Of a DNA stretch of 52,855 nt, positions 1 through 52,855 are shown piece by piece. The notes under the pieces are model-generated. The model was not told where the DNA came from. It searched no databases and saw only the letters and a program-made list of their open reading frames with translations. The DNA lies in the IMG/VR virus record IMGVR_UViG_3300044995_000307, positions 1 to 52,855 of that record; one strand, given 5' to 3'. Position 1 is the first letter of the stretch. Each line of letters starts with the position of its first letter. Position numbers and translations under genes: made by a program. Source of the DNA: a virus.

Positions 1-42
1 TCTATACAAACGACTTTTTGATTTATTCTAAATTTTGGCGGT

Positions 43-1971
43 CTATTTGGTAACATCTTCTTTTATATTTAAAATTAATTTATTTTTGCATTCCCAAAGA
101 ATTTCTATTAATTTTTCTTTTTTTGTGCTATTACTTTCATAGCATATTAAACTATCATTCATTAAAGATATTTTGTTTTTATAAGCAATTTTGCCAGAAT
201 GTATAATTATTTTATCAAAATATGGAGTTTTTACATATGTAGAAAAGAAATCCCAAATAACAATTTTTCCAGTAAGTTGTATTTCTGTACTATAAGCCAA
301 ATGTTGCTCCACTTGTTTAATAAATTTTTCTTTTTCTTTCTCTTTTGTATTATTTTTTATTAAATTAATATCTATTTTTTTACCTTTTGTAGTTTCTATA
401 GAGATAAACATCTTTATTAATTCTTTACTAAATTTACTAAAAACGTCATAAATTTTGGATTTTACTAAATGCTTTTCAGACAATTGTTCATAAGTTCTGT
501 TATAATCACCCCAACTACTATCAGTTACCGATAAAACTTGCCTACTAAAAGAAAATTCTATAACATATTCTATACCATTACCTAATAGTAATGTAATTGG
601 TTCATATTCTTTTTCTAAATTTTTAACTCTTAATATGTTAGATAATTTTGATTTTTCTATTATAAAATTTCCAATTTCTAATTTTTGGTTTAGTACTTCT
701 TTATCTACTAATTCATTATGTTTAATTGCTTTTTCTAAAGAATTTGATAATGATTCTATATACTGATCAAGATCTATTTCAACTATTTCATCACAATATT
801 CAGAGTCTAAATCTTCTTCTAAATGTTCAGAATCACCATCTGTTTTTTTAACAAGTATTTTCTTTTTATTGGATTCATCTGTATAAGAACCATCCAGTGA
901 CCAAAATCTTTTTAGAGAAGGAGTACCATGCTCTCTAACGCAACCAGCATTATCTATTATTGTTAATATGTCTCCGTCTGATTTTAGCCTAAGACCTCTT
1001 CCAACCATTTGTAAGTACATTTGTAAAGATAATGTTGGTCTTAATAACTGAACACATTTTGTCTCTGGAAAATCAACACCTTCTATCATTGTTTCTATAG
1101 AGACAATATTTTGTATTAAATTATTAGTATAATCATTAAATATTTTTTCTCTCTCTTTTTCTGGAGTTAAACCATCTATGTATGCAGTTAGCCATCCTTC
1201 TCTGTTGTATCTTTCACAAATAATCTTTGCATGAGACCTGTCTACACAAAATATTAATGATTGTTTATCATTTGCATATTTTCTAAAAGAGTTAACAGCA
1301 TCTTCTATCCTTTTATCATCTTTCATATAGCTAGATAAAGATGATATTTTGTAATCAGCAGAATTTCTTTCTACAGATTTTTTAATATCTTTTGTTGGAG
1401 TACCATATATCTTATAATTTGATAGATAACCCATTGATATAAGATCTGCTGTATCTACATTCGATATAAGCTTTTCATAATACTTGTTCAATGGTTTTTT
1501 ATCTTTGCGTATAGGAGTTGCTGTTACTCCTAATAATTTGTAATTAGGATTATGATCTAAAATTCTGTTAAGAACTATTTCATAAGATTCAGACGCTGTT
1601 CTATGGGCTTCATCTATGATTACATAATCGAATGATTTATTTTTAATTTCTTCAAATCTATTATCTCTCACTAAAGTATTTATGCTGCCTATTAAAACAT
1701 TAGAATTTATATTTTCTTCTATTTTGCCAGCAACTAAACCAATTTCTATGTTAAGATTATTAAAATGGGTTTTTAGTTGCTTTAATAAACTTAGACGATG
1801 AGCTAGTACTAATATTCTTTTATTATTTAAAAATTCTTGAGAGACAAATTCTGATACAATAACACTTTTACCACCACCAGTAGGTAGAACATATAATACT
1901 GATTTATTTAAATCTTCATCAAAGGATTTTTTTATCTCATTTAAATCTTTTAATTGATAGTCTCTTAACAT
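43..1971 (-). CDS. Superfamily 2 DEAH-box helicase (RadD/UvsW-like)
   Basis: The 642-residue protein is an ATP-dependent DNA or RNA helicase/translocase. Seen in the sequence: Walker A PTGGGKS at residues 30-36, Walker B DEAH at 120-123, motif III TATP at 150-153, and motif VI QMVGRGLR near residue 320, i.e. two complete RecA-like domains in the first ~350 residues. The remaining ~290 residues are acidic then lysine-rich and match nothing I recognise. In T4-like phages an SF2 helicase of this kind (UvsW) unwinds branched recombination and replication intermediates; assignment to that role is inference. A TTGAAAC motif lies 31 bases upstream of the ATG. Family certain, role uncertain. Confidence 0.88.
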   Translation of the reverse strand: MLRDYQLKDLNEIKKSFDEDLNKSVLYVLPTGGGKSVIVSEFVSQEFLNNKRILVLAHRLSLLKQLKTHFNNLNIEIGLVAGKIEENINSNVLIGSINTLVRDNRFEEIKNKSFDYVIIDEAHRTASESYEIVLNRILDHNPNYKLLGVTATPIRKDKKPLNKYYEKLISNVDTADLISMGYLSNYKIYGTPTKDIKKSVERNSADYKISSLSSYMKDDKRIEDAVNSFRKYANDKQSLIFCVDRSHAKIICERYNREGWLTAYIDGLTPEKEREKIFNDYTNNLIQNIVSIETMIEGVDFPETKCVQLLRPTLSLQMYLQMVGRGLRLKSDGDILTIIDNAGCVREHGTPSLKRFWSLDGSYTDESNKKKILVKKTDGDSEHLEEDLDSEYCDEIVEIDLDQYIESLSNSLEKAIKHNELVDKEVLNQKLEIGNFIIEKSKLSNILRVKNLEKEYEPITLLLGNGIEYVIEFSFSRQVLSVTDSSWGDYNRTYEQLSEKHLVKSKIYDVFSKFSKELIKMFISIETTKGKKIDINLIKNNTKEKEKEKFIKQVEQHLAYSTEIQLTGKIVIWDFFSTYVKTPYFDKIIIHSGKIAYKNKISLMNDSLICYESNSTKKEKLIEILWECKNKLILNIKEDVTK

Positions 1972-2001
1972 GTAAATATAATAATCGCTAAAATAAAAAA
2001 T

Positions 2002-2008
2002 GTTTCAA
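2002..2008 (-). promoter_or_regulatory. TTGAAAC motif upstream of SF2 helicase
   Basis: On the minus strand TTGAAAC is followed by an A/T-rich stretch and the helicase ATG about 31 bases on. The same hexamer TGAAAC precedes seven other transcription units in this window. Its role as a promoter element is inference. Confidence 0.28.
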
Positions 2009-2056
2009 AAATAATTATAAGTAAAATTACTTTTTTTAAAATTTACTAAAATAGTT

Positions 2057-2374
2057 TTATTCATTTTTTGTTTCAAGGAAAATTTCTGTCGTATAATTTA
2101 ATGTAATAGGATCAGACTCATAAAGATTAACAAGATATTGTACTTTATAATTACAATCGTCTTTGGATTCTATAACAACATGTAATAAACCATTGTTAGT
2201 AGTTATTATTGCGTTATTAAATATTTCTACGTTTAAATATTTGATTTTATCATCAGAATAATAAATTTTTTCTATACAACTATTATCATCATTTACAAGT
2301 AATTTTATTAACTTGGTTTGAGAATACGATAACAAAGATGTTATCAATAAAATGCTAGTTATGATATATTTCAT
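2057..2374 (-). CDS. Small exported protein of unknown function
   Basis: This 105-residue protein begins with a typical Sec signal peptide: a Lys near the start, a hydrophobic core IITSILLITSLL, and SYSQ at about residues 16-19, a style of cleavage site frequent in Flavobacteria. The mature part is about 85 residues, beta-rich by appearance, with two Cys (about residues 33 and 74). It is last in a set of four overlapping minus-strand genes and overlaps the preceding gene by 20 bases. Export to the periplasm or cell surface late in infection or for superinfection control is possible but not shown. I do not recognise the family. Confidence 0.6.
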   Translation of the reverse strand: MKYIITSILLITSLLSYSQTKLIKLLVNDDNSCIEKIYYSDDKIKYLNVEIFNNAIITTNNGLLHVVIESKDDCNYKVQYLVNLYESDPITLNYTTEIFLETKNE

Positions 2375-2660
2375 TGGTTATTATTCTTAATAAGTGTGGT
2401 AATTCTTCTTGTCTAAAATGATTAAATGAAAATATAACAACTCTATTAGAGTTAATATTGGTCGCATCTACAGAAAACGCTTGTGATAAATCATATTTGT
2501 ATAAATGTATTGCCTCTATTTCTCTTATATTATTAGTATTAATAACCATAAAAAAGAAATTTTTGTTTAATAAAAGAAAATAGATCTCACCTTCTACAGA
2601 ATTATCTTTAGTAAAATTTAATCTGTTTGTTATATTTAGCAAAAATTCATTAGTTGTCAT
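2355..2660 (-). CDS. Hypothetical protein, 101 aa
   Basis: I do not recognise this protein. It has an N-terminal segment MTTNEFLLNITNRLNF followed by short alternating hydrophobic strands (GEIYFLLLNKNFFFMVI), suggesting a small alpha/beta domain, and no signal peptide. Its start overlaps the preceding 61-residue gene by 11 bases and its end overlaps the secreted-protein gene by 20 bases, so the four genes are probably translated from one message by coupling. Confidence 0.55.
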   Translation of the reverse strand: MTTNEFLLNITNRLNFTKDNSVEGEIYFLLLNKNFFFMVINTNNIREIEAIHLYKYDLSQAFSVDATNINSNRVVIFSFNHFRQEELPHLLRIITNEIYHN

Positions 2661-2835
2661 TGTTTATTTTAGATAAAGTTTGCCCAAAAATATTTTTATC
2701 TAAAGATCCTATTGCAGTTAAAGCCACTAGCTTAGTTCTTCTTTTTAATGAATCTTTAGACATATTTGAGATATATTTATCTTTACAGATAGTATCTAAT
2801 CTCTCATTAATGCTGAACAATACTTGTGGTATCAT
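2650..2835 (-). CDS. Hypothetical protein, 61 aa
   Basis: This small basic protein of unknown function is supported by position: its start lies 29 bases inside the end of the upstream 216-residue gene and its stop overlaps the next start by 11 bases. An opposite-strand frame over the same bases is longer by four codons but has no gene context, so the minus-strand reading is preferred. The residues (RLDTICKDKYISNMSKDSLKRRTK) suggest a helical, basic peptide. Confidence 0.45.
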   Translation of the reverse strand: MIPQVLFSINERLDTICKDKYISNMSKDSLKRRTKLVALTAIGSLDKNIFGQTLSKINNDN

Positions 2836-3457
2836 AAAGTACAGTTTTTAAATTTTCTAAATTTTTTATTTCTTCTAACAAAATTGTATAGTAACCTAAT
2901 TCTTTTTTTATTAAAACGTAATCATGTAAAATGTCTACATTTCTAATATTTCCAAGAATACAAACTGTTTCATCTGATTCTTCATACTCCTTAAAATTTT
3001 CGACAAAATCTATTAACTCATCTAACTCACTATCTTTAAATTTTATAACACAATTGTTATATTTGTTTAATAATAAGTAATTGGTCTTTATAACTGGTCT
3101 TGAATTAAATAATTTTCTTAATTGCATGTTCGATCTAAATATAATTCTATCAAGAGTATGGTCTACCCAGATATCTACTTTTTGTCCTTTTTTAAATAAA
3201 TCAACATGTCCTATGTTGATTAAATTTTGTAGATAATTATCTTCTACTTTTGTTAATGATACAATATTAAAAATTTTATTGTCTATATTTTCTGTTGATA
3301 TTGCTATGGTTGCATCATTAGAGCATATTTTTTTCACACAATTAATAAAGTTTGTAACATCATCATTATCGCCTAATATTTCTATAAAACTAGAAATATT
3401 GTTTATGTCATATTGACAATTATTTTTTACAAAACCCATAATAATTTTATTAGGCAT
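2807..3457 (-). CDS. Hypothetical protein, 216 aa
   Basis: I do not recognise the family. The protein is acidic, with alternating hydrophobic and charged stretches typical of a soluble alpha/beta cytoplasmic phage protein; there is no signal peptide or membrane segment. A segment rich in Asp and Glu (DSELDELIDFVENFKEYEESD) lies near residues 140-160. It heads the overlapping set of four minus-strand genes that ends at 2057. The leader at 3458-3520 is A/T rich without a ribosome binding site. Confidence 0.6.
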   Translation of the reverse strand: MPNKIIMGFVKNNCQYDINNISSFIEILGDNDDVTNFINCVKKICSNDATIAISTENIDNKIFNIVSLTKVEDNYLQNLINIGHVDLFKKGQKVDIWVDHTLDRIIFRSNMQLRKLFNSRPVIKTNYLLLNKYNNCVIKFKDSELDELIDFVENFKEYEESDETVCILGNIRNVDILHDYVLIKKELGYYTILLEEIKNLENLKTVLYDTTSIVQH

Positions 3458-3520
3458 AAATTTTAAAAATTAATTTTGTGAAATTGCTAAATGTATTAGT
3501 ATAAAGAAGATATTAAAAGC

Positions 3521-4012
3521 TTAATTAAAATCTTCCCCATTAGAAAAACTATTAAGTAATAATATAAATTCAAATTTATCTGAACAAAGATATTTTAACT
3601 TATCATTAATATGATGAGAAGACCCACCATAAATTATAGATTTAGACATATTTCTATATCCATAATTTTCTACAAAAGACGATAGATTCTTGTGATCTTT
3701 AAAATAGAATACATGAAAATTATCAAAATTATCATATAATGCTTTATTGTTTTTTATTATTTCATACCCATAGCATAAACAAAAATTATCATTTCTAACA
3801 GTTATTACTTCATTGTCTATTTGTATAGATAAAATTCCATTTCTCAAAAATAATGAACACTTTTCTTTTAGCCCATACATAGAAAATTCACAAAAAATAT
3901 CATAAAATACGTTTGAATCATTATGTAAATTTGATACTTCATTAGCAATTAAATGAGATCCAAAGATTTTTTCTATAATAAAGCTTTTTCCAAAAAAGAA
4001 TATATGTAACAT
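3521..4012 (-). CDS. Hypothetical protein, 163 aa
   Basis: Unknown 163-residue protein with many aromatic and several Cys residues (CLCYGYE near residue 80). No recognised motif, signal peptide or membrane helix. A TTGAAAC motif on the same strand lies 39 bases upstream of the ATG, between this gene and the small zinc finger gene before it, so it probably starts its own transcript. Confidence 0.6.
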   Translation of the reverse strand: MLHIFFFGKSFIIEKIFGSHLIANEVSNLHNDSNVFYDIFCEFSMYGLKEKCSLFLRNGILSIQIDNEVITVRNDNFCLCYGYEIIKNNKALYDNFDNFHVFYFKDHKNLSSFVENYGYRNMSKSIIYGGSSHHINDKLKYLCSDKFEFILLLNSFSNGEDFN

Positions 4013-4051
4013 TAAATAAGATTTTTATTAATATATCCTGTATTAATTAAT

Positions 4052-4058
4052 GTTTCAA
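4052..4058 (-). promoter_or_regulatory. TTGAAAC motif upstream of 163-aa gene
   Basis: TTGAAAC on the minus strand is followed 17 bases later by TATATT and then by the ATG of the 163-residue gene. It is embedded in a local palindrome (AATGTTTGAAACATT). Promoter role inferred from recurrence. Confidence 0.3.
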
Positions 4059-4061
4059 ACA

Positions 4062-4238
4062 TTAATTGTTGATTTTGGAAAAATTAATAGCTTTTCTTTT
4101 AGAAATTTTTCCCATACCACCACAAACTTTACAATCTTTTTTTTCACCTTTACATGCAGGACAATCAACTAAAGAATCTAAATCATTATTGATTAAATTA
4201 GACTCACTAACATTAACAAGTTTTTTTCCTTTTGCCAT
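4062..4238 (-). CDS. Small DnaJ-type zinc finger protein, 58 aa
   Basis: This 58-residue open frame carries one full DnaJ-type cysteine-rich repeat: CxxCxG at residues 26-31 and CxxCxGxG at 36-43 (Cys26, Cys29, Cys36, Cys39). In DnaJ such modules bind one zinc per CxxC pair set and contact unfolded protein or disulfides; stand-alone copies occur in phage and bacterial genomes with unknown targets. The N terminus (MAKGKK) and C terminus (KISKRKAIN) are basic. It sits 3 bases downstream of the 90-residue gene on the same strand and is too short for many gene callers. An opposite-strand frame over the same bases is rejected. Confidence 0.72.
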   Translation of the reverse strand: MAKGKKLVNVSESNLINNDLDSLVDCPACKGEKKDCKVCGGMGKISKRKAINFSKINN

Positions 4239-4241
4239 AAC

Positions 4242-4514
4242 TCATATGATTTGCTGAATATTTATTTTATTTTTTATTATAAAAGAATCTATATCAACAC
4301 CTAAATCAGCAATATTATTTTCTAATTCATCTAACAAAATGTCCTTTTGTAATGAACAATGTTTTTTAACAAGTTTGAATAAACCATCATCAAAACTAAA
4401 TAAATTACCTATTAATGTTTCTTTCAATTGCTCGGTTACAAGAAAAATTTTCTTCTCTTTCTCATATATTATAAAAAATACTGATTTTCTTTTTAAATCT
4501 ATGTACTCACACAT
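4242..4514 (-). CDS. Hypothetical protein, 90 aa
   Basis: Unknown cytoplasmic protein. The first 40 residues form likely beta strands (KSVFFIIYEKEKKIFLV), the rest is acidic and helical with one Cys. It is 7 bases downstream of the 150-residue gene and 3 bases upstream of the zinc finger gene, so these three probably form one transcript. Confidence 0.55.
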   Translation of the reverse strand: MCEYIDLKRKSVFFIIYEKEKKIFLVTEQLKETLIGNLFSFDDGLFKLVKKHCSLQKDILLDELENNIADLGVDIDSFIIKNKINIQQII

Positions 4515-4521
4515 AAATTAT

Positions 4522-4974
4522 TTAATAAACTGGATGGTTTACTGTAGAACAAAGACCAGAATAACTACCCCAATTTTCTTTAAATTTTTTAGAAGCAACC
4601 TCTATTTCTTCTTTATATTGTGAATTCTTAATTATAAAAGTAACTATAGCTAACTGTAATAATTTAAGAAATTGTTCACTACTTAGTATAGTAGATTGTT
4701 CATTAAGATATGCTAAAAGGTTATCTGGTGATTTAAATATAGATCTGCTAAAATTTTTAGAAAATTTTGCTTTTGGTAAATATTCTTGACAAAAATTACT
4801 GATTGATAACAAATCAGATATTTTTTCTATTTGGGAGTATCCTTTTTTATTTATACAAGCTATAGCTGTATTATAAGAAGCTTCTATTAATTTTTTACTA
4901 TTTGCTTCTTTATGATAAAAAAAAGGTTTAGCTCCTAAAGTAAATAAGTAGTCTCTAATTAAAAAAATTTTCAT
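4522..4974 (-). CDS. Hypothetical protein, 150 aa
   Basis: Unknown, mostly helical, slightly basic protein with no signal peptide. It is transcribed divergently from the plus-strand gene starting at 4989 with only 14 bases between the two ATGs, so the promoters must lie within or overlap the coding sequences, or one gene depends on read-through. Confidence 0.58.
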   Translation of the reverse strand: MKIFLIRDYLFTLGAKPFFYHKEANSKKLIEASYNTAIACINKKGYSQIEKISDLLSISNFCQEYLPKAKFSKNFSRSIFKSPDNLLAYLNEQSTILSSEQFLKLLQLAIVTFIIKNSQYKEEIEVASKKFKENWGSYSGLCSTVNHPVY

Positions 4975-4988
4975 AACGTATTTATAAA

Positions 4989-5585
4989 ATGTATATTAGT
5001 AAATTTCACATAAAACCTTTAATAAATTGTTTTGAAAACAAAGAAAAATCAAATAATAATGTTTCAGAAGTTATTGGCTCTCTTAGAAAACCAGACAACA
5101 TTACTAACATAGAAAAATCATATCCAAAAGTTTTATTTGATACTATTATAGATGGTGATGTTTATAAAGTAGAAGTTATTTTTAGTAAAAAAATCATTAA
5201 CAAAGAAGTATCGATAGAGATAAGTGCTAATTTTCATATTGAAGATAAAAAAATAACTGATTTATCTAATAAAAATCAACAATTTTCTGTTACTAGTAAA
5301 ATATTTTATTCTATATTAAAAGTTATTAGTTTATTAGAAGATAGTTTCTTTAAAACAAATAATATAAAGTTTTCAGCAATAAAAATAGTAGGCGTTAGTA
5401 GAGAAGGCAAAGATAATGAAAAAAATAATGCTAGATTAAAATTATATTCTATATACATTAAGCATATATTGAATAAAATTGGGAAAAAAGTGAATACAAT
5501 AAAACATTTTATTGATTATGGAGATTTAGGATTTTATATGGAAGTAGAACCTTTTACAAAAGAAGACATTAAATCTATTTTATAA
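4989..5585 (+). CDS. Hypothetical protein, 198 aa
   Basis: This protein of unknown function is one of the few plus-strand genes in the left part. It has alternating beta-strand-like segments and, near residues 125-155, a pattern (IKFSA, then ARLKLYSIYI) that resembles an uncharacterised domain I have seen in other phage proteins, in which a strand is followed by R-x-K/R-L-Y. That resemblance is from memory and weak. It converges with the small membrane protein gene at 5587 with one base between the stops and no hairpin. Confidence 0.6.
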   Translation: MYISKFHIKPLINCFENKEKSNNNVSEVIGSLRKPDNITNIEKSYPKVLFDTIIDGDVYKVEVIFSKKIINKEVSIEISANFHIEDKKITDLSNKNQQFSVTSKIFYSILKVISLLEDSFFKTNNIKFSAIKIVGVSREGKDNEKNNARLKLYSIYIKHILNKIGKKVNTIKHFIDYGDLGFYMEVEPFTKEDIKSIL

Positions 5586-5586
5586 A

Positions 5587-5715
5587 TTACTTCTTAGAAG
5601 AAACTATAATATCTCTAAATATTTTTATAAGGTCTCCTATTCTTTTTAATAAGATTATATTAATAATTAACATAGAAAATGTCATTATCGATAAAATGAT
5701 AACATAAATTTCCAT
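5587..5715 (-). CDS. Small single-pass membrane protein, 42 aa
   Basis: From the ATG at 5715 the product is 42 residues: a hydrophobic helix (IYVIILSIMTFSMLIINIILL, about residues 3-22) followed by a short basic/amphipathic tail ending SSKK. The frame is open further upstream, but that would put the start inside the helicase gene; the ATG at 5715 lies 4 bases after the helicase stop, which fits operon spacing. Topology is probably N-out or N-in with a cytoplasmic basic tail. Function unknown. Confidence 0.5.
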   Translation of the reverse strand: MEIYVIILSIMTFSMLIINIILLKRIGDLIKIFRDIIVSSKK

Positions 5716-5719
5716 ATTG

Positions 5720-7024
5720 CTAACACTCAATAGATTTTGTTTTATTTTTAAAATAATCTTTATAAAATTCAAGTATTCTTTTATCCAAAAATACATCTGA
5801 TCTTTTTAATGGTCTTATTAAAGTTATTCCTTTTAATGTTCTACACCTACTCATGGCAACGTAAACCTGACCACTTGCAAAAGCTCCATTGCCAAAATCT
5901 ATATTTACTTTATCTAAAGTAGCTCCTTGCATTTTGTGAGTAGTCATTGCCCAAGCTAAAGTAACTGGCAGCTGTATCATTTTTCCAGAAGGTTTTGACT
6001 CTATTTTTTTATCTTTTTTAGAAAATGAATAATCAACTGATGTGTATTCTTTTCTATTAACTAAAAATTGTTGATTTCCTATTTGAACAATTATATAGTC
6101 TAAATTATTAGAAATATCAACAACAGTGGCTATTGTACCGTTATACCAGCGTCCTTCTACATCATTACTTCTCATCATTACTCTTGCACCAACTTTTAAA
6201 AATATTTCTTCATCAACTGGACAAGAATTAGGATTAAAAGAACCTTCTACTTCTGCTTTAAAAACAAATAATTTACTATTTAATTTTGATAGCTGCTTTT
6301 CATTTATTTGCTTAGCTATAGCGTTTGTGCTACAAATAGTAGTAGTATTAAAATAATCTACATCTGGATTATAGCATATCTTATTAATACTAGCTATTTC
6401 ATCTTCTGATATTTGATCATATTTAATTTTATTAAGTAAGTTAATAAAGTTAGTATTATTTTGTCTAAAAACTTTAGTAAAAGGAACTCTGTGATAAAAA
6501 GAATTTGATAAGCAATTAGAAGAAAAAAAGAATTCTGTTTTATACAATGATTTAATCATGTCTTTGTCACCACCTTCTTTGATTACTGGTGGTAATTGAC
6601 ATAAGTCCCCAATCATTATAATTTGTTTTCCTGCAAAGGGTGCATTGTCGCCAAGATTTATTTTAAAAAAATTATCTATATAATCAAGGAGATCTGCTCT
6701 AACCATAGATATCTCATCAATTATAACAGTATCTATATTTCTATAAACGTCTAATAATTCTCCATTTATTATTCTTACATCATGGTGCGTTAACGGTTTA
6801 GGTGGTGCATGAAAAAATTTGTGTATAGTAGTACCGCCAATATTTACAGCAGCTACTCCAGTAGGTGCTACTAATACAGTTTTTTTCTTAGTATTATTAA
6901 TAAAATACTTTATAAATGTACTTTTACCGCTACCAGCATCACCCAGTATTAATAAATTATCATTAGTATCATTAGCAATTTTAAATGCTAATTCAAATTC
7001 ATCAGTTAAAATTATTTTGTCCAT
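5720..7024 (-). CDS. PIF1/RecD-like superfamily 1 helicase
   Basis: The 434-residue protein is a 5'-3' SF1B DNA helicase of the PIF1/Dda/RecD2 group. Visible motifs: Walker A GDAGSGKST (28-36), motif Ia APTGVAA (53-59), Walker B DEIS (103-106), motif III GDLCQLPPV (139-147), and near the C terminus a motif V/VI block with THKMQGATL and YVAMSRCR. In T4 the related Dda helicase acts at replication initiation and recombination. It is followed 4 bases later by a 42-residue membrane protein. Family assignment is firm; the specific PIF1-like versus Dda-like label is less so. Confidence 0.92.
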   Translation of the reverse strand: MDKIILTDEFELAFKIANDTNDNLLILGDAGSGKSTFIKYFINNTKKKTVLVAPTGVAAVNIGGTTIHKFFHAPPKPLTHHDVRIINGELLDVYRNIDTVIIDEISMVRADLLDYIDNFFKINLGDNAPFAGKQIIMIGDLCQLPPVIKEGGDKDMIKSLYKTEFFFSSNCLSNSFYHRVPFTKVFRQNNTNFINLLNKIKYDQISEDEIASINKICYNPDVDYFNTTTICSTNAIAKQINEKQLSKLNSKLFVFKAEVEGSFNPNSCPVDEEIFLKVGARVMMRSNDVEGRWYNGTIATVVDISNNLDYIIVQIGNQQFLVNRKEYTSVDYSFSKKDKKIESKPSGKMIQLPVTLAWAMTTHKMQGATLDKVNIDFGNGAFASGQVYVAMSRCRTLKGITLIRPLKRSDVFLDKRILEFYKDYFKNKTKSIEC

Positions 7025-7111
7025 ATTATTATAATTACATTATTTCATTAGTACAGTTTCTTTAAATAAATAATATATCTTAAAAATATTGAACTAAAAA
7101 AACATATAAAA

Positions 7112-7630
7112 ATGATAAAAAGAGAAGTTAAATTAGCTAAAAGATTACCATTATTGGAAAATTTGACAATAGTATATGGTAGAAATTTATCAAAATTATT
7201 TGAATCTCAAGATATATCTGAAAAAGAATACAATGAGGAAGATTTATTAGATCTTGATGAACAAAAAATTATGGAAGCTGTTAATGCAGCTGAATTAAAG
7301 CCAGGAGACAAGATTTTATTAAACCATAAAACAGACGGAGAAATTGAAGCAGCTGTAAAAAAAGTTGTTGGTGATAGAATCTATTGGGCTAATCCAGATG
7401 GTAAAATGGGTTCTCTTTCAGTAAAGAACGCTATTAAAAAAATTGGTAAACCAAAAGAACCAACTAATACTAATGAAGAAAAAATTTCTAAAAGAAAAGA
7501 ATTATTTAAGAAAATTAGTGAATCAAAAAAATTAGCTAATACTAATGAAGAAAAAATTTCTAAAAGAAAAGAATTATTTAAGAAAATTAGTGAATCAAAA
7601 AAATTAGATAGATTCAAAAGATCATTATAA
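7112..7630 (+). CDS. Hypothetical protein with C-terminal 24-residue tandem duplication
   Basis: This 172-residue protein has an acidic helical first third, a central compact segment (KPGDKILLNHKTDG to IKKIGKP, about residues 67-112) that looks like a small SH3-like barrel, and a lysine-rich C-terminal tail consisting of two identical 24-residue copies of a charged helix. It precedes the tail tube gene in the same orientation but is separated from it by a hairpin at 7649-7682. It may be a virion or DNA-associated protein; function not recognised. Confidence 0.6.
   Translation: MIKREVKLAKRLPLLENLTIVYGRNLSKLFESQDISEKEYNEEDLLDLDEQKIMEAVNAAELKPGDKILLNHKTDGEIEAAVKKVVGDRIYWANPDGKMGSLSVKNAIKKIGKPKEPTNTNEEKISKRKELFKKISESKKLANTNEEKISKRKELFKKISESKKLDRFKRSL
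7464..7607 (+). repeat. Perfect 72-bp tandem duplication
   Basis: Bases 7464-7535 and 7536-7607 are identical, giving two exact copies of a 24-residue helix in the C-terminal tail of the 172-residue protein. Perfect identity at the third codon positions implies a recent duplication or continuing homogenisation. Confidence 0.93.
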
Positions 7631-7648
7631 TTAGAATTTATTCTTTAA

Positions 7649-7682
7649 TTTTTTAGGCTGATCAGTTGATCAGCCTAAAAAA
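7649..7682 (+). terminator. Hairpin after 172-aa gene, reversed flank polarity
   Basis: Perfect inverted repeat: 10-bp core AGGCTGATCA / TGATCAGCCT with a GT loop, extended by TTTTTT on the 5' side pairing with AAAAAA on the 3' side. It lies between two plus-strand genes. A standard intrinsic terminator has the A-run 5' and the T-run 3'; here both strands read T-run first, so termination function is inferred from position only. Confidence 0.6.
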
Positions 7683-7718
7683 TATCATAATATATACACC
7701 ATATTCAAAATAAGCAAT

Positions 7719-8096
7719 ATGGATAAAATAGTAATACAAAAAGAATTAGAAGAAATTTATACAGAATTATTAGAAGAAGAAGACAACAAAACTATAACTA
7801 ATCCTATAGAAAAAGAATTTTTGGAAGGTAAAAAAATAGGGTTACAAGAATCTTTAGAAGAATACAAAGTTTTTCTAAATAAATGTAATGATGCTACTAG
7901 TTTTTCTATAGGAGTAATTTCTTTTAACAATGAAAAAATAAAAGACTTACTAAAAGAAAGAGATGAATTTTCTGGTAGCAATAGAGAAAAAGGAATTTTG
8001 TTTGGACACATTGCTTTTAATTCAATTATTAATACTTATTTGCTAGAACTGGGTAGCAGATTAGCTAAAGAAGCTTATATTTCTAATAATAAATAA
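7719..8096 (+). CDS. Hypothetical protein, 125 aa
   Basis: Unknown acidic, almost entirely helical protein (many Glu/Lys; segments QKELEEIYTELLEEEDN and IKDLLKERDEF). It lies 17 bases upstream of the tail tube gene on the same strand. A tail assembly role is possible from position only. Confidence 0.6.
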   Translation: MDKIVIQKELEEIYTELLEEEDNKTITNPIEKEFLEGKKIGLQESLEEYKVFLNKCNDATSFSIGVISFNNEKIKDLLKERDEFSGSNREKGILFGHIAFNSIINTYLLELGSRLAKEAYISNNK

Positions 8097-8113
8097 AGAA
8101 AATTAAAATAGTC

Positions 8114-8692
8114 ATGGCTCAAAATGAATATTCTTTTAGTGGAAGCAAAACATCAGTTTCTAAAGATGAACCACTATTTTTAACAAAGTTTAAAGTTACT
8201 TTTGTATTGCCTCCACCATTACAGGCACAATTTGATAGTTCCATATTATCAGAACAATTACAAAAAATTGCAGGATTTGATGTAGATAGATTACCAGCAC
8301 CAGTAGAACAATATTATAGATCTTTAAAAAGAAGATTTGTTGGTACTGTTGCTACAGATGGTGATGCTATTGATTTAGATGTTACTTTTAATGTTAACGT
8401 TAATAAAGATGGTATTATATATCCTTATAATATTTTAAGAGCTTGGAGCAAGTTGTGCTATGATCCTAGAACTGGTTTACAATTATTAAAGCCAGATTAT
8501 ACTGGTCAAATAGTTGTAGAATTAGCTAATAAAGTTGGTACTGTTTTAAAGAAATTTTATTCACCATGTATTTTCCCATCTAAACCAATTAACTCTTATG
8601 ATTTAGAATATAAAAGCGAAAACATGTATGAATTAAACATGGCTTTTGCGGTAGAAGATTGGACTGAACTTATTATAGGCGATCCACAATAA
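8114..8692 (+). CDS. Putative contractile tail tube protein (T4 gp19-like)
   Basis: The 192-residue protein has the size and layout of the T4 gp19 tail tube family: an N-terminal strand FKVTFVLPPPL, a central segment in which the target plane residues FDVDRLPAPVEQYY are followed by a basic strand, a long helix region with ILRAWSKLCYD (the conserved l..W motif), and a final ELNMAFAVEDWTELI strand. Tube monomers stack as hexamers inside the sheath. The matching tail sheath gene lies at 12771-16220. A strong hairpin follows the stop, as for other abundant structural genes here. Assigned by pattern and context, not by alignment. Confidence 0.62.
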   Translation: MAQNEYSFSGSKTSVSKDEPLFLTKFKVTFVLPPPLQAQFDSSILSEQLQKIAGFDVDRLPAPVEQYYRSLKRRFVGTVATDGDAIDLDVTFNVNVNKDGIIYPYNILRAWSKLCYDPRTGLQLLKPDYTGQIVVELANKVGTVLKKFYSPCIFPSKPINSYDLEYKSENMYELNMAFAVEDWTELIIGDPQ

Positions 8693-8723
8693 AGTTGTAA
8701 CAGAATTATTAAAAAACATATTT

Positions 8724-8758
8724 AATTTTTAAGCTACTCAAAAGGTAGCTTAAAAATT
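8724..8758 (+). terminator. Bidirectional hairpin between convergent genes
   Basis: A perfect 14-bp inverted repeat (AATTTTTAAGCTAC / GTAGCTTAAAAATT) with a 7-base loop lies after the tail tube stop and overlaps the stop codon of the convergent 244-residue gene (8750-8752). The T-run is in the 5' arm and the A-run in the 3' arm. Confidence 0.6.
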
Positions 8759-9484
8759 AAATTCATATTTTTTAATATAAAATTTTTTTTCAGAAAAGTC
8801 TAATTTATCTTTAGCAGAAATCTCATTATATATGTTGATTAGGTTATTACCATACCTAATAGTTTTTAAATTATTAAATTTTATAACTACTTTTATAGTT
8901 TTATCAAAATCAGTTATCAAATAATCATTTGTATTTGGTGGATATATTGCATAAATTAATTGCTGAAAAATTTCTTTCTCTAAGAAAACATTAATTCTAG
9001 GGTCTTCATTACCCCATTTTAAAAATTCTTTAACATTTTCAAAGCCATTTTGTAAAATATCCTTCAGATGCTGATTGTTATTAATTAATTTTACTGATTG
9101 AGTATTATTTAATACCAGCTCAAGAGAGTGATTACTATAAAATAATATATTAATCTCATTTGATAGAAAATCTTCTTCTAATGGTAGCTCCTTTTCACCA
9201 TATATTTTACAAACAACCGTATTGCCATATTTTATTTTTAAAATGTGATTAGAAATTATTTCTTTGCCACCATTTTTATCATTTATATTAAGATCTTTAA
9301 TAAGTTTTTGCCAATTATCTTTATTAAGATACTTTACAATAGCAGTCTTATTTTTATTAAAATGAGATGCACATTCATTCCAAATACTTAACAAATAATT
9401 GTAAGTTAGACTATTTTCCTTTTCCTTAATTCTATACAAGGTTGAATTTTTTTCGTAATAAAGCTGAAAATCTTTCTTGTTCAT
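8750..9484 (-). CDS. Hypothetical protein, 244 aa
   Basis: Not recognised. Soluble, Asn/Lys/Glu-rich protein with mixed helices and strands, no signal peptide. Its start overlaps the end of the preceding 149-residue gene by 53 bases in another frame. Overlaps of tens of bases are common in this genome, but an A7 run within the overlap (CGAAAAAAATTC) means that a single-base change would fuse the two frames into one ~385-residue protein; I cannot distinguish these. The stop lies inside the shared hairpin at 8724-8758. Confidence 0.6.
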   Translation of the reverse strand: MNKKDFQLYYEKNSTLYRIKEKENSLTYNYLLSIWNECASHFNKNKTAIVKYLNKDNWQKLIKDLNINDKNGGKEIISNHILKIKYGNTVVCKIYGEKELPLEEDFLSNEINILFYSNHSLELVLNNTQSVKLINNNQHLKDILQNGFENVKEFLKWGNEDPRINVFLEKEIFQQLIYAIYPPNTNDYLITDFDKTIKVVIKFNNLKTIRYGNNLINIYNEISAKDKLDFSEKKFYIKKYEFNF

Positions 9485-9881
9485 TTAGCAATATTTTATT
9501 TCTTAAAAAATTTATAAAAGCAAATATTTTTGTATCATATATGTCACTAGGTTCTTTTTCTATTGGAAAATAATTATTATAAAAATAGTCTAAATTGATT
9601 ATAGCGAATTTCAATTTGCCGTATTTGTTTATCCAATCACAAGTTTTTATAAAAAATTCAAGATGATGTTTATAAATATTTATATATGGATTATTAAGTA
9701 AATCTACACAAACAGATTCACTAAATATATCATTTATAAATGATTCTTCAATATCTCTTAATTTGTTTTCAATATATTGAGATTCATGCTTAAATTTTCT
9801 ATTAATTTCCCTATTAGAAAATTTTTCATTAAAATTAGGAAATACTAAATCAAATTTTGTTCTCTTTGTTACTGCTTTCAT
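9432..9881 (-). CDS. Hypothetical protein, 149 aa
   Basis: Unknown. Basic N terminus (MKAVTKRTKFDLV), then helical and aromatic-rich segments (FIKTCDWINKYGKLKF, LDYFYNNYFP). It overlaps the following 244-residue gene by 53 bases and may be its N-terminal part if the A7 run noted there is a sequence error. The upstream 27 bases separate it from the DUF4326-like gene. Confidence 0.55.
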   Translation of the reverse strand: MKAVTKRTKFDLVFPNFNEKFSNREINRKFKHESQYIENKLRDIEESFINDIFSESVCVDLLNNPYINIYKHHLEFFIKTCDWINKYGKLKFAIINLDYFYNNYFPIEKEPSDIYDTKIFAFINFLRNKILLNEQERFSALLRKKFNLV

Positions 9882-9908
9882 CTATCATTAGTAATTAATA
9901 AGATTATT

Positions 9909-10213
9909 TTAAAACACTGACATAAATTTTTCTTTAAATTTTTCTATTAAGTTATCTACATGACATTTTTGATTACTTTTACAAAAGCAAGCAAGCCTTT
10001 TACCAGACAACTCTATCAATTTGTTCAACAAATATTCATTAGTTTCTAACCGTTCTTTATGTTTTTTAAAGATTCTTCTTTATTATTGGTTTTGTAAGAA
10101 GCTATTTTTGAATCTTTGTGACTAAATGGATTACCCCAAATACTTGGTCTTCCACAATATACATCATACTCTTCAGAAATATGTACTCTTATTGGTAACT
10201 TTATGTTATCCAT
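9909..10213 (-). CDS. DUF4326-like protein, split by an apparent -1 frameshift
   Basis: Two short frames together give a complete 101-residue DUF4326-like protein. The first (ATG at 10213, stop at 10046, 55 residues) carries VYCGRPSIWGNPF, the family's N-terminal GR-S-WGNPF hallmark. The second, in the -1 frame and ending at 9909, carries LSGKRLACFCKSNQKCHVDNL, the family's C-terminal GK-L-C-C-CH signature. They join at the heptamer AAAAAAC (10067-10061), a canonical -1 slippery site with codon phase A AAA AAC, producing ...EESLKK then HKERLETN.... A missing A in this homopolymer would look the same. Members are common in phages; biochemical function unknown to me. This gene fills the ~400-base stretch that otherwise appears empty. 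Confidence 0.72.
10061..10067 (-). other. A_AAA_AAC heptamer at frame junction
   Basis: In the zero frame of the DUF4326-like gene the codons are TTA AAA AAC, giving the slippery heptamer in correct phase; slipping back one base reads directly into the frame encoding the rest of the domain. I see no strong downstream stem-loop or pseudoknot. An under-called A-run is an equal explanation. Confidence 0.45.
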
Positions 10214-10279
10214 GATTTAGTACTTTTTTACAAGTAGTATTATTCATCCATATAAGCTAATTTAGTATATTAGCTAGAT

Positions 10280-11140
10280 TTAGCAAACTTGTTTAAATCT
10301 ATATCCTTTAAATTTTAATTGCCCCCCAAAGATAGTATTATTTTGCTTATCTATTTTAGCATCATCTATTGTAATGTATTTCTTATAGTTTTCAATTATC
10401 ATATAAGGATGATTTTTTTCACTTAATAAAAATCCATTGACAGCAGCAAATCTATTCATAGATGATCTATCTTCATTTGTTAAATTAAGCACATATACTG
10501 TGTCAGTATCTGCATAAATAACTTTATTTTCTAAGATTTTGTGTAGATTAGTCATTATTTCGCTACTTATCTTGCAAATTTCATTTGGAATGTTTTTTTC
10601 AGCAGACAATAAATTGTGATTTTTTGAAAACATCCCATAAGTCATGTTAATGAAAGTTTTTAACAATTTAAATAATTGAGAATCTTTCTCTATTTCTGAT
10701 AATATTTTTAATGAAGCATTCATTACTTCAATTAGGTTTGAATGACTAAATTTAACATTTTTAAAATTGTTTACTAAAATATTTGGAAAAAATAATTGAA
10801 ATGATATTTCAGCAACATCTTTCAAAAGTATTCCCTTTTTAGTAACATTAAACCAAAGATATGGTCTAAATTCATTTTTTTGAACAACAGAATAATGTTC
10901 TACAATAGGTTGTTTAAATCCTAATTCTAAATGTATCAAAGTATAAACATAAAACCACATTTCTGGATACATTTTGTACGGATTTTGGCTTAAAAATTTA
11001 TCTGACCATTCTTTATCATTTGTCTTATTAAAAATATAAGACATCATCTGAATAATATCAAAATTGTTTTTTAGCTCTTTTTGGTCATTATACTGTGACC
11101 AATCTAAATAAGCTTTTTCTAAAATGTTTGTTGTTTCCAT
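10280..11140 (-). CDS. Small family B DNA polymerase palm-like protein, degenerate motif A
   Basis: The 286-residue protein carries family B polymerase signatures in order. A motif A-like segment is SFQLFFPN (113-120), aligned to DxxSLYP but with Ser in place of the metal-binding Asp. Motif B is KTFINMTYG (161-169; K-x3-N-x2-Y-G). Motif C is YADTDT (209-214) with both Asp retained. There is no room for an exonuclease domain, and the thumb is short (~70 residues). It is therefore either a polymerase remnant or a derived non-replicative paralog; the two catalytic Asp groups cannot both be present. A VSR-like endonuclease gene lies immediately upstream, as at the other polymerase fragment (23920-25185). 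A TGAAAC motif lies 75 bases upstream. Confidence 0.68.
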   Translation of the reverse strand: METTNILEKAYLDWSQYNDQKELKNNFDIIQMMSYIFNKTNDKEWSDKFLSQNPYKMYPEMWFYVYTLIHLELGFKQPIVEHYSVVQKNEFRPYLWFNVTKKGILLKDVAEISFQLFFPNILVNNFKNVKFSHSNLIEVMNASLKILSEIEKDSQLFKLLKTFINMTYGMFSKNHNLLSAEKNIPNEICKISSEIMTNLHKILENKVIYADTDTVYVLNLTNEDRSSMNRFAAVNGFLLSEKNHPYMIIENYKKYITIDDAKIDKQNNTIFGGQLKFKGYRFKQVC

Positions 11141-11214
11141 GTTTAATAGTTTTTGAAGTTATCTCAAATAATTTTTAATTAATTCTATTAAAATTAGCTG
11201 TAATAATAGCTTTA

Positions 11215-11220
11215 GTTTCA
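11215..11220 (-). promoter_or_regulatory. TGAAAC motif upstream of polymerase-like gene
   Basis: TGAAAC on the minus strand is followed 11 bases after the hexamer... by CTATTATTACAG-type sequence: the 12-mer CTATTATTACAG also occurs downstream of the TGAAAC element in front of the PurZ-like gene. The shared arrangement supports a common promoter or leader element. Confidence 0.32.
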
Positions 11221-11262
11221 TACATGTATACTATAATATACATTTTTAATTTTGATAACATA

Positions 11263-12078
11263 TCATACATTATTTTTATTCCAGACATACTTTAATAATC
11301 CAGAACCATATATTTTATAAATATTCTTTTTTATTAATACCTCTTGTAAATTATCATTACTATTTTTTAATACCTTATGTTTTTGTAACTTATATCTTGA
11401 TATTTTTTTAAATCCATCAGTATACCAAAATCTATCATTAGTAACTTTTTCAAGACGCATTCCTAATTTTTCATAAACTTTTCCAGTAAAGTAATCTCTA
11501 TCAGAATAAGTAATTACAAAATCTGGCTTATTATCTTCTAAAAAATAATTCCATAATTTTTCAGCACCCCCAATAACGATAGTATTAATTTTAGTACACA
11601 ATCTTTGAATTTCCCAATGATCTTTTTTCTTTATAAAGCTCATTAATTGTACTAATTCTCCATTATAATATAGACCATAACACACAGTACTAGAATTGTA
11701 ACCTTGTAAATGATTACCTTCTAAAAATAATCTTTCTTCTTTTAAATTAACTTTTTTCAAAACACATTTTCTTGCATATATCTTTTCTTTAATAATACCT
11801 ATAGATGTTAGCAATATTGATTTAGAAATCTCTTTTTTATATTTCCAATCATCTTCCCATAAATTTATTACTCTGTAACCAAGCTTTTGAAATAATTCAT
11901 ATCTGTTGAAATGATGATTTTTATCTTTAAATTTAGAAGAATGCCAAATTAATCCATTACATTCTATTATAAGATTTTTTGATTCTATTAATATATCAAC
12001 ATTTGTTTTGTTATTAAATTTAGTACTATTTTCTTCTATATGAACAAATTCTTTTATAAATCTTTTAACTTCTTCTTT
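11263..12078 (-). CDS. VSR-like homing endonuclease, C-terminal part (second frame)
   Basis: This 271-codon open frame has no ATG of its own and is the continuation, in the -1 frame, of the gene at 12054-12677. It encodes the VSR-like nuclease core: NVDILIE, then IIECNGLIWH, then VINLWEDDW (the E/D, WH and D residues of the EDxHD-type fold). It is followed by the ~150-residue C-terminal domain (NHLQGY, CYGLYY, WEIQRLCTK, VIGGAEKLW, FTGKVYEKLGM) shared closely with the intact paralog at 20658-22346. Only a TTG at 11814 could start a shorter product containing just the C-terminal domain. The joined protein would be 471 residues. Confidence 0.7.
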   Translation of the reverse strand, partial: KEEVKRFIKEFVHIEENSTKFNNKTNVDILIESKNLIIECNGLIWHSSKFKDKNHHFNRYELFQKLGYRVINLWEDDWKYKKEISKSILLTSIGIIKEKIYARKCVLKKVNLKEERLFLEGNHLQGYNSSTVCYGLYYNGELVQLMSFIKKKDHWEIQRLCTKINTIVIGGAEKLWNYFLEDNKPDFVITYSDRDYFTGKVYEKLGMRLEKVTNDRFWYTDGFKKISRYKLQKHKVLKNSNDNLQEVLIKKNIYKIYGSGLLKYVWNKNNV

Positions 12079-12677
12079 AAAAAAGACTTATGATCATCAA
12101 TTGGATTACATTTTGTGCATATTTCGCTCTTTGTGTAAAATCTGGTTTTTAGAGTTTCTCTTAATATTTTGAATTCTGTATTACACTCTTTATGATATAA
12201 TGTACATTCTATATTATCATGCTTTAATAAAACGTAATTATTACCTATTTTATTAGTCCACTTTAATATGTGGTTATTTTTCATTTTTTCTTTAAAAGAA
12301 TTTGTTTGAGAATTATGGCTTACATTATATTTTTCGTTTAATGTTTTTTTAAGTTTATTTTTAACAATTTCTGATTTCATAACATTATCACAGCCATACT
12401 TTTTAGTAATTGTGATTTTTTGTTTTTCTTTGAATTCTTTTATCTTTTGTGGATTATCTGTACCGTACTTACGTAACATTCTTTTACTCAATAGCACTGA
12501 ATCATTACCATTATTATTTTTTTGTGTAATTATTGATTGTTTAGCAGAACAACTAGCACTACAAAAAACATATTTAGCTTTTTTTGAATTCCATTTTTTA
12601 GGTTTTCCACATATACATTTAGGAATTTCACTTCCATTTTCTAAATGCCATTTTTCTTTAGCTTTCATAATTAACAT
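12054..12677 (-). CDS. VSR-like homing endonuclease, N-terminal part (frame-disrupted)
   Basis: The 207-residue frame encodes a zinc finger start (CICGKPKKW, CSASCSAKQ) and repeated DNA-binding units of the form KKYG-N-x-x-KS-x-K-K, plus a second Cys pair (CTKC), the same order as in paralogs at 20658 and 25213. The frame stops at 12054, but similarity to the paralogs continues in the -1 frame from the slippery heptamer TTTTTTA (12084-12078). Translation could begin at 12677 or at the internal ATG 12668. It lies between the tail sheath terminator and the small polymerase-like gene. Either a decaying homing endonuclease gene, a programmed frameshift, or a homopolymer error. Confidence 0.68.
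   Translation of the reverse strand: MLIMKAKEKWHLENGSEIPKCICGKPKKWNSKKAKYVFCSASCSAKQSIITQKNNNGNDSVLLSKRMLRKYGTDNPQKIKEFKEKQKITITKKYGCDNVMKSEIVKNKLKKTLNEKYNVSHNSQTNSFKEKMKNNHILKWTNKIGNNYVLLKHDNIECTLYHKECNTEFKILRETLKTRFYTKSEICTKCNPIDDHKSFLKKKLKDL
12078..12084 (-). other. T_TTT_TTA heptamer at endonuclease frame junction
   Basis: Zero-frame codons TCT TTT TTA place the canonical slippery heptamer in phase; a -1 slip gives ...HKSFL then KEEVKRF..., which aligns with the region before the nuclease core of the paralogs. One missing T in the T6 run would explain it equally. No obvious downstream structure. Confidence 0.45.
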
Positions 12678-12685
12678 TTAAAATA

Positions 12686-12714
12686 TTTTGGCTGGTTAAA
12701 TTAACCAGCCAAAA
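12686..12714 (-). terminator. Hairpin after the tail sheath gene
   Basis: Inverted repeat TTTTGGCTGGTT / AACCAGCCAAAA with a 5-base loop, about 55 bases after the sheath stop on the minus strand and just before the endonuclease ATG. Flank polarity is again T-run 5', A-run 3' on both strands. Between it and the stop lies a 3' leader of ACTAAAACA-like repeats. Confidence 0.55.
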
Positions 12715-12770
12715 ACTAAAACAAACTACTAAAAACAACAATTAAAACAACTACTAAAACAGCAAAATTA

Positions 12771-15700
12771 TTATATTGCAATAAAATTACCAACAACTGG
12801 GTTATTACCTCTAGTGAGGGTAACTCTATTAATAAACTTCTTAGCAACTTCTGTTAATGTTAATTCAACATCAATAACAGCTGCACCATTTTGAGTAACC
12901 CAAAATGGATTGTTACTTCTGTCGAAAATTATTTTAAAATCTTCAATAGCTCCAAAACCATCTCTAATATTTGCATAATATTGTGTTAATGCAGCTTCAA
13001 CAGTAGTTCTTAAGATATCATTGTTAAATTCAAAAGGGAAATTGTCTAAAATTTGTTCAGTATCAATTTCCATAGTAATCAATGTATCTCTAGCATGAAT
13101 GTTGTTTAAAATACTATTGAATTTTTGATAACTAGTTTCATTACCACCAATAATTACTCTTCCATCAGCTTTTTTATAAATTGGATTTATACCTTTTTCT
13201 TCTAAAGCACCTCTTTGTTCTTTAGTTAAAGGATAAGTAACTCCGCTAACAGCATATTTAGCAGTACCAGTAATAACACCAGAATTAGTACCCGCAACTG
13301 CTTTAAAAGGATTGGAACGATACTTTCTAATAAAATTATTAGAAACAAATGGTGCTGCCACTGGCTCTATAATATCTCCGTTATCTAATCTTACTTCTAG
13401 ATTAGGGAAGAAGAAACCAACAAATGATGCACCTTGTTCTTCTTCTGGAAGGGTATATAGGAAAGTAGGATTCTCTGCAATATTACCACCATCATTAATA
13501 TACTCAATATTAAGTACTGGTAATGGATCAGAAGGACTAGGAGTATCAGTAAATCTAGGATCTTGGCTATCTCTAAATTCTTGTACTGTAGGAGTATTTA
13601 AAATACCAAGACATTTTTGTCTCTTTTTAATAAATTTAGATAATATACTTTTAGAATTTGGTTCTAACCCATGATTAAATGTATCAACAAAATATCTAAA
13701 GCTAATCATTTCTGGATCAGCCATAGCTTCAGCTAAGTTAGTTTCTGTTAAAACAGAATAAATTTCTTTCATTCTAGCATTAGTTCCATCTGGCATGTGA
13801 GATGGTTTAACAGTATACCCTTCTAATGTAGTAATATCAAAAGTATTAAACATTTGAGCTAAAGGAATAAACCTTTCAACTTGAGTATTAGAGTTTACAT
13901 CAACAAATAGTTTTATGGTATTATCACATTCTACATCTAAATGAGTTGGAACTGGAGACCCATGTCTTTTAATAGACAAAATTCTTGCCATTATAGGATC
14001 TCCATTTACATCTTCTCCACTAAGATAATGACCAACTTTTATATCATTTACAAAAGATATTGGTATTCTAACAGTTTTTGAATTAACAACTGTTGCTGGT
14101 AACCTTTTATTAATAGAACCTACTAAAGAAATAATATTAAATAAAGTCGGAGTAGTAACTGGATAACCCATAGAATCTAATGTAGATCCAAAAGTAGGTG
14201 CATTACCAGGAGTAATAGGTATAGTTAAATTAGAATCAGTAAAGAATGATATTTTTAATAATTCTCTAAAATCATTTGGTGGGAAAATATTACCTTGTGA
14301 ATTTACTAATTCAAATTTAACATAATAAGTATTTCCAGTTACTTCTACTTTATCGCCATTAGTTAGCTCACCACTCTTCCAGTCTAAATAAACTTGAGAT
14401 TTTTTATCAGCATAATAAAATGTTGATGATCCGTCAATATCAAATCTGTTAATTTCTGAATCATAATGAAAATCACCAGTAGTACCAGTTACTCCACCAG
14501 AAAAAGAACCTGCTGTAGCTGCTACAGTACCAGTTACAGTTACGCTAAGGGTATAACTATTTGCTGTAGCTCCACTGCCAGAAGGTGCTGTAATAGTAAA
14601 GTTAGCTAAGTTACTAGTACCAGTATAACCATGATTACCAGTATTTGCCATAACATCAGCTATTAATCCAGTAGCTACGTCAGTTGGAGTATCTAAGTTT
14701 TGAACAGTGTATGAACCTAAAAGAATAGGAGTTGGCGTATTTGAATATAACTGAATAGTGTTTCCATTAGAACCTGCATTTGTAATAGTACCAGAAGCCG
14801 TTGCTAAAATTTCTGTTACAGGAGGAGACACCCAAAGATCTACAAAAGAACCACTATTGCTATTTTCTAATGATTTGAATTGATTGGTTACAGTAAATGT
14901 AACTGCACTAACTGTTTTTAAAACAGAAGTTACTTGTAAGGCTGGTTCAGTTATTGTAATACCTGCTGCAAGACCAGCAGGAGTAGTAACACCTCTAAAT
15001 AAATCTCCAATCTCTAATTCAGTATGTAATGTATTAAAATTAGGATTAGAGTTAGTTACTTGTACTGTGATACTCTTAACATTAGAAGTTACAGTTACAC
15101 CAGTGGTAGCATGCAGCACAAATGGCGTAAATGAAGATTTTTTAGTATAAGTAAAATCTTGTGTAAGCTTTCTTTTATATGATAAAAAGTTGGCATTGCT
15201 AACATTATTAGTAAGCAATCTGTGTCCAACCATATCAAGATATTTTACATTAGAATTAGTTTCATATGCATCTAATTCTCTCTTATCAATAGCACAAAGA
15301 ACGCCAGTTACTAAAGTTTCTCTATTAATTAAACTTTCTATATCTAATGATTGACCATTCTTGTCTCTAAATTCTGGAATAATACAACCAGTGTATAATC
15401 TAACAAGATTAACATTAGGATTATTAACAAATTCTTCTAACTTAGAAGCTATTAAACCATTATTATCAAAATATTGACCAAAAATAGGATCTGTAGACAA
15501 CTGTGCATATTTTGCTGGACTAAAATCACCATTTATAACATAAACATCAACAAAATAATCCGATATTAAATCTGTAGGTTTAATATATTTTGGTATTAAA
15601 TCCTCATTAACATACCAATCTCTTGCAGTTACAGCAAATTGTCTAGCAAATGATGATTTTTTTATGATAAAGGATAATTTGTTCTTAGAAACATTAGCTA

Positions 15701-16220
15701 AATTTAGTATACTTTTTTGATCTTGAATGTCTCTTGTTGCTAATAAGTAATTTTTATCAGCAAACCAAAATCTCTCTTTATTAAAATAAGATGCTAATAA
15801 TTTTTTCTTTACGTTACCATTTAAAGTGGCTACGTCTGTAGAAAATGATCTATATTCAGCTGTATCAGCATTTATAGTAGGATTACCATTACCGTCTAAT
15901 TCATTATTGACTTTTAATAAATTTAAAGCTATTACTGGACCTTCTTCTAAAGCTACATCTAAAGCTAAATGAAACCAAGAACCTTTTCTTTCAAGAGTGA
16001 TATCTCTTGGTCCGAAAAGTCTTTCTGCAGTTTCTCTATCTCCTTTATTGATGAAAACAGGAGCATTAAATATTCCTGTTTTAGAGTAACCAACAACTAA
16101 TCTGATAGGTTCAGTTGATTGTACATTGGGTGACTTACTAGCATCTCTGTATATTGTATATACACCAGATGCACGAAAAGTAGTAAGTAATGAATTAAGT
16201 GTAATTAAACCTTCTGCCAT
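12771..16220 (-). CDS. Tail sheath protein (T4 gp18-like) with inserted beta domain
   Basis: The 1149-residue protein is the contractile tail sheath subunit that polymerises around the tube and contracts at infection. The N terminus (SGVYTIYRDAS, EPIRLVVGYSKTG, DRETAERLFG) and the C-terminal ~250 residues (DTLITMEIDTEQILDNFPFEFN, YYANIRDG, VELTLTEVAKKFINRVTL) are typical sheath core. It is far longer than T4 gp18 (about 660) because of central insertions, including an approximately 110-residue beta-sandwich-like domain at residues ~472-582 (starting ATASGTITNAGSNG and ending FSGGVTGTTG) of a type found on other phage surfaces, probably exposed outside the sheath. Leader lacks a ribosome binding site (ATCAAAAATG). 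Confidence 0.9.
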   Translation of the reverse strand: MAEGLITLNSLLTTFRASGVYTIYRDASKSPNVQSTEPIRLVVGYSKTGIFNAPVFINKGDRETAERLFGPRDITLERKGSWFHLALDVALEEGPVIALNLLKVNNELDGNGNPTINADTAEYRSFSTDVATLNGNVKKKLLASYFNKERFWFADKNYLLATRDIQDQKSILNLANVSKNKLSFIIKKSSFARQFAVTARDWYVNEDLIPKYIKPTDLISDYFVDVYVINGDFSPAKYAQLSTDPIFGQYFDNNGLIASKLEEFVNNPNVNLVRLYTGCIIPEFRDKNGQSLDIESLINRETLVTGVLCAIDKRELDAYETNSNVKYLDMVGHRLLTNNVSNANFLSYKRKLTQDFTYTKKSSFTPFVLHATTGVTVTSNVKSITVQVTNSNPNFNTLHTELEIGDLFRGVTTPAGLAAGITITEPALQVTSVLKTVSAVTFTVTNQFKSLENSNSGSFVDLWVSPPVTEILATASGTITNAGSNGNTIQLYSNTPTPILLGSYTVQNLDTPTDVATGLIADVMANTGNHGYTGTSNLANFTITAPSGSGATANSYTLSVTVTGTVAATAGSFSGGVTGTTGDFHYDSEINRFDIDGSSTFYYADKKSQVYLDWKSGELTNGDKVEVTGNTYYVKFELVNSQGNIFPPNDFRELLKISFFTDSNLTIPITPGNAPTFGSTLDSMGYPVTTPTLFNIISLVGSINKRLPATVVNSKTVRIPISFVNDIKVGHYLSGEDVNGDPIMARILSIKRHGSPVPTHLDVECDNTIKLFVDVNSNTQVERFIPLAQMFNTFDITTLEGYTVKPSHMPDGTNARMKEIYSVLTETNLAEAMADPEMISFRYFVDTFNHGLEPNSKSILSKFIKKRQKCLGILNTPTVQEFRDSQDPRFTDTPSPSDPLPVLNIEYINDGGNIAENPTFLYTLPEEEQGASFVGFFFPNLEVRLDNGDIIEPVAAPFVSNNFIRKYRSNPFKAVAGTNSGVITGTAKYAVSGVTYPLTKEQRGALEEKGINPIYKKADGRVIIGGNETSYQKFNSILNNIHARDTLITMEIDTEQILDNFPFEFNNDILRTTVEAALTQYYANIRDGFGAIEDFKIIFDRSNNPFWVTQNGAAVIDVELTLTEVAKKFINRVTLTRGNNPVVGNFIAI

Positions 16221-16295
16221 TTTTGATTGTTTTTATTTTTCTATTTATTGATAAAAGTAAAAATTATTTATCAATTGGCAGTTTAATAGATATAA

Positions 16296-16826
16296 TTACA
16301 TCTTTTTACAAAACATTTTGTATTCAAACAGTCTGCTTCTTTTTAAAGAAAGGCTTTCTTTATAAGTAGAATCGCTCGTTCTATATTTACAATATTTGAG
16401 GAAATCATTTTCATTAACGTTGTTATCGATTATTTTCTTTTTTAGGGAACTCTTATTATAAGTTTCAATACCTAAAGAAAATATAAAATGTGCTATAGAT
16501 AACTGCTGATTATAGTCTAAAGATTTGTGTAATTTATTAACATAATCTAATGCTAGCTGAAAATCTTTCCTCAATAATGAATCTGCTACAACTTCTGATA
16601 TTGTATCATAATGTTCATAATTATTAATTCTATGACCATACCCTATCGTTAATTTTCCAGAAGGACATAAATAAGGTTTATTAACAAAACCTTCTGTATT
16701 TTTAATATCATTTATAACTTCTTCAAATAGTATTTTTTCTTTGTCAAAATAGTGAATATTAATTTTTTTGAAATATTGATTTAAAGAAAATGGTAACAAA
16801 TTTATTAACAATAATATAATTCTCAT
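16296..16826 (-). CDS. Endolysin, T4-type lysozyme (GH24) with N-terminal signal
   Basis: The 176-residue enzyme hydrolyses peptidoglycan for lysis. The GH24 catalytic pattern is visible: Glu45, Cys54 and Thr60 (E-x8-C-x5-T), followed by IGYGH. T4 lysozyme has Asp at the middle position; Cys there occurs in other members of the family. The N terminus (MRIILLLINLLPFSL) is a hydrophobic segment that could act as a signal peptide or signal-anchor, so export may not need a holin pore. A TTGAAAC motif lies about 41 bases upstream. Spanin-like genes are at 36130-36808. Confidence 0.85.
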   Translation of the reverse strand: MRIILLLINLLPFSLNQYFKKINIHYFDKEKILFEEVINDIKNTEGFVNKPYLCPSGKLTIGYGHRINNYEHYDTISEVVADSLLRKDFQLALDYVNKLHKSLDYNQQLSIAHFIFSLGIETYNKSSLKKKIIDNNVNENDFLKYCKYRTSDSTYKESLSLKRSRLFEYKMFCKKM

Positions 16827-16866
16827 AAAGTAATTTTTTGTATAAAAATGATTCTTTTATTAAAAA

Positions 16867-16873
16867 GTTTCAA
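16867..16873 (-). promoter_or_regulatory. TTGAAAC motif upstream of lysozyme
   Basis: TTGAAAC on the minus strand with TATAC about 23 bases downstream and the lysozyme ATG 41 bases downstream. Member of the recurrent set; promoter role inferred. Confidence 0.3.
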
Positions 16874-16987
16874 ATTTTATACATTTATGTTTTTTATGAA
16901 TGGTAAATTATATTAAATGTATATAATTTAAAGGATATTGTCTATATAAAATTTTGTTAAAAAATTTGCACATGTCATAATTGTGAC

Positions 16988-18853
16988 CTAAGGAACTAAA
17001 AATGATTCTGGCTCTAACATCTTGTTTTGCTCTGTTATAGACATATAATTATAATCAATATGATACTCAATATAATAATTTTTGTATTCAGAATCTCTAC
17101 CTTTCATATTTTTTAAATAATATTTTTTATTAAGCTTCATTTGAGGAGTTTGAATTATCCCGATTACTGAATCTAATCTATGAATAATACCACTAGATTC
17201 TCCAAGATGTCTTAACGTTAAATCATCTGCTCCATAACCATCAATTTTTATTTGATGAGCAGTAAGAGTTGCCCATTTATGTTCTATCCCAGCAGCATAC
17301 AAATCATTAACATTTACTTTATGATGTTGGTAGCTATTTTCAAATGCTAAAAATCCATGATTATTAGCCATTTCAGTTAAATAATCTATTACAAGTACAT
17401 GTATTTTTTTACCTAAATATTGCTCTAAATTCAAAACCCAATTAGTTACACTTTCTGGTGTTGCTACAGAAAACCTTTTAGTCCATAATTCTCCTATAGG
17501 TGAAAAACCATCAACAAAATCCATTGTTGATGAAGAATACTTTTCTATGTGTCTTTTTATAATTTCTGACATTCTAACAGTATCATTAGACAAATTGACA
17601 TATTCATTAATTGGTATATTAAAAGCATTTGCACCTATTCTTTTATATAGCTTTTCAACTGACATTTCAACACTGGCTAAAGCAACATTACATCCATTCA
17701 TCCATAAATTTTTAGCAAATTGACCTAGCCATATAGAATTGTGACTTAATATATCATTTGTATAATAACTATGATCTTCTGAATCAATTTGTAAATCAAA
17801 CATGTTTTCAAATATATCTGTTTGATAAATTGTAATAGTCTCTATTCCATCTTTTGTAATAATTTCATTTCCACTAATTAAATCGCTAACTGGTTTTAAA
17901 CCATTTGGAGTGAATATTAAATGTTCATCAGCACATTTTAATACTTTTCCTAAAGAAGTGTTTAGTATGTAAACGTTATATTCTATTGTTTTACCGATTG
18001 CTTTAATTTTAACCCACCGATCATTACTGGTTAATACTTCATAGTTCTCTGGTTCTATTGTTTGCAAAAATTTTCCCTTAACATTTTCTTTTACTAAAGA
18101 ATAAGTAGTTAAATAATTAAAAAATTTACCAATGTAAATCTTTTCAATTTTTTTACTTAATGTATGTCTTATTGTGATATGAGTGTCATAACACACACAT
18201 TTACCAATATTACTTTCTCCAACTAATAAAGTGAACTCTCCAGGAGTTAATCCACCATTGGGATTGCCACTGACCCATGTATTAAATAATGGAAATCCTG
18301 TATTGTATAATTCAGAAGGTGGTATTTGTCTATGAGCATCTGGGTCTAATATGCTTTTACCTAAGTCAGTATCAATTGATATAGAACTTCTTCTATTAAA
18401 AATTTCTCTAGATTTTTTTATTATATCGAAAACATTATCTGGAGTAATTTCTTGTTTTCTTTCCCATTCTAATGCTAATTTATGACCTTTTTGATGATTT
18501 TGCCAAGCAATCCAAGCAGGTATTGCTTTTTTCATATAATCTTCAGAAAACTGACTTAGATCAGTTTCTAATATTTGCTTAGCATTTATTAAAAATAACC
18601 TAATATTTTCTTCTTTTGATAATTCTTTATCAATAATAATATTAGATTGATCGTCTTCTATTATTATTTTTATTTGATCTAAAGATGGGTTTTTTAAATT
18701 AAAAGGAATTTCATTAAATTCATTATAAAATTTTTTTGTAACCTTATACAATGCATTTACAAATTTATTCTTAAAAAAATCTTCATCTACTACAGCAAAT
18801 AATTTGTTTTTACAGACATATAGGTAAGATACATTCTCAAAAGTTAAATTCAT
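16988..18853 (-). CDS. Replicative DNA helicase (DnaB/gp41-like) with P-loop intein
   Basis: The 621-residue precursor is a hexameric RecA-fold replicative helicase interrupted by an intein. The Walker A loop reads GESNIGK (212-218), is broken by a 154-residue intein (219-372), and resumes with Ser373, restoring GESNIGKS. The spliced helicase would be 467 residues, close to T4 gp41 (475). Further helicase features: ALASVEMS (motif 1a-like) just after the intein, VLVIDYL (Walker B), TAHQIK and MKGRDSEYK (arginine-finger region). It is last in the operon uvsX, 77-residue gene, helicase, with 3 bases from the preceding stop. Activity of the host cell's replication by this enzyme depends on splicing, since the unspliced P-loop is broken. 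Confidence 0.9.
   Translation of the reverse strand: MNLTFENVSYLYVCKNKLFAVVDEDFFKNKFVNALYKVTKKFYNEFNEIPFNLKNPSLDQIKIIIEDDQSNIIIDKELSKEENIRLFLINAKQILETDLSQFSEDYMKKAIPAWIAWQNHQKGHKLALEWERKQEITPDNVFDIIKKSREIFNRRSSISIDTDLGKSILDPDAHRQIPPSELYNTGFPLFNTWVSGNPNGGLTPGEFTLLVGESNIGKCVCYDTHITIRHTLSKKIEKIYIGKFFNYLTTYSLVKENVKGKFLQTIEPENYEVLTSNDRWVKIKAIGKTIEYNVYILNTSLGKVLKCADEHLIFTPNGLKPVSDLISGNEIITKDGIETITIYQTDIFENMFDLQIDSEDHSYYTNDILSHNSIWLGQFAKNLWMNGCNVALASVEMSVEKLYKRIGANAFNIPINEYVNLSNDTVRMSEIIKRHIEKYSSSTMDFVDGFSPIGELWTKRFSVATPESVTNWVLNLEQYLGKKIHVLVIDYLTEMANNHGFLAFENSYQHHKVNVNDLYAAGIEHKWATLTAHQIKIDGYGADDLTLRHLGESSGIIHRLDSVIGIIQTPQMKLNKKYYLKNMKGRDSEYKNYYIEYHIDYNYMSITEQNKMLEPESFLVP
17738..18199 (-). mobile_element. 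Mini-intein, 154 aa, in the helicase Walker A motif
   Basis: Block A starts at Cys219 (C-x-x-x-D-T, CVCYDT). Block B is KCADEHLIFT (306-315), keeping the essential His311 but with Ala at the usual Thr position. Block F/G ends MFDLQIDSEDHSYYTN...ILSHN, with penultimate His371 and terminal Asn372 and the +1 nucleophile Ser373 in the extein. All residues needed for class 1 protein splicing are present. No LAGLIDADG or HNH endonuclease domain fits in 154 residues, so it cannot home by itself. Confidence 0.9.
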
Positions 18854-18856
18854 AAA

Positions 18857-19090
18857 TTAAGAAATTTTTTCTATGAATGATTCTTCATTATTAATGGTTA
18901 TTAAACCCTCTGTACTAGCAGAATTTATAATAGCAGTAATTCTTTCTTTTGATGTATTACAAAAATGTTCTTGTAATTCTTTAAAAGTAAATTTCTTTTT
19001 CTTTTTTTCTTTAAATAAAAACATTAAATCATTGTGATCTAATGAATCACCAAGCAATTTATAATCGCCATTAAGATATTTTATCTTCAT
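18857..19090 (-). CDS. Small protein between uvsX and dnaB, winged-helix-like
   Basis: The 77-residue protein has a basic patch (KEKKKKKFTFKELQ) and a helix-turn-helix-like order, ending in strand-rich TEGLITINNEESF, reminiscent of a winged helix. Its ATG overlaps the uvsX stop (TAATG). In T4, gene 40 occupies the same place between uvsX and 41, but I see no sequence likeness to gp40. A helicase-loader or DNA-binding accessory role is inference from position. Confidence 0.62.
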   Translation of the reverse strand: MKIKYLNGDYKLLGDSLDHNDLMFLFKEKKKKKFTFKELQEHFCNTSKERITAIINSASTEGLITINNEESFIEKIS

Positions 19091-20571
19091 TAATCTAAAT
19101 CAAATAAACCGTTAGACTCTAATTCTGATAAAGAATTATTAATTTCATCTTCACTCATGGTTTCCTGTTGCTCTAGCTCATTCTTACCACCATATTCAAA
19201 GAATGGTCTAATAACTTTATCTAACTTTAATAAAACATCATCATTCCATATTTCTTTTTTAAATAATGATTTTGTAGGTACTGTTACTCCCAAATGTGCA
19301 ACAGCCCATTCTGGTGAAGTATCTTTACCAAAAGCAAATTTATAACTTGCAATATCAGCTTTATAGGAACATCCTATTGCTAATTTTGTATCAAATAATT
19401 CTTTACTGTTTTTTGATGGTAAATTTCCTCCAACTACGTATACTCTACCATTTTTAATATTTTCTTTTAAATTTTCATAAAAATATTCTTGTTTGTCTTT
19501 ACTAGACATTTCAAAACATTCTTTATAAGAAAAAATTTGCTTATCATAATTATTTTCTTGCAATTTCTTTTTTGATATAAGCATACTAGGTAAATCAAAA
19601 TATTCTACAAATTTGCCTCTACCTACTCCACAATTGTCTACTGTTGCAAAATTATCTAACCCTAAAAACTTGTTCATACCTTTATTAAAGTTAATCTTAA
19701 TTTCAACTTTCTTAAAAGGTGCAACGAACCTATTTTCAAAAGTCTCTGCTATTACTATTACCCCTGTTTTTTCTTTTCCATTGCTAGATTCTTCATAATC
19801 TGGTCTTTTTCTTAAATAAGTTATTATACTAGAAAAATATATTGAACCCATGCCACCACTTATTACTTTCTCTTTCATTCCATTACCACTAATTGAATCT
19901 CTTTCGTAAATATGAGCAGTTCCATACAGTGGTATTCCACATTTACCAAGTCTAGTAGATGCAAGATTCATTAACAATTTTAACTCTCTGGCAGCACTCC
20001 CCATGTCAACTTTAATATCACCCTTTAAAGCATCATCAAGTTGTTTTGCACCTAATAATCCGTTATAAGAATCTAAAAAAAGAGCAATTTTAGGTAATTG
20101 CTTACCTTCTTTTTTCATTTGCAATAAAGATTGTGTAAGCTTTGCTACAAAAACTGTTATTTCATTTGCTGTTTCTGGTTGTGATACCCTACACTGATCC
20201 TCTTTAATACCAAAATCATAAATTAATTTTTTCTTTGTTGGTGAATTTTCTGTCTCAAAATAATAAAGAAAATAACCATTTTCTTGGAATGATTTCATTA
20301 TATTAAATAATAAAAACGATTTACCAGTTTTAGGATCCCCTGCTATTGTTACAATTTTATTGTTTGGTGCACCAGCGATAATACTTCCACTCCATAATGC
20401 ATTTAATAAACAATTACCAGTATCTAAAAATTCTGTAGATTCAAAATCATTAAAATCTTTTAATAAAGAACCACCTTTATCAAATTCTGATAGAAATTTG
20501 TTTATATCAGCATAATTGTCTATTCTGCCTGAAAATGGTTTTGCTTTTGGAACTTTGTTAAATTGACTCAT
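19090..20571 (-). CDS. uvsX: UvsX/RecA-like recombinase
   Basis: The 493-residue protein is the phage strand-exchange recombinase. Walker A is GDPKTGKS (78-85), the catalytic Glu is in YFETENS (Glu106), Walker B is ALFLDS (Asp167), and the DNA-binding loop 2 region reads SGGMGSIYFSSIITYLRKR. It is about 100 residues longer than T4 UvsX and ends in an acidic tail (SEDEINNSLSELESNG), as RecA-type proteins do. It is first in the operon with the 77-residue gene and the DnaB-like helicase, preceded by a TTGAAAC motif about 50 bases upstream. Confidence 0.88.
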   Translation of the reverse strand: MSQFNKVPKAKPFSGRIDNYADINKFLSEFDKGGSLLKDFNDFESTEFLDTGNCLLNALWSGSIIAGAPNNKIVTIAGDPKTGKSFLLFNIMKSFQENGYFLYYFETENSPTKKKLIYDFGIKEDQCRVSQPETANEITVFVAKLTQSLLQMKKEGKQLPKIALFLDSYNGLLGAKQLDDALKGDIKVDMGSAARELKLLMNLASTRLGKCGIPLYGTAHIYERDSISGNGMKEKVISGGMGSIYFSSIITYLRKRPDYEESSNGKEKTGVIVIAETFENRFVAPFKKVEIKINFNKGMNKFLGLDNFATVDNCGVGRGKFVEYFDLPSMLISKKKLQENNYDKQIFSYKECFEMSSKDKQEYFYENLKENIKNGRVYVVGGNLPSKNSKELFDTKLAIGCSYKADIASYKFAFGKDTSPEWAVAHLGVTVPTKSLFKKEIWNDDVLLKLDKVIRPFFEYGGKNELEQQETMSEDEINNSLSELESNGLFDLD

Positions 20572-20619
20572 TTTACTTATTATTTTTGACTATATTAATT
20601 AATGGTTAGCTATATATTT

Positions 20620-20626
20620 GTTTCAA
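20620..20626 (-). promoter_or_regulatory. TTGAAAC motif upstream of uvsX operon
   Basis: Minus-strand TTGAAAC in the 86-base divergent interval between uvsX and the endonuclease gene at 20658, followed by AATATAG about 24 bases on. Member of the recurrent set. Confidence 0.32.
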
Positions 20627-20657
20627 TATATACATAGAATAATAAAAAACTTTTACC

Positions 20658-22346
20658 ATGAGCAACTTAGATTATTTTAAATCATTAATATTAAAAAATA
20701 AATTTTCATATGTTAGTATACTTAAGAAAAATAGTTTATTTGATAGTTTCATGAATAGTTTCCCTTATTTAAAAGATATTTACGGTGACAATATTTCTAA
20801 TAAACAAGTTGCTTGGCATTTAATTAATTCCCCAGAAATACAGATGTGTGATGTCTGTAAAAAAAAGCCAAAATTGTTTATTTACATGAAAGGCAAATAT
20901 GCAGAAACATGTAGTGAGGCTTGTAGGAGAAAGCTTGTTTCATCTAGAATAGATTTTAACGAATTATCAAAAAAAGTAAAACAAACGATAGCTGCTAAGT
21001 ATGGATCAGAAAATTTTTTTAAAACAAAAGAATTTAAAGAAAAAAATAAAGCAACATGTTTAAAAAAATATGGAACTGAATATTATCTTCAAACAGACGA
21101 ATTTAAAGAAAAAAGTAAAGCAACATGTTTGAAAAAATATGGAGTTGACATAGTTTCTAAGTCAGAAAAAATAAAAGAGAAAGTAAAAGAAAATAATCTG
21201 TTAAAATATAAAAAAGAACATTTCTTTCAAACAGAAGAATTTAAAGAAAAAAGTAAAGCAACATGCTTAAAAAAATATGGCACAGAAAAAATATTAGAAA
21301 GTAGCAACCATAAAAATATCCTTTTTAAAAATAATAAACCAGATTATGAGAAAATGCTAAAAGCATTTAATTTTTCTTTAATAAGATATGGCAAAACATG
21401 TGAAATTAGTTGTCAATGTGGAAAGACATTTAACATAAACAGAAATACCTTAAATAATCGAATTTATAAAGGAATTAATATATGTAGAAATTTTTGTGAT
21501 AAAGATATAAAAATATCATCTGGTCATAAAAAATTATTAGAGCAAATCCAAGAATTTTATAAAGGAAATATTTTAATAAATCATAAAATATTTAATCAAG
21601 AGCTAGATATATTTTTACCAGATTTGAACATTGGAATAGAGTACAATGGGTTATATTGGCATGGTGAATTAAAAAAAGAACAAAATTATCATAAAAATAA
21701 GTTTTTGTTTTTTGAAAATATTGGAATTAGACTAATATCTGTTTGGTCTGATGATTTTATCAATAAAAATGATTTAGTAATTAATGTTATTAAAAATGCT
21801 ATTACTGGTGGTGAAAAGATATTTGCTAGAAATTGTCATGTAAAGTTAGTAGAAAAAGAAAAAGAATTTAAATTCTTAGAAGAAAATCATTTACAAGGTT
21901 ATAATGGAAGTACTGTTTGTTATGGCTTATATCATAATGAAGAATTAGTACAATTAATGAGTTTTACATATTGGAAAAGTAAAAAATCATGGGAGATTCA
22001 AAGGTTATGCACAAAAATGGACATTAATGTAATTGGTGGAACAGAAAAATTATGGAAGCATTTTTTATCTAATAATAATCCTAAGCATGTTTTCAGTTAT
22101 TCTTCTTGTGATTATTTTACTGGAAAAGTTTATGAAAAATTAGGAATGAATCTTGAAAAAATTACAGAACCTAGCTACTGGTGGAGTGATGGTTATGAAA
22201 GAATAACTAGGCAATCTGTTCAAAAACATAAGTTAATTAAAATGTTTCCAGAAATGTCTAATATGAGCGAAATAGAAATAATGAAAAGTCTTAAATATTT
22301 TAGAGTGTTTAATTGTGGTAATAAAAAATATTCTATTACATTTTAA
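20658..22346 (+). CDS. VSR-like (EDxHD-type) homing endonuclease, intact
   Basis: The 562-residue protein is a free-standing homing endonuclease. Order of parts: N-terminal helical region; zinc finger CDVCKKKP...CSEACRRK (~75-95); four or five DNA-binding repeats of the form EFKEKSKATCLKKYGTE (~115-225); a second Cys cluster (CQCGKTF, CRNFC); the VSR-like nuclease core LDIFLPDLNIGIEYNGLYWH followed by YHKNK and LISVWSDDF (~310-370); and a C-terminal domain (ENHLQGY, CYGLYH, WEIQRLCTK, VIGGTEKLW, FTGKVYEKLGM) that resembles a GNAT-type acyltransferase fold in its strand order (inference). It lies opposite to its neighbours between uvsX and the 261-residue gene, as expected for a mobile gene. 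Confidence 0.83.
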   Translation: MSNLDYFKSLILKNKFSYVSILKKNSLFDSFMNSFPYLKDIYGDNISNKQVAWHLINSPEIQMCDVCKKKPKLFIYMKGKYAETCSEACRRKLVSSRIDFNELSKKVKQTIAAKYGSENFFKTKEFKEKNKATCLKKYGTEYYLQTDEFKEKSKATCLKKYGVDIVSKSEKIKEKVKENNLLKYKKEHFFQTEEFKEKSKATCLKKYGTEKILESSNHKNILFKNNKPDYEKMLKAFNFSLIRYGKTCEISCQCGKTFNINRNTLNNRIYKGINICRNFCDKDIKISSGHKKLLEQIQEFYKGNILINHKIFNQELDIFLPDLNIGIEYNGLYWHGELKKEQNYHKNKFLFFENIGIRLISVWSDDFINKNDLVINVIKNAITGGEKIFARNCHVKLVEKEKEFKFLEENHLQGYNGSTVCYGLYHNEELVQLMSFTYWKSKKSWEIQRLCTKMDINVIGGTEKLWKHFLSNNNPKHVFSYSSCDYFTGKVYEKLGMNLEKITEPSYWWSDGYERITRQSVQKHKLIKMFPEMSNMSEIEIMKSLKYFRVFNCGNKKYSITF

Positions 22347-22349
22347 TTA

Positions 22350-23135
22350 TTAAAAAATTACTGCAAATGAGATAATTTTAGACACATCTAAAATTCCATT
22401 TTCAATTGGGTTTGTTTTAAAAATTGCTGTAATTTCATTATTATTGATAAAATCATAATTATCTTCATCCCAAATAGTAATATTGACATGTTTATCTGAC
22501 TTACCACTAGCAAATTCTACTACGCCTATTGCTTTATGAGCTAGTTCATTAAAAGCATCACTATCTTTTAAAGAATTTAGATTATTTAACAAGGATTTAT
22601 CAATTTTAAATAATAATATTTTACGATTATTAATGATACTTTCATAATCCAAATTATAAATATTTTTGTTTATAGAATAATATTTTTCTTTAATTAACTT
22701 AGAAAGTTCTATAACAAGTTCTAAATCTTCTAAAACCATTAATTTTTCATCGATAACTTCCATTGGATAGCTAAATAAAGTCCCATCACATATTAAAAAA
22801 CCTCTTTCATGTTTATAAATGAAAAAACTTGGATAAAAAAAATGATTGATAAATCCATTTTGATTGAATGGATTATATTGTAATAATTTGTCTTCTATGT
22901 TAGGGAAAGTATCTTTTAAGACATACTTTTCTAAGAATTGCAAAACTTCTTCTGTTGATAAAAATGAAGATTTAAATTCTCTAAAAAAATTATGCTTAGT
23001 AGGTTTTGCAATTAGATTATTATCTTTAGAAAATGATACGTTTCTTTTTGTTAAAGATATAAGTATTACTTTAGAAGAAGATATCTCCAATAATTGTTCT
23101 TCTTTTGAAAGCTCTAAAAATTTTTTAAAGTCCAT
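22350..23135 (-). CDS. Hypothetical protein, 261 aa
   Basis: Not recognised. A soluble alpha/beta protein with no signal peptide; ends in a strand-rich segment (HVNITIWDEDNYDF, EITAIFKTN). It converges with the endonuclease gene 20658-22346, with three bases between stops and no hairpin, and follows the 91-residue gene by 21 bases, so it is probably the last gene of the polymerase-fragment operon. Confidence 0.6.
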   Translation of the reverse strand: MDFKKFLELSKEEQLLEISSSKVILISLTKRNVSFSKDNNLIAKPTKHNFFREFKSSFLSTEEVLQFLEKYVLKDTFPNIEDKLLQYNPFNQNGFINHFFYPSFFIYKHERGFLICDGTLFSYPMEVIDEKLMVLEDLELVIELSKLIKEKYYSINKNIYNLDYESIINNRKILLFKIDKSLLNNLNSLKDSDAFNELAHKAIGVVEFASGKSDKHVNITIWDEDNYDFINNNEITAIFKTNPIENGILDVSKIISFAVIF

Positions 23136-23156
23136 TGTTTATTTTTAATGATTATA

Positions 23157-23432
23157 TTAACTATCACTATTGGTTTCATTATACCATTGAGTAACTTTTA
23201 GCCAATCATTTTTAACTTCTTGTGCAATTTGATCACTATTGGTTATTATCCTATCCAATATTGAAAATTCAGCAAACGGTTCATAATCTTTTAAATTTAA
23301 AGATGGTAATCTTGAAAGATCTTTTCCAGCTAGTAAATTAGGGTCTTGCACTGATAAAAGTTCATTAGTAACTTTATGTTTATAGTCAATTATTAAAAAT
23401 GGATATTTTTTTAAAAATTCTTTTAAAGTCAT
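23157..23432 (-). CDS. Hypothetical protein, 91 aa
   Basis: Small unknown helical protein (MTLKEFLKKYPFLI..., acidic C terminus). Its ATG overlaps the stop of the small VSR-like endonuclease gene by 4 bases (ATGA), indicating translational coupling with the gene before it. Confidence 0.58.
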   Translation of the reverse strand: MTLKEFLKKYPFLIIDYKHKVTNELLSVQDPNLLAGKDLSRLPSLNLKDYEPFAEFSILDRIITNSDQIAQEVKNDWLKVTQWYNETNSDS

Positions 23433-23926
23433 TTTTTGCAGTTATGTATCACTTTTAAAAGATATTCTTTAAAACCACTTTTTTTAGTAATACTTTCATA
23501 AAATACCATTACACTTAAACCTAATGATTTCAAATAATTTATTTTTAATCTATCTTTTTCTCTGATTATGTTTGTATCAATAATCCTATTTTTAATTTTT
23601 ATAAATCTTTCATTAAAAAAAGTAGGATTTACATGAATAACGTCTCCAAAAATTTCTATAATAAGATTTTTATCAGGAAAGAAAAAATCTGCTGAATATT
23701 TGCCAAATCTTTTATTATGTATAAATTTTACATTATTGTTTGATAAAAAGTTAATTAGCTCTAATTCTTGATTACTAATAGAATGTGACTTTTTCTTATT
23801 ACAAAAAATACATGTTTCTTCATTATTTTTAACTCTTTTATTGTATAAACGCTTTGTTATATAATAATGCCTATTACATTTTTCATCGAAGCAATAGTAA
23901 TAGCTACCATATTCTTCTATTACCAT
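23429..23926 (-). CDS. Small stand-alone VSR-like endonuclease, 165 aa
   Basis: The protein has a zinc-binding start (CFDEKC, then CIFCNKKK) and a VSR-like nuclease core: KYSADFFFPDKNLIIEIFGD (~90-110), a His-containing VIHVNP, and an REKDRLKINYLKSLGLSVMVFYE segment (~135-155), i.e. the D/E, E and K-rich helix order of very-short-patch-repair and homing nucleases. It lacks the DNA-binding repeats and C-terminal domain of the larger paralogs. The ATG lies inside the last codons of the polymerase fragment (ATATGGTAA), so it is translationally coupled to it and sits directly at the polymerase 3' end. Confidence 0.72.
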   Translation of the reverse strand: MVIEEYGSYYYCFDEKCNRHYYITKRLYNKRVKNNEETCIFCNKKKSHSISNQELELINFLSNNNVKFIHNKRFGKYSADFFFPDKNLIIEIFGDVIHVNPTFFNERFIKIKNRIIDTNIIREKDRLKINYLKSLGLSVMVFYESITKKSGFKEYLLKVIHNCKK

Positions 23927-25185
23927 ATTCCACCAAACAATAATATTTCAGCGTTTATTTTAGGTATACCTAATACACTTAGTATATTATTCATTGGATT
24001 TAAAAATACAGCCTCAAATTGTGCTTCATAATTTATTGGCATAGCTATTTCTGCTGGAAAGAATCCTGGAAAGAATCCAAAAACATGTCCATTTTGTGAA
24101 TGATAGTATTGTATTTTGTTACCGCTTTTTATAAATGGGTATTTGCTTTTATAGTTACTATTATATAATAAGTAATTGTAAACAGCAGCTGCTCTAACAT
24201 GCTCTGGACAACCAGATACTAATTTCAATTCTGTAGTATCTGATATAACATACTTGTTATAGTTATTAACTTTCTTAAAAAACGATATGTTTGATATATT
24301 ATTAGTAGTTGTAAATTGATCTTTAATTTCTTTTAGTAATTTAACTAACTTATCAGTATTCATTTCAATACCACTATCCATAATAAATTCTATTGTTCTT
24401 TTCATTTGTTCTCTTACATATTTAGGAGTAGATTTTTTATTTATATCTATGCCTTTGAAAGATAATGATTTTAACCTGTCATTAATTATCTTTCCACTCC
24501 ACATGGAATTTTTTATGTACATTTTTTTTGCTACCCACAAAATAGAATAATTGATTTGTTCTAAAGCTAATTTAAAAGAAGGTTTTCCGTTAGGTCTTTT
24601 AGTAAAAGCACCATACTTTTCACAAAATTTATCTAACATTATAGAATAATAATTGATTAAGCCATAGTGATAAACTTTTAATATGAACTCAAGCTTTACA
24701 TAATCTGGATTATTGTAATTTGGTATTACTTTATAAACCTTTGCTATAGTTTCATCATATGAAGGAGTGTACGTTACATTTTTATAAATTTTATCGAATA
24801 CTACCATTATAGAGTCAGTATCTGCATAATGCACAGTGTCAAAATTATGATAAGCTGGTACTGTACACCCAATCTTAGCTAGTAAAGCTTTGTCTTTAGG
24901 AAATAATTCTTTGAAATAGTAGTTAGTTATGTTTATAGTATATTTTATTAATGATCTTGACTGGGTAGTAACAGACTCTGCTACTCTTCTTTCATATAAT
25001 ATAAATTTTTTAAAACCTAATACGCCATATATTGAATTGAGAATTATTTTCTTTGATTTGTTACCATTATCTCTTATTATTCTTAGTTTCTTTAATCTAT
25101 TAATTTCTGAAAGAATTTCTTCTTTTGAGTATTTTTTACCTTGCTCTAATTTAGAATGATGAAGTTTTTCTTGTACTAAAATCAT
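23920..25185 (-). CDS. T4-type DNA polymerase, C-terminal half only
   Basis: The 421-residue protein matches the second half of a gp43-type family B polymerase: motif B KIILNSIYGVLG (46-57), motif C HYADTDSIMV (119-128), AKKMYIKN and the STPKYVREQMKR segment equivalent to the T4 palm-thumb region, GCPEHVRAAAVYN, and a C-terminal tail ending FGGIW. The exonuclease domain and motif A (DxxSLYP) are missing: the frame has a stop five codons before the ATG. The opposite-strand endonuclease gene at 25213 fills the space up to gp46. The missing half is not elsewhere in this window. Probably a split polymerase whose other subunit lies outside. Confidence 0.85.
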   Translation of the reverse strand: MILVQEKLHHSKLEQGKKYSKEEILSEINRLKKLRIIRDNGNKSKKIILNSIYGVLGFKKFILYERRVAESVTTQSRSLIKYTINITNYYFKELFPKDKALLAKIGCTVPAYHNFDTVHYADTDSIMVVFDKIYKNVTYTPSYDETIAKVYKVIPNYNNPDYVKLEFILKVYHYGLINYYSIMLDKFCEKYGAFTKRPNGKPSFKLALEQINYSILWVAKKMYIKNSMWSGKIINDRLKSLSFKGIDINKKSTPKYVREQMKRTIEFIMDSGIEMNTDKLVKLLKEIKDQFTTTNNISNISFFKKVNNYNKYVISDTTELKLVSGCPEHVRAAAVYNYLLYNSNYKSKYPFIKSGNKIQYYHSQNGHVFGFFPGFFPAEIAMPINYEAQFEAVFLNPMNNILSVLGIPKINAEILLFGGIW

Positions 25186-25212
25186 AGAATATATATTAAA
25201 ACCTAAAACACA

Positions 25213-26847
25213 ATGAATGAAATTACTAGCCTACACAATGAATTAAAAAAATCGACAGAACATATACTTAGACCACAAGTTTTAAGTATGCTTATAAAAA
25301 ATAATGATAAATTGCTTTCCATATTAATGCAATTGACAAAATTTTTAGATAATGAAAAAAACGTTAGTTTCAAAAGAAGATTATGGCACTTTCAAAATAA
25401 TTGTTATGAAAAAGTTTTATGTAAAGAATGTGGTATCAATTATGCTAATTGGTCAGAAAGTAAAGGTTACACATCTTGTTCAAAAAAGTGTACAGAAAAT
25501 AAAAAGAAAAAAATATTCTTAGAAAAATATGGCGTAGATAACCCTAATAAATCACATTTAATTAAAGCTAAAATAGAAGAAACTAATAAAAAGAAATATG
25601 GCAGTAAAACAGTTTTTGGAACTAAACATTTTAAAGATATATTGGGTGTTGATAACCCAATGAAAAGCGACATTATTAAAGAAAAAAGAAAATTAGCTAT
25701 ACTTCAAAAATATGGAGTAGATCATACGTCAAGGACTACTGAAGTAAAAAACAAAATAAAAACATATTTAGAAAATAATAAAAAAGATATTGCTGTAAAA
25801 GTAAAAAAATCTCTAAAGGAAAAATATGGCGTTGATAATCCAATGAAGAGTGATATTATAAAAAATTTAATAAAAGACAAATTTATAAAAAATCATAAGT
25901 TAGATGGATTCACCTTAATTAATATAAATAACGGTAAATTTGAATTTAATTGTCACACATGCAATAATGACTTTGTTATAGATAAAACTACCTATTATAA
26001 TAGAATAAAAAATAACATTAGCATATGTCCAGAGTGTTTTCCTTTAAATAATAAATGGAGTAATTTAGAAAATGAATTACTTAAATTTATTGAAGAAAAT
26101 TATGATGGTGTTATTATTAAAAATGATAGAGAAGTTATAAAACCAGAAGAAATAGACATTTTGTTACCAGAATTAAAAATAGGAATAGAGTTTAATGGCT
26201 TGTACTGGCACAGTAGTATTAACAAAGAAGTTAATTATCATAAAGAAAAAGAATTAGCATGTAGAAAAAAAGGAATCCAATTAATACAAATCTGGGAAGA
26301 TGACTGGATTTATAAAAAAGAAATGATAAAAGGAATACTACTCAACAAATTCAATAAAAGTAAAAAAATATTTGCTAGAAAAACTACATTAAAATTAATT
26401 AACTATAAAGAGTTTAGTAAATTTATAAATGAAAACCATTTGCAAGGAAGTATTCCAGCAAATTTATATTATGGATTGTATAGTGACAATTATTTAGTAT
26501 GTGCTATGAGTTTTAGAAAAGAAAAAGAAATATGGGAAATATCTAGACTAGCTACAAAAATAGGCTATTCAGTAATAGGTGGAGTTAGCAAAATATTAAA
26601 ATCATTTGAAAAATTAGCAAAACCAAAAACTTTAATTTCTTATTGTTGCAAAGATTACTTTAATGGCAACACTTATTTAAACGTTGGTATGAAACTAGTT
26701 AAAGAAACAAAGCCAAGTTTATTTTTTGTTAATAAAAAATTCGATAAGAGAATTAATAGAAGAAGATTACAAAAATCAGACCAATCAGAATATTATAAAG
26801 TTTATAACTCTGGCAATTTGTTGTTCATTAAAGAATACTATTCTTAG
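25213..26847 (+). CDS. VSR-like (EDxHD-type) homing endonuclease, intact
   Basis: The 544-residue paralog of the gene at 20658 has a zinc finger (CKECGINY, CSKKC), DNA-binding repeats EKYGVDNPMKSDIIK (~110-220), a second Cys cluster (CHTC, CPEC), the nuclease core EIDILLPELKIGIEFNGLYWH with YHKEKE and LIQIWEDDW (~310-375), and the C-terminal domain (ENHLQG, YYGLYS, WEISRLATK, VIGGVSKIL, YFNGNTYLNVGM). It lies in reverse orientation between the polymerase C-terminal fragment and gp46; its stop overlaps the gp46 stop by 4 bases. The position suggests its insertion caused or accompanied the polymerase split. Confidence 0.83.
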   Translation: MNEITSLHNELKKSTEHILRPQVLSMLIKNNDKLLSILMQLTKFLDNEKNVSFKRRLWHFQNNCYEKVLCKECGINYANWSESKGYTSCSKKCTENKKKKIFLEKYGVDNPNKSHLIKAKIEETNKKKYGSKTVFGTKHFKDILGVDNPMKSDIIKEKRKLAILQKYGVDHTSRTTEVKNKIKTYLENNKKDIAVKVKKSLKEKYGVDNPMKSDIIKNLIKDKFIKNHKLDGFTLININNGKFEFNCHTCNNDFVIDKTTYYNRIKNNISICPECFPLNNKWSNLENELLKFIEENYDGVIIKNDREVIKPEEIDILLPELKIGIEFNGLYWHSSINKEVNYHKEKELACRKKGIQLIQIWEDDWIYKKEMIKGILLNKFNKSKKIFARKTTLKLINYKEFSKFINENHLQGSIPANLYYGLYSDNYLVCAMSFRKEKEIWEISRLATKIGYSVIGGVSKILKSFEKLAKPKTLISYCCKDYFNGNTYLNVGMKLVKETKPSLFFVNKKFDKRINRRRLQKSDQSEYYKVYNSGNLLFIKEYYS

Positions 26848-29507
26848 ACAGATTCTTTAGCATTTACTATTTCTAAATTACTAAATCCATTAGTATTTTT
26901 AATATTTATATAATTGTCAAAATAGGAATTGCTAATTGGAGAATGATTTACTACCAATATCTTTATCTTATAAATGTCTACGATATATTTTTTTAATAAA
27001 TCTAATGTTATATTTATATTTTCAGAATGTAATGATGAAAATACTTCATCATAAAAACAAAAGTTAATTCCTGGATATCTAGTTATCATTAATTTCATAA
27101 TAGAGATTAATATAGCAGTATCTATCATTTTTTTCTGACCAGTACTAATATTTGATATTTCTCTATGATTTCTGTATAATATTGGCTTAAATTCAGAATT
27201 GAATTTGCATCGAATATTTATATTTTGCTCCAGTAATATTGAGTTGATATTATTGTTTATCTCTGGAGTATAATTTTTAATGATATAAGACTTGATACCA
27301 GCATCTGATATAGTTTTTTGAAAAATTAAATGATTGATTAAATATTCTTTTTTGTTTTCTAATAAAGATAGCTTTGCTTCTTTTTCTTCTTGTAATTTTT
27401 TTAATTTGGCTTCCTGTGATAATAGATGGCTGTCTATTGAATCAGAATTTATTTTGTTTATCTCTTCTTTAATTAGTAATAATCGTTGTGTAACGTTTGA
27501 TATTAATTCACTATTATTTTTAAGTAATTCCTCTTTTACTTTAAGAGAATTTATATCTTCATTATGACTATTTATGTTAGCAATATCTACGTTAGTATTA
27601 TAATAATCACCTAGTTCTGATTTTTTAGCTTGTATAAATGATTCTAATGCAGATTTATCTGATTGTAGTTTTATTATTTTATTAATTATGTTATCTAAAT
27701 GATTTTTTTTAGGTAATAAGTTACTTTTTATAGCATTTAATTCATTTGTTATTGACTCTTCATCTATTGGCTCTTCTACAAAATTAGAAAATTTTTCTTT
27801 ATTGTTATTAATAAAAAACTCTAAAGAGTTAATTTCTTTGTCCAGATTTAATAATGAAGATTTAACAAAATATAAATCCTCTTTTTCTAATTTAATTAGG
27901 TCTTTTTCTAAATGTAATATTTCTTTTTCAAGATCGTTAATGTCTTCTATATTAAAATTTTCATTTAATAAAGAATCATATTCTGGAATTCTGGTAAATC
28001 CACTTGTTAAATCCTTTATTCTATAATCACTATTGATAATGGATTGCTTAATAATTTCAATTCTTTTACCACAATCATGAAGTAATATTTCTTGAGATTC
28101 TAATAATTTAGCGTTTTCTACAAATGTTTTTTCTAATGTTTCTAATTCATCTTTTATTTCTACCAAATGTGACTTATGAGAATCTGAACTTAATTCTGTA
28201 TAGCATGTTGGACAAATACCATTCTCATAAGCTTTTACAATGCTTTTGTTCTTTGATATTTCTTTTTGTAAATCTTGGGATATATTTTTGTATGATTTTA
28301 TTAAATCATTTATCGATGAAAATAATTTTTCTTCATTAAATAAAGCAGTTTTATATTGCTCTAATTCATCATTACATTGTTTCAGTAATTCTTTATTTTC
28401 TTTAGATTTTTTATAATATAACTTTAATTCCAATAATTTTTTCTTTTCTTGTAAACTTGACTGTTTCTCTTGCAAACTTCTTTCTAATAAAGATAAACTT
28501 TCTTTTTTTAAAGATTCTTCGCTTTTAAGTTGTTCTAATTTAGACAATTGGTCTTGGAAAAATTTGAACTCTTTTATTAATGATAATTTATCAAATTTTT
28601 TATTTATATTCAATATGCTTTCATTGATAATGTTAATTTCATTAGTAGTATCATTTTTTTGTTTAGAAAGTTCTTCTAATTGTAATATAATATTTTTTAA
28701 TTCAGATTCTTTTAGTACAGTAATATAATTGAGTATTGATACTTTTAATGATTTTATTTCTTTTTTAAGAGAGACGTCTGTTGTTTGTAACTGTTTTAAA
28801 TATTCTTCCTTTTGATTTAATTCATTGGTAAGCTCTTCAAATTTTTTCTTTTTTTCTTCTTTTTGATTTTTTATATAATCATCTATATTTTCTTTAATAC
28901 TTAATATCAAATTTTCATTTGAGTCGATTTCGTATTCTAATTTTTGTATTTCTTGTTGTATTAATGATATTTCTTTAGATACAGAGGTAAACATATCATT
29001 TAATACAAAAAAAGAAAATAATCTGTCTCTTATTTTTCTACAATCATCCGCTGATAATTCTAAAAAAGATTTTGATTGCCCAATTGCAGGATTTACTATA
29101 TTGTTGAATAACTGATACGGATACTCTAATATGTTTTCTTTAATGAACTTTTTAGTTTCTGGAATCAAGCCAGTATTTTCTGGAGATTCACTATCCCCTT
29201 TAAAAACTTTTAAAGAATTTAAAGATGAGATACCATAGTTAGATTCTATTCTCCAAATAGACCCATCTCTTTTTTTATAATAAACACAAATAAATCCATT
29301 ACCATTAATTTCATTTGCTATTTCTTTTACTGGAATTGAATCATATTCTTGATAAAGACCTATTTTGATTATTTTTATTATAGAACTTTTACCAACACCA
29401 TTTTGTCCACATACTTGCGTAAAATTACCTAATTTATCAAAATCAATTTCTTGCATTGTGTTACCATACGCAAATATATTTTTAAATTTTACTTTTAATA
29501 TAGCCAT
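26844..29507 (-). CDS. SbcC/Rad50-like recombination nuclease subunit (T4 gp46-like)
   Basis: The 887-residue protein is the ATPase subunit of the gp46/gp47 (Rad50/Mre11) end-processing nuclease. Walker A GQNGVGKSS (34-42), two long coiled-coil arms, a zinc-hook CPTC near residue 432, and a C-terminal lobe with signature STGQKKM (~789) and Walker B FCFYDEVFSSLHS (~819). It is longer than T4 gp46 (560) owing to the coiled coil. The gp47 gene is immediately upstream with one base between them. Confidence 0.9.
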   Translation of the reverse strand: MAILKVKFKNIFAYGNTMQEIDFDKLGNFTQVCGQNGVGKSSIIKIIKIGLYQEYDSIPVKEIANEINGNGFICVYYKKRDGSIWRIESNYGISSLNSLKVFKGDSESPENTGLIPETKKFIKENILEYPYQLFNNIVNPAIGQSKSFLELSADDCRKIRDRLFSFFVLNDMFTSVSKEISLIQQEIQKLEYEIDSNENLILSIKENIDDYIKNQKEEKKKKFEELTNELNQKEEYLKQLQTTDVSLKKEIKSLKVSILNYITVLKESELKNIILQLEELSKQKNDTTNEINIINESILNINKKFDKLSLIKEFKFFQDQLSKLEQLKSEESLKKESLSLLERSLQEKQSSLQEKKKLLELKLYYKKSKENKELLKQCNDELEQYKTALFNEEKLFSSINDLIKSYKNISQDLQKEISKNKSIVKAYENGICPTCYTELSSDSHKSHLVEIKDELETLEKTFVENAKLLESQEILLHDCGKRIEIIKQSIINSDYRIKDLTSGFTRIPEYDSLLNENFNIEDINDLEKEILHLEKDLIKLEKEDLYFVKSSLLNLDKEINSLEFFINNNKEKFSNFVEEPIDEESITNELNAIKSNLLPKKNHLDNIINKIIKLQSDKSALESFIQAKKSELGDYYNTNVDIANINSHNEDINSLKVKEELLKNNSELISNVTQRLLLIKEEINKINSDSIDSHLLSQEAKLKKLQEEKEAKLSLLENKKEYLINHLIFQKTISDAGIKSYIIKNYTPEINNNINSILLEQNINIRCKFNSEFKPILYRNHREISNISTGQKKMIDTAILISIMKLMITRYPGINFCFYDEVFSSLHSENINITLDLLKKYIVDIYKIKILVVNHSPISNSYFDNYINIKNTNGFSNLEIVNAKESV

Positions 29508-29508
29508 A

Positions 29509-30654
29509 TTAATCAGTTATTTCTTTATTAAATTCTCTATATAAATCGTCAAATTTCTTTACTAGAAAATCTTTTACAACATCGTTCAATACTACCTCTT
29601 GCTTTTCAAGTATAACAGCAGACAGTTCATTTATAAATTTATTATAATAATCGTTTATTGATAAAAATTCATTATTTTGTGACTCTTCAAAATCGTCATT
29701 GTATATAGTACCTATTGGGTCAAATCTTATACTCTTATAAGAATCTATATTAGAACTAATGAAATTTGTATTAAATGGCTTTAAAGATCCAGGAACAAGT
29801 AATCTTACAAATTTATTACTTAGTATTTCCTTAGCTTCACTTACTTCTTTGTTTATTAAATTGACATAATTTTCTACAAGATATTTTGGACTTACCTTAT
29901 TTTCTATAACTTTTAATTCATTTGTTAAATAATCATAAACTTCTACATAATTAGAATTACCTTGCTCTTGCCATCTCGTTTGATAAGGGCTACCGATATA
30001 TTTTACATTTTTTATTATTTGTCTTGTATGAATATGACCCATTATTACTTCATTAAAAGTTTGAAAATCATTGACAGACAAATTATTTTCTTTTTCTACT
30101 GGTAACCCCTCTTTAGAAAACCCATATATGTCGTTGTGGCCATATAAATTATAGCACCCATCTTCTTTTGCTTGTGAAACAAATGAATTAAATTGATTTT
30201 TATCATGTATATATGGTATCAATAAATTCTTTCTGCCATTTATGTCATTAACATAAAAAGGCTTATCTATGATATAAGAATTTTTTATTAGAGAAAATGA
30301 AAAATTAGCATTAATTTCTATCTTATCGGTAAAAGGTGTATCATGATTACCAACTAAGAAGAATAATTGTACATTATTGATTTTAGCAAGCTCTAAATTA
30401 AGTGAAAGAAAATAACAAAAAATAGTAACATCTATTGTTTGCTTTTTATCAAATTGATCACCTAAAAATATTATAGAAATATTCCTGTTAGGATTACTCA
30501 ACGACAAATCCTTTACTAGAGGTATTAATATTTTTTCATAGAATTCTTTTGTAACGTTAAACATTTCTAAAGAATTCTGATTTCTTCCTACATGTAAATC
30601 TCCTACCCTAACCGTTAAATCTAATTGAAGGCAATTTAACAAACTTATAGACAT
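29509..30654 (-). CDS. SbcD/Mre11-like recombination nuclease subunit (T4 gp47-like)
   Basis: The 381-residue metallophosphoesterase has all the Mre11 motifs: GDLHVG (18-23), FLGDQFDK (~65), VGNHDTPF (~102), GHND (~165) and MGHIHTR (~208). Together with the gp46-like protein it resects DNA ends for recombination-dependent replication. The operon order MazG, possible clamp, 235-residue gene, gp47, gp46 recalls the T4 47-46-45 replication block. Its ATG overlaps the stop of the preceding gene. Confidence 0.9.
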   Translation of the reverse strand: MSISLLNCLQLDLTVRVGDLHVGRNQNSLEMFNVTKEFYEKILIPLVKDLSLSNPNRNISIIFLGDQFDKKQTIDVTIFCYFLSLNLELAKINNVQLFFLVGNHDTPFTDKIEINANFSFSLIKNSYIIDKPFYVNDINGRKNLLIPYIHDKNQFNSFVSQAKEDGCYNLYGHNDIYGFSKEGLPVEKENNLSVNDFQTFNEVIMGHIHTRQIIKNVKYIGSPYQTRWQEQGNSNYVEVYDYLTNELKVIENKVSPKYLVENYVNLINKEVSEAKEILSNKFVRLLVPGSLKPFNTNFISSNIDSYKSIRFDPIGTIYNDDFEESQNNEFLSINDYYNKFINELSAVILEKQEVVLNDVVKDFLVKKFDDLYREFNKEITD

Positions 30655-31361
30655 TAAAACAATTTTTTACTGTTAATACTAACTCTACTACTTAATCCAA
30701 GTATTAATTGCTCTTGATGATCAATATCTAATATTTCATACACTAGTTTCTCTTCTGCATTAAAATAGTCACAAAATATTATAAACAAATCTATAAATTC
30801 TATTTTTAAATTACTGGATAAAAAGTGATAAAATTTTTTAAATATGATTTGTAATTCATCTTTATTCAAGAAATTTATAATATTGTCTATTGGTTTAATA
30901 TCATCTATTAATACTTTTTGTATGATTTTAGACTTATCATAAACTAACATATAGTTATCATCAATATTATTCATTATAAAATAATAACCCTTTAATTTTT
31001 TGACAATAACTGGGCAATCCATAGGAAATTTTTTATCAAGAATAGGTATTAATGATTTAAATCTATGGTCTTCATTAACTAGATTTGATAAAAATTTGCT
31101 TATATAAAAAAGTATTTCTTGATTGTCATATTTGTCTGAATGTTTTACTAAATTTTTAGTAAAAGATTCAGTAAAATCTATTTGCTGTTCCAAATTTGAT
31201 ATATTGCTAGAGTACATTTCAGCTATCATTTCATCATCGAACATTTTTTCAAGTTCTTCTAAAGAGCATTCATAATAAGAACATAATATTTTTTTAGCCT
31301 CTTTTAAAGATTTACAATTGCTAAAATCTATTATCTTATAATTTTTTTCTTCTTTAGACAT
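30654..31361 (-). CDS. Hypothetical protein, 235 aa, in the gp46/47 operon
   Basis: Not recognised. Acidic, mostly helical soluble protein (LKEAKKILCSYYECSLEELEKMFDDEM near the start). It lies between the possible clamp gene (one base after its stop) and gp47 (overlapping), so a replication or recombination role is likely from position. Confidence 0.65.
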   Translation of the reverse strand: MSKEEKNYKIIDFSNCKSLKEAKKILCSYYECSLEELEKMFDDEMIAEMYSSNISNLEQQIDFTESFTKNLVKHSDKYDNQEILFYISKFLSNLVNEDHRFKSLIPILDKKFPMDCPVIVKKLKGYYFIMNNIDDNYMLVYDKSKIIQKVLIDDIKPIDNIINFLNKDELQIIFKKFYHFLSSNLKIEFIDLFIIFCDYFNAEEKLVYEILDIDHQEQLILGLSSRVSINSKKLF

Positions 31362-31362
31362 A

Positions 31363-32190
31363 TTACTCTTTTACTAAAGTATTAAAAAAGATAGAATTTT
31401 CATTTTCTTTAATTAAAATGAAGTAATTATTGTTGGGAGATATTTTTATATTAACTTCAATATCACTTTCAGAAGAAACATAATCCAATATAGTCAAAAA
31501 AGAATTCAAAACAATTTTTTCATCTTTATTATAAAAAATTTTAATGTTTTTAACATCATCTATAGATTTAACCCAACTATCTCCTTTTTTACTACAAAAT
31601 GTTGGTAATTTGTCTTTTTCTAATATTATTCTATAGTATCTTTCTGTGTCTACTGTTGTGCTAGAATCTGTAAATAATTTTGTATAATTTTGTATTTCTT
31701 TTATGAACTCTAAAGATACATTGAAAGAACATACACATGGCATAGTTTCATTAGACAGAATACTATTCCAAATAGTATCATTTAAAAAAGGCATTTGAGA
31801 GAATTCAAAATCACTAGTATGAAGTTTTATGCTGGTATTCTTGTTTTTAAATAATATAGAAGAACAAACGTTATTATCACCATTTCTTTTAAAAAGAAAT
31901 TCCCCATCTATTTTTTCATTTTTTGTTTTTATCAATGATTCTACTACTTTAATAAGCTTTGTAGTACTAGACATTGGCAACAATATTTTACCATCTATAT
32001 TATCTGATTTTGTAAATGGATTTTGTAATCTTCTGTAAATTAAATATGATTTGCTAGAAGGATGTGCCTTTGTATAAATGCTATCATTAGTAACTTCTAA
32101 TATCTGCTTGTTGTTGATATCAGAAAATTTAAGAAAATTTAAAAATTCCCTTAAAGAAAGTTCACTAAATTTAATTTTATTTGTATCCAT
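31363..32190 (-). CDS. Possible sliding clamp-like protein (T4 gp45 position)
   Basis: The 275-residue protein has alternating strands and helices arranged as two similar halves (LSLREFLNFLKFS... and FNVSLEFIKEIQNYTKLF...), ending in a strand-rich region (VNIKISPNNNYFILIKEN). The size, two-domain pattern and placement with gp47 and gp46 fit a T4 gp45-like processivity clamp, but I see no diagnostic motif. An unrelated replication protein is the main alternative. Confidence 0.4.
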   Translation of the reverse strand: MDTNKIKFSELSLREFLNFLKFSDINNKQILEVTNDSIYTKAHPSSKSYLIYRRLQNPFTKSDNIDGKILLPMSSTTKLIKVVESLIKTKNEKIDGEFLFKRNGDNNVCSSILFKNKNTSIKLHTSDFEFSQMPFLNDTIWNSILSNETMPCVCSFNVSLEFIKEIQNYTKLFTDSSTTVDTERYYRIILEKDKLPTFCSKKGDSWVKSIDDVKNIKIFYNKDEKIVLNSFLTILDYVSSESDIEVNIKISPNNNYFILIKENENSIFFNTLVKE

Positions 32191-32192
32191 TT

Positions 32193-32702
32193 TTATAGTA
32201 TTTCGTTAATATCAGTGTTACTAGAAATTTTGTCTAAATCATCAAATTTTTCTTTTGGTCTAGGCTGATATATTACATTTCTGCCTTTAGGATATCTTTC
32301 ATTAAGTTTTAATACATTATATTTTATAATATCCATTAAAGTAAAATTAAATAATTTTAATAATACCATATAATACCACAATAAATCTCCCATTTCTGAT
32401 TTTAACTTGCTTTTATCAAGCTTTTTACCATGATAAATTGATTTTCTTATTAAAGAAGTAATTTCTCCAGACTCTTCGTTAATTCCCATTATCACAGAAG
32501 ATAGCTGATCTGAACGATTTTCTATAATAGATTCATTGAATCCTCTTATGCAATACTCTGAATATTTGTTAATATAGTCATTATGACTTCTTGTAATATA
32601 ATTGTTGGTTGGAAAAACTATTTTAAAGAAAAATATTTTAAAAACTTTATACTCTCTTAAAAGAGAATGATCTTTTTTATCTAATAATTCATATAGTCTC
32701 AT
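32193..32702 (-). CDS. MazG-like nucleotide pyrophosphohydrolase (candidate MazZ)
   Basis: The 169-residue enzyme has the all-alpha NTP pyrophosphohydrolase metal site: EESGE (76-80) and EMGD (103-106), i.e. ExxE-x22-ExxD, with helix YHGKKLDKSKLKSE between. MazG family enzymes split (d)NTP to (d)NMP and pyrophosphate. In phages with 2-aminoadenine DNA the member MazZ makes dGMP from dGTP for PurZ; the PurZ-like gene at 41725 makes that role plausible here, but sequence alone cannot fix substrate choice. First gene of the gp47/gp46 operon; TGAAAC lies 29 bases upstream, with TATAAT nearer the ATG. Confidence 0.82.
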   Translation of the reverse strand: MRLYELLDKKDHSLLREYKVFKIFFFKIVFPTNNYITRSHNDYINKYSEYCIRGFNESIIENRSDQLSSVIMGINEESGEITSLIRKSIYHGKKLDKSKLKSEMGDLLWYYMVLLKLFNFTLMDIIKYNVLKLNERYPKGRNVIYQPRPKEKFDDLDKISSNTDINEIL

Positions 32703-32730
32703 TGCTATTATAAAATATTAACAAAAGTTG

Positions 32731-32736
32731 GTTTCA
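32731..32736 (-). promoter_or_regulatory. TGAAAC motif upstream of MazG operon
   Basis: Minus-strand TGAAAC, then 18 bases, then TATAAT, which ends only about 6 bases from the MazG ATG. Lies between the hairpin at 32754-32789 and the gene. Member of the recurrent set. Confidence 0.32.
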
Positions 32737-32753
32737 TCTTTAAATACAATTAA

Positions 32754-32789
32754 TTTTTTGCCTGAACTTAAGTAAGCTCAGGCAAAAAA
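32754..32789 (-). terminator. Hairpin after the 140-aa gene
   Basis: TTTTTTGCCTGA / TCAGGCAAAAAA form a 12-bp stem with a small inner CTTA/TAAG helix. It lies about 20 bases after the stop of the 140-residue minus-strand gene and before the MazG operon. T-run 5', A-run 3' polarity as in the other gene-end hairpins. Confidence 0.6.
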
Positions 32790-32808
32790 AATATGAATTA
32801 AATTTATT

Positions 32809-33231
32809 TTATTCGCTTGTTTCTGATTCGCTTGTTTCTGATTCGCTTGTTTCTAATTTATCTAATATTTCTTGAGCTAATGTTACTGTTTTTTCTATTT
32901 CAGGAACAAAAGGAATTGTTTGTTTTATAAAAAATTCTTCATTAATGATTTCTTTAGAAAACAATCTTTTACCAGCATCATATTCTAAAAATGATGCTGC
33001 ATAGATCATTTCTGCAGTATCTGCTGGATTGTCATTATTTAAAGACAATAATTCTTTAAAACTGACTGGTACTGCTAAAGAACCTTTATAATCAAAAATT
33101 TTTTTAGCAACTTTTAAAAAATCTGCTTTTGAAACACCAGATTTTAATTCTACTAAATAACCATTTATTACCTGTCTTTCAACAGTTGGTTGAACATTAC
33201 TGATTAATTGTGATTTAACTATTGTAGCCAT
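32809..33231 (-). CDS. Hypothetical protein, 140 aa, with SETSE repeat tail
   Basis: Unknown protein with a folded ~120-residue domain (KSGVSKADFLKVAKKIFDY, TVTLAQEILDKLE) and a C-terminal tail of three SETSE repeats encoded by three 15-base repeats. The following strong hairpin and its own divergent promoter region (66 bases to the plus-strand gene at 33298) suggest an independently expressed, abundant product, perhaps structural. Confidence 0.62.
   Translation of the reverse strand: MATIVKSQLISNVQPTVERQVINGYLVELKSGVSKADFLKVAKKIFDYKGSLAVPVSFKELLSLNNDNPADTAEMIYAASFLEYDAGKRLFSKEIINEEFFIKQTIPFVPEIEKTVTLAQEILDKLETSESETSESETSE
32811..32855 (-). repeat. Three 15-bp direct repeats (SETSE tail)
   Basis: Three consecutive copies of ATTCGCTTGTTTCTG on the plus strand (the last differing by one base), at 32811-32825, 32826-32840 and 32841-32855, encode the acidic SETSE tail. 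Copy number probably varies by slippage. Confidence 0.9.
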
Positions 33232-33297
33232 TTTTAATTTTAATTTTGATTTGAATGATATTTATTAATATATATACACAACCCAAAATTAAAAAAT

Positions 33298-33780
33298 ATG
33301 ATAGATGATGATTTAATAGAACAAGAAATGAGAAGAATAAATGGCTTCAATGAAGAAGACATCATAGAAGAAAATGATTATCCTTACCAAGAAAAAGAAA
33401 TTATAGAAGAAAATGATAATATTGACTTTTATGGAAACATAAAAGTTATGATGAAAGATGGCTTGCCTTATCTGCCACCAGAAAATTCAATAATTGAAAA
33501 AGAAACAACTAACAATCAGCAACCAATACAAAAAAGTTCTAATACAAATAATAAAGAAATATTAATATTGCTAGAAAAAGCAAAAAAAGAAGAAATAGAA
33601 CTGACGATTAAGATAAGTACAATTAAGAAGAGTTTATTTAATGTATTAATGGAAAATTTCCCAGAGGATAAAGAAAAAATATTAGAAATCTTATCTGATG
33701 GTATAGATCAATCAGATAGGGAAATGTTGAGATCATCTATAAAAGAATCTATTAAAAAATATTTTGATGAACAAAATTAA
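33298..33780 (+). CDS. Hypothetical acidic protein, 160 aa
   Basis: Unknown. Acidic N-terminal half with two similar segments (IIEENDYPYQEKE and IIEENDNIDFYG), a Gln/Asn-rich linker, and a C-terminal helical coiled-coil-like region (LLEKAKKEEIELTIKISTIKK). First of three overlapping plus-strand genes that end with a baseplate-like protein. Confidence 0.6.
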   Translation: MIDDDLIEQEMRRINGFNEEDIIEENDYPYQEKEIIEENDNIDFYGNIKVMMKDGLPYLPPENSIIEKETTNNQQPIQKSSNTNNKEILILLEKAKKEEIELTIKISTIKKSLFNVLMENFPEDKEKILEILSDGIDQSDREMLRSSIKESIKKYFDEQN

Positions 33781-34120
33781 AATAGTGCTATCAGAAGTTT
33801 TTTTAGATGATGATATATTTCCTGGATACGAACTGATTGATGTTGGTAAAAGCAATTTATTCCAAAAAAACAATGATATAAATATATTTTTTGATGTAAA
33901 AAGATTAATAGAAGAATGTAATAAACTTATATCAAAAAATCAAAAACCACTAGTTATTTTAGTTAACTCAAAAGTAGATAATGAAGCTATATATGATAAA
34001 ATTTTCAATATGAATATACCTTTGTCTTTATCATTAATAATGGAAGAATTTAGAGAAGACAAAAGATTTGAAAAAATCTATACGGTTGATGAAAATTTAT
34101 TAGTAAAAATACATATCTAA
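33767..34120 (+). CDS. Hypothetical protein, 117 aa
   Basis: Unknown alpha/beta protein (IKIVLSEVFLDDD, KPLVILVNSKVD, EKIYTVDENLLVKIHI). The ATG at 33767 is chosen over the TTG one codon earlier; it lies 14 bases inside the preceding gene. Its stop overlaps the next ATG (TAATG). A baseplate role is possible from the neighbour. Confidence 0.58.
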   Translation: MNKIKIVLSEVFLDDDIFPGYELIDVGKSNLFQKNNDINIFFDVKRLIEECNKLISKNQKPLVILVNSKVDNEAIYDKIFNMNIPLSLSLIMEEFREDKRFEKIYTVDENLLVKIHI

Positions 34121-34818
34121 TGAGAGTGTTTAATTTTTTTTCATTTAGGAATATAAAAAAGAATGAAAAAGGCGATCTTGAATTTACAAAGCCGTTAATA
34201 GAAAATTTCAAAAACGTTACTAAAGAACAATCTTCCTTCATCATTACTAAAGAATTAGAAATGAGACCAGATCTAATATCCAACTTAGTAACAGAAGAAA
34301 ATGAAGATTTTTCTGATATGATATTAAAACAAAATGGATTAGGTTGCTTTACAGAAATAAGAGAAAATATGATTATTGAGATTCCAAATGTAAATTCTGT
34401 ATTAGCACAAATTAAAAAAACCAACCAAAAACAAGAAAATCAATCCAAAAAAGAGCTTAATAAAAAATTACCAATAAAAGATAAACAAAGATTATTAGAA
34501 ATAATAGAAATTAATGAAATAAGAACACCAAACATGGTTGCTGAAGGCTCTTCACCAATAGAGGTTAGCAATGGTGTTATTGAGTTAGGGACTGATGTTG
34601 TTTCTAAAAAATGTAAACAAGATTTAACTAAATCTCAATTAATTTCAGAACAGATAAAGAAAGCTATTAAAGATAAAATAAAAAACCAAAACGATCAAAC
34701 AACTAATTTTGAAGAAATATCAAATGCTTCAAAAAGAGTAGAAGCAACTTTATTTTTTAACAATAAGCAAGCAGAAAAAAATAATATTAGCAACTTTAAA
34801 TTAAACCAATCTTTTTAG
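34120..34818 (+). CDS. Possible baseplate wedge protein (gp53/LysM-like)
   Basis: The N-terminal third has the pattern seen in phage baseplate gp53-type proteins and LysM-like domains: an initial basic strand, ELEMRPDLIS, then FSDMILKQNGLGCFTEI, then GMIIEIPN-type ending (here ENMIIEIPN), around residues 45-90. The rest (residues 100-232) is Lys/Gln/Asn-rich and poorly structured. It converges with the purB gene, overlapping its stop by 23 bases with no hairpin between. Assigned by pattern only. Confidence 0.42.
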   Translation: MRVFNFFSFRNIKKNEKGDLEFTKPLIENFKNVTKEQSSFIITKELEMRPDLISNLVTEENEDFSDMILKQNGLGCFTEIRENMIIEIPNVNSVLAQIKKTNQKQENQSKKELNKKLPIKDKQRLLEIIEINEIRTPNMVAEGSSPIEVSNGVIELGTDVVSKKCKQDLTKSQLISEQIKKAIKDKIKNQNDQTTNFEEISNASKRVEATLFFNNKQAEKNNISNFKLNQSF

Positions 34819-36127
34819 CTAAACTCAATCTAATAGATTCTTTTAATTTTAAATCTGATATTATACTATACATTTTTTCTTTATTAAAAGAATCATTATT
34901 TCTAAATATTTCTTTAGTTAATTCATAAGAATTATCTACTCCTTTTATTTTTAAATAAAGTTGAATGAATTCTGAATAAACTTGATAATTGTTATCTAGT
35001 TTTTTTGAATCTTTGTTTACGTAAAGTTCTCTAATACCACTAGAAATATTTTGTATAGCTAAAGATAAATGTGCATAAGGAACTGCTATATTTCTCATGA
35101 TAGTGCTATCACTAAGATCTCTTTGTAATCTAGAAATTTCTAATTCATTTATAAATACATCAAATAAAGCCTTAGAAATTTTTAAATTACCTTCTGCATT
35201 TTCAAATTTTATAGGATTTACTTTATGAGACATAGTACTACTTCCAACTTGCTCTTTATCAACTGCAATTAAAAAATCACCATTATGTATGGAAATCCAA
35301 ATATTTTTACACATGTCTTCAAGTATTATAGCAATTCTTTTGAATTTTTCCATATTATCTCTAATAGAAGAGTAATAATCTATTTGTGAAGTTAACTCAT
35401 AGCTACTATATCTTTCAAAATTGTTTCTGAAATTTGTATTTTCCCTAACGTATCGATTAACAAATGATAAAAAGAAATAATTCCAATCAAATTTAGAATC
35501 TATTAATTTCAAACTAAAGAGATTATTAACAGCACCACCAAATTTTATTTTACCATTTTTTAATTGATCAATTTGATTTTTAATTCTTTCTTTGTAAGTA
35601 GAGAAATATTCATTTACAGTAATTGGTATTGCTATTTTACCATGTGTATATGAAGGTAATTTTGCATTTAAATCAATTGAAGAAAAAGAACTTTCCATAA
35701 CAAAAAGCTCTTTTATTATGTTATTGTTTAATTCTATAGCACAAATATTGTAATAAAGTATGTTTAAATCTTGACTTGTTAAACCAAAATGTAAAAATCT
35801 TGCAAAATTTTGTAAGTTATATTGAGATAATATGTAACTTGCAGTATATTCAATACTTTTTATTTCATGTTTTGTAACAGATTCTTGTTTCTTAAAAAAA
35901 TCTATAATTTTATCTTTTTCTTCTTTATTATTGCGAATATTTTCTTTTATTAAAGAAAATGCTGCTTTTTCGTCTTTAGTTAATTCCTTTTTTAAGTAAT
36001 TTAATAAGAAATGTTCTAAATAACAAATTTCAATATTAATGTATGTTAGTATTTTTTTATCTTCACTGATAATATTATTAATATTTGCTAACTTATCAGA
36101 GTATCTAGAATCTAATGGACTTATCAT
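34796..36127 (-). CDS. purB: Adenylosuccinate lyase (PurB-like)
   Basis: The 443-residue enzyme belongs to the fumarase/aspartase superfamily and is close in pattern to E. coli PurB: SPLDSRYSDKL (3-13), KHEIKSIEY, FLHFGLTSQDLN, THGKIAIP (equivalent of THGQPATP with the general acid His), FGGAVNN, and the signature loop GSSTMSHKVNPIKFEN with the catalytic Ser. PurB removes fumarate from adenylosuccinate and SAICAR; in Z-DNA phages the same reaction turns N6-succino-2-amino-dAMP into dZMP, normally by the host enzyme. THGQ to THGK and TMPHK to TMSHK are small departures. Its presence with a PurZ-like gene (41725) suggests a phage-owned pathway. Confidence 0.9.
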   Translation of the reverse strand: MISPLDSRYSDKLANINNIISEDKKILTYINIEICYLEHFLLNYLKKELTKDEKAAFSLIKENIRNNKEEKDKIIDFFKKQESVTKHEIKSIEYTASYILSQYNLQNFARFLHFGLTSQDLNILYYNICAIELNNNIIKELFVMESSFSSIDLNAKLPSYTHGKIAIPITVNEYFSTYKERIKNQIDQLKNGKIKFGGAVNNLFSLKLIDSKFDWNYFFLSFVNRYVRENTNFRNNFERYSSYELTSQIDYYSSIRDNMEKFKRIAIILEDMCKNIWISIHNGDFLIAVDKEQVGSSTMSHKVNPIKFENAEGNLKISKALFDVFINELEISRLQRDLSDSTIMRNIAVPYAHLSLAIQNISSGIRELYVNKDSKKLDNNYQVYSEFIQLYLKIKGVDNSYELTKEIFRNNDSFNKEKMYSIISDLKLKESIRLSLAKKIGLI

Positions 36128-36129
36128 TT

Positions 36130-36558
36130 TTAAATAGTTTTTATTGTAATAATGGTAGTAGTTATTAATAAAGTAGTTAACAATAGGTAGTTTAGTAGAT
36201 TAGATAATACAAGCTTTCCTTTTAAAGACTTGTTTTCATCTTGTAAATATTTTATATCAGCATTTTTTATTGTAATTATTGAATCTTTCAAATTTACTTG
36301 CAATTGTAAATTTTTTATTTGATTTCCCTGCACAAGTTGTATAGAGTCATTTATTAAATTTAATTTTTGATTATTAATGTCTTTTTGTTGCAAATAATCT
36401 CTTTCAGCAATTATCATATTAACTAATATGATTTCTTTGTGAGAAAGAAAAACACCACTATCTTTTTCTAATACTATCTTCTTGAGCGATTGCCCTTGAC
36501 AAAAATAAGATAGATTCATCAAGAGAATTATTAGAAAGAATCTGTATTTTGTTTTCAT
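36130..36558 (-). CDS. Spanin-like protein with signal peptide and C-terminal membrane helix
   Basis: The 142-residue protein starts with a signal sequence (KTKYRFFLIILLMNLSYFCQGQS, Cys20 followed by Gln-Gly-Gln, possibly a lipoprotein site or a Flavobacteria-type cleavage site), has a long helical periplasmic region (~45-115, coiled-coil-like), and ends in a hydrophobic helix (LLNYLLLTTLLITTTIITI). N-terminal lipobox plus C-terminal membrane anchor is the layout of a unimolecular spanin joining outer and inner membranes. Its first 101 bases lie inside the preceding gene in another frame, as in Rz/Rz1 pairs. Two bases separate its stop from the purB start. Confidence 0.5.
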   Translation of the reverse strand: MKTKYRFFLIILLMNLSYFCQGQSLKKIVLEKDSGVFLSHKEIILVNMIIAERDYLQQKDINNQKLNLINDSIQLVQGNQIKNLQLQVNLKDSIITIKNADIKYLQDENKSLKGKLVLSNLLNYLLLTTLLITTTIITIKTI

Positions 36559-36808
36559 AATCTTTTTTTATTATATAGTTATTTGTTACAATTTGTGATT
36601 TAGAAGAATCTAATAAAATTTTTATTGAATCTAATTTTAAAAAATCTTTTTTTAAATCTTTAATTTGATTTTCTATATTAGATGTATCTACTGGTTTATA
36701 GCTTTTTTTAATATCATTAAGATAATAAAATAAACCAGCTAAGCATAATATTAATAAAATTATTATTAATACTATTTTATAGTCCACTTGGCTCTCCGAT
36801 TTTTCCAT
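36458..36808 (-). CDS. Inner-membrane spanin-like protein
   Basis: The 116-residue protein has one N-terminal membrane helix (YKIVLIIILLILCLAGLFYYL, ~10-30) and a long charged coiled-coil-like periplasmic part, the layout of an i-spanin. The next gene, which has a signal peptide, starts inside it out of frame (101-base overlap). Its start overlaps the large baseplate gene by 32 bases. Together with the lysozyme (16296) these would complete outer-membrane disruption. Assigned by architecture only. Confidence 0.5.
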   Translation of the reverse strand: MEKSESQVDYKIVLIIILLILCLAGLFYYLNDIKKSYKPVDTSNIENQIKDLKKDFLKLDSIKILLDSSKSQIVTNNYIIKKDYENKIQILSNNSLDESILFLSRAIAQEDSIRKR

Positions 36809-38681
36809 ACGGGTTATTTGGTTTATTAGTACTTGTTCCTATATTTCTGTTATTGAAAATTAATTCACAATTATCTATAACGTCTGCAACACTAGGTTTC
36901 GGTAATATTCTACAAGAATTTATTACATGCTGATATTCAAAGTCTAAGCATCTATTGAAAAATCTTATATTTGAAATATTTAAATTAGATCCCAACAAGT
37001 AAGGGCTACCATTATTGATATCTATGTTTAGAAAATTAGAAGTTTCTTCTATTTTATCATGCAGCAGTAAACTTGTTGAATTAGTATTATCATCTAATAA
37101 ATTCCATATGTATGTTCCAAAATACTTAAATTGATTATTAATATTAAAATTAATACAATACCACTTATTTAAATCTAAAGGAGTTATATTAAAATGTCTT
37201 TGATTAATGCCATACATTAATAAGATTTTATCTTCCAATAAAAATAAGGATAACTGCTTTTCTCCATTTATATTAAACAAATTAAATGAATCAACTAAAG
37301 TTAATTGAGATTGCTCTTGAGTAGATAATAATCTTGGAAGTTCTATTATAAATTTATTGTTAACTATGCCTCTTATTTGATAATACTTATTACCAATTTG
37401 TAATATTTTATATTCCTTATAAATTGATGTTTTACTAATATCAAATTCTAATTCCAATAAGTCATTGCTAATACTTTGAGATATAAAATTGATATTAATA
37501 TTATCTAATTTTTTAGTTAATCGTATCCAAGAAGCATAGCCAAATGATTTATCTTTGTTAATATTAATTTTTGCTTTATAAGACAAAGCTACGTTAAATT
37601 TACTTATAAAAGAAAAGTTATACATGTTCTTTATTAATTCAGAGCCATTATTACGAATATCTACAAACGATATCGTATTATTGCTATCAACATATTCTCT
37701 AACATTATCATCAGATAAAGTTTTATTAGAATTTTGATTGTCATCTACAATATCTTGTATATCTTCTTTTTCCTCTTTTGAATATATCTTATCTAAATTT
37801 AAAGTAAAATCTTCTAAAAATTTAATTGTATCATCAGATTTTTCTACAGATTTATCATCTTCAAATTCATCTAAATAAAGCACATAAGAAAGTGCTGATT
37901 GGTTAGTACCTTTTTTAAGATAATTGCTACTAACATAGTACATCTTATTTTCTATTGGGAAATATAAAAAATCGCCATTAGTTGGTTTTTCATTTAGTCC
38001 AAATATTGATTCAAAATAATTTTTATCAACCTCTACTTCAAAATTCTCAAATTCATAACCCCATTCAGTTATTTCTGGTTTATTTTCTGGAAACTGGTCT
38101 TCTTGTAAAAATAAATTAATACATTTATATTCTTCTTCTTTATAATGAGTATAAGTTCTTAAAGATGAATTAACCCCGCTAGGTAATGGTTTTATATGCC
38201 AATAATTTGCTTTAACTCCTCTATTAGAGTTTAACCAAAAATTTAATTTTTTATCAATATTAGCAGCAAATTCACCTATTTCTAAAAAATCGAAAGTTTT
38301 AAATTCAGAATATTCATTTAAATCAGGATCTATATTTTGTGGATATGTTTTTTCTTCAAATTCTATTAATAATCTATAAGATTTGATTGTAACAGGCTGT
38401 AAAATAGAATTAGAAGACATAAAAAATTTAAAACCAATATAAAATGGCTGTTGCTCTGGAACTGGTACTTTATCATCCACTATAGACCAAAGACTCCAGT
38501 TTTTATTATCAAAACTTGTAGAATAATACACCACTATAGAGTGATTATTAGTATAATTTTCAAATTCATGGCTGAAACTTATACTAATTACATCTTTAAA
38601 ATTATCTGGTATTTTATGTATGAATAAGCTGCCTTGATTTTTTAAAATATGATTTACTTTATAGACAAATTCTTTCATCAT
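36777..38681 (-). CDS. Large tail/baseplate protein with LamG-like C-terminal region
   Basis: This ~634-residue virion protein is beta-rich throughout. The N-terminal part has strands typical of baseplate or adhesion proteins (SIVVYYSTSFDNKNWSLWS); an acidic linker follows near residues 270-330 (many Asp/Glu/Asn); the C-terminal ~250 residues look like a LamG/concanavalin-type domain (ASWIRLTKKL, KWYCINFNINN, ISNIRFFNRCLD). The ATG at 38681 is used rather than the TTG one codon upstream. It reads opposite to the membrane genes starting at 38711, with 29 bases between starts. Confidence 0.55.
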   Translation of the reverse strand: MMKEFVYKVNHILKNQGSLFIHKIPDNFKDVISISFSHEFENYTNNHSIVVYYSTSFDNKNWSLWSIVDDKVPVPEQQPFYIGFKFFMSSNSILQPVTIKSYRLLIEFEEKTYPQNIDPDLNEYSEFKTFDFLEIGEFAANIDKKLNFWLNSNRGVKANYWHIKPLPSGVNSSLRTYTHYKEEEYKCINLFLQEDQFPENKPEITEWGYEFENFEVEVDKNYFESIFGLNEKPTNGDFLYFPIENKMYYVSSNYLKKGTNQSALSYVLYLDEFEDDKSVEKSDDTIKFLEDFTLNLDKIYSKEEKEDIQDIVDDNQNSNKTLSDDNVREYVDSNNTISFVDIRNNGSELIKNMYNFSFISKFNVALSYKAKININKDKSFGYASWIRLTKKLDNININFISQSISNDLLELEFDISKTSIYKEYKILQIGNKYYQIRGIVNNKFIIELPRLLSTQEQSQLTLVDSFNLFNINGEKQLSLFLLEDKILLMYGINQRHFNITPLDLNKWYCINFNINNQFKYFGTYIWNLLDDNTNSTSLLLHDKIEETSNFLNIDINNGSPYLLGSNLNISNIRFFNRCLDFEYQHVINSCRILPKPSVADVIDNCELIFNNRNIGTSTNKPNNPYGKIGEPSGL

Positions 38682-38710
38682 CAAATATGTATCATTAAAG
38701 TATATAAAAC

Positions 38711-39193
38711 ATGTATAAAATAAAATTAATATCTTTATTTAAAGAGATAAGATTTCAACTAGAAATTAGAGAAATTTTTAAAGAAATAGTATTAAATGCT
38801 ACAATACAAGAAAAGTACTCTATTAAAGATGAAGAAGGTGAAGAAAATGGAGTTAACCTATCAAAAATGAACGTATTATACGTTTGGATACCAATACCAG
38901 ATAGATTAGAACCACAGCAACATGAATCTTTTATAAGTAATTATTTACAATTGCTTAGCGATATAATGATGCAAAGTGATTTAATAGGTCTACTTAAAAC
39001 TGATGCTTTGGCATTTAAAAATGAAGACAGTTATTATTTTTTAATAAAATATTATAGACCATTTCCTCTTAAAGTATTATTCTATTCATTAATAGAATTA
39101 AGTATACTTTCATTATTATTTTCTTATTTTATAAAAAAATCAGATATAATTTTCAATATTTTAAAAACATTAATTAATCATTTATTTCTATGA
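38711..39193 (+). CDS. Hypothetical protein with C-terminal membrane helix, 160 aa
   Basis: A soluble N-terminal region (residues 1-120, helical then mixed) is followed by one strongly hydrophobic segment (VLFYSLIELSILSLLFSYFI, ~123-143) and a short tail. Function unknown. Its end overlaps the next membrane protein gene by 4 bases, so the two are coupled and may act together in the envelope. Confidence 0.58.
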   Translation: MYKIKLISLFKEIRFQLEIREIFKEIVLNATIQEKYSIKDEEGEENGVNLSKMNVLYVWIPIPDRLEPQQHESFISNYLQLLSDIMMQSDLIGLLKTDALAFKNEDSYYFLIKYYRPFPLKVLFYSLIELSILSLLFSYFIKKSDIIFNILKTLINHLFL

Positions 39194-39810
39194 ATAAAAA
39201 ATATTTTTATTATTTGTTCTTGTTTATACCGTTTTGTTCATCTACAGTATCCGCTATACACATAGAAAAATTTTTAAGACTTGGTAATCCCATATGGTTA
39301 AGTATACCAGTAGCTTCTGTTTATGAAGCTGCTAATATAATTATAGTAATGCTATTATCTGACAAAATATTAAAAAATAGGACATTTGCCTTTATTACAT
39401 TTATAATTTTAATATTTATGCAGGTAGTTGGTAACGTATATTTTTCATATGAATATTATTCTAAGTATATTGTTGGAGATTATTTTAAAGAAATATATTC
39501 AATAATATTTGATGAAACTGATGAAAAATTTATTAAAGTAATATTGTCTTTATTAATAGGTGCTGTAATACCAATAGTGTCTCTATTATTGACAAAAATA
39601 ATATCAGACATGAAAAATGAAAACGAAGAAAAATTAGACCAAGATCCTGTTAAAAAAGAAATAGAAACAGAAGACTTAGTAAAAAAAACAGAGGAGAAAG
39701 AATTAGTAGAAGAAGCTAATAAAGAAGAAATTAAAAACAATTTATCTAATTATCAAGATAAAGATATATATAGTAATATTAGTAATATTAAAACCGATGA
39801 TATTAGATAA
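39190..39810 (+). CDS. Multi-pass membrane protein with charged tail, 206 aa
   Basis: Three or four membrane helices (~5-22, 36-56, 66-85, 117-138) are followed by a ~65-residue cytoplasmic tail very rich in Glu and Lys (EEKLDQDPVKKEIETED and similar). No recognised family. Coupled to the preceding membrane gene and overlapping the next by 14 bases. A superinfection-exclusion or holin-like role is possible but unsupported. Confidence 0.58.
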   Translation: MNKKYFYYLFLFIPFCSSTVSAIHIEKFLRLGNPIWLSIPVASVYEAANIIIVMLLSDKILKNRTFAFITFIILIFMQVVGNVYFSYEYYSKYIVGDYFKEIYSIIFDETDEKFIKVILSLLIGAVIPIVSLLLTKIISDMKNENEEKLDQDPVKKEIETEDLVKKTEEKELVEEANKEEIKNNLSNYQDKDIYSNISNIKTDDIR

Positions 39811-40720
39811 AAATACTTGCTTAGAATGTTTTAATTGTGGAGAAAAAGAAAAAAATCTTATACTAGACGTTTTTTGTTTTAAAATAGACTCTGACGATAA
39901 TTGTGATAAATTGTGTTTAAAAGATTTAAAATTACCTGTAACAGATCATTCTTGTCTTACAAAAACATTATTGGAAAAACAAAGTATAATATTAGATTCT
40001 AGCAAAATATTTCTTGTAAAAGTTGATAAAAATAAAAATGTTTGGTGGAGAAAAATAAACAGGTATACAGATTTATTTAAAAATATAAGCTACGACCTAC
40101 AATTACAATTAAACACAGTAAATTTAGCTAATGATAATACATTAATAGAGTATTCATTAACAATGACTCAAAATACGTCTTCTGTGTTAGTTACTTGGAA
40201 TAACTTTCCCACTAGCGTATTTGCTTATAACGGGACTACATGGAGTAATTTGACTAATGTTACATGGAATACTTTCAATCCACTTAATCTTAATACTTTA
40301 CACCAATATCCAACGTTATCATTAAGTGGTGAATTTTCTATGAACTTTGATGGTAACATTCAATCAAAAACTAAAGAAATAACCTTTGAATTAACCAATG
40401 GGTATTTTAAATATTCTATTGTTTGTGAAATTACTTTAGATAAGCTTAATAATACTATAACTAATGAAATAAAATCAGTTATATTAACTGGAGAGTTATA
40501 TTCAGAAGAATTTATAGTTACTAATAAATCTAGTGCAGTAACAAATAATGGTTCAGAGTTACAACTTGATGAAGAACATAACATTTTTACACAAAAGGTA
40601 GAAGAGTTCTTTTCTTTAAAAGGCTTTTTGTTTCTTTCTTCAACAAAAGATATTTCATCTATTAAAATTTTTAACCAAGACAAATCAAGTAAATCTCTTT
40701 CAATTATCAAATATTCATAA
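39797..40720 (+). CDS. Hypothetical protein, 307 aa, Cys-rich N terminus and Ig-like C-terminal part
   Basis: The first 60 residues contain seven Cys (CLECFNCG, FCFK, NCDKLCLK, SCL), suggesting a zinc site, followed by WWRKINRYTDLFKNI. Residues ~100-300 are beta-rich with Ser/Thr/Asn-rich strands like Ig-type phage structural domains. Unknown; placement between membrane genes and HU gives no clear clue. It may be a virion-associated protein. Confidence 0.58.
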   Translation: MILDKNTCLECFNCGEKEKNLILDVFCFKIDSDDNCDKLCLKDLKLPVTDHSCLTKTLLEKQSIILDSSKIFLVKVDKNKNVWWRKINRYTDLFKNISYDLQLQLNTVNLANDNTLIEYSLTMTQNTSSVLVTWNNFPTSVFAYNGTTWSNLTNVTWNTFNPLNLNTLHQYPTLSLSGEFSMNFDGNIQSKTKEITFELTNGYFKYSIVCEITLDKLNNTITNEIKSVILTGELYSEEFIVTNKSSAVTNNGSELQLDEEHNIFTQKVEEFFSLKGFLFLSSTKDISSIKIFNQDKSSKSLSIIKYS

Positions 40721-40727
40721 TTGAAAC
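40721..40727 (+). promoter_or_regulatory. TTGAAAC motif upstream of HU gene
   Basis: Plus-strand TTGAAAC immediately after the preceding stop, followed by TATATATAAT about 18-25 bases on, and the HU ATG 67 bases downstream. Only plus-strand member of the set. Confidence 0.35.
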
Positions 40728-40793
40728 TTGATAAAAATTACTCAATATATATAATCTCACAATTAACTAATTATTAACTAAAAAAAGATCGCT

Positions 40794-41072
40794 ATGACTC
40801 TAGAACAATTAGAAAAAGAAGTTGCGACCGAAACTGGTCTAACTATCAAAGATTCGAAAGCTGCAATCACAGCTATTTCTAAAGCTTTATTAAAAGACTT
40901 AAAGAAAGGTAATTCTACTAGAATTCCTTCTTTGGGAACATTTTCAGTAAAACAGCATAAAGCTAGAACTGGAAAAAACCCAAGAACTCAAGAACCAATT
41001 CAAATTCCTGCTAAAAAAGTTATTGCTTTTAAGGCAGCTAAAGTGGTTCGTGAGGCTATTAACAAAAAATAG
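40794..41072 (+). CDS. HU/IHF-family DNA-binding protein
   Basis: The 92-residue protein has the DNABII fold: two helices (TLEQLEKEVATETGL, SKAAITAISKALLKDL), strand LGTFSVK, and the DNA-binding arm signature GKNPRTQEPIQIPAKKV followed by AFKAAK. It bends or compacts DNA, perhaps packaging or shaping the phage genome. It has its own TTGAAAC-type upstream element and is followed by the only canonical-looking terminator of the window. Confidence 0.93.
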   Translation: MTLEQLEKEVATETGLTIKDSKAAITAISKALLKDLKKGNSTRIPSLGTFSVKQHKARTGKNPRTQEPIQIPAKKVIAFKAAKVVREAINKK

Positions 41073-41094
41073 CCTTTTTAAAAAAAAAAGTAAT

Positions 41095-41125
41095 AATGAC
41101 CAACGAAACTAATTCGTTGGTCATT
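41095..41125 (+). terminator. Intrinsic terminator after HU gene
   Basis: Stem AATGACCAACGAA / TTCGTTGGTCATT (13 bp) with a 5-base loop, preceded by an A10 run and followed by TTATATT. Normal polarity, unlike the other gene-end hairpins. Confidence 0.75.
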
Positions 41126-41157
41126 TTATATTAGTACTTTACTAAAAATCAAATAAT

Positions 41158-41655
41158 ATGAAATATTCTAAATTCAAATCAATCTATTTACAGCTAGAAT
41201 CAATTTCTTCTTATCAAGAATTACCAATAGGTGCTGTTCTTGCAAAAAATCTTTCAAAAATGAAAAAAATTATTACAGAAAAAGAAGAAGAAATTGAAAA
41301 AATAGTACAAAAATATGCAATATTAGATGAAAAAGGTGAATTGCTAGGCATAAAGCAAGAAGATGGCACTAGAAAAGATTTGAAAAAATCTCCATACACT
41401 TATGATGAAATAGACGTAGAAGATAGAGAAAAATTCCAAGAAGAAATTAAAAAAGTAATGGATTCAGAAGTTGAATTTGAACCAATATCAATTTCCTCAT
41501 CTAAAAAAATTTTCGTAAAATACACTAAAGAAGATGATAAAAAAGGCGTAATAACTTTAGAAAGACAATCTACATTAATTGATGAACTAGAGCAAAAACT
41601 AGTACCAGTTGCAATATCGTTTCTAATAGACAATAATATTTTATTAGAAGATTAG
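41158..41655 (+). CDS. Hypothetical protein, 165 aa
   Basis: Unknown, Glu/Lys-rich protein: N-terminal helix, a long helical region (KMKKIITEKEEEIEKIVQKY), a short hairpin (ILDEKGELLGIKQEDG) and a mixed C-terminal half ending in acidic LLED. No signal peptide. It lies between two hairpins (41095 and 41671), so it is probably transcribed alone and abundantly. Confidence 0.62.
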   Translation: MKYSKFKSIYLQLESISSYQELPIGAVLAKNLSKMKKIITEKEEEIEKIVQKYAILDEKGELLGIKQEDGTRKDLKKSPYTYDEIDVEDREKFQEEIKKVMDSEVEFEPISISSSKKIFVKYTKEDDKKGVITLERQSTLIDELEQKLVPVAISFLIDNNILLED

Positions 41656-41670
41656 TGCAATCTTAATAAT

Positions 41671-41708
41671 AATATTCTTTTGGAGGGTTTCCCCTCCAAA
41701 AGAATATT
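41671..41708 (+). terminator. Long perfect hairpin between convergent genes
   Basis: A perfect 17-bp stem (AATATTCTTTTGGAGGG pairing with CCCTCCAAAAGAATATT) closed by a TTTC loop between the ends of the 165-residue gene and the convergent PurZ-like gene. Bidirectional by position; the T-run is inside the 5' arm and no long T-run follows on either strand. Confidence 0.65.
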
Positions 41709-41724
41709 TTAAAGTATTACTTTA

Positions 41725-43173
41725 TTAATTATCAAATATAACTTTTGAATCTACAAATTCAGAAGTACCTAATCCGAAAAGATAAACGTTATTATATTTT
41801 TCCATTACTGGCTTAACAAATTGATCTAACCATCGATAACATTTTTGTGATACAAAATCAGTAACCCCTTCCATGTCTGGATCAATCCAATTCATAAAAT
41901 TCATATGAATGTATATTTTATGAATAGTTTGGTTATACTTTATTGCTTCATCAAGATTTATACTAGAGTATGTTGCAACCCTTCTAGGTAATTTAGTAAG
42001 ACTAGTTAATATTGCAGATTCTTTAATAATTATTCCATTTTCTTCTTGTAAGGCTTCCCAAGTAATTTCTTTAGAATCTGGGAAAAAATCTCCGCTGTAT
42101 GAGTCAACTTTATTATAAGGTATTGATGGATATCTGTCTATTAATGGTTTAGTAAGATGTATGTTAGGCCTGCTAGTTACATAGATAAACTTATCTCTAA
42201 TTATTATTTCAAAATAATCGGGCGGATATTCATTAGCAATAGGTTTTATTAATTGTGCTATTTTTTCACTAATAGAGTCAGAATCTTCTGGTAGATTTTC
42301 TCCAAAATGATTCTTATATAACTCTTCAATAGAATAAGAATTTATTGACTCTGATTTGCTAATTAATTTATAAGAAGCTATTCTAATAGGATAAGTTCTA
42401 TCATTAAGGAATACGTTACCAACAACAGATGGTGGTAAAAATCCATCATTTAAAGCAGAACTAACTGTAACATTTCTGCTAGTGGTATAAGGAGCAAATC
42501 TCCAATAATTATTACTTAATGGAAATCCTTGCCCAATAGAGTATAAACCACTTTTACCTTTACTTAATAAGTCTAAAATTTCCTCTTCTACTACACATAC
42601 CATATCCGATATTTCTTTAATATCTTTAGCAGTAACTAAAGTTTTATTTCTAACAGCTTTTTTAGCAAGAACAGCACCACTACCAGAAGCAGTAGTACCA
42701 GTTTTTATAGTTCCATCTCTAAGATCTTCTTCGCTATAATAATTACCATCTAGATCACATAAACCTTTTTCAAAATCTATATCAATTTTTTGAATAACAG
42801 CTGCTCTACTAGAAATTCTTACTTTTGATCTTGGAATACCACAAAATTCTATTTCTTTAAATAAAGATTCTAGTTCAAAACTTGCTCCAGAAGTAATGAA
42901 TATTTTTTCAAGTTTGTCATGGTACAATGAACCGCTAGGTAAAGCTTTAAAAACTATTTCTACTTTTTCTCCATTAGAATTTGTGTCTGTTACCGTATGA
43001 GAAGCATTTGCAGAATTACTAGTCAAAATAAATGAATAATCAGTATTTTTAACTAAAAAAGCTTCTAAAGAGCCTTTACCAGAGCTACCTTGTGCAGCAT
43101 CTAAAAGAAAATTTATTTTACCAGGAATTATGGTATTATTAAGTTTGTTTGAGTAATTAAATTTGTTTTTCAT
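41725..43173 (-). CDS. purZ: PurZ-like synthetase (adenylosuccinate synthetase family)
   Basis: The 482-residue enzyme is of the PurA fold: P-loop AAQGSSGKGS (26-35), switch NASHTV with His59 (E. coli His41), GTTASGSG (159-166), GQG (214-216), YTTSRNVT (219-226). Two diagnostic changes: Ser30 replaces the catalytic Asp13 of E. coli PurA (G-D-E-G-K-G becomes G-S-S-G-K-G), and the guanine-specificity motif TKLD reads TKLP (393-396). As I recall, PurZ enzymes of S-2L and phiVC8 also lack that Asp and use ATP/dATP instead of GTP, joining Asp to dGMP to give N6-succino-2-amino-dAMP. Assignment to PurZ over PurA is therefore well supported but inferred. A TGAAAC element lies ~105 bases upstream; a hairpin follows. 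Confidence 0.78.
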   Translation of the reverse strand: MKNKFNYSNKLNNTIIPGKINFLLDAAQGSSGKGSLEAFLVKNTDYSFILTSNSANASHTVTDTNSNGEKVEIVFKALPSGSLYHDKLEKIFITSGASFELESLFKEIEFCGIPRSKVRISSRAAVIQKIDIDFEKGLCDLDGNYYSEEDLRDGTIKTGTTASGSGAVLAKKAVRNKTLVTAKDIKEISDMVCVVEEEILDLLSKGKSGLYSIGQGFPLSNNYWRFAPYTTSRNVTVSSALNDGFLPPSVVGNVFLNDRTYPIRIASYKLISKSESINSYSIEELYKNHFGENLPEDSDSISEKIAQLIKPIANEYPPDYFEIIIRDKFIYVTSRPNIHLTKPLIDRYPSIPYNKVDSYSGDFFPDSKEITWEALQEENGIIIKESAILTSLTKLPRRVATYSSINLDEAIKYNQTIHKIYIHMNFMNWIDPDMEGVTDFVSQKCYRWLDQFVKPVMEKYNNVYLFGLGTSEFVDSKVIFDN

Positions 43174-43276
43174 ATTAATTCGTATTATATTAATTAGTAA
43201 AATTTATTTGCCTTAATAAATTTGCTAGTTATAAACTTATTTTATTAAAACTGTAATAATAGAAAATATAATTTTT

Positions 43277-43282
43277 GTTTCA
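43277..43282 (-). promoter_or_regulatory. TGAAAC motif upstream of PurZ-like gene
   Basis: Minus-strand TGAAAC about 105 bases before the ATG, followed by the 12-mer CTATTATTACAG that is also found after the TGAAAC element of the polymerase-like gene (11215). The rest of the 150-base interval 43174-43323 is A/T rich with no frame of note. Confidence 0.33.
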
Positions 43283-43323
43283 GTATGTCTATAACAAAGA
43301 TAAAAAAACATAAAATAAAAATA

Positions 43324-43746
43324 TTATTTTGAAAAAATATATTTAAAGGAAATATTAAAAGTACAATTATAAACTATTCCAATAATTAATAAAGACAGTA
43401 ATACTGCTAATACATTGGTATTAACAATAAAAAAACCACACATTATTAAAGAAATTATTTTGATACTTTTAAAAAAATGCCAAGCGTCACAAAATTGAAC
43501 AGGAATATTTATGCCAATTTTAAAAAAAGATATTTTCTTTCTAGAGCCATCTTCATTATACTTATTTTTCCAACCAACATTATAATGATCTGCAAAAAAA
43601 TATAATATGAAATGATGTAATCTGGTTGTTGGCTTTTCTATATTAAATATAGATTTATTCCAATGGAAACATATTTTATCCATTATAGCACTTGAAAAAC
43701 CAGACAATAATGAAAAAAATATCATTAAAAGTATTTTGATTAACAT
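43324..43746 (-). CDS. Membrane protein, 140 aa
   Basis: Hydrophobic N-terminal helix (IKILLMIFFSLLSGFSSAI), a central soluble loop with many aromatic and His residues (RLHHFILYFFADHY, FCDAWHFFK), and two hydrophobic C-terminal helices (IISLIMCGFFIVN, VLAVLLSLLIIGIVY). Probably three membrane passes. Its ATG overlaps the stop of the preceding membrane gene (TAATG). I recall similar unnamed proteins in other phages but no function. Confidence 0.6.
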   Translation of the reverse strand: MLIKILLMIFFSLLSGFSSAIMDKICFHWNKSIFNIEKPTTRLHHFILYFFADHYNVGWKNKYNEDGSRKKISFFKIGINIPVQFCDAWHFFKSIKIISLIMCGFFIVNTNVLAVLLSLLIIGIVYNCTFNISFKYIFSK

Positions 43747-44084
43747 TATAAAATGTTTTTGTATTCTTTGTAAAGAAGAACTATTATACTAATGTATGTG
43801 CTTAATATTAGATACATTATAATTGACCCAACAGACATTAGTGATAATACAGCAATTCCTATTATTATTAATGGTATTGAATAATATCTTAAAGCAAATA
43901 CATGTAATACAAAAACTATAAAGAAGAATAACCCAAATATTAGATATCCTTCTGAATCTAATTTTTCAGTGTCTTGATTAAAAAATGTACTTATAGATAA
44001 GAAAGTAAAAATAGCAAAGACAATTTTTACTTCTAATTTAGAAGTAAAAATTAAATATTTAATAAAATTAATAATATCCTTCAT
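43746..44084 (-). CDS. Membrane protein, 112 aa
   Basis: Three or four hydrophobic helices (VKIVFAIFTFLSISTF, YLIFGLFFFIVFVLHVFAL, LIIIGIAVLSLMSVGSIIMYLI, IVLLYKEYK end). Unknown function; placed between an adhesin-like gene (17-base overlap) and another membrane protein, which is a position where holins occur, but nothing in the sequence proves it. Confidence 0.58.
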   Translation of the reverse strand: MKDIINFIKYLIFTSKLEVKIVFAIFTFLSISTFFNQDTEKLDSEGYLIFGLFFFIVFVLHVFALRYYSIPLIIIGIAVLSLMSVGSIIMYLILSTYISIIVLLYKEYKNIL

Positions 44085-45138
44085 AACTAATCAAAATGTT
44101 CTTTTCATTTATTTTAGCAAATTGTAATAGTTTCTTATACTTTAAAGAATAAAATATTTTATTAAAATTATTTAACGGTAAACTACATTCACTATCTAAG
44201 ATTATTTCGCTATTGTTATCTAACAAAAAAATTTTAACATAATCTTTAGTAGCTATAAATATTTTGTTTAAATCTTTTACATAAGAAATATTTGTTATAT
44301 CTACTCCACTAAAAATAGGCTTTATAGGATATATTTCTCCAGTAGTATGAACTCTTGCAAGATTTATTTGATCATTATTTAATACAAAAAACATTTTATC
44401 AATATATGGAGTTATTCCTTTAAATGAAGTCCTGTTCTCTATTATAGAAAAAGACTTTGCTTTAATATTGCAATTATATAATTTTTTTGTTCTAGTATTA
44501 ACAAAGAACAAATTATCATTAAAAATATTAACTAAATCAATGTCTAAATCTTTATAAGAATATATCTTACTATAATTCTTTGAAAATATATCAAATCCTT
44601 TATCATTGACTATTACTAAATAATTTTCGTTAGATAAAATGCCTTTATAAAAGCTATCAAACGCTATATGTTTCTTAATTAATCTTACATTAGTTTTATT
44701 ATTACTGATTGTTACCTTTAATAATCGATGAATACTTGATGAGATTTCACTAACAAGTATGTAAACGTTATCTTTAAAATATAAAAAATCTTTGATATGA
44801 TAATATGAGTTGAGCTGTTGCTTATTAACTATTTCAAATGAATCTACAGAAACTGTGTATAATATATTATTATTGTCAATAATTAACAAAAAATCTTTAT
44901 AAAAGTATAGATGATTAATGATTAATTCATTTAAAATAAATCTAAAATTGTAAGTATGACTAGTACAAATATTTCTTTTTTCTACACTGGATGGATCTTC
45001 TATTTCTTTTAAAAAATTTTCTTTATCAACGCTGCTAATTAACTTATATAAAGAATTATTATATAAAAATAAATCAAACTTTTTTGAAGGAATTTCCCCT
45101 TTATCAAAATTAAAGAAAACTTTGTCTATTTTAGCCAT
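44068..45138 (-). CDS. Putative tail appendage protein, beta-propeller-like
   Basis: The 356-residue protein consists of repeated strand pairs of about 40 residues (LYFYKDFLLIIDNNN, FLYFKDNVYILVSE, YLVIVNDKGFDIFS, NLFFVNTRTKKLY, KMFFVLNNDQINLA, KIFIATKDYVKIF), which suggests a six- or seven-bladed beta-propeller. No signal peptide; MAKIDKVFF start resembles other tail proteins here. Probably part of the tail fibre cluster. Confidence 0.55.
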   Translation of the reverse strand: MAKIDKVFFNFDKGEIPSKKFDLFLYNNSLYKLISSVDKENFLKEIEDPSSVEKRNICTSHTYNFRFILNELIINHLYFYKDFLLIIDNNNILYTVSVDSFEIVNKQQLNSYYHIKDFLYFKDNVYILVSEISSSIHRLLKVTISNNKTNVRLIKKHIAFDSFYKGILSNENYLVIVNDKGFDIFSKNYSKIYSYKDLDIDLVNIFNDNLFFVNTRTKKLYNCNIKAKSFSIIENRTSFKGITPYIDKMFFVLNNDQINLARVHTTGEIYPIKPIFSGVDITNISYVKDLNKIFIATKDYVKIFLLDNNSEIILDSECSLPLNNFNKIFYSLKYKKLLQFAKINEKNILISYEGYY

Positions 45139-45355
45139 TAATTAATGAGTTAATCTTTGATAACTGTGATTGTGTTAAAGCATTTTTAAACCAATCTTTA
45201 CTCATCATTATTTTCAAATGATCAATATTTCTTTCAATAATTTCTGCTTTTTCTTCATCATTATTGCTTGAAGATAATAATGATTCTATTAAATTAACAG
45301 AATCGAATGCTGCACTAATTGATTTTTCTATTTGTTCTTGAGTAAAATTTTCCAT
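45131..45355 (-). CDS. Small acidic helical protein, 74 aa
   Basis: Helical protein (TQEQIEKSISAAFDSVNLIESLL, NNDEEKAEIIERNIDHLKIM). It lies within the tail fibre block, overlapping the propeller-like gene by 8 bases. It may be a tail chaperone or connector; unknown. Confidence 0.58.
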   Translation of the reverse strand: MENFTQEQIEKSISAAFDSVNLIESLLSSSNNDEEKAEIIERNIDHLKIMMSKDWFKNALTQSQLSKINSLING

Positions 45356-45356
45356 G

Positions 45357-45542
45357 TTACAATTTTATTATAACTTGATTATTTATTATTTCAACTTCTA
45401 AAGCAAAAATAGCTTCATAATCTAATTCACCTTCTTCTGTACGAGGTAAAATATTTTCATCTATATCAAAAACCTCATTTTTACCATTATTTTTTAAATC
45501 ACCTATTGCTACTATTTTATTATTGATTATTTGTACTTTCAT
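45357..45542 (-). CDS. Small protein, 61 aa, tail block
   Basis: Short acidic protein with MKVQIINNKIVAIGDLKNNG start and a final strand VEIINNQVIIKL; resembles short phage tail-fibre accessory proteins in which VQI-NG-V strands recur. One base from the next gene. Unknown. Confidence 0.5.
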   Translation of the reverse strand: MKVQIINNKIVAIGDLKNNGKNEVFDIDENILPRTEEGELDYEAIFALEVEIINNQVIIKL

Positions 45543-45557
45543 AATATTTTAATTTTT

Positions 45558-46790
45558 TTATCTAAAATCATATCTTAAAATATGTCTAACAGTTGCAACA
45601 CCAGCAGGACCAATATAATAATAATACTCAAGTTGTTTATTAAAATATCTTAATTGTGAAAACATTGGTATGTTAATCACAACAGACTCACCTGTCATAA
45701 CATTAATAAAATAAGCTAAACCTAATGGATTATTAGTAGCTGCAAATAAAGCCCAATCTGGATTACTTGCATCGTATAAAACTTGATAAGCATTATTTGG
45801 AGCAGTTATTGAATTTCCTAATGTCAATGAAATTGTAGGTTCACCTGTTGATGGATTTATTTCAAGAATTCTTAAACCACCAACACCAACATTACTTTGT
45901 GAAAAAAATACATAAGTTTTACCATTGCTTGCGTAAATAGGTTGTATATAATGTGTCATATTTCCAAAATATGGCATATTATATGTACCAATCAGTGCAT
46001 ATGTATTAATATTATATACTCTAAAAGTATTAGCACCATTTGTGCTTGTACATATAAATCCATTTACTTCATCAAACCACCAAACCATATATGTAAATCC
46101 AGATCCTGTAGTTTGGTCTATCAATAATGTTGTTGTAAGTGTAGTAGAATCTATTTCATATAATCTAAAAAGAGAAACTGTTGATTGAAATGTTACATAG
46201 TATAAACGATTATTTCTAACTATATAATTCCCTCCAGATATAGTACCACTATAGGTACTTGTAAATGTTCCAATAATAGTATTAGTAACAGCATTCATTC
46301 TTGTTATAGTCAAAGTGCCAGCTACGCTAGTAATAGCCCAATATTCGTTGTTTATATAAACTACTCTTATAACATCGTGGCTACAATTTATATTTGTTAT
46401 ATTTGTGTATATTTCATTATGATTTGGCCTTGTAAATATTATTACGTTATCAGTGTTGGGTCCACCTGCTATTACATACTTATCATTTATTTCATCATAT
46501 AACCAATTTTGTATACCTAATAAACCATTACCATTATTTGTATTACCAGGATTAACGGTCATGTATTTTAATGAGAAGGTATTAAATGGATTTATTTTAT
46601 CCACTTTCTCAGGATTAGTAAATGGTGTTTCGCCAGCATTTAATGTAAATCCATTTCTAACTATGTAAGTTCTCCAATCGTTAGTTGCTGCTTGCCATGC
46701 AAATTTCTGTCCTTCTGTAAACACAGAAGTGTTTGTCCAAGTAAACAATTTTTCATTATCTTTTACTTTTTTAGCAAATCCTTGCGACAT
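45558..46790 (-). CDS. Tail appendage protein with repeated beta strands, 410 aa
   Basis: After a conserved N-terminal segment (MSQGFAKKVKDNEKLFTW) that resembles the start of the 118-residue protein at 49437 (MSQGFNRITN), the protein has about seven blades of the type NGKTYVFFSQSN, NDKYVIAGGPN, NNEYWAITSVAG, a beta-propeller-like layout. Probably a receptor-binding or fibre-associated protein. Confidence 0.58.
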   Translation of the reverse strand: MSQGFAKKVKDNEKLFTWTNTSVFTEGQKFAWQAATNDWRTYIVRNGFTLNAGETPFTNPEKVDKINPFNTFSLKYMTVNPGNTNNGNGLLGIQNWLYDEINDKYVIAGGPNTDNVIIFTRPNHNEIYTNITNINCSHDVIRVVYINNEYWAITSVAGTLTITRMNAVTNTIIGTFTSTYSGTISGGNYIVRNNRLYYVTFQSTVSLFRLYEIDSTTLTTTLLIDQTTGSGFTYMVWWFDEVNGFICTSTNGANTFRVYNINTYALIGTYNMPYFGNMTHYIQPIYASNGKTYVFFSQSNVGVGGLRILEINPSTGEPTISLTLGNSITAPNNAYQVLYDASNPDWALFAATNNPLGLAYFINVMTGESVVINIPMFSQLRYFNKQLEYYYYIGPAGVATVRHILRYDFR

Positions 46791-46792
46791 AT

Positions 46793-47662
46793 CTAATTAA
46801 ATATTATAAAATTACTAGAGTTTGAATAAAACAAAACTTTATTTTTGGTAACACTTTTTGTAAATTCTCCTTTATCTATTTGAATAGTATATGTGTTTAT
46901 GACACCATATATTAAATCAGCATTGTTTCCATTAATAATAAAATCATTCTTGTCTACTAGCAATTTGTAGTTTATTAGCAACAAAGTATCTTTACCTATT
47001 TTATTATATGATCCTTTTTGTATGTCAATTATATAATTTTTTAATAAATCTAAATTGATTCCTGATAAATTATATTGTCCATTTTCTTTTTGTATAAAGT
47101 AACTTTTTAATAAAGAAAGATTATTACCAATTTTGTCATAATTACCAGATATTATGCTAATGGTGAAATTTTTTAATAAATCAGCTTGATTACCTGTGTA
47201 AATTAGTGTAGTACTCTCTTGTGCTAAATAATAATTTTTTAACAAATTCACTTGGTTACCATTTATTAAAAAAGAAGAATTTTCGCTACTAATATAAAAT
47301 TTTTTTAATATATTTGTATTTTTACCAGTGTATTGATAATCACCTTTATCAATAGATATCAATCTGTTGTAAGCATAATTAACATCTTTGCCAGTGTATT
47401 GATAATCATCTTTTTCTGCTATTATTTTACTAACCTTTAACAATTCGTTATCAATACCAACGACTGAATAAGATGTATTATTTAAAGAAATTTTATTAAC
47501 CTTTCTTAAAGAGATGTTGTTACCATTTACTAAATATGTTCCCTTTTCAGCATCTATTGTAATACCAGAAGGGGGTATTTTGTCAGACTGACTTCTTAAC
47601 TTGAGATCTTTATCACTAGGTAGTAATTTACTAGAAAAACTCCTTAAATATAAGTCTGACAT
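46793..47662 (-). CDS. Tail protein with ten ~22-residue G-x-Y repeats
   Basis: The 289-residue protein is almost wholly built from about ten repeats of the form xxxGxYxxxGNxxxLLKNxxI (for example GNYDKIGNNLSLLKSYFI, GQYNLSGINLDLLKNYII), giving a regular beta-stack. The same class of repeat (G-Y/F-x-x-T/I-G-x-x-A-x-L) occurs in structural proteins of other phages, so a fibre or tail decoration role is likely. One base from the next gene. Confidence 0.65.
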   Translation of the reverse strand: MSDLYLRSFSSKLLPSDKDLKLRSQSDKIPPSGITIDAEKGTYLVNGNNISLRKVNKISLNNTSYSVVGIDNELLKVSKIIAEKDDYQYTGKDVNYAYNRLISIDKGDYQYTGKNTNILKKFYISSENSSFLINGNQVNLLKNYYLAQESTTLIYTGNQADLLKNFTISIISGNYDKIGNNLSLLKSYFIQKENGQYNLSGINLDLLKNYIIDIQKGSYNKIGKDTLLLINYKLLVDKNDFIINGNNADLIYGVINTYTIQIDKGEFTKSVTKNKVLFYSNSSNFIIFN

Positions 47663-47663
47663 A

Positions 47664-48458
47664 TTATATTGCTGTTGGAGTAATATTAAAATCAGTTACA
47701 TCAAAAACATTGGGGCTTCCTACTTTTCTAGCAGTAATAACATAATTGCTATCATTATCATATCTAAAGAATTCATAAACGCCAGTAGTAGGATTACTAA
47801 CAGTAGATCCAATATAAAACATCTTTCCATCAACAAATTTATGTAAATAAACATCACAGCTACCCAATATAGAACCAGAATTATCTCTAGTGACCCCCGA
47901 TATTTTATGTGTTGGTTGATAATATTCATCCCAAACACACTGCACCCAGTAAGCATTTTGTAAATATTGATTTGCACTTGCTGTTGGTAAAAAAGAAGTA
48001 ACCAAAATTGCTTCTCCAGGTCTTAATACAAAGTCTGTATCTTCTACTAATTTTGGAAGCAAATTATTGTCCCAAGAAACTTGTTGCTCTGCTGCACCTC
48101 TTAATCTATTTGTATATTGCTGATAAATTTGTGAAGTAAAATTGGTATTTATATAACTATTATTACCATCTTCTACTGATGCTAATATTTTAACACCTTG
48201 ATTTGATGACTCAATAGTGTGAAATGCGTTCTTATTTAATTCACAGCCACCAGAAATATCTTTTGCTGATAATCTACAAGTTCTAACCAAAGGATTTATA
48301 CTGGTAGATACAACTATAGAATCGTCTTGCACTAATAACCTTCTTACATATATTGCTACAGTAGAACTATATTGATTAACTATTGCAAACAAATTCTGTA
48401 TTGTAGAACTATTTCCAGGTTGTATATTGGTTACAGAAGTTCCTGTGAATAATCTCAT
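47664..48458 (-). CDS. Tail appendage protein with C-terminal Ig/Cna-like domain, 264 aa
   Basis: The first ~180 residues are paralogous to the 183-residue protein at 48467 (shared RRLLVQDD/RKLVCQLD, LLPKLVEDTDFVLRPGEAILV, WVQCVWDE). A C-terminal ~80-residue part (HKISGVTRDNSGSILGSCDVYL, TGVYEFFRYDNDSNYVI) is a carboxypeptidase-regulatory/Cna-type fold, often an adhesion module. Function in host attachment is likely from context. Confidence 0.65.
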   Translation of the reverse strand: MRLFTGTSVTNIQPGNSSTIQNLFAIVNQYSSTVAIYVRRLLVQDDSIVVSTSINPLVRTCRLSAKDISGGCELNKNAFHTIESSNQGVKILASVEDGNNSYINTNFTSQIYQQYTNRLRGAAEQQVSWDNNLLPKLVEDTDFVLRPGEAILVTSFLPTASANQYLQNAYWVQCVWDEYYQPTHKISGVTRDNSGSILGSCDVYLHKFVDGKMFYIGSTVSNPTTGVYEFFRYDNDSNYVITARKVGSPNVFDVTDFNITPTAI

Positions 48459-48466
48459 ATATAATA

Positions 48467-49018
48467 TTAGATATTATCATCTTCTTCCCATACACATTGT
48501 ACAAACCAATGATTAGTATTTGGGTTAGAAGTACCAGCAGCTGCGACTACCTGTACTAATAAAGACTCATTTGGTCTTAATATAAATGGTGTACTTTCAA
48601 TAAATGTTGGTAATAATGAATTATCCAAAGCTAATACCTGGCCAGCAGCAGTATGTAATCTCATACAATATTGTTGCCAAATAGTATCACCTGCTGTGGC
48701 TGTAATGGCTGTAGCCGATCCGCCATCTGATGCACTAGCTGCTCTAATTACTACTTGTGAAGCAGAAGATTGTGTTGTATTAAATGCTTGTTTACTTAGA
48801 ACAGTACCACCAGTAGGTAAAGAAGACGGGCGTGAAACTTTCACTAATGGCATAACAGCAGTTAAAGCAGCAGTAGCATCTAATTGACATACCAATTTTC
48901 TAATTTTTACCAATCTGTTAGAACCAGATTGATTTTCAATAGAAAATAAATTATGAGTGGTTGCTGCTGCTCCTAATATTCTAAATGATGCTGCTGCTCC
49001 TGTAAATACTACTGCCAT
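48467..49018 (-). CDS. Tail appendage protein, 183 aa (paralog of 264-aa neighbour)
   Basis: Beta-rich, Ala/Ser/Thr-rich protein. Paralog of the first part of the following gene, sharing in order R-K-L-V, PLVKVSRPS, TIWQQYCMRLHTAAGQ, LLPTFIESTPFILRPNESLLV and WFVQCVWEED. The base composition is noticeably less A/T rich than neighbours, as expected for an appendage gene. Likely structural. Confidence 0.65.
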   Translation of the reverse strand: MAVVFTGAAASFRILGAAATTHNLFSIENQSGSNRLVKIRKLVCQLDATAALTAVMPLVKVSRPSSLPTGGTVLSKQAFNTTQSSASQVVIRAASASDGGSATAITATAGDTIWQQYCMRLHTAAGQVLALDNSLLPTFIESTPFILRPNESLLVQVVAAAGTSNPNTNHWFVQCVWEEDDNI

Positions 49019-49023
49019 AATTA

Positions 49024-49434
49024 TTATTGTAATGTAAATAATCCATCAGTTCCATCAAAATCTATTATCAGCTGCTCACCATTTGCTAATGTTATTGAAG
49101 AGCCATAATCAAACCAAGCTATTAAATTTTTGTTCGTAGATGTATCATCATAGATTACTACATATCTAAATAGTCCAACAGAACCACCACTAGCCGTTAA
49201 GGTCAGATCTTGTAGCATTAACTTGTATAGACCACCTGTTTGAGAACTTGATAAAGTTGTTATATTTCTGCTACTTAAATTTGTGTAGCTAATTTGTGTA
49301 ATATCTGCTAATATGGCATTTGAAGAACTTGGTGCAGTATTAGTCAATGCAACCATCAATTGATTAGAACCTAAATTGTGAACACCGTTAGCTATTGCTG
49401 CAACAAAAGCATGAAATTTATTATAAACTGCCAT
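49024..49434 (-). CDS. Phage structural protein, 136 aa
   Basis: Matches from memory a widespread phage structural family: starts AVYNKFHAFVAAIANGVHNLGS, has LMVALTNTAPSS, then GLYKLMLQDLTLTASGG, FRYVVIYDD, LIAWFDYGSSITLANGEQ and ends DGLFTLQ. Often found near tail or capsid decoration genes. Exact virion location unknown. It lies 2 bases before the next gene of the cluster. Confidence 0.72.
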   Translation of the reverse strand: MAVYNKFHAFVAAIANGVHNLGSNQLMVALTNTAPSSSNAILADITQISYTNLSSRNITTLSSSQTGGLYKLMLQDLTLTASGGSVGLFRYVVIYDDTSTNKNLIAWFDYGSSITLANGEQLIIDFDGTDGLFTLQ

Positions 49435-49436
49435 AA

Positions 49437-49793
49437 TTAATTTTCTATTGTTTTACTAATTATGTTATATTTATTATTCAAATAAGCAAAACCTAGAATT
49501 AATGTTTTATTTGCTACAGTACTAGAAGGCAGCAAAGAACCAAAATCCTGATAATCTGAACCCCATGTTATTGACCTTTGAACCCCATCATCTTTTATTA
49601 TTATTATAAATTTTTGAAAATCTGCAACATCTCCTATAGGATTGTTTATTGTTATATTTTGAGACAAATTTTTTATATTAAATGTATCAAAAAGATTAAT
49701 TTGGGGAGTTAAAGAGCTTACATTGTTTAATGTTTGAACTCTTGGTATGTAATTTGTAATACTGTTTGTTATTCTGTTAAATCCTTGTGACAT
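49437..49793 (-). CDS. Tail cluster protein, 118 aa
   Basis: Beta-rich protein whose central part (QNITINNPIGDVADFQKFIIIIKDDG, then RSITWGSDYQDFG) and final strand (LILGFAYLNNKYNII) resemble the C-terminal tip domain of many tail fibres. The N-terminal MSQGF resembles the 410-residue protein at 45558. Overlaps the next start by one base. Confidence 0.62.
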   Translation of the reverse strand: MSQGFNRITNSITNYIPRVQTLNNVSSLTPQINLFDTFNIKNLSQNITINNPIGDVADFQKFIIIIKDDGVQRSITWGSDYQDFGSLLPSSTVANKTLILGFAYLNNKYNIISKTIEN

Positions 49794-50116
49794 TATTGTA
49801 TCTCCTCTCCATAAATGTTAAAAGATAAATTATTGCTATTAGATTCTACTCTTATAATGTCATTTCCAGAAGCAGTTATACCAGCAGTTACAATAAAAGT
49901 ATCATAAGGTGATATCTCTAGTTGAAAATATAAATAGTCATTATTTTGAGTAGGGCCACCACCTACTGTGTGCGATATGTTGAATAAAGCAACTGTGTTA
50001 CCTCTGTTACAAACAAAAATAGAACTAATAACAGTTTGTGTACCGTTTGGCACTACATATAAATCAGTTTCTGTGTTAGCTACTGGTGAAGAAGATCCTA
50101 ATTTTTTTAAACCCAT
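49793..50116 (-). CDS. Tail cluster protein, 107 aa
   Basis: Small beta-sandwich-like protein (NTETDLYVVPNGTQTVISSIFVCNRG, VRVESNSNNLSFNIYGEE). The phrase T-D-L-Y-V-P-x-G-T and ISSIFVCN are typical of small phage tail or neck proteins. Coupled to the neighbours by 1-base overlaps. Confidence 0.62.
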   Translation of the reverse strand: MGLKKLGSSSPVANTETDLYVVPNGTQTVISSIFVCNRGNTVALFNISHTVGGGPTQNNDYLYFQLEISPYDTFIVTAGITASGNDIIRVESNSNNLSFNIYGEEIQ

Positions 50117-50117
50117 G

Positions 50118-51284
50118 TTAAGCTCCCATTAATAAAAATATTTTTTTATAACTTTTTAATGAATTATATTCGCTTTGTGTTAAATGAATATAATTGCCTT
50201 GATTTAAGCCATCTAGCTCATTATGTAATACTGCTTGCGAAGGTATAAATGTGTTTGATTCATAATTATACACATTACCGCTAGTAGAATTTTTTTGAAT
50301 AATTATCTTACCAACTAATATTGTATGGTTAGTAACTAATTGTGGCAATGGTGGTTCTTGCTCTAATTCTGCATCACTTAATTTAGTATACTGATTTCTT
50401 CCTATTACTTCATAAATGTGATTATTGTTTTCTATGTCTCTATAATACCAGTTTACTACATAATGGTTATTAGATAATGGTGTCAAATTATTCCCATTAT
50501 CATAATCTGTATTATTAATAGATGCCCCACCATTAAATACGGTTTTATCCCATTGGCCAGCAGTATGATATAATCTAAATAGAACGTCATCATTACTATT
50601 TATAGATGGAAGTATATTTTTTTTAATACCATTATAAACTACTCCTTGACCTATTGTTATTATTAAAGAAGGAGAGGCTAATGCAATTTTTAAGCTACCA
50701 TTCTTTTTTACAAATTTGTTTACTTCATATAATCTGTCTAAAATTTTATTAGGTAATCCAGAAGCCTCATACTCCCAATCTAACACATGTAAGTTATTCC
50801 CATCTCTATATACAGTAAGATACTTAGCTAAATCACTTCTACGATAATTAGGCTCTGTTTGTGATATTACAAATTCTGGAGATCCTGAATTATAATCAAC
50901 ATATATGTAGTTAGTTGCACCATCTGCTAAATGTGGAAAATCAGTACCAGTGTCTCCACCAGTTACTGGAAGTGATTTTTTAGTACCAGAATAATTTTGA
51001 TCATCAAACAATGATACTATTAAATTAGGCAATGTTATAGTACCATCATTATTATCGACAAAAGTATTAGTATTATAAAGTACTCCTACAAAATTATTAT
51101 CACTAATATTACTTATTAATTTAAATTTTGATGGGTGCGTTTCTGGCGTTTGTCCAGGAATTGTATCTACGATTACTTCAAAAATATATTTTCCACCACT
51201 TGTATATTCATACGTTATATAATCATTGACAACGTATTTGTCAATAGGTTGATATTCATATAATTTTATACCTATTTTAGCCAT
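50118..51284 (-). CDS. Tail fibre protein, 388 aa
   Basis: N-terminal part looks like a carbohydrate-binding module (YVVNDYITYEYTSGGKYIF... PGQTPETHPSKF). The middle is beta-rich, and the C terminus carries the common fibre tag HNELDGLNQGNYIHLTQSEY (~355-375). Consistent with a fibre or receptor-binding protein. Its ATG overlaps the stop of the following repeat-rich fibre gene by one base. Confidence 0.72.
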   Translation of the reverse strand: MAKIGIKLYEYQPIDKYVVNDYITYEYTSGGKYIFEVIVDTIPGQTPETHPSKFKLISNISDNNFVGVLYNTNTFVDNNDGTITLPNLIVSLFDDQNYSGTKKSLPVTGGDTGTDFPHLADGATNYIYVDYNSGSPEFVISQTEPNYRRSDLAKYLTVYRDGNNLHVLDWEYEASGLPNKILDRLYEVNKFVKKNGSLKIALASPSLIITIGQGVVYNGIKKNILPSINSNDDVLFRLYHTAGQWDKTVFNGGASINNTDYDNGNNLTPLSNNHYVVNWYYRDIENNNHIYEVIGRNQYTKLSDAELEQEPPLPQLVTNHTILVGKIIIQKNSTSGNVYNYESNTFIPSQAVLHNELDGLNQGNYIHLTQSEYNSLKSYKKIFLLMGA

Positions 51285-52855
51285 TAGTATATTCTAAATT
51301 TACCACCACCAACATATTTAATAAAAATAGCACTCCATCCAGTCATATTATAAGAAGTACCTCCATCTATTGTTTCAGTGGCTGTATCAAATACCCCTAT
51401 ATCTACGTTTACATTAGCTCCCATGATCAAATAAGTTTTACCTACTCTTATAGAAGTAGTGTCTGGTAAAGTAAGACCAGTAGCTACCGTACAATTTAAA
51501 ATGTAATCAGAATCAGTAATTGAATAACTAGGAGAACCAATATTTTTGATATTGTCTTCTTCTAAGCCACCTCTATTTATAATACCACCATCTATTAAAG
51601 TTAAACCATTAATTCTCATTCTTTCATTGTAAGTAGCTGCTGCAGCATTCACTAACACTCTATTATGAGCAGATATTCTTAAACTTTCTACTAACACATT
51701 TTGAGAGTTACCAGAAGGTCCAGCAGGAGCTACTCTAAAGATAATGTCACCACCAATCCCTGTACCTGTACCTCTTGAACCATCTATATAAAATATATTA
51801 GCAGCAGCACTTTCATTTGCTAACGGTGTTACATCGTTTACATTGCTTCCTGGCTTTCCATGTATAGAAAGAGAAAAACTACCAGTAAATGCAGATACTT
51901 GTCCTCTACCTAAAAATGCTTTATTAATTACTGTACTATCACTACCAATTATCATTACATTGCTTTCTCTAATTGCTGCTAGCATTCCAATAGCAATAGC
52001 AGAAGTATAAGAAGAATTTGTAAAATTAGCACTGCGACCAATTAATACACTTGCAGAGGCATTATTTGTATTATATCCTGCATCCCAACCTATGAATACA
52101 TTATCATTTCCATTAGCATTATAAGCAGAATATACACCAATAGCAACATTTCTAGTTCCAATTGCCAGTTCTCTTAAAGAAAATGCTCCAATAGCAACAT
52201 TTTCAGAGCCAGTAGTATTAGAATATGATGATTGATATCCTAAAGCAGTATTATTACTTCCTGTAGTATTGTAATATAATGAAAATACTCCAATAGCTAC
52301 ATTATTACCGCTTGTAGTATTAGAATATAGTGAATAAAGACCTAAAGCAGTATTATTAGATCCTGTAGTATTAAATCGTAATGATTCTCTACCTATTGCT
52401 GTATTAAAACTACCTGTAGTATTAAAACGCAACGAATCATGTCCAACAGCTGTGTTGCTATTACCTGTAGTATTAGAATATAATGAAGAATATCCAATAG
52501 CTACGTTGCTATTACCTGTAGTATTAAAAAATAATGAAGAATATCCAATAGCTACGTTGCTATTACCTGTAGTATTAAAAAATAATGACAAAGGGCCTAA
52601 AGCTGTATTATAAAAACCTGTAGTATTAAAAAATAATGATTGATACCCAATGGTTACATTTTCATATCCTGTAGTATTAGAATATAACGATCGATATCCT
52701 ATAGCTGTATTGTTAGTTCCTGTAGTATTAAAAAATAATGATTGAAAGCCTAAAGCAGTATTATTAAATCCTATGGTATTAGATCGTAATGATTCTCTAC
52801 CGATAGCTGTATTGTTAGTTCCTGTAGTATTAAAATATAATGAATAAAATCCAAT
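51284..52855 (-). CDS. Repeat-rich tail fibre/adhesin, truncated at right edge
   Basis: The frame is open to the window end, so the start lies outside. At least 523 residues are visible: 13 copies of a 17-residue repeat NTTGxxNtAiGxxSLxx, like the beta-roll heads of trimeric autotransporters and many phage fibres, then degenerate repeats, a middle region (DVTPLANESAAANIFYIDG, IIFRVAPAGP, LRISAHNRVLVN) and a C-terminal tip (SYSITDSDYILNCTVATGLTL, FIKYVGGGKFRIY). An apparent start at 52591 is a TTG inside a repeat and is not real. Probably a trimeric host-binding fibre. Confidence 0.8.
   Translation of the reverse strand: MGFYSLYFNTTGTNNTAIGRESLRSNTIGFNNTALGFQSLFFNTTGTNNTAIGYRSLYSNTTGYENVTIGYQSLFFNTTGFYNTALGPLSLFFNTTGNSNVAIGYSSLFFNTTGNSNVAIGYSSLYSNTTGNSNTAVGHDSLRFNTTGSFNTAIGRESLRFNTTGSNNTALGLYSLYSNTTSGNNVAIGVFSLYYNTTGSNNTALGYQSSYSNTTGSENVAIGAFSLRELAIGTRNVAIGVYSAYNANGNDNVFIGWDAGYNTNNASASVLIGRSANFTNSSYTSAIAIGMLAAIRESNVMIIGSDSTVINKAFLGRGQVSAFTGSFSLSIHGKPGSNVNDVTPLANESAAANIFYIDGSRGTGTGIGGDIIFRVAPAGPSGNSQNVLVESLRISAHNRVLVNAAAATYNERMRINGLTLIDGGIINRGGLEEDNIKNIGSPSYSITDSDYILNCTVATGLTLPDTTSIRVGKTYLIMGANVNVDIGVFDTATETIDGGTSYNMTGWSAIFIKYVGGGKFRIY
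52169..52855 (-). repeat. 51-bp tandem repeats (17-residue) in fibre gene
   Basis: Thirteen full units of 51 bases plus a partial one at the edge, with a constant AATACTACAGG-type start and variable codons around GxxSL. Two adjacent units (about 52508-52610) are nearly identical, indicating recent duplication or recombination. Confidence 0.88.

Follow-up and report, generated by a model that had tools for sequence, protein, structure and literature searches.

A gene for a protein of the adenylosuccinate synthetase superfamily raises the question of whether a large phage could equip itself to replace A in its DNA with Z (2-aminoadenine). The gene lies in the window, by which we mean the entire stretch of DNA analyzed, a 52,855-base IMG/VR record with a G+C content of 25%. 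A T4-like myovirus gene set is present, including a tail sheath, a UvsX-like recombinase, a piece of a family B polymerase, and a weakly matched DnaB-like helicase, and the window derives from a large virus of Flavobacterium-type bacteria. Because the record looks like a fragment, genes absent from it carry little weight. We computed the family and clade of the synthetase, its active-site residues and predicted fold, its pairing with a PurB gene, and the gene order of the locus (Table 1).

Table 1. Features of the window, with positions numbered from its first base
Feature	Position	Strand	Basis or remark
MazG-type nucleotide pyrophosphohydrolase	32193..32702	-	possible dGMP supplier
Adenylosuccinate lyase, PurB-type	34796..36127	-	TSQD, THG, and GSSTM-K-NP catalytic motifs; predicted N6-succino-2-amino-dAMP -> dZMP
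Family F4 gene, between PurB and PurZ	36777..38684	-	locus comparison; conserved synteny
Family F5 gene	38711..39193	+	locus comparison; conserved synteny
HU-like DNA-binding protein	40794..41072	+	neighbor of the synthetase gene in 5/5 subclade A loci compared
PurZ-type synthetase, 482 aa	41725..43173	-	predicted dGMP + Asp + ATP/dATP -> N6-succino-2-amino-dAMP
P-loop, G29-S30-S31-G32-K33-G34	43072..43089	-	alignment; Ser30 in place of PurA catalytic Asp13
Extra segment, residues 268-355	42109..42372	-	alignment and model; replaces short PurZ loop after sugar-side Val/Ile
Aspartate-loop motif, T393-K-L-P-R-R398	41980..41997	-	alignment; S-2L PurZ TKLPRR, E. coli PurA TGRRRR
N425-F-M-N428	41890..41901	-	alignment; Asn428 column is PurA guanine-binding Asp333, S-2L PurZ Gln308
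Family B DNA polymerase, C-terminal half (motifs B and C)	23920..25185	-	sequence
Homing-endonuclease-like ORF	25213..26847	+
ORF with polymerase-like motif pair, 286 aa	10280..11140	-
DnaB-like helicase	16988..18853	-

Family and active site of the synthetase

The synthetase frame is uninterrupted, and its product belongs to the superfamily by both homology and fold. It scores 44.5 bits against PF00709, where the cut-off is 27, and matches PHROG 1211, annotated as "2-aminooxy adenylosuccinate synthetase", at 2.5e-26. Among proteins in the PDB, sequence search returned phiVC8 PurZ at 4.6e-22, far beyond chance, with S-2L PurZ (1.3e-16) and Pyrococcus PurA (1.3e-14) behind it. An AlphaFold model (pLDDT 87.9, pTM 0.85) submitted to Foldseek found phiVC8 PurZ with dGMP/ATP as its best match (E 1.7e-22) and then Pyrococcus PurA. 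Judging from the model, PurZ and PurA are not told apart by fold alone.

The original prediction drew attention to a GSSGKG P-loop in which Ser30 stands for the catalytic Asp13 of PurA, and our alignment agrees, placing Ser30 in the column of E. coli Asp13. All 13 members of the clade described below have Ser there. Arg303 of PurA is replaced by Leu, and Arg305 is retained together with the catalytic His, T129, R143, and Q224.

A further claim, that the guanine-binding TKLD of PurA had become TKLP (393-396) with loss of the guanine contact, fared less evenly. The TKLP letters are present, but they are not homologous to TKLD, and the reading was a misalignment. Residues T393-K-L-P396 instead form the aspartate loop, as they do in S-2L PurZ, with SLTKLPRR in the window protein aligned to TVTKLPRR in S-2L PurZ and ATTGRRRR in E. 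coli PurA. The Asp of PurA TKLD (D333 in E. coli, and Asp in Natronorubrum and Phocaeicola as well) aligns with Asn428, as in PurZ, and thus the guanine contact is still predicted to be lost, though at another residue. In this column PurZ proteins have Gln or Asn, whereas both PurA and the PurZ0 of Wayne have Asp. Asp13, Arg303, and Asp333, the marks of a PurA, therefore read Ser, Leu, and Asn in the window synthetase.

Three substrate-contacting positions of S-2L PurZ, S23, T273, and Q308, are found only in PurZ (PMC8342488). Their counterparts in the window synthetase are S, T, and N, with Asn428 as in phiVC8. Other features are peculiar to the clade. Beside the catalytic His, the NAGH motif of PurZ appears as NASH, NAAH, or QAGH. 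Residues 268-355 are modeled as a small alpha/beta insert, longest in the window protein, at the position of the PurZ-specific loop that pulls the sugar-side Val nearer to C2' (PMC8342488). Read from sequence, these variants and the long insert beside the sugar site could mean that the substrates are altered.

A clade of large phages beside PurZ

When 50,697 phage records were searched with tblastn, the only full-length relative was from Flavobacterium phage MaF61, at 42% identity; the PurZ phages came next, at about 27-30%. Two alignment-based scans of IMG/VR viral contigs, with queries of two and six rows, added eleven distinct clade members whose contigs measure 11 to 320 kb, whereas a scan of viral contigs with a single protein recovered no relatives. 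The clade alignment had no match in bacterial and archaeal genomes. A scan of such genomes with a PurZ alignment yielded relatives with GSTGKG and GSEGKG, which served as controls in the trees. A PurZ-like protein with GSEGKG is encoded alongside an ordinary PurA on bacterial chromosomes of Paenibacillus, Heliobacterium, Granulicella, and others (L064, L065, L068, L070, L071, and others).

Two trees of 57 and 59 rows were built from PurA, PurZ0, PurZ, and the archaeal and bacterial GSEGKG relatives, with phage PurA added in the second. The 13 proteins from large phages, including those of the window and the cultured Flavobacterium myovirus MaF61, form one branch (100/100) that joins the GSTGKG PurZ proteins with support of 100/95. 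In the first tree, a 100/100 branch separates PurA from the window clade plus PurZ. The window protein also lies outside the PurZ0 branch and has GSSGKG rather than GSEAKG. Placement within true PurA clades had been named in advance as grounds for abandoning the PurZ assignment, and neither tree places it there, with the caveat that forcing the clade together with PurA costs 18 log units at an AU p of 0.080, which is not significant.

The grouping with PurZ, the S, T, and N at the PurZ-only contacts, and the presence of phiVC8 and S-2L PurZ among the nearest solved structures bear out the PurZ-type identity first proposed. On this sequence evidence, the window synthetase is very probably a PurZ-type enzyme and not an ordinary PurA. 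By analogy with the published biochemistry of the phiVC8, S-2L, and SH-Ab PurZ enzymes, it would use dGMP with ATP or dATP and yield N6-succino-2-amino-dAMP (dSMP).

A recent survey (PMC12884076; NAR 2026) describes a PurZ group that comprises two subgroups from phages and four sequences from archaea, in seven phage groups. Term searches of its main text turned up neither Bacteroidota nor myoviruses, PurB, or family B polymerases, and we found no earlier description of the 13-member clade in the open-access literature searched.

A lyase gene near the synthetase gene

The original prediction did not include a PurB gene located 5.6 kb from the synthetase gene. Its product has the domains PF00206 (Lyase_1, 64 bits) and PF08328 (ASL_C, 90 bits), and both the catalytic His (THG) and the signature-loop Ser (GSSTM..K.NP) are present. 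This nearby gene is the best contextual evidence for the Z reading. The pair of PurZ and PurB recurs in three further members of subclade A (MaF61, G001, and G002), with catalytic motifs intact on the window, MaF61, and G001, and with the G002 copy cut off. In the other subclade, the lyase of G016 differs in the type of its signature loop (GSSAMAYKRNP), which suggests that it was acquired separately. A PurB tree had long branches and did not resolve relationships.

PurB was already known in phages from PhiMa05 (PMC8093824), and it was dropped as a marker specific for PurZ because it accompanies true PurA in other large phages. Six phage contigs of at least 100 kb bear PurB: a true PurA with Asp13 accompanies it on four, the new PurZ on one, and neither synthetase on the remaining one. 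By these counts, a phage lyase tends to accompany a phage synthetase, which in the window is of the PurZ type. Large phage contigs G033, G034, G038, and G039 (L155-L158) combine PurB with a true PurA that keeps Asp13, and so carry a phage AMP branch. Some PurB records were set aside: an Acinetobacter "phage" is a bacterial chromosome judging by gene content, and Salmonella and Listeria records are unannotated contigs taken as likely contaminants. Outside of phages, the conjugative Rhizobium plasmid pRL23b2 (L078) has the gene run folE - PurA-like - purB.

Neighboring genes and nucleotide supply

The order F4, F5, HU, PurZ is largely common to subclade A, and TerL adjoins PurZ in relatives. In G002, the genes for PurB, guanylate kinase, F4, F5, HU, PurZ, and TerL all fall inside 11 kb. 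Guanylate kinase is encoded on all five other subclade A records (G001, G002, G003, G004, and MaF61). Its value as a marker specific for PurZ is weakened by about 25 phage contigs that carry guanylate kinase without this synthetase. On G013, an adenylate-kinase-like P-loop kinase is encoded directly downstream from the PurZ gene (L024:11242-11838). MazG (PF03819) occurs among the 13 clade records only on the window, MaF61, and G016, with a weaker PHROG MazG match on G001, and this scattered distribution means that there is no consistent MazZ.

On six contigs of subclade B (L019, L020, L021, L023, L025, and L027), a nucleoside-deoxyribosyltransferase-like gene (PF15891) is located 0.7-3 kb upstream of PurZ. 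It has one match among 50,697 isolate phage records. The gene belongs to the same superfamily as DmtZ, described as the Z-base transferase of PurZ0 phages (PMC12884076). Identification as DmtZ itself was rejected, as the relationship holds at the superfamily level only and a comparison with Wayne DmtZ gave no direct match in sequence. Could the gene nevertheless be a candidate DmtZ analog?

Polymerase and known Z companions

A family B polymerase is encoded on the window, MaF61, G001, G003, G004, and G013. Searches of four records (the window, MaF61, G001, and G003) found no homolog of DpoZ, and no sequence homologs of the DatZ of S-2L and phiVC8 or of S-2L MazZ. MaF61 (ORF97), G001, and G003 encode YfbR-like HD proteins, which are no more than candidates for depletion of dATP; HD proteins of this kind occur in 196 phage records. 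Incorporation of Z, if real, needs either a family B polymerase that accepts dZTP or another enzyme that depletes dATP.

The polymerase of the window is split, with its N-terminal half not on the contig and the homing-endonuclease-like ORF directly upstream. The 286-aa ORF contains a second polymerase-like motif pair (NMTYG...YADTD), but matches nothing in Pfam or PHROG and lacks a homolog in MaF61, G001, or G003. An apparent mini-intein interrupts the Walker A motif of the helicase (GESNIGK/C...HN/S).

A proposed route to Z and competing explanations

In the proposed pathway, PurZ would consume ATP or dATP to join dGMP and aspartate into dSMP, from which the phage PurB-type lyase would release dZMP and fumarate. 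A phage guanylate kinase, as in close relatives, would then form dZDP, a host NDP kinase would presumably form dZTP, and the T4-like family B polymerase would insert dZTP opposite T, wholly or in part. The true substrate of the lyase, the role of the kinase, and the presence of Z in DNA are here modeled on published work with the PurZ enzymes of phiVC8, S-2L, and SH-Ab. We consider it likely that the window phage makes dSMP with a PurZ-type enzyme, converts it to dZMP with its own PurB, and places the resulting dZTP in its DNA wholly or partly. That the pathway includes the phage lyase is, by the same analogy, reasonably likely, and the balance leans modestly toward Z in the DNA of this phage, as the original prediction had proposed.

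The synthetase might instead be a diverged phage PurA that converts IMP to adenylosuccinate, with the phage PurB boosting AMP and dATP, as phage PurA and PurB pairs presumably do. The pairs on G033, G034, G038, and G039 lend this explanation a precedent, Pyrococcus PurA ranks second among the structural matches, and the AU test of the clade with PurA falls short of significance. Yet those same phage PurA proteins keep the Asp and lie outside the PurZ group, whereas Ser holds this position throughout the window clade, Leu and Asn replace R303 and D333, and the clade is joined to PurZ with support of 100/95. We therefore regard a diverged PurA as unlikely.

A PurZ-type enzyme need not serve the genome. 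S-2L PurZ consumes dATP (PMC8342488), and the window enzyme might be a device for shifting dATP and dGMP pools, or might make a ribo form. The long insert in the sugar-side loop and the failure to find DpoZ or DatZ homologs in these phages fit such a role, but a dedicated PurB and, in relatives, a guanylate kinase suggest that the product is carried on to the triphosphate, and we think this explanation quite improbable. Very improbable, in our estimation, is that this PurZ relative works with another acceptor or amino-acid donor and yields some other 6-substituted 2-aminopurine deoxynucleotide. The NASH, NAAH, and QAGH variants, the Leu of the aspartate loop (SLTK vs. TVTK), and the insert could point in that direction. 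However, the aspartate-loop Thr and Arg305 are retained, and the nearby fumarase-superfamily lyase, with its catalytic motifs intact, fits an aspartate adduct.

To return to the proposed PurZ and PurB route, the genes of the window suggest that this virus family may also build Z into its DNA. The chances appear even that large phages, among them large T4-like myoviruses of Bacteroidota, harbor a third phage PurZ lineage with a dZTP route of its own and Z-DNA copied by a family B polymerase. On that reading, the route would comprise PurZ and PurB, joined by guanylate kinase in one subclade and by the deoxyribosyltransferase-like gene next to PurZ in the other. If true, the Z trait widens to a T4-like replisome, a replication system without a prior report of Z-DNA, and a family B polymerase that accepts dZTP is implied. 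It would also point to a pathway less dependent on the host, one that could be moved into laboratory strains. MaF61 is in culture, which makes the Z question testable at once.

Comparison with known systems

MaF61 (PQ858689), whose host is Flavobacterium sp. B330, provides a close comparison. Its "putative adenosuccinate synthetase" (ORF141) belongs to the same subclade at 42-46% identity, and its genome also carries PurB (lyase ORF149) and has an HU-like gene in the same region, but its annotation is by similarity only. A term search of the MaF61 paper (PMC13269007) turned up nothing on adenosuccinate, aminoadenine, or restriction. The phage PurA and PurB pairs of G033, G034, G038, and G039 likewise place a synthetase and an E. 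coli-type lyase on one phage, but their synthetases keep Asp13 and the TTGR aspartate loop.

The PurZ0 proteins of Arthrobacter phage Wayne, Gordonia phage Ghobes, and kin (PDB 7VF6) share the Ser at Asp13 and the PurZ side of the tree. They differ in their GSEAKG sequence, in the Asp of Wayne at the D333 column, and in forming a branch separate from the window clade.

With the PurZ enzymes of phiVC8 and S-2L (PDB 6FM1/6FKO and 7ODX), the window protein shares the Ser at Asp13, the PurZ-only Thr and Asn/Gln contacts, the fold, and the side of the tree. It is 28-30% identical to them and differs by GSSGKG vs. GSTGKG, NASH vs. NAGH, and an insert of ~85 aa. Its context also differs, in that it comes from a large phage that encodes PurB and a family B polymerase but no DpoZ and no recognizable DatZ or MazZ. 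In published reports, Z-DNA has so far been the property of small siphoviruses and podoviruses with DpoZ or PrimPol, in which the host performs the steps from dSMP to dZTP (PMC8342488, PMC8599892, PMC12884076); enzymes for these later steps are reported not to have been found in Z-phage genomes (PMC8342488). PurZ itself and phage PurB are known, and what is new is an additional PurZ lineage in a new type of phage, with the lyase encoded.
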